Origin: JBFJWU01 sp041623475 [NCBI: bacterium] | GTDB lineage: Bacteria > J088 | Assembly (NCBI GenBank): GCA_041623475.1 | Contig: JBFJWU010000178.1 | Coordinates: 1 to 7,160, forward strand | DNA: 7,160 bases | Direction: 5' to 3' | Part shown: positions 1 through 7,160 of the stretch, one piece after another | Layout: each line of letters begins with the position of its first letter | Position numbering within the stretch: the stretch's first letter is position 1 | Translations under genes and position numbers: made by a program | The notes under the pieces: generated by a model | The model's input: the letters and a program-made list of their open reading frames with translations, nothing else | Databases searched by the model: none | Told to the model about the DNA's origin: nothing

Positions 1-116
1 CCACCGTCCTTAACAAAGAAAGCACTATTTGTCCAGTCAGGGACCTTCTTTGACCGGGGCACCCCAAGGCGCTGCAGCACAAGGGTTTTTTCATTGAATT
101 GCCATGATCCAGCAAC
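1..116 (-). other. Open reading frame fragment at left edge, unassigned
   Basis: On the minus strand a frame stays open from an in-frame TAG at 117-119 to the window edge. It reads with a natural-looking composition (for example LQRLGVPRSKKVPDWTN), unlike the Ser/Arg/Cys-rich frame opposite it. The only usual start codon in this frame is a GTG at 80-78, and I see no Shine-Dalgarno sequence before it. It could be the 5' end of a minus-strand gene, a decayed gene remnant, or chance. A second minus frame with an ATG near 96 (MKKPLCC...) is also open to the edge but has a poorer composition. I do not recognise a family. Confidence 0.15.
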
Positions 117-229
117 CTAAAAATAGTGTTAGCTAAAACTAATTTTACGCAATTCCTGACCGAATTCTGGAAAATCCGCTGCGGACCAACCCTCGATCAC
201 AAATTTAGGCCAAGAATTGACGACAGTCC

Positions 230-249
230 TGGGTGGAGGCGACCACCCA
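230..249. repeat. GC-rich inverted repeat (hairpin)
   Basis: A perfect 7-bp inverted repeat pairs TGGGTGG (230-236) with CCACCCA (243-249) around a 6-base loop, AGGCGA. It is not followed directly by a T-run; the nearest one lies about 25 bases on at 275-280. It is therefore not a standard intrinsic terminator. It could be an operator, part of a small RNA, or chance. Confidence 0.4.
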
Positions 250-285
250 ACTGTAAACCGTTGCCAACATTAGGTTTTTTATAGT

Positions 286-302
286 TGCACATTTTTTGTG
301 CA
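286..302. repeat. Inverted repeat TGCACA-N5-TGTGCA
   Basis: A perfect 6-bp palindromic pair (286-291 and 297-302) is separated by five T residues. The left half belongs to an 8-base word, GTTGCACA (284-291), that recurs directly at 342-349. Spaced palindromes of this size are typical of sites for dimeric regulators, but no regulator can be assigned, and the T-rich spacer would equally suit a weak hairpin. It lies about 190 bases upstream of the thioredoxin-like gene. Confidence 0.3.
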
Positions 303-421
303 TTTGGCTGAAAGCGGGAATATTCGTTGCTATGCGGTGCTGTTGCACAGGGTTTTTCACAACTTCTCCACATCGTCAGTGGAAATCCTCAACCATCCAG
401 AACCGTTAAAAAAATGAACAG

Positions 422-449
422 GTTTCACCCTGCGATGATTTGCTACAAT
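422..449 (+). promoter_or_regulatory. Likely extended -10 promoter of the thioredoxin-like gene
   Basis: TACAAT at 444-449 matches the sigma-70 -10 consensus at five of six positions and is preceded by TG one base upstream (441-442), making an extended -10. A weak -35 candidate, GTTTCA (422-427, three of six matches), lies 16 bases upstream; extended -10 promoters tolerate a poor -35. Transcription would start near 456, about 23 bases before the ATG, leaving room for the GAAGGAG ribosome site at 467-473. Assigned by eye. Confidence 0.4.
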
Positions 450-478
450 AGTGTCTTCCCAACCCCGAAGGAGCCCTG

Positions 479-1534
479 ATGACTCGCCTGATTTCCGCCA
501 GAACCATTATTATTGGCCTGCTTGCGATTGTGACCCTGGCGACCCAGGCACCGGCACAGTTCGGCGGCGCCGGACCGTTCAAGATGGGGGCGAAAGTACC
601 AACGTCGGTCGTGCAGGTTTTGCAGCTCAACCCCCCGATGCGGTTGCAGCCGACCAAACAGGTGCTGCCCAAATTGATCGACAAGCCGACATTGCTGATC
701 TACGTGATACCGGGAAACCCTGCCGCCGAAAAGGCAGCCGCCGAAGCGGCCGCGAAAGCTGCAAGTTGGAAAAATATCCAACTGCTGCTGGCTGTTCGCG
801 GAATGAACAAACGCGAAATCGACGCTGCAATCCAATGGGTACAGGATTCTGCCATTACCGTCCCGGTGGTCATCGATGATTCGATGCAACTTGCCCTGGG
901 ACTCCAGGCCTTCAAGGTACCCAGTTATTCGATGTTTGACGGCCAGGCCAGGGTCATGGTCCGGCAGGTTTCGGGAATGGAACGCAAGGTCAAAGATGGC
1001 CGATCGCTGGACGAGGTAATCGCGGACATTGAAGCTGGCAAACCGGTTCCGATGTCAGACGGCGAACTTCGCGAGGACACACGGATCATGATGGGCAAGG
1101 CGATCAAGCCAATCAACCTGAAAGCAGCCCCCTATAGCAAGGGGCCGGCATCGATTACGATCGGCGCCGGAGCCAAGCGGCCAACGCTGGTGGTCTTCTG
1201 GCTGGCCACCTGCCCCCATTGCCAGAAAGAAATGCCCAAAGTCGGGAAATGGTGGGAGAGCAACAAAAACGCTGTAGAACTGGTCACCATTACCCGGACG
1301 GATGGCCAGTATGTTGGTCACACAACCAAGTACCTTGAGTCAAAGGGGCTGACAGACATGCCGGTCTATACCGCCACAGACGATGCGTACACGTCATTCA
1401 AAGTCGAGGCGATCCCGACATGGGCCATGCTCGCCGCCGACGGAACCATTGTTGAAGTTGCGGTTGGCGAAGATCCGGCAATTGCCCGAAAACTGACCGA
1501 AGGTTTGAAAAAGGCGAACGCGCGCCAGCCCTAG
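479..1534 (+). CDS. Exported tandem thioredoxin-fold protein, CPHC active site
   Basis: The 351-residue protein starts at an ATG with a strong ribosome site (GAAGGAG at 467-473, 5-base spacer). Residues 1-26 form a Sec signal peptide: basic N-terminus, hydrophobic core IIIGLLAIVTLA, and a likely cut after APA. It should therefore act in the periplasm or outside the cell. The C-terminal half (about 225-345) is a thioredoxin/TlpA-like domain: beta strand TLVVFW, the redox motif CPHC at 245-248 (WLATCPHCQKEMP), and a cis-Pro loop at 312-314 (IPT) followed by a DG-containing strand. The first half (about 65-190) looks like a second thioredoxin fold with no CxxC. An Ala/Glu/Lys-rich helix sits where the active site would be, and KVPSY (146-150) resembles the cis-Pro loop. 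Disulfide exchange or reduction on exported proteins is the expected role; direction and partner are unknown. The gene is apparently monocistronic and converges on the kinase gene. Confidence 0.8.
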   Translation: MTRLISARTIIIGLLAIVTLATQAPAQFGGAGPFKMGAKVPTSVVQVLQLNPPMRLQPTKQVLPKLIDKPTLLIYVIPGNPAAEKAAAEAAAKAASWKNIQLLLAVRGMNKREIDAAIQWVQDSAITVPVVIDDSMQLALGLQAFKVPSYSMFDGQARVMVRQVSGMERKVKDGRSLDEVIADIEAGKPVPMSDGELREDTRIMMGKAIKPINLKAAPYSKGPASITIGAGAKRPTLVVFWLATCPHCQKEMPKVGKWWESNKNAVELVTITRTDGQYVGHTTKYLESKGLTDMPVYTATDDAYTSFKVEAIPTWAMLAADGTIVEVAVGEDPAIARKLTEGLKKANARQP

Positions 1535-2961
1535 GCCAGCTTTGCGCCGGATTCGTCGCTTTTGCCGGAAAACAGTTCTCCCAGGATGGTACTCAACGAG
1601 CTTAACGAAAACGGCTTGTAAAGAATCGAGTGGACATCAGCTGCAAACGTCAGCCCGGCCAGTTCATCCGGACTGCGGGCCGTAATCAGGACAATCTGTG
1701 GCATCTGGATCTCGCCTTTGTCGGCGATGGACTTCAGGTTCTCAATAAAGTCCATTCCTGACATCTCCGGCATCGACAAATCCAGCAACACAACACGTGC
1801 GCGGATCTGGCTCCATCGATCCAGTGCGTTCTGCGGGCTGGTAAACATGGCTATCGAGTATCCGAATTCTGTCAGCGCCGTCTGGTAAAACAATGCCGAC
1901 TCTTCCTGGTCTTCGACGATGCAGATATCGACAGATTCTTTCTGGTCGGTGCGCCTGCCCGCTTCGGCAACCAACCCATCGTCCTGGCGAATCGGCAGGC
2001 GAACAACAAAACGGGTCCCGCGTCCTGGTTTGCTTTCAACGAAAACAGTTCCCTGGTGGTTCTCGACGACCTCGTGAACCAGCGCCAGGCCGATACCCAT
2101 TCCGCCATACCTGCGGGTCGCCGACGGGTCGACCTGATAAAACCGGTCAAAAATGCGACTAATATTTTCTTTGGGTATCCCGACTCCAGAGTCGGTTATT
2201 TCCAGGATGACGTCTGGATCTTCCTGTCTCAGGTCCACCTGAACCTCGGCGGACTCGCATCCCTCCGTAAATTTGATGCCATTCGAAAGAATGTTCAGGA
2301 TCATCTGCCGCACCTGACGACGGTCCCCCTCGATCATCACGGCACCGCTTGTTGACATATGTTTCAATGCCACACCGCGCGTTGCTGCAAAAGGCTGCAT
2401 CTCTTCGAGAACCTCGATAACGACGTCATTAATATCGAACGTGTTGGACTCGAACGGACTCATTCCGCGGGCCAACTGACTGGCCTGGACCAGATCCTCA
2501 ATGACCCTGTTCAAATGGTCGGCGTTGCGAATCACGGTATCCAGGAACTGTAATTGGTCTTCATTCAAATTATCGGCGTATCGGTACCGCAGCAGTTCCG
2601 CGTATCCGCGAATTGAAACAAGCGGGGTTTTCAGTTCGTGGCTGACGTTCTGCAGAAGATGGGTCTTCATCCGGTCCATCTCCTGCAACGTGGCATTTGC
2701 CCGTTCCAATTCGTCAGCCTTGGCCGTCAGCGCCGCGGTTCGTTGTGCAACGACCTGCTCGATCTCGCCCTTTGCCCGATTCAGTTCGTCCGTTCGTTCC
2801 GCAACCAGGGCTTCCATGTGCGCCATGCTCTCGAAGACCGCGAAGTTGTCTGAACGGCGGTTCTGGAGGCTCTCCACCCGCTCTTTGAGGACTGCGACTG
2901 TACGGCGAAGCGCATCCAGCTCTTCAGCGGGGTCAGGGGCACGATCAGCCAAAGCGTACAC
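1531..2961 (-). CDS. Soluble hybrid sensor histidine kinase with C-terminal receiver
   Basis: The 476-residue protein has no signal peptide or membrane segment. Residues 12-100 are a heptad-rich coiled coil. A HisKA domain follows with the phospho-acceptor His108 (NVSHELKTPL). The HATPase domain has its N box at 223-227 (NILSN), G1 box at 257-261 (DSGVG), F box at 271-275 (FDRFY) and G2 box at 286-291 (GGMGIG). The receiver (about 345-460) keeps the acidic pair Glu350/Asp351, phospho-acceptor Asp394, Thr427 and Lys449. All catalytic residues are present, so it should autophosphorylate and pass phosphate to its own receiver. There is no output domain, so an HPt protein or regulator elsewhere must complete the relay. 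No PAS, GAF or other sensor domain is seen; the FIST protein encoded just upstream is the likely input. The GTG start overlaps the FIST gene by 17 bases without a clear ribosome site. A TTG at 2952 behind GGGTG is an alternative. Confidence 0.92.
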   Translation of the reverse strand: MYALADRAPDPAEELDALRRTVAVLKERVESLQNRRSDNFAVFESMAHMEALVAERTDELNRAKGEIEQVVAQRTAALTAKADELERANATLQEMDRMKTHLLQNVSHELKTPLVSIRGYAELLRYRYADNLNEDQLQFLDTVIRNADHLNRVIEDLVQASQLARGMSPFESNTFDINDVVIEVLEEMQPFAATRGVALKHMSTSGAVMIEGDRRQVRQMILNILSNGIKFTEGCESAEVQVDLRQEDPDVILEITDSGVGIPKENISRIFDRFYQVDPSATRRYGGMGIGLALVHEVVENHQGTVFVESKPGRGTRFVVRLPIRQDDGLVAEAGRRTDQKESVDICIVEDQEESALFYQTALTEFGYSIAMFTSPQNALDRWSQIRARVVLLDLSMPEMSGMDFIENLKSIADKGEIQMPQIVLITARSPDELAGLTFAADVHSILYKPFSLSSLSTILGELFSGKSDESGAKLA

Positions 2962-4075
2962 CCGTCAACGTATGGTTGAGGTGCAATCCCATGTACTGCT
3001 CACCATATGTATTCAATCCCGCGACCGGTAATCCTTCCAGAAGCCTGGCACATTCCTGTCGATTGCCGTCTGCTTCCATTTCCAGAAACCGTCCAAGGCA
3101 ATTGAACAGCAGAACACCACTGGCACCCTGCAGTTCCGAAACCAAACGGCCCAGTTGCTCACGGATCCCGACTGGCGTCATTACCGTTACGACAGCTCCC
3201 TGTTCCAACGCGCTTGCGAAAATCAGGTCGTCGCCCTCGATCCGATAGACGCTGCGAATGTACCAGCGATCCTGGATCCGGACCGCAACCGGATATTTGG
3301 ATACCGCCGGCACGGTCAATTGGTCCGGTTCCAGGCCTACCAGCTCGGCATATGCCAGGCGGGCCGGGCGCCCGTCTATGGTTCGTACTTTACGAGACGA
3401 TCCAACGACATCTGTGATAACAGCCTGTTTGTCGGTTGGAACGAAATGATGATGCTGGAAGCTGGTCAGGCCCAACCGGCATCGACACACCAGGATCAGG
3501 TTCTGGTTTTCGACAACTCGTCCGTCAACGATGACGTACGTTGCCTCAAATCGCAGTCCGTCCGACGCAGTCGCGCCAACCAGTGGTATATCCGGCAGTG
3601 CCAGGTGCATTCGGGCGGTCACGGTTTCTTCCGTCTGCTGCAGGCCGGCACTGAACAAGATGGCCACCCCTTCGGCTGCCGGATCCCGCAACAGGTGTAA
3701 ACCCAGTTCTCGCTCAAAGGTGCTTACGCGGCCGACGATCTCCTGCCAGCCTGCTTCATTGGCCGGCACTTCAAAATGGAATCCGAATACCGACAAGTCT
3801 TCTTCCGGCACCAGGATTGCCGACACACCGCTGGCCGCAATCTGGCCATCGCCAAGAACACCGCTGGACGAACATCCAAAGAACGTCGCATCCGGGTAAT
3901 AAGTCCCCAGTTCGTCGAGAAGCACGAGGACATCAACCTCTGGCGAGACGAAAAGCAACATGGTTCCGGGGATCGCCGGTATCCTGGCCGCCAGTTGCTG
4001 CGCAACCTGTACGGGATCCCATTGCTGGTCGGCGGCACCGGCCACGTGTGCAACCGGCCATCTTGAATCAGACAA
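2945..4075 (-). CDS. FIST-domain signal transduction protein (FIST_N plus FIST_C)
   Basis: The predicted protein has 376 residues and no signal peptide or membrane span, so it is cytoplasmic. The FIST_N half carries FFGCSSSGVLGDG (about 65-77), then PLVGATASDGL and a TYVIVDGRVV strand (about 164-188). The FIST_C half has FQHHHFVP, IDGRPA and the terminal TYGEQ...HNHTLT-type block (about 355-371). FIST domains are intracellular ligand-binding sensors; members of the NosP subgroup bind heme and NO and regulate a neighbouring hybrid kinase. That matches the context, since the kinase gene overlaps the 3' end, but ligand and heme binding cannot be decided from sequence. The frame is open to 4117, also a TTG but without a ribosome site. 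I prefer the TTG at 4075, preceded by GAGGGA (9-base spacer), which overlaps the protease stop by 8 bases. A GTG at 4045 is a further option. Confidence 0.9.
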   Translation of the reverse strand: MSDSRWPVAHVAGAADQQWDPVQVAQQLAARIPAIPGTMLLFVSPEVDVLVLLDELGTYYPDATFFGCSSSGVLGDGQIAASGVSAILVPEEDLSVFGFHFEVPANEAGWQEIVGRVSTFERELGLHLLRDPAAEGVAILFSAGLQQTEETVTARMHLALPDIPLVGATASDGLRFEATYVIVDGRVVENQNLILVCRCRLGLTSFQHHHFVPTDKQAVITDVVGSSRKVRTIDGRPARLAYAELVGLEPDQLTVPAVSKYPVAVRIQDRWYIRSVYRIEGDDLIFASALEQGAVVTVMTPVGIREQLGRLVSELQGASGVLLFNCLGRFLEMEADGNRQECARLLEGLPVAGLNTYGEQYMGLHLNHTLTGVRFG

Positions 4076-4193
4076 TCCGTGCAGTCCCTCGTAATCGCAG
4101 GAATATCCCTGCTGCAATAATCATGCAGAATAGCAGTCCCGGCAGCGCATTAGTCGCCCCCCCTGCAGACACGTTACAACCACACCCACCCGA
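4068..4193 (-). other. C-terminal protein-sorting tail (GGCGC, TM helix, Arg tail) of the subtilase
   Basis: The last 41 or so residues of the protease follow the three-part plan of bacterial CTERM sorting signals. A short motif, GGCGC, is followed by a small-residue spacer, a hydrophobic segment LPGLLFCMIIAAGIFL, and a basic end with Arg831, Arg833 and Arg837. The Gly/Cys signature is closest to the MYXO-CTERM and JDVT-CTERM classes, in which an intramembrane protease is thought to remove the helix after the cysteine has been modified. The basic end lacks the usual consecutive Arg cluster, so the class is uncertain. No processing enzyme is encoded in this window. Confidence 0.6.
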
Positions 4194-6587
4194 CGGCAAT
4201 TGCGGCACCGTCGGGTCCGTAGTTGCATCACTGCCACCACCGCCACCAATAAACTGGCCCGGTGTGCCAACCCTGAACTCGGAAAATCCAGACGGATCCC
4301 CGGGTAACTCACCGGAATCTGCCGTAACTGCGAACCGATACAAATACTCACCGGCAACGGGAAATGTGACCTGGACCGTATACATCTGCGTGTCCAGCGC
4401 GGCGATCTGGTCCAGGCCATAGTGTGCGATGTCGCCAAACGGATCGCGGATGACCAGCGCAGCCCCCAGAATCGAGCCCACCTGTCCTTCTGGATCAAAC
4501 AGAAGCGACCGGAACGTTACCGGTTCCGAAGGCCCGGGATTGTCGGGCTCCAGGCCGTCACTCGCGAAACCATCATCTCCGACCCAGGTCAGGATGGGAT
4601 CGACGTCCAGGGCACCCGCGATGTCCAGGCGACGATCGCCGATCACACCGCTGGTGCCAGACGTCTCGACCGCCAGGAGCTCGCCGCGGTCTGTCAATTG
4701 CCGCACAACATCTGCCGCCGACAACTGGGGATAGACACCGCGCACCAACGCGGCAGCCCCCGCAACGTAAGGTGCCGCAAAACTCGTCCCCTGGATAAAG
4801 CCGAAGGCACTGCTGTAATCATCACCCTGTTTGATCCAGCGTACGCCCTGGATTGCCACCCCTCCCGCAAACAGATCGCTGTCATGGTCACCACCGGTCG
4901 TCATCACAAATCTGATTTGCAGGTCACTGGGCAGGAAACCAAGGATTGCCTCGAAATCGTAGTACGGCTCGGCGACTCCAAGTCCGGAATATTTCCCGTC
5001 CGGAGCCAGTGTCCAGTTACCAACACCGCCGACCCTGTACTCAAGTCGCAGCTCTGAACCGGTACCCAGGTCGTGGGTCACGGCATACGTCAGGATCCCG
5101 TTTCCCCAGGATGCCAGGTCAATTGCGTCAGACTCGAGCGTCTGGTTGATTCCGTTCTCGTGACCGGACGGAGACGTCTGGCCAAATTGCTGGACGGCAA
5201 ATAACGTGCCAAAATCGCCGACGATTGCGATGTCACCCAGGATTGATTCCGCCACGCCCCAGGTAATATTGCTGCCCCCCGCGGTAAAGTCGGTACCGTC
5301 GACCCGGCCGCTGCTGATCGGGCCTGATTCTGTCGTATCATCAAAATTTGCCTCGTCCCACAGATCGATAAACGGAACCACGTCTGTCCGTACGCTCATT
5401 CCCGGAGCTGCGATATTGACAGAGCCACCGAAATTTGAAAACGAAGCCAGGCCATTGTCATTTGTGTGGGCAGCGACACTAAGCAACTGCGGCATATCGT
5501 GGGCCGCCGGAAAAAACGGACTGTCTTCCATGTCGGCGCCGGAATTACCCGCTGCCGCAACCAGAACGATGTCAGCAGCGGCCAGTTCATCCAGCTTTGC
5601 CTTGATGATGCTGTCTTCCTCCGGTCCTCCCCAGCTCATATTGACCACGTCGGCATCTGCGGCAAGTGCGTAATCAAGCGCTGCAACGGCAGCGTTGGTC
5701 AGTCCGCAATCCGATCCGGTCAGCGTCGGAAACGCGCCCAGGAAACGGATATGGATGATCGACACATCCCACGCGACACCGGCAATCCCATAGCCATCGT
5801 TGCCGGACGCACCAATGACACCAGCCACCTGGGTCCCGTGCCCGACGGCATCATTCGGGTCACCGTCGTTGTCGCACGCGTCCCAGCCATTGACATCGTC
5901 GATATATCCGTTATTATCGTTGTCCAGGCCGTCGTTTGGAACTTCATCGCCATTTACGTACAGGTTGGGTACAAGATCCGGATGCAGCACATCGCCACCT
6001 GTATCAATAACCGCAACGCGGACTTGCCGATCGCCAGTGGTTGTATCCCAGGCAACGTCTGCACGAGTGTCAACTCCTGGCTCGCCCGGGTCCAGCTCAC
6101 AGAACCCGTCGTCGTTGGCATCACACGCAGATCTACCTGGGTCTGCAGGATCCTGGGGCGTATTCAATGTCTGGCCGTTGTTGCGTAGCCCCCATTGTTT
6201 GCCGAATTCAGGATCGTCAGGAACCCGCGCAACGTGCCAGCGTCGGTTGGGCTGGACAATTGCCAGGTCGGCCAGGGGTTCGAGGATCTGGATAAGTTGC
6301 GCACCGACGACCGGCTCACTTAGCTGCAGACGGATCGTACCTGACAGCCTGACAGGCGACCAGACCACGTCAATCCCCAGTTGTCGGGACACGTTCCCGA
6401 CCCAGTTTTCCAACTGTTCAGGAATCTCCAGGCTTGTGAAACGGACCAGCCAGTCTGATGCCAGTTCGGTTGCGACCAGATCCGGATTGGATTCGGCGTT
6501 TGCATACCCCACTGGTGTGGCCGTCATAGCCAGCACCAGTCCCAGACCTGTAACCAGCGACCGCAGCGGTCGCAATGGACGACACAT
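4068..6587 (-). CDS. Exported S8 (subtilisin-family) serine protease with STN-like domain and C-terminal anchor
   Basis: The 839-residue protein starts at the ATG at 6587, which has AGGA seven bases upstream and leads directly into a signal peptide (1-31, likely cut after YANA). A GTG at 6626 would add 13 residues and spoil the signal. Residues about 58-120 resemble an STN/secretin N-domain (SRQLGIDVVW...SGTIRLQLSEP...IQILEPL) rather than an I9 propeptide. The S8 triad is intact: Asp195 (AVIDTGG), His250 (GHGTQVAG) and Ser602 (GTSFAAPYVAGAAAL), with oxyanion Asn348 (AAGNSG). Asp/Asn-rich stretches at 154-165 and 218-247 probably bind calcium. About 190 extra residues (404-593), probably beta-rich, separate Asn348 from Ser602. 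A beta-sandwich domain (about 664-774) is followed by a Gly linker, a Gly-Gly-Cys-Gly-Cys motif (800-804), a TM helix (about 815-830) and an Arg-containing tail. It probably acts at the cell surface; the substrate is unknown. It is first gene of the overlapping cluster. Confidence 0.93.
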   Translation of the reverse strand: MCRPLRPLRSLVTGLGLVLAMTATPVGYANAESNPDLVATELASDWLVRFTSLEIPEQLENWVGNVSRQLGIDVVWSPVRLSGTIRLQLSEPVVGAQLIQILEPLADLAIVQPNRRWHVARVPDDPEFGKQWGLRNNGQTLNTPQDPADPGRSACDANDDGFCELDPGEPGVDTRADVAWDTTTGDRQVRVAVIDTGGDVLHPDLVPNLYVNGDEVPNDGLDNDNNGYIDDVNGWDACDNDGDPNDAVGHGTQVAGVIGASGNDGYGIAGVAWDVSIIHIRFLGAFPTLTGSDCGLTNAAVAALDYALAADADVVNMSWGGPEEDSIIKAKLDELAAADIVLVAAAGNSGADMEDSPFFPAAHDMPQLLSVAAHTNDNGLASFSNFGGSVNIAAPGMSVRTDVVPFIDLWDEANFDDTTESGPISSGRVDGTDFTAGGSNITWGVAESILGDIAIVGDFGTLFAVQQFGQTSPSGHENGINQTLESDAIDLASWGNGILTYAVTHDLGTGSELRLEYRVGGVGNWTLAPDGKYSGLGVAEPYYDFEAILGFLPSDLQIRFVMTTGGDHDSDLFAGGVAIQGVRWIKQGDDYSSAFGFIQGTSFAAPYVAGAAALVRGVYPQLSAADVVRQLTDRGELLAVETSGTSGVIGDRRLDIAGALDVDPILTWVGDDGFASDGLEPDNPGPSEPVTFRSLLFDPEGQVGSILGAALVIRDPFGDIAHYGLDQIAALDTQMYTVQVTFPVAGEYLYRFAVTADSGELPGDPSGFSEFRVGTPGQFIGGGGGSDATTDPTVPQLPSGGCGCNVSAGGATNALPGLLFCMIIAAGIFLRLRGTARIV

Positions 6588-6708
6588 TTTGCGTTCCTGC
6601 CCGATGACTGCGTGATAGAATAACACAGTAACCCCCCGAAATTACAGGGATTTTAGGCCACATCTGGTCAAAATTGAATGTGGATTTGTCGTCGGGAGGC
6701 GACCCAAT
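6588..6708. promoter_or_regulatory. Divergent intergenic region between protease cluster and YggX-like gene
   Basis: These 121 bases must hold the promoters of both divergent genes. Toward the protease, TTGACC (RC of 6667-6672) is a fair -35, but no good -10 sits 16-18 bases downstream of it. Toward the YggX-like gene only poor matches such as TTGAAT are seen. An inverted repeat, CCACAT (6658-6663) and ATGTGG (6678-6683) with a 14-base spacer, lies in the middle and could be an operator shared by both genes. GGGAGG (6694-6699) is the ribosome site of the plus-strand gene and sits in the loop of a 4-bp GTCG/CGAC stem (6688-6703). Confidence 0.4.
6658..6683. repeat. Inverted repeat CCACAT-N14-ATGTGG, possible operator
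   Basis: A perfect 6-bp dyad is centred 38 bases upstream of the YggX-like ATG and about 84 bases upstream of the protease ATG. It overlaps the best -35 candidate for the protease, so it is well placed to control one or both divergent genes. The arms are short and chance occurrence cannot be excluded. Confidence 0.25.
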
Positions 6709-6993
6709 ATGACATTTTCCTGCGCACGATGTGAAAACGAAGGCCCCCGATTGGAAGCCAAGCCTTTGGGCGGCACACTTGGTGAAGAAGTACTGGAACG
6801 GGTTTGCCAGAACTGCTGGAACGAGTGGGACGAGGTTCAGCTGAAAATCATCAATGAATACCGCCTGAACCTGGCCGTACCGCAACATTACGACATGCTG
6901 GTCGACGAACTGAAGAACTACCTCTGCCTGAAAGAAGGCGCAACCGGCAGCGCATCGGTTTCAGTCGACGACAAGTCAGAACAGACTTACTAG
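6709..6993 (+). CDS. YggX-like Fe(2+)-trafficking / oxidative-damage protection protein, tetra-cysteine form
   Basis: The 94-residue cytoplasmic protein starts at an ATG with ribosome site GGGAGG at 6694-6699 (9-base spacer). The core matches the YggX family: a PLGGTLGEEVLE segment (19-30), CWNEWDEVQLKIINEYRLNL (36-55, compare the WxxWxxxQxxLINExxLN pattern of YggX), and a C-terminal DELKNYL helix. Classical YggX proteins of about 90 residues protect iron-sulfur clusters and are linked to iron handling. Unlike E. coli YggX, which to my memory has a single Cys near its N-terminus, this protein has two CxxC pairs (Cys5/Cys8 and Cys33/Cys36). They could form one zinc or iron knuckle. The last 15 residues are a polar, probably disordered tail. 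The gene is divergent from the protease cluster and ends 26 bases before the convergent gene on its right. Confidence 0.8.
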   Translation: MTFSCARCENEGPRLEAKPLGGTLGEEVLERVCQNCWNEWDEVQLKIINEYRLNLAVPQHYDMLVDELKNYLCLKEGATGSASVSVDDKSEQTY

Positions 6994-7019
6994 GCGGGCT
7001 ATTCGTCCAGCGATTACAG

Positions 7020-7160
7020 TCAGATCCGCTCCAGCACAATCGGCAACCGGTCTTTTGGCTTTGGCAGGCTGCTGAAGTCAAGTTCCATTTTGTAGTTCTT
7101 TGATACATTCCAGCGGTATTTCAGCAGGATCTGGTGCATGACCGCCTTGACTTCCTGGTC
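7020..7160 (-). CDS. C-terminal end of a probable cytochrome P450 (partial)
   Basis: Only the last 46 codons before the TGA at 7022-7020 lie in the window; the gene enters from the right edge. The sequence (EVKAVMHQILLKYRW, then LPKPKDRLPIVLERI at the very end) follows the usual P450 C-terminus: the L-helix continuation ExKxxLxxLLxxYxW, a beta-hairpin, then LPxPxDxLPxxLER. The heme-binding Cys loop and the ExxR motif would lie just outside the window, so the assignment rests on this tail alone. A P450 would be a heme-thiolate monooxygenase; the substrate is unknown. It is convergent with the YggX-like gene and separated from it by 26 bases, in which I see no clear terminator. Confidence 0.6.
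   Translation of the reverse strand, partial: DQEVKAVMHQILLKYRWNVSKNYKMELDFSSLPKPKDRLPIVLERI

Follow-up and report, generated by a model that had tools for sequence, protein, structure and literature searches.

Three genes on the minus strand at positions 1531-6587 encode an S8 subtilase, then a FIST/FIST_C protein, and then a soluble-looking hybrid histidine kinase. They lie in a window, the whole stretch of DNA analysed, of 7,160 nucleotides. It is probable that these genes form a unit in which the last two are a NosP/NahK-type pair and a co-transcribed protease stands outside the sensing mechanism. The preliminary description of this DNA, as three minus-strand genes overlapping end to start, was right in its coordinates, its domains (Pfam) and both overlaps. 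The features are listed in Table 1.

Table 1. Features of the three-gene unit and of the genes on either side of it.
Feature	Position	Strand	Basis and remarks
Thioredoxin-like protein, convergent	479..1534	+	Pfam Redoxin E 8.2e-11; lower unit boundary
Hybrid histidine kinase: HisKA H108, HATPase_c, receiver D394	1531..2961 (or from 2952)	-	Pfam, motif positions
N-terminal segment common to FIST-partner kinases (RVE...F..F...RT)	2740..2952	-	Profile of partner N-termini
FIST/kinase overlap TTGGCTGA	2945..2952	-	8 nt with TTG 2952; 17 nt with GTG 2961
FIST-FIST_C protein, predicted NosP-like auxiliary sensor	2945..4075	-	Pfam PF08495 E 3.8e-28, PF10442 E 2.3e-18
S8/FIST overlap TTGTCTGA, 8 nt	4068..4075	-	Assumes TTG 4075
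S8 C-terminal tail SGGCGCNVSAGGATNALPGLLFCMIIAAGIFLRLRGTARIV: GCGC, helix, arginines	4068..4190	-	Sequence and hydropathy
S8 subtilase, 839 aa	4068..6587	-	Pfam Peptidase_S8 PF00082 E 3.8e-40
YggX-like Fe(2+)-trafficking protein, divergent	6709..6993	+	Pfam PF04362 E 4.1e-16; upper unit boundary

The FIST and FIST_C domains span the whole of the second protein (Pfam). Against the NosP model NF041558 it scores 214.6 bits (E 2.2e-63), short of the equivalog cut-off of 450; judged by sequence it is homologous to NosP but no assigned NosP. Its AlphaFold2 model has a mean pLDDT of 91.4, and a fold search with this model gave 8ua6_C of the FBXO22 complex as the best PDB match (E 1.5e-8), while a PDB sequence search with the protein found no relative. 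Identity to the relatives found is about 30%. Among 43 relatives hand-chosen from the best 80 of at least 553, 64 columns show conservation of 90% or more, and the window protein matches 48 of them, including C69, C327, Y358 and H366, and deviates at 16. In the tree it stands on a long branch, and no sister to it is supported. Given the 16 deviating columns and the long branch, its ligand and output may differ from those of NosP. Characterised relatives are described as sensing or binding NO or heme; for heme, the available excerpt of PMC8846402 has the Vibrio cholerae FIST protein CdpA inhibited by it.

The soluble hybrid kinase of the preliminary description stands, since HisKA, HATPase_c and receiver domains are all found and there is no membrane segment by hydropathy, with no 19-residue window reaching 1.6. 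Against the NahK/ErcS-type model NF041832 the kinase scores 149.9 bits and does not reach the cut-off of 400; over the whole kinase, several other kinase models, TorS and PnpS among them, outscore the NahK-type model. Positions 8-68 of the NahK model NF041831 align to residues 8-68 of the window kinase (E 8.5e-6). A profile made from 73 partner N-termini from FIST loci, with the window left out, gives 37.6 bits to the first 75 residues and 31.0 to the whole kinase. The control for this profile comprised 7355 other reading frames, the window being included in the repeat, and just three frames outscore the window without adjoining a FIST match (tblastn), the next frame reaching 18.1. One of the three lies two genes along in a FIST locus (L174), and the other two are a single place, G574, which had been fetched for a FIST match (L121, L179). 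This N-terminal segment is likely, from its conservation, to be a docking region for FIST.

In 79 of 80 GTDB loci FIST is followed, on the same strand and at a distance of up to 3 kb, by a kinase match, these loci being the best 80 of at least 553 confirmed FIST relatives, mostly Pseudomonadota. The partner-type N-terminal motif is found in 73 of the same best 80 and is absent from 7. Counts of kinases, motifs and partner starts over the FIST loci come from reading-frame scans. The comparison with NosP/NahK drawn in the preliminary description holds, and the pair in the window is a distant relative of NosP/NahK. The window FIST protein is encoded beside a histidine kinase as in NosP systems; in NosP-NahK, NosP-NosK and VpsV-VpsS, as here, a FIST-FIST_C protein adjoins a kinase with no membrane segment or recognised sensor domain, and the GTDB loci related to NosP-NahK have the same kinase N-terminal segment, often with overlapping starts. 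The window differs from NosP-NahK in its low identity to the relatives found, in scores below the NosP- and NahK-type cut-offs, in the S8 gene in front, and in that no c-di-GMP protein was recognised. The NosP/NahK layout thus extends to a FIST protein that has diverged strongly; constant in this pair are the fold, C69, C327, H366, a YGEQ motif and the kinase N-terminus.

The S8 gene starts with ATG 6587, with AGGA 7 nt upstream. There is no ATG near the start of FIST, where the in-frame options are TTG 4117, TTG 4075, which is preceded by GAGGG, and GTG 4045. Because the first strand of the FIST model (residues 9-14) starts upstream of GTG 4045, TTG 4075 is favoured, and on the model it is the likeliest start. 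The kinase could begin at GTG 2961 or at TTG 2952, which gives an overlap with FIST of 17 or 8 nt, since the in-frame start that follows already lies within the conserved RVE motif. In 57 of the best 80 FIST loci (of at least 553 relatives) the partner has an available start that overlaps FIST by 1-59 nt, and in 37 of them a 4-nt overlap is an option, these counts being of available rather than proven starts. Overlapping starts are therefore frequent among FIST loci and an overlap alone is not unusual.

The three genes make up a closed unit between divergent and convergent neighbours, and from this layout their co-transcription remains plausible. The stops of the kinase gene and the thioredoxin-like gene share CTAG, and third-position GC is similar across the window's five genes (0.61-0.67). 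No RNA families or tRNAs were found in the window, and scans of it for promoters and terminators gave chance levels. No transporter, separate response-regulator gene, sortase gene or c-di-GMP protein was recognised among the five genes. Matches to the YggX-like protein are present in 80 of 150 genomes of one class, the one to which the Phycisphaerales genome G001 belongs, the best at 45%. The thioredoxin-like protein has weak matches, chiefly to its thioredoxin part, in 47 of 199 Planctomycetota genomes, and weak matches also in 116 of 274 genomes from the class that contains genome G003 and in 51 of 114 of one order. These matches of the flanking genes hint at an origin in Planctomycetota, whereas the GCGC tail of the S8 protein hints at Myxococcota.

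The S8 protein has the D/H/S triad by motif position (D195/H250/S602), plus N348; some 250 residues separate N348 from S602. The insert, the first 146 residues and the C-terminal region match no meaningful family in Pfam or NCBIfam. In the C-terminal tail, hydrophobic windows begin at residues 810-818, and two arginines lie close to the helix with another beyond them, fewer than an arginine cluster. By inspection, the tail has the tripartite MYXO-CTERM layout described in PMC11980579, in which the C-terminus carries GCGC, a hydrophobic helix and arginines. The window protease is like the MYXO-CTERM-tagged exported proteins (myxosortase substrates) in these features and in its signal-like N-terminus, but differs in that its last 59 residues match no NCBIfam family at E<=10, a search in which HMMER filters may hide weak matches, and in that no sortase gene was recognised in the window. 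Against Pfam at E<=10 the tail gave one match alone, which at E 2.7 is meaningless. The MYXO-CTERM-like tail suggests possible retention of the protease in the membrane or at the surface. Of the exported S8 protease in the preliminary description, the S8 identity is borne out and export is indicated by an N-terminus that looks signal-like by eye, while the C-terminal helix makes free secretion doubtful. A structure model of the S8 protein built without relatives was discarded (pLDDT 32.6).

No conservation of the S8-FIST-kinase order was found. The window S8 has a match in none of 104 FIST loci, as searched by tblastn with the window S8 itself rather than a family profile. Of these loci 80 have at least 3 kb upstream and 24 have less; 105 had been taken, and L179 was left out as it has no FIST match by tblastn. 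They are not all independent, L011 and L228 being the same place and several genomes having given more than one locus. Conversely, FIST is beside none of the S8 relatives in 20 hand-picked S8 loci, some of which end at contig ends. Over 228 loci there is a FIST match in 150 and an S8 match in 32, and both in none. The pair is thus widespread without the protease and the proteases are found without FIST, which largely tells against a linked module as first proposed. The searches turned up no close relative of the window, and the sampled loci lie outside its own lineage. The likeliest reading is an ordinary FIST-kinase pair that, in one unsampled lineage, has a protease gene ahead of it. The protease in front of the pair is one unreplicated neighbour and may be only that; a functional link between protease and sensing is possible but unsupported. 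In Halomonadaceae FIST loci (e.g. L017, L035) three genes also overlap in series, as in the window, with a larger gene reaching into the start of FIST; that gene, however, reads from its sequence as a membrane hybrid kinase and not a protease.

In the favoured explanation, cytoplasmic FIST would bind a small ligand, by homology heme or NO. It would contact the coiled N-terminal segment of the kinase and alter autophosphorylation at H108, as the conservation suggests, and phosphate would pass from H108 to receiver D394 and on to an HPt and a response regulator encoded elsewhere. The S8 protease, exported and possibly membrane- or surface-held, would have come to lie in front through a lineage-specific rearrangement, and is probably co-transcribed with the pair and no component of the sensing mechanism. 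Counting against this explanation, the two successive overlapping junctions could mean real functional coupling.

It is unlikely that the protease is instead the output of NO/heme sensing, or an effector beside it, with the pair controlling the trimming of adhesins or matrix by a surface protease, in the manner of NO-induced biofilm dispersal. The closed unit of three genes, overlapping at both junctions, and the surface-type tail would fit this, as would the role of NosP-kinase systems in governing how biofilms form or disperse in the bacteria studied, reported in the available excerpts of PMC12570481, PMC6769237 and PMC11784011. However, the S8-FIST arrangement is missing from the FIST loci, no separate response-regulator gene was recognised in the window, and the protease gene precedes the sensor gene, so that translational coupling would go from protease to sensor. 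That a surface-sorted subtilase is joined by operon structure to the divergent pair, with NO/heme sensing and surface proteolysis made in fixed proportion, e.g. for shedding matrix or adhesins in response to NO or heme, is likewise improbable. Were the protease link true, intracellular gas or heme sensing would be tied to surface proteolysis.

Gene order and overlap would also fit a protease that feeds the sensor by degrading outside proteins, FIST sensing a product such as peptides, amino acids or heme from hemoproteins, and the inhibition of CdpA by heme is in keeping with the last of these. Nevertheless this is very unlikely, as the link is not conserved in FIST or S8 loci, no transporter is among the five genes and the characterised FIST relatives bind heme or NO in the source excerpts available; the earlier suggestion that FIST senses peptides or amino acids released by the protease finds no support. 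There is also only a slim chance that no single operon exists, the FIST and kinase genes using their own promoter within the S8 gene and the overlaps being compact packing only. Overlapping starts are common in the family, as seen in 57 of the best 80 loci, and there is a 9-of-12 promoter-like site within S8 at 5015-4988. Against this, the genes have no gap between them, and promoter-like sites number 5 against 3.6 +/- 1.7 in shuffles, so the site at 5015-4988 means little.

No FIST relative was found in phages at E<=1e-5 or in the viral contigs scanned, and a genome-contig scan with FIST alone as the query gave no match. Relatives of the FIST protein are present in 17 of 294 genomes of one sampled phylum (E<=1e-10), 15 of 114 of one order, 11 of 47 of the Eisenbacteria phylum, and 7 of 397 of one class at E<=1e-15, the best being 33% along most of the protein and 37% along part of it. 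Among plasmid records, 174 have FIST relatives and 123 have S8 relatives.

The three overlapping minus-strand genes claimed in the preliminary description, encoding an S8 subtilase, a FIST sensor and a hybrid kinase, are real, with coordinates, domains and overlapping ends all found. The window (7160 nt, GC 0.56) contains five genes. Because the flanking genes diverge on one side and converge on the other, with ends overlapping, the three genes are a closed unit. The kinase and thioredoxin-like stop codons have the palindrome CTAG in common (1531-1534). Third-position GC is alike across all five genes (0.61-0.67), thus there is no hint of any of them being recently imported.

Genes of the window, with strand and arrangement
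Gene	Position	Strand	Arrangement
S8 subtilase	6587-4068	-	first gene of overlapping run
FIST	4075-2945	-	start overlaps S8 end
Hybrid kinase	2961 or 2952 to 1531	-	start overlaps FIST end
YggX-like gene	6709-6993	+	divergent from S8
Thioredoxin-like gene	479-1534	+	convergent on kinase

ATG is absent near the FIST start. An AlphaFold2 model of the protein (mb48efff5d7af; window 2945-4078, minus strand), built with 43 relatives, has a mean pLDDT of 91.4 and places the first strand at residues 9-14. A GTG start at 4045 would truncate this strand, therefore TTG at 4075, with GAGGG upstream, is the likeliest start on the model; this gives an 8-nt overlap with the S8 stop. Candidate starts for the kinase are GTG 2961 and TTG 2952; the following in-frame start falls within the conserved N-terminal motif. 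Given these overlapping starts and stops, translational coupling across the unit is plausible.

The FIST-kinase half of the unit is a divergent representative of a known pair type. FIST, reportedly named by Borziak and Zhulin in 2007, matches the NosP model over its full length (E 2.2e-63), yet its 214.6 bits fall well short of the equivalog cut-off of 450. A two-pattern scan of genome contigs confirmed at least 553 relatives; identity to the best 80 of these is 27-34%, apart from one at 37% over partial length. Among 64 columns at least 90% conserved in 43 relatives, 48 are kept in the window protein and 16 are not. C69, C327 and H366 are retained, the last being the sole histidine found in all 43. 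A tree built from 126 FIST proteins places the window sequence on a long branch for which no sister group has support. In a fold search the model matched chain 8ua6_C of the FBXO22 complex (E 1.5e-8), with a weaker match to Toblerone-fold enzymes (5hy4, E 2.8e-4), a hint from the model that FIST sensors and these enzymes may have a common fold. The matches ranked directly after FBXO22 were Toblerone-fold cyclic amide hydrolases and chorismatase.

For the best 80 of the at least 553 FIST loci, a same-strand kinase match lies within 3 kb downstream in 79, and the N-terminal motif typical of partner kinases follows FIST in 73. The one locus lacking a kinase match, L061 (10001-12771), has FIST followed by a protein with this motif and, from its sequence read by eye, a GAF-GGDEF-like output, which suggests a docking role for the motif that is compatible with varied outputs. 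A profile of the 73 N-termini, window excluded, scored 37.6 bits against residues 1-75 of the window kinase and 31.0 against the whole protein. Of 7355 control reading frames from the fetched loci, three outscored the window kinase without an adjoining FIST match (tblastn), the next scoring 18.1. One (L174, 66.5 bits, from about 4854) is the second gene after FIST at its locus and lies past the first partner kinase; the others (L121 and L179, 40.6 and 40.3 bits) are a single place in one genome, G574, picked up by the genome search with the FIST query. The segment is read as the predicted region meeting the FIST partner. The NahK model aligns to it in register (residues 8-68, E 8.5e-6); counting against this kinship, over the whole kinase the TorS and PnpS models outscore the NahK-type model.

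PMC12570481, PMC6769237, PMC11784011 and PMC8846402 describe FIST proteins of the NosP type as heme-binding NO detectors that change autophosphorylation of the co-encoded kinase, from which phosphate is handed on to phosphorelay partners or c-di-GMP proteins. On the strength of homology, heme/NO binding by the window FIST would alter autophosphorylation of the adjacent kinase. Homology places the putative phosphorylation sites at H108 and D394, from which phosphate would pass to an HPt and a regulator encoded elsewhere. As the window FIST is divergent, its ligand may differ from that of NosP.

The S8 protease is an unreplicated neighbour of this pair. With the window S8 as tblastn query, no subtilase was found in 104 FIST loci, 80 of which extend at least 3 kb upstream, and FIST and S8 did not occur together in any of 228 loci (FIST in 150, S8 in 32; many loci are short). 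S8 relatives match in 93 of 294 Planctomycetota genomes at E<=1e-20, with best identity of 48% across the catalytic part and 52% across a shorter piece. In the surroundings of 20 such places there was no FIST, and a kinase match at one (L218). One genome, G001, carries a NosP-like pair and a related S8 on separate contigs (C153 and C6). The gene upstream of FIST differs between loci; in two Halomonadaceae loci (L017, 7774-12542; L035, 7702-12476) it is a membrane hybrid kinase, judged by eye, that overlaps FIST and so places it between two kinases. The preliminary description had proposed a module linking proteolysis to sensing, and named separate occurrence of pair and protease as telling against it. 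From the absence of co-occurrence this is largely what was found, the pair being widespread without S8 and S8 relatives occurring without FIST, in a sample of lineages other than the window's own. A functional link is possible, with low probability. A literature search by titles and abstract beginnings found no bacterial protease-FIST operon; most subscription papers lay outside its reach, so this is weak evidence that such an operon is undescribed.

An S8 domain and catalytic triad were found in the protease, and a signal peptide was judged by eye. Some 250 residues separate N348 from S602, compared with 66 between the matching positions of subtilisin; therefore S8 has a large inserted domain, in which a search recognised no family. 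The C-terminus (4068-4190, minus strand) has GCGC, a helix and arginines. In PMC11980579, MYXO-CTERM, described for Myxococcota, combines an invariant cysteine and a generic GCGC with a helix and arginines and yields surface-anchored proteins. The S8 tail gave no match in a family-model search, and the likeness is therefore one of layout only. The tail of a Planctomycetota relative (L203) is loosely similar.

For the thioredoxin-like protein, a family search with the N-terminal half (479-1150, plus strand) gave nothing meaningful, and none of the genome matches listed starts before residue 140. The YggX-like protein has CARC and CQNC pairs and scores 63.5 against PRK05408 (cut-off 74); it has matches, at up to 45%, in 80 of 150 genomes in the class of a Phycisphaerales genome.
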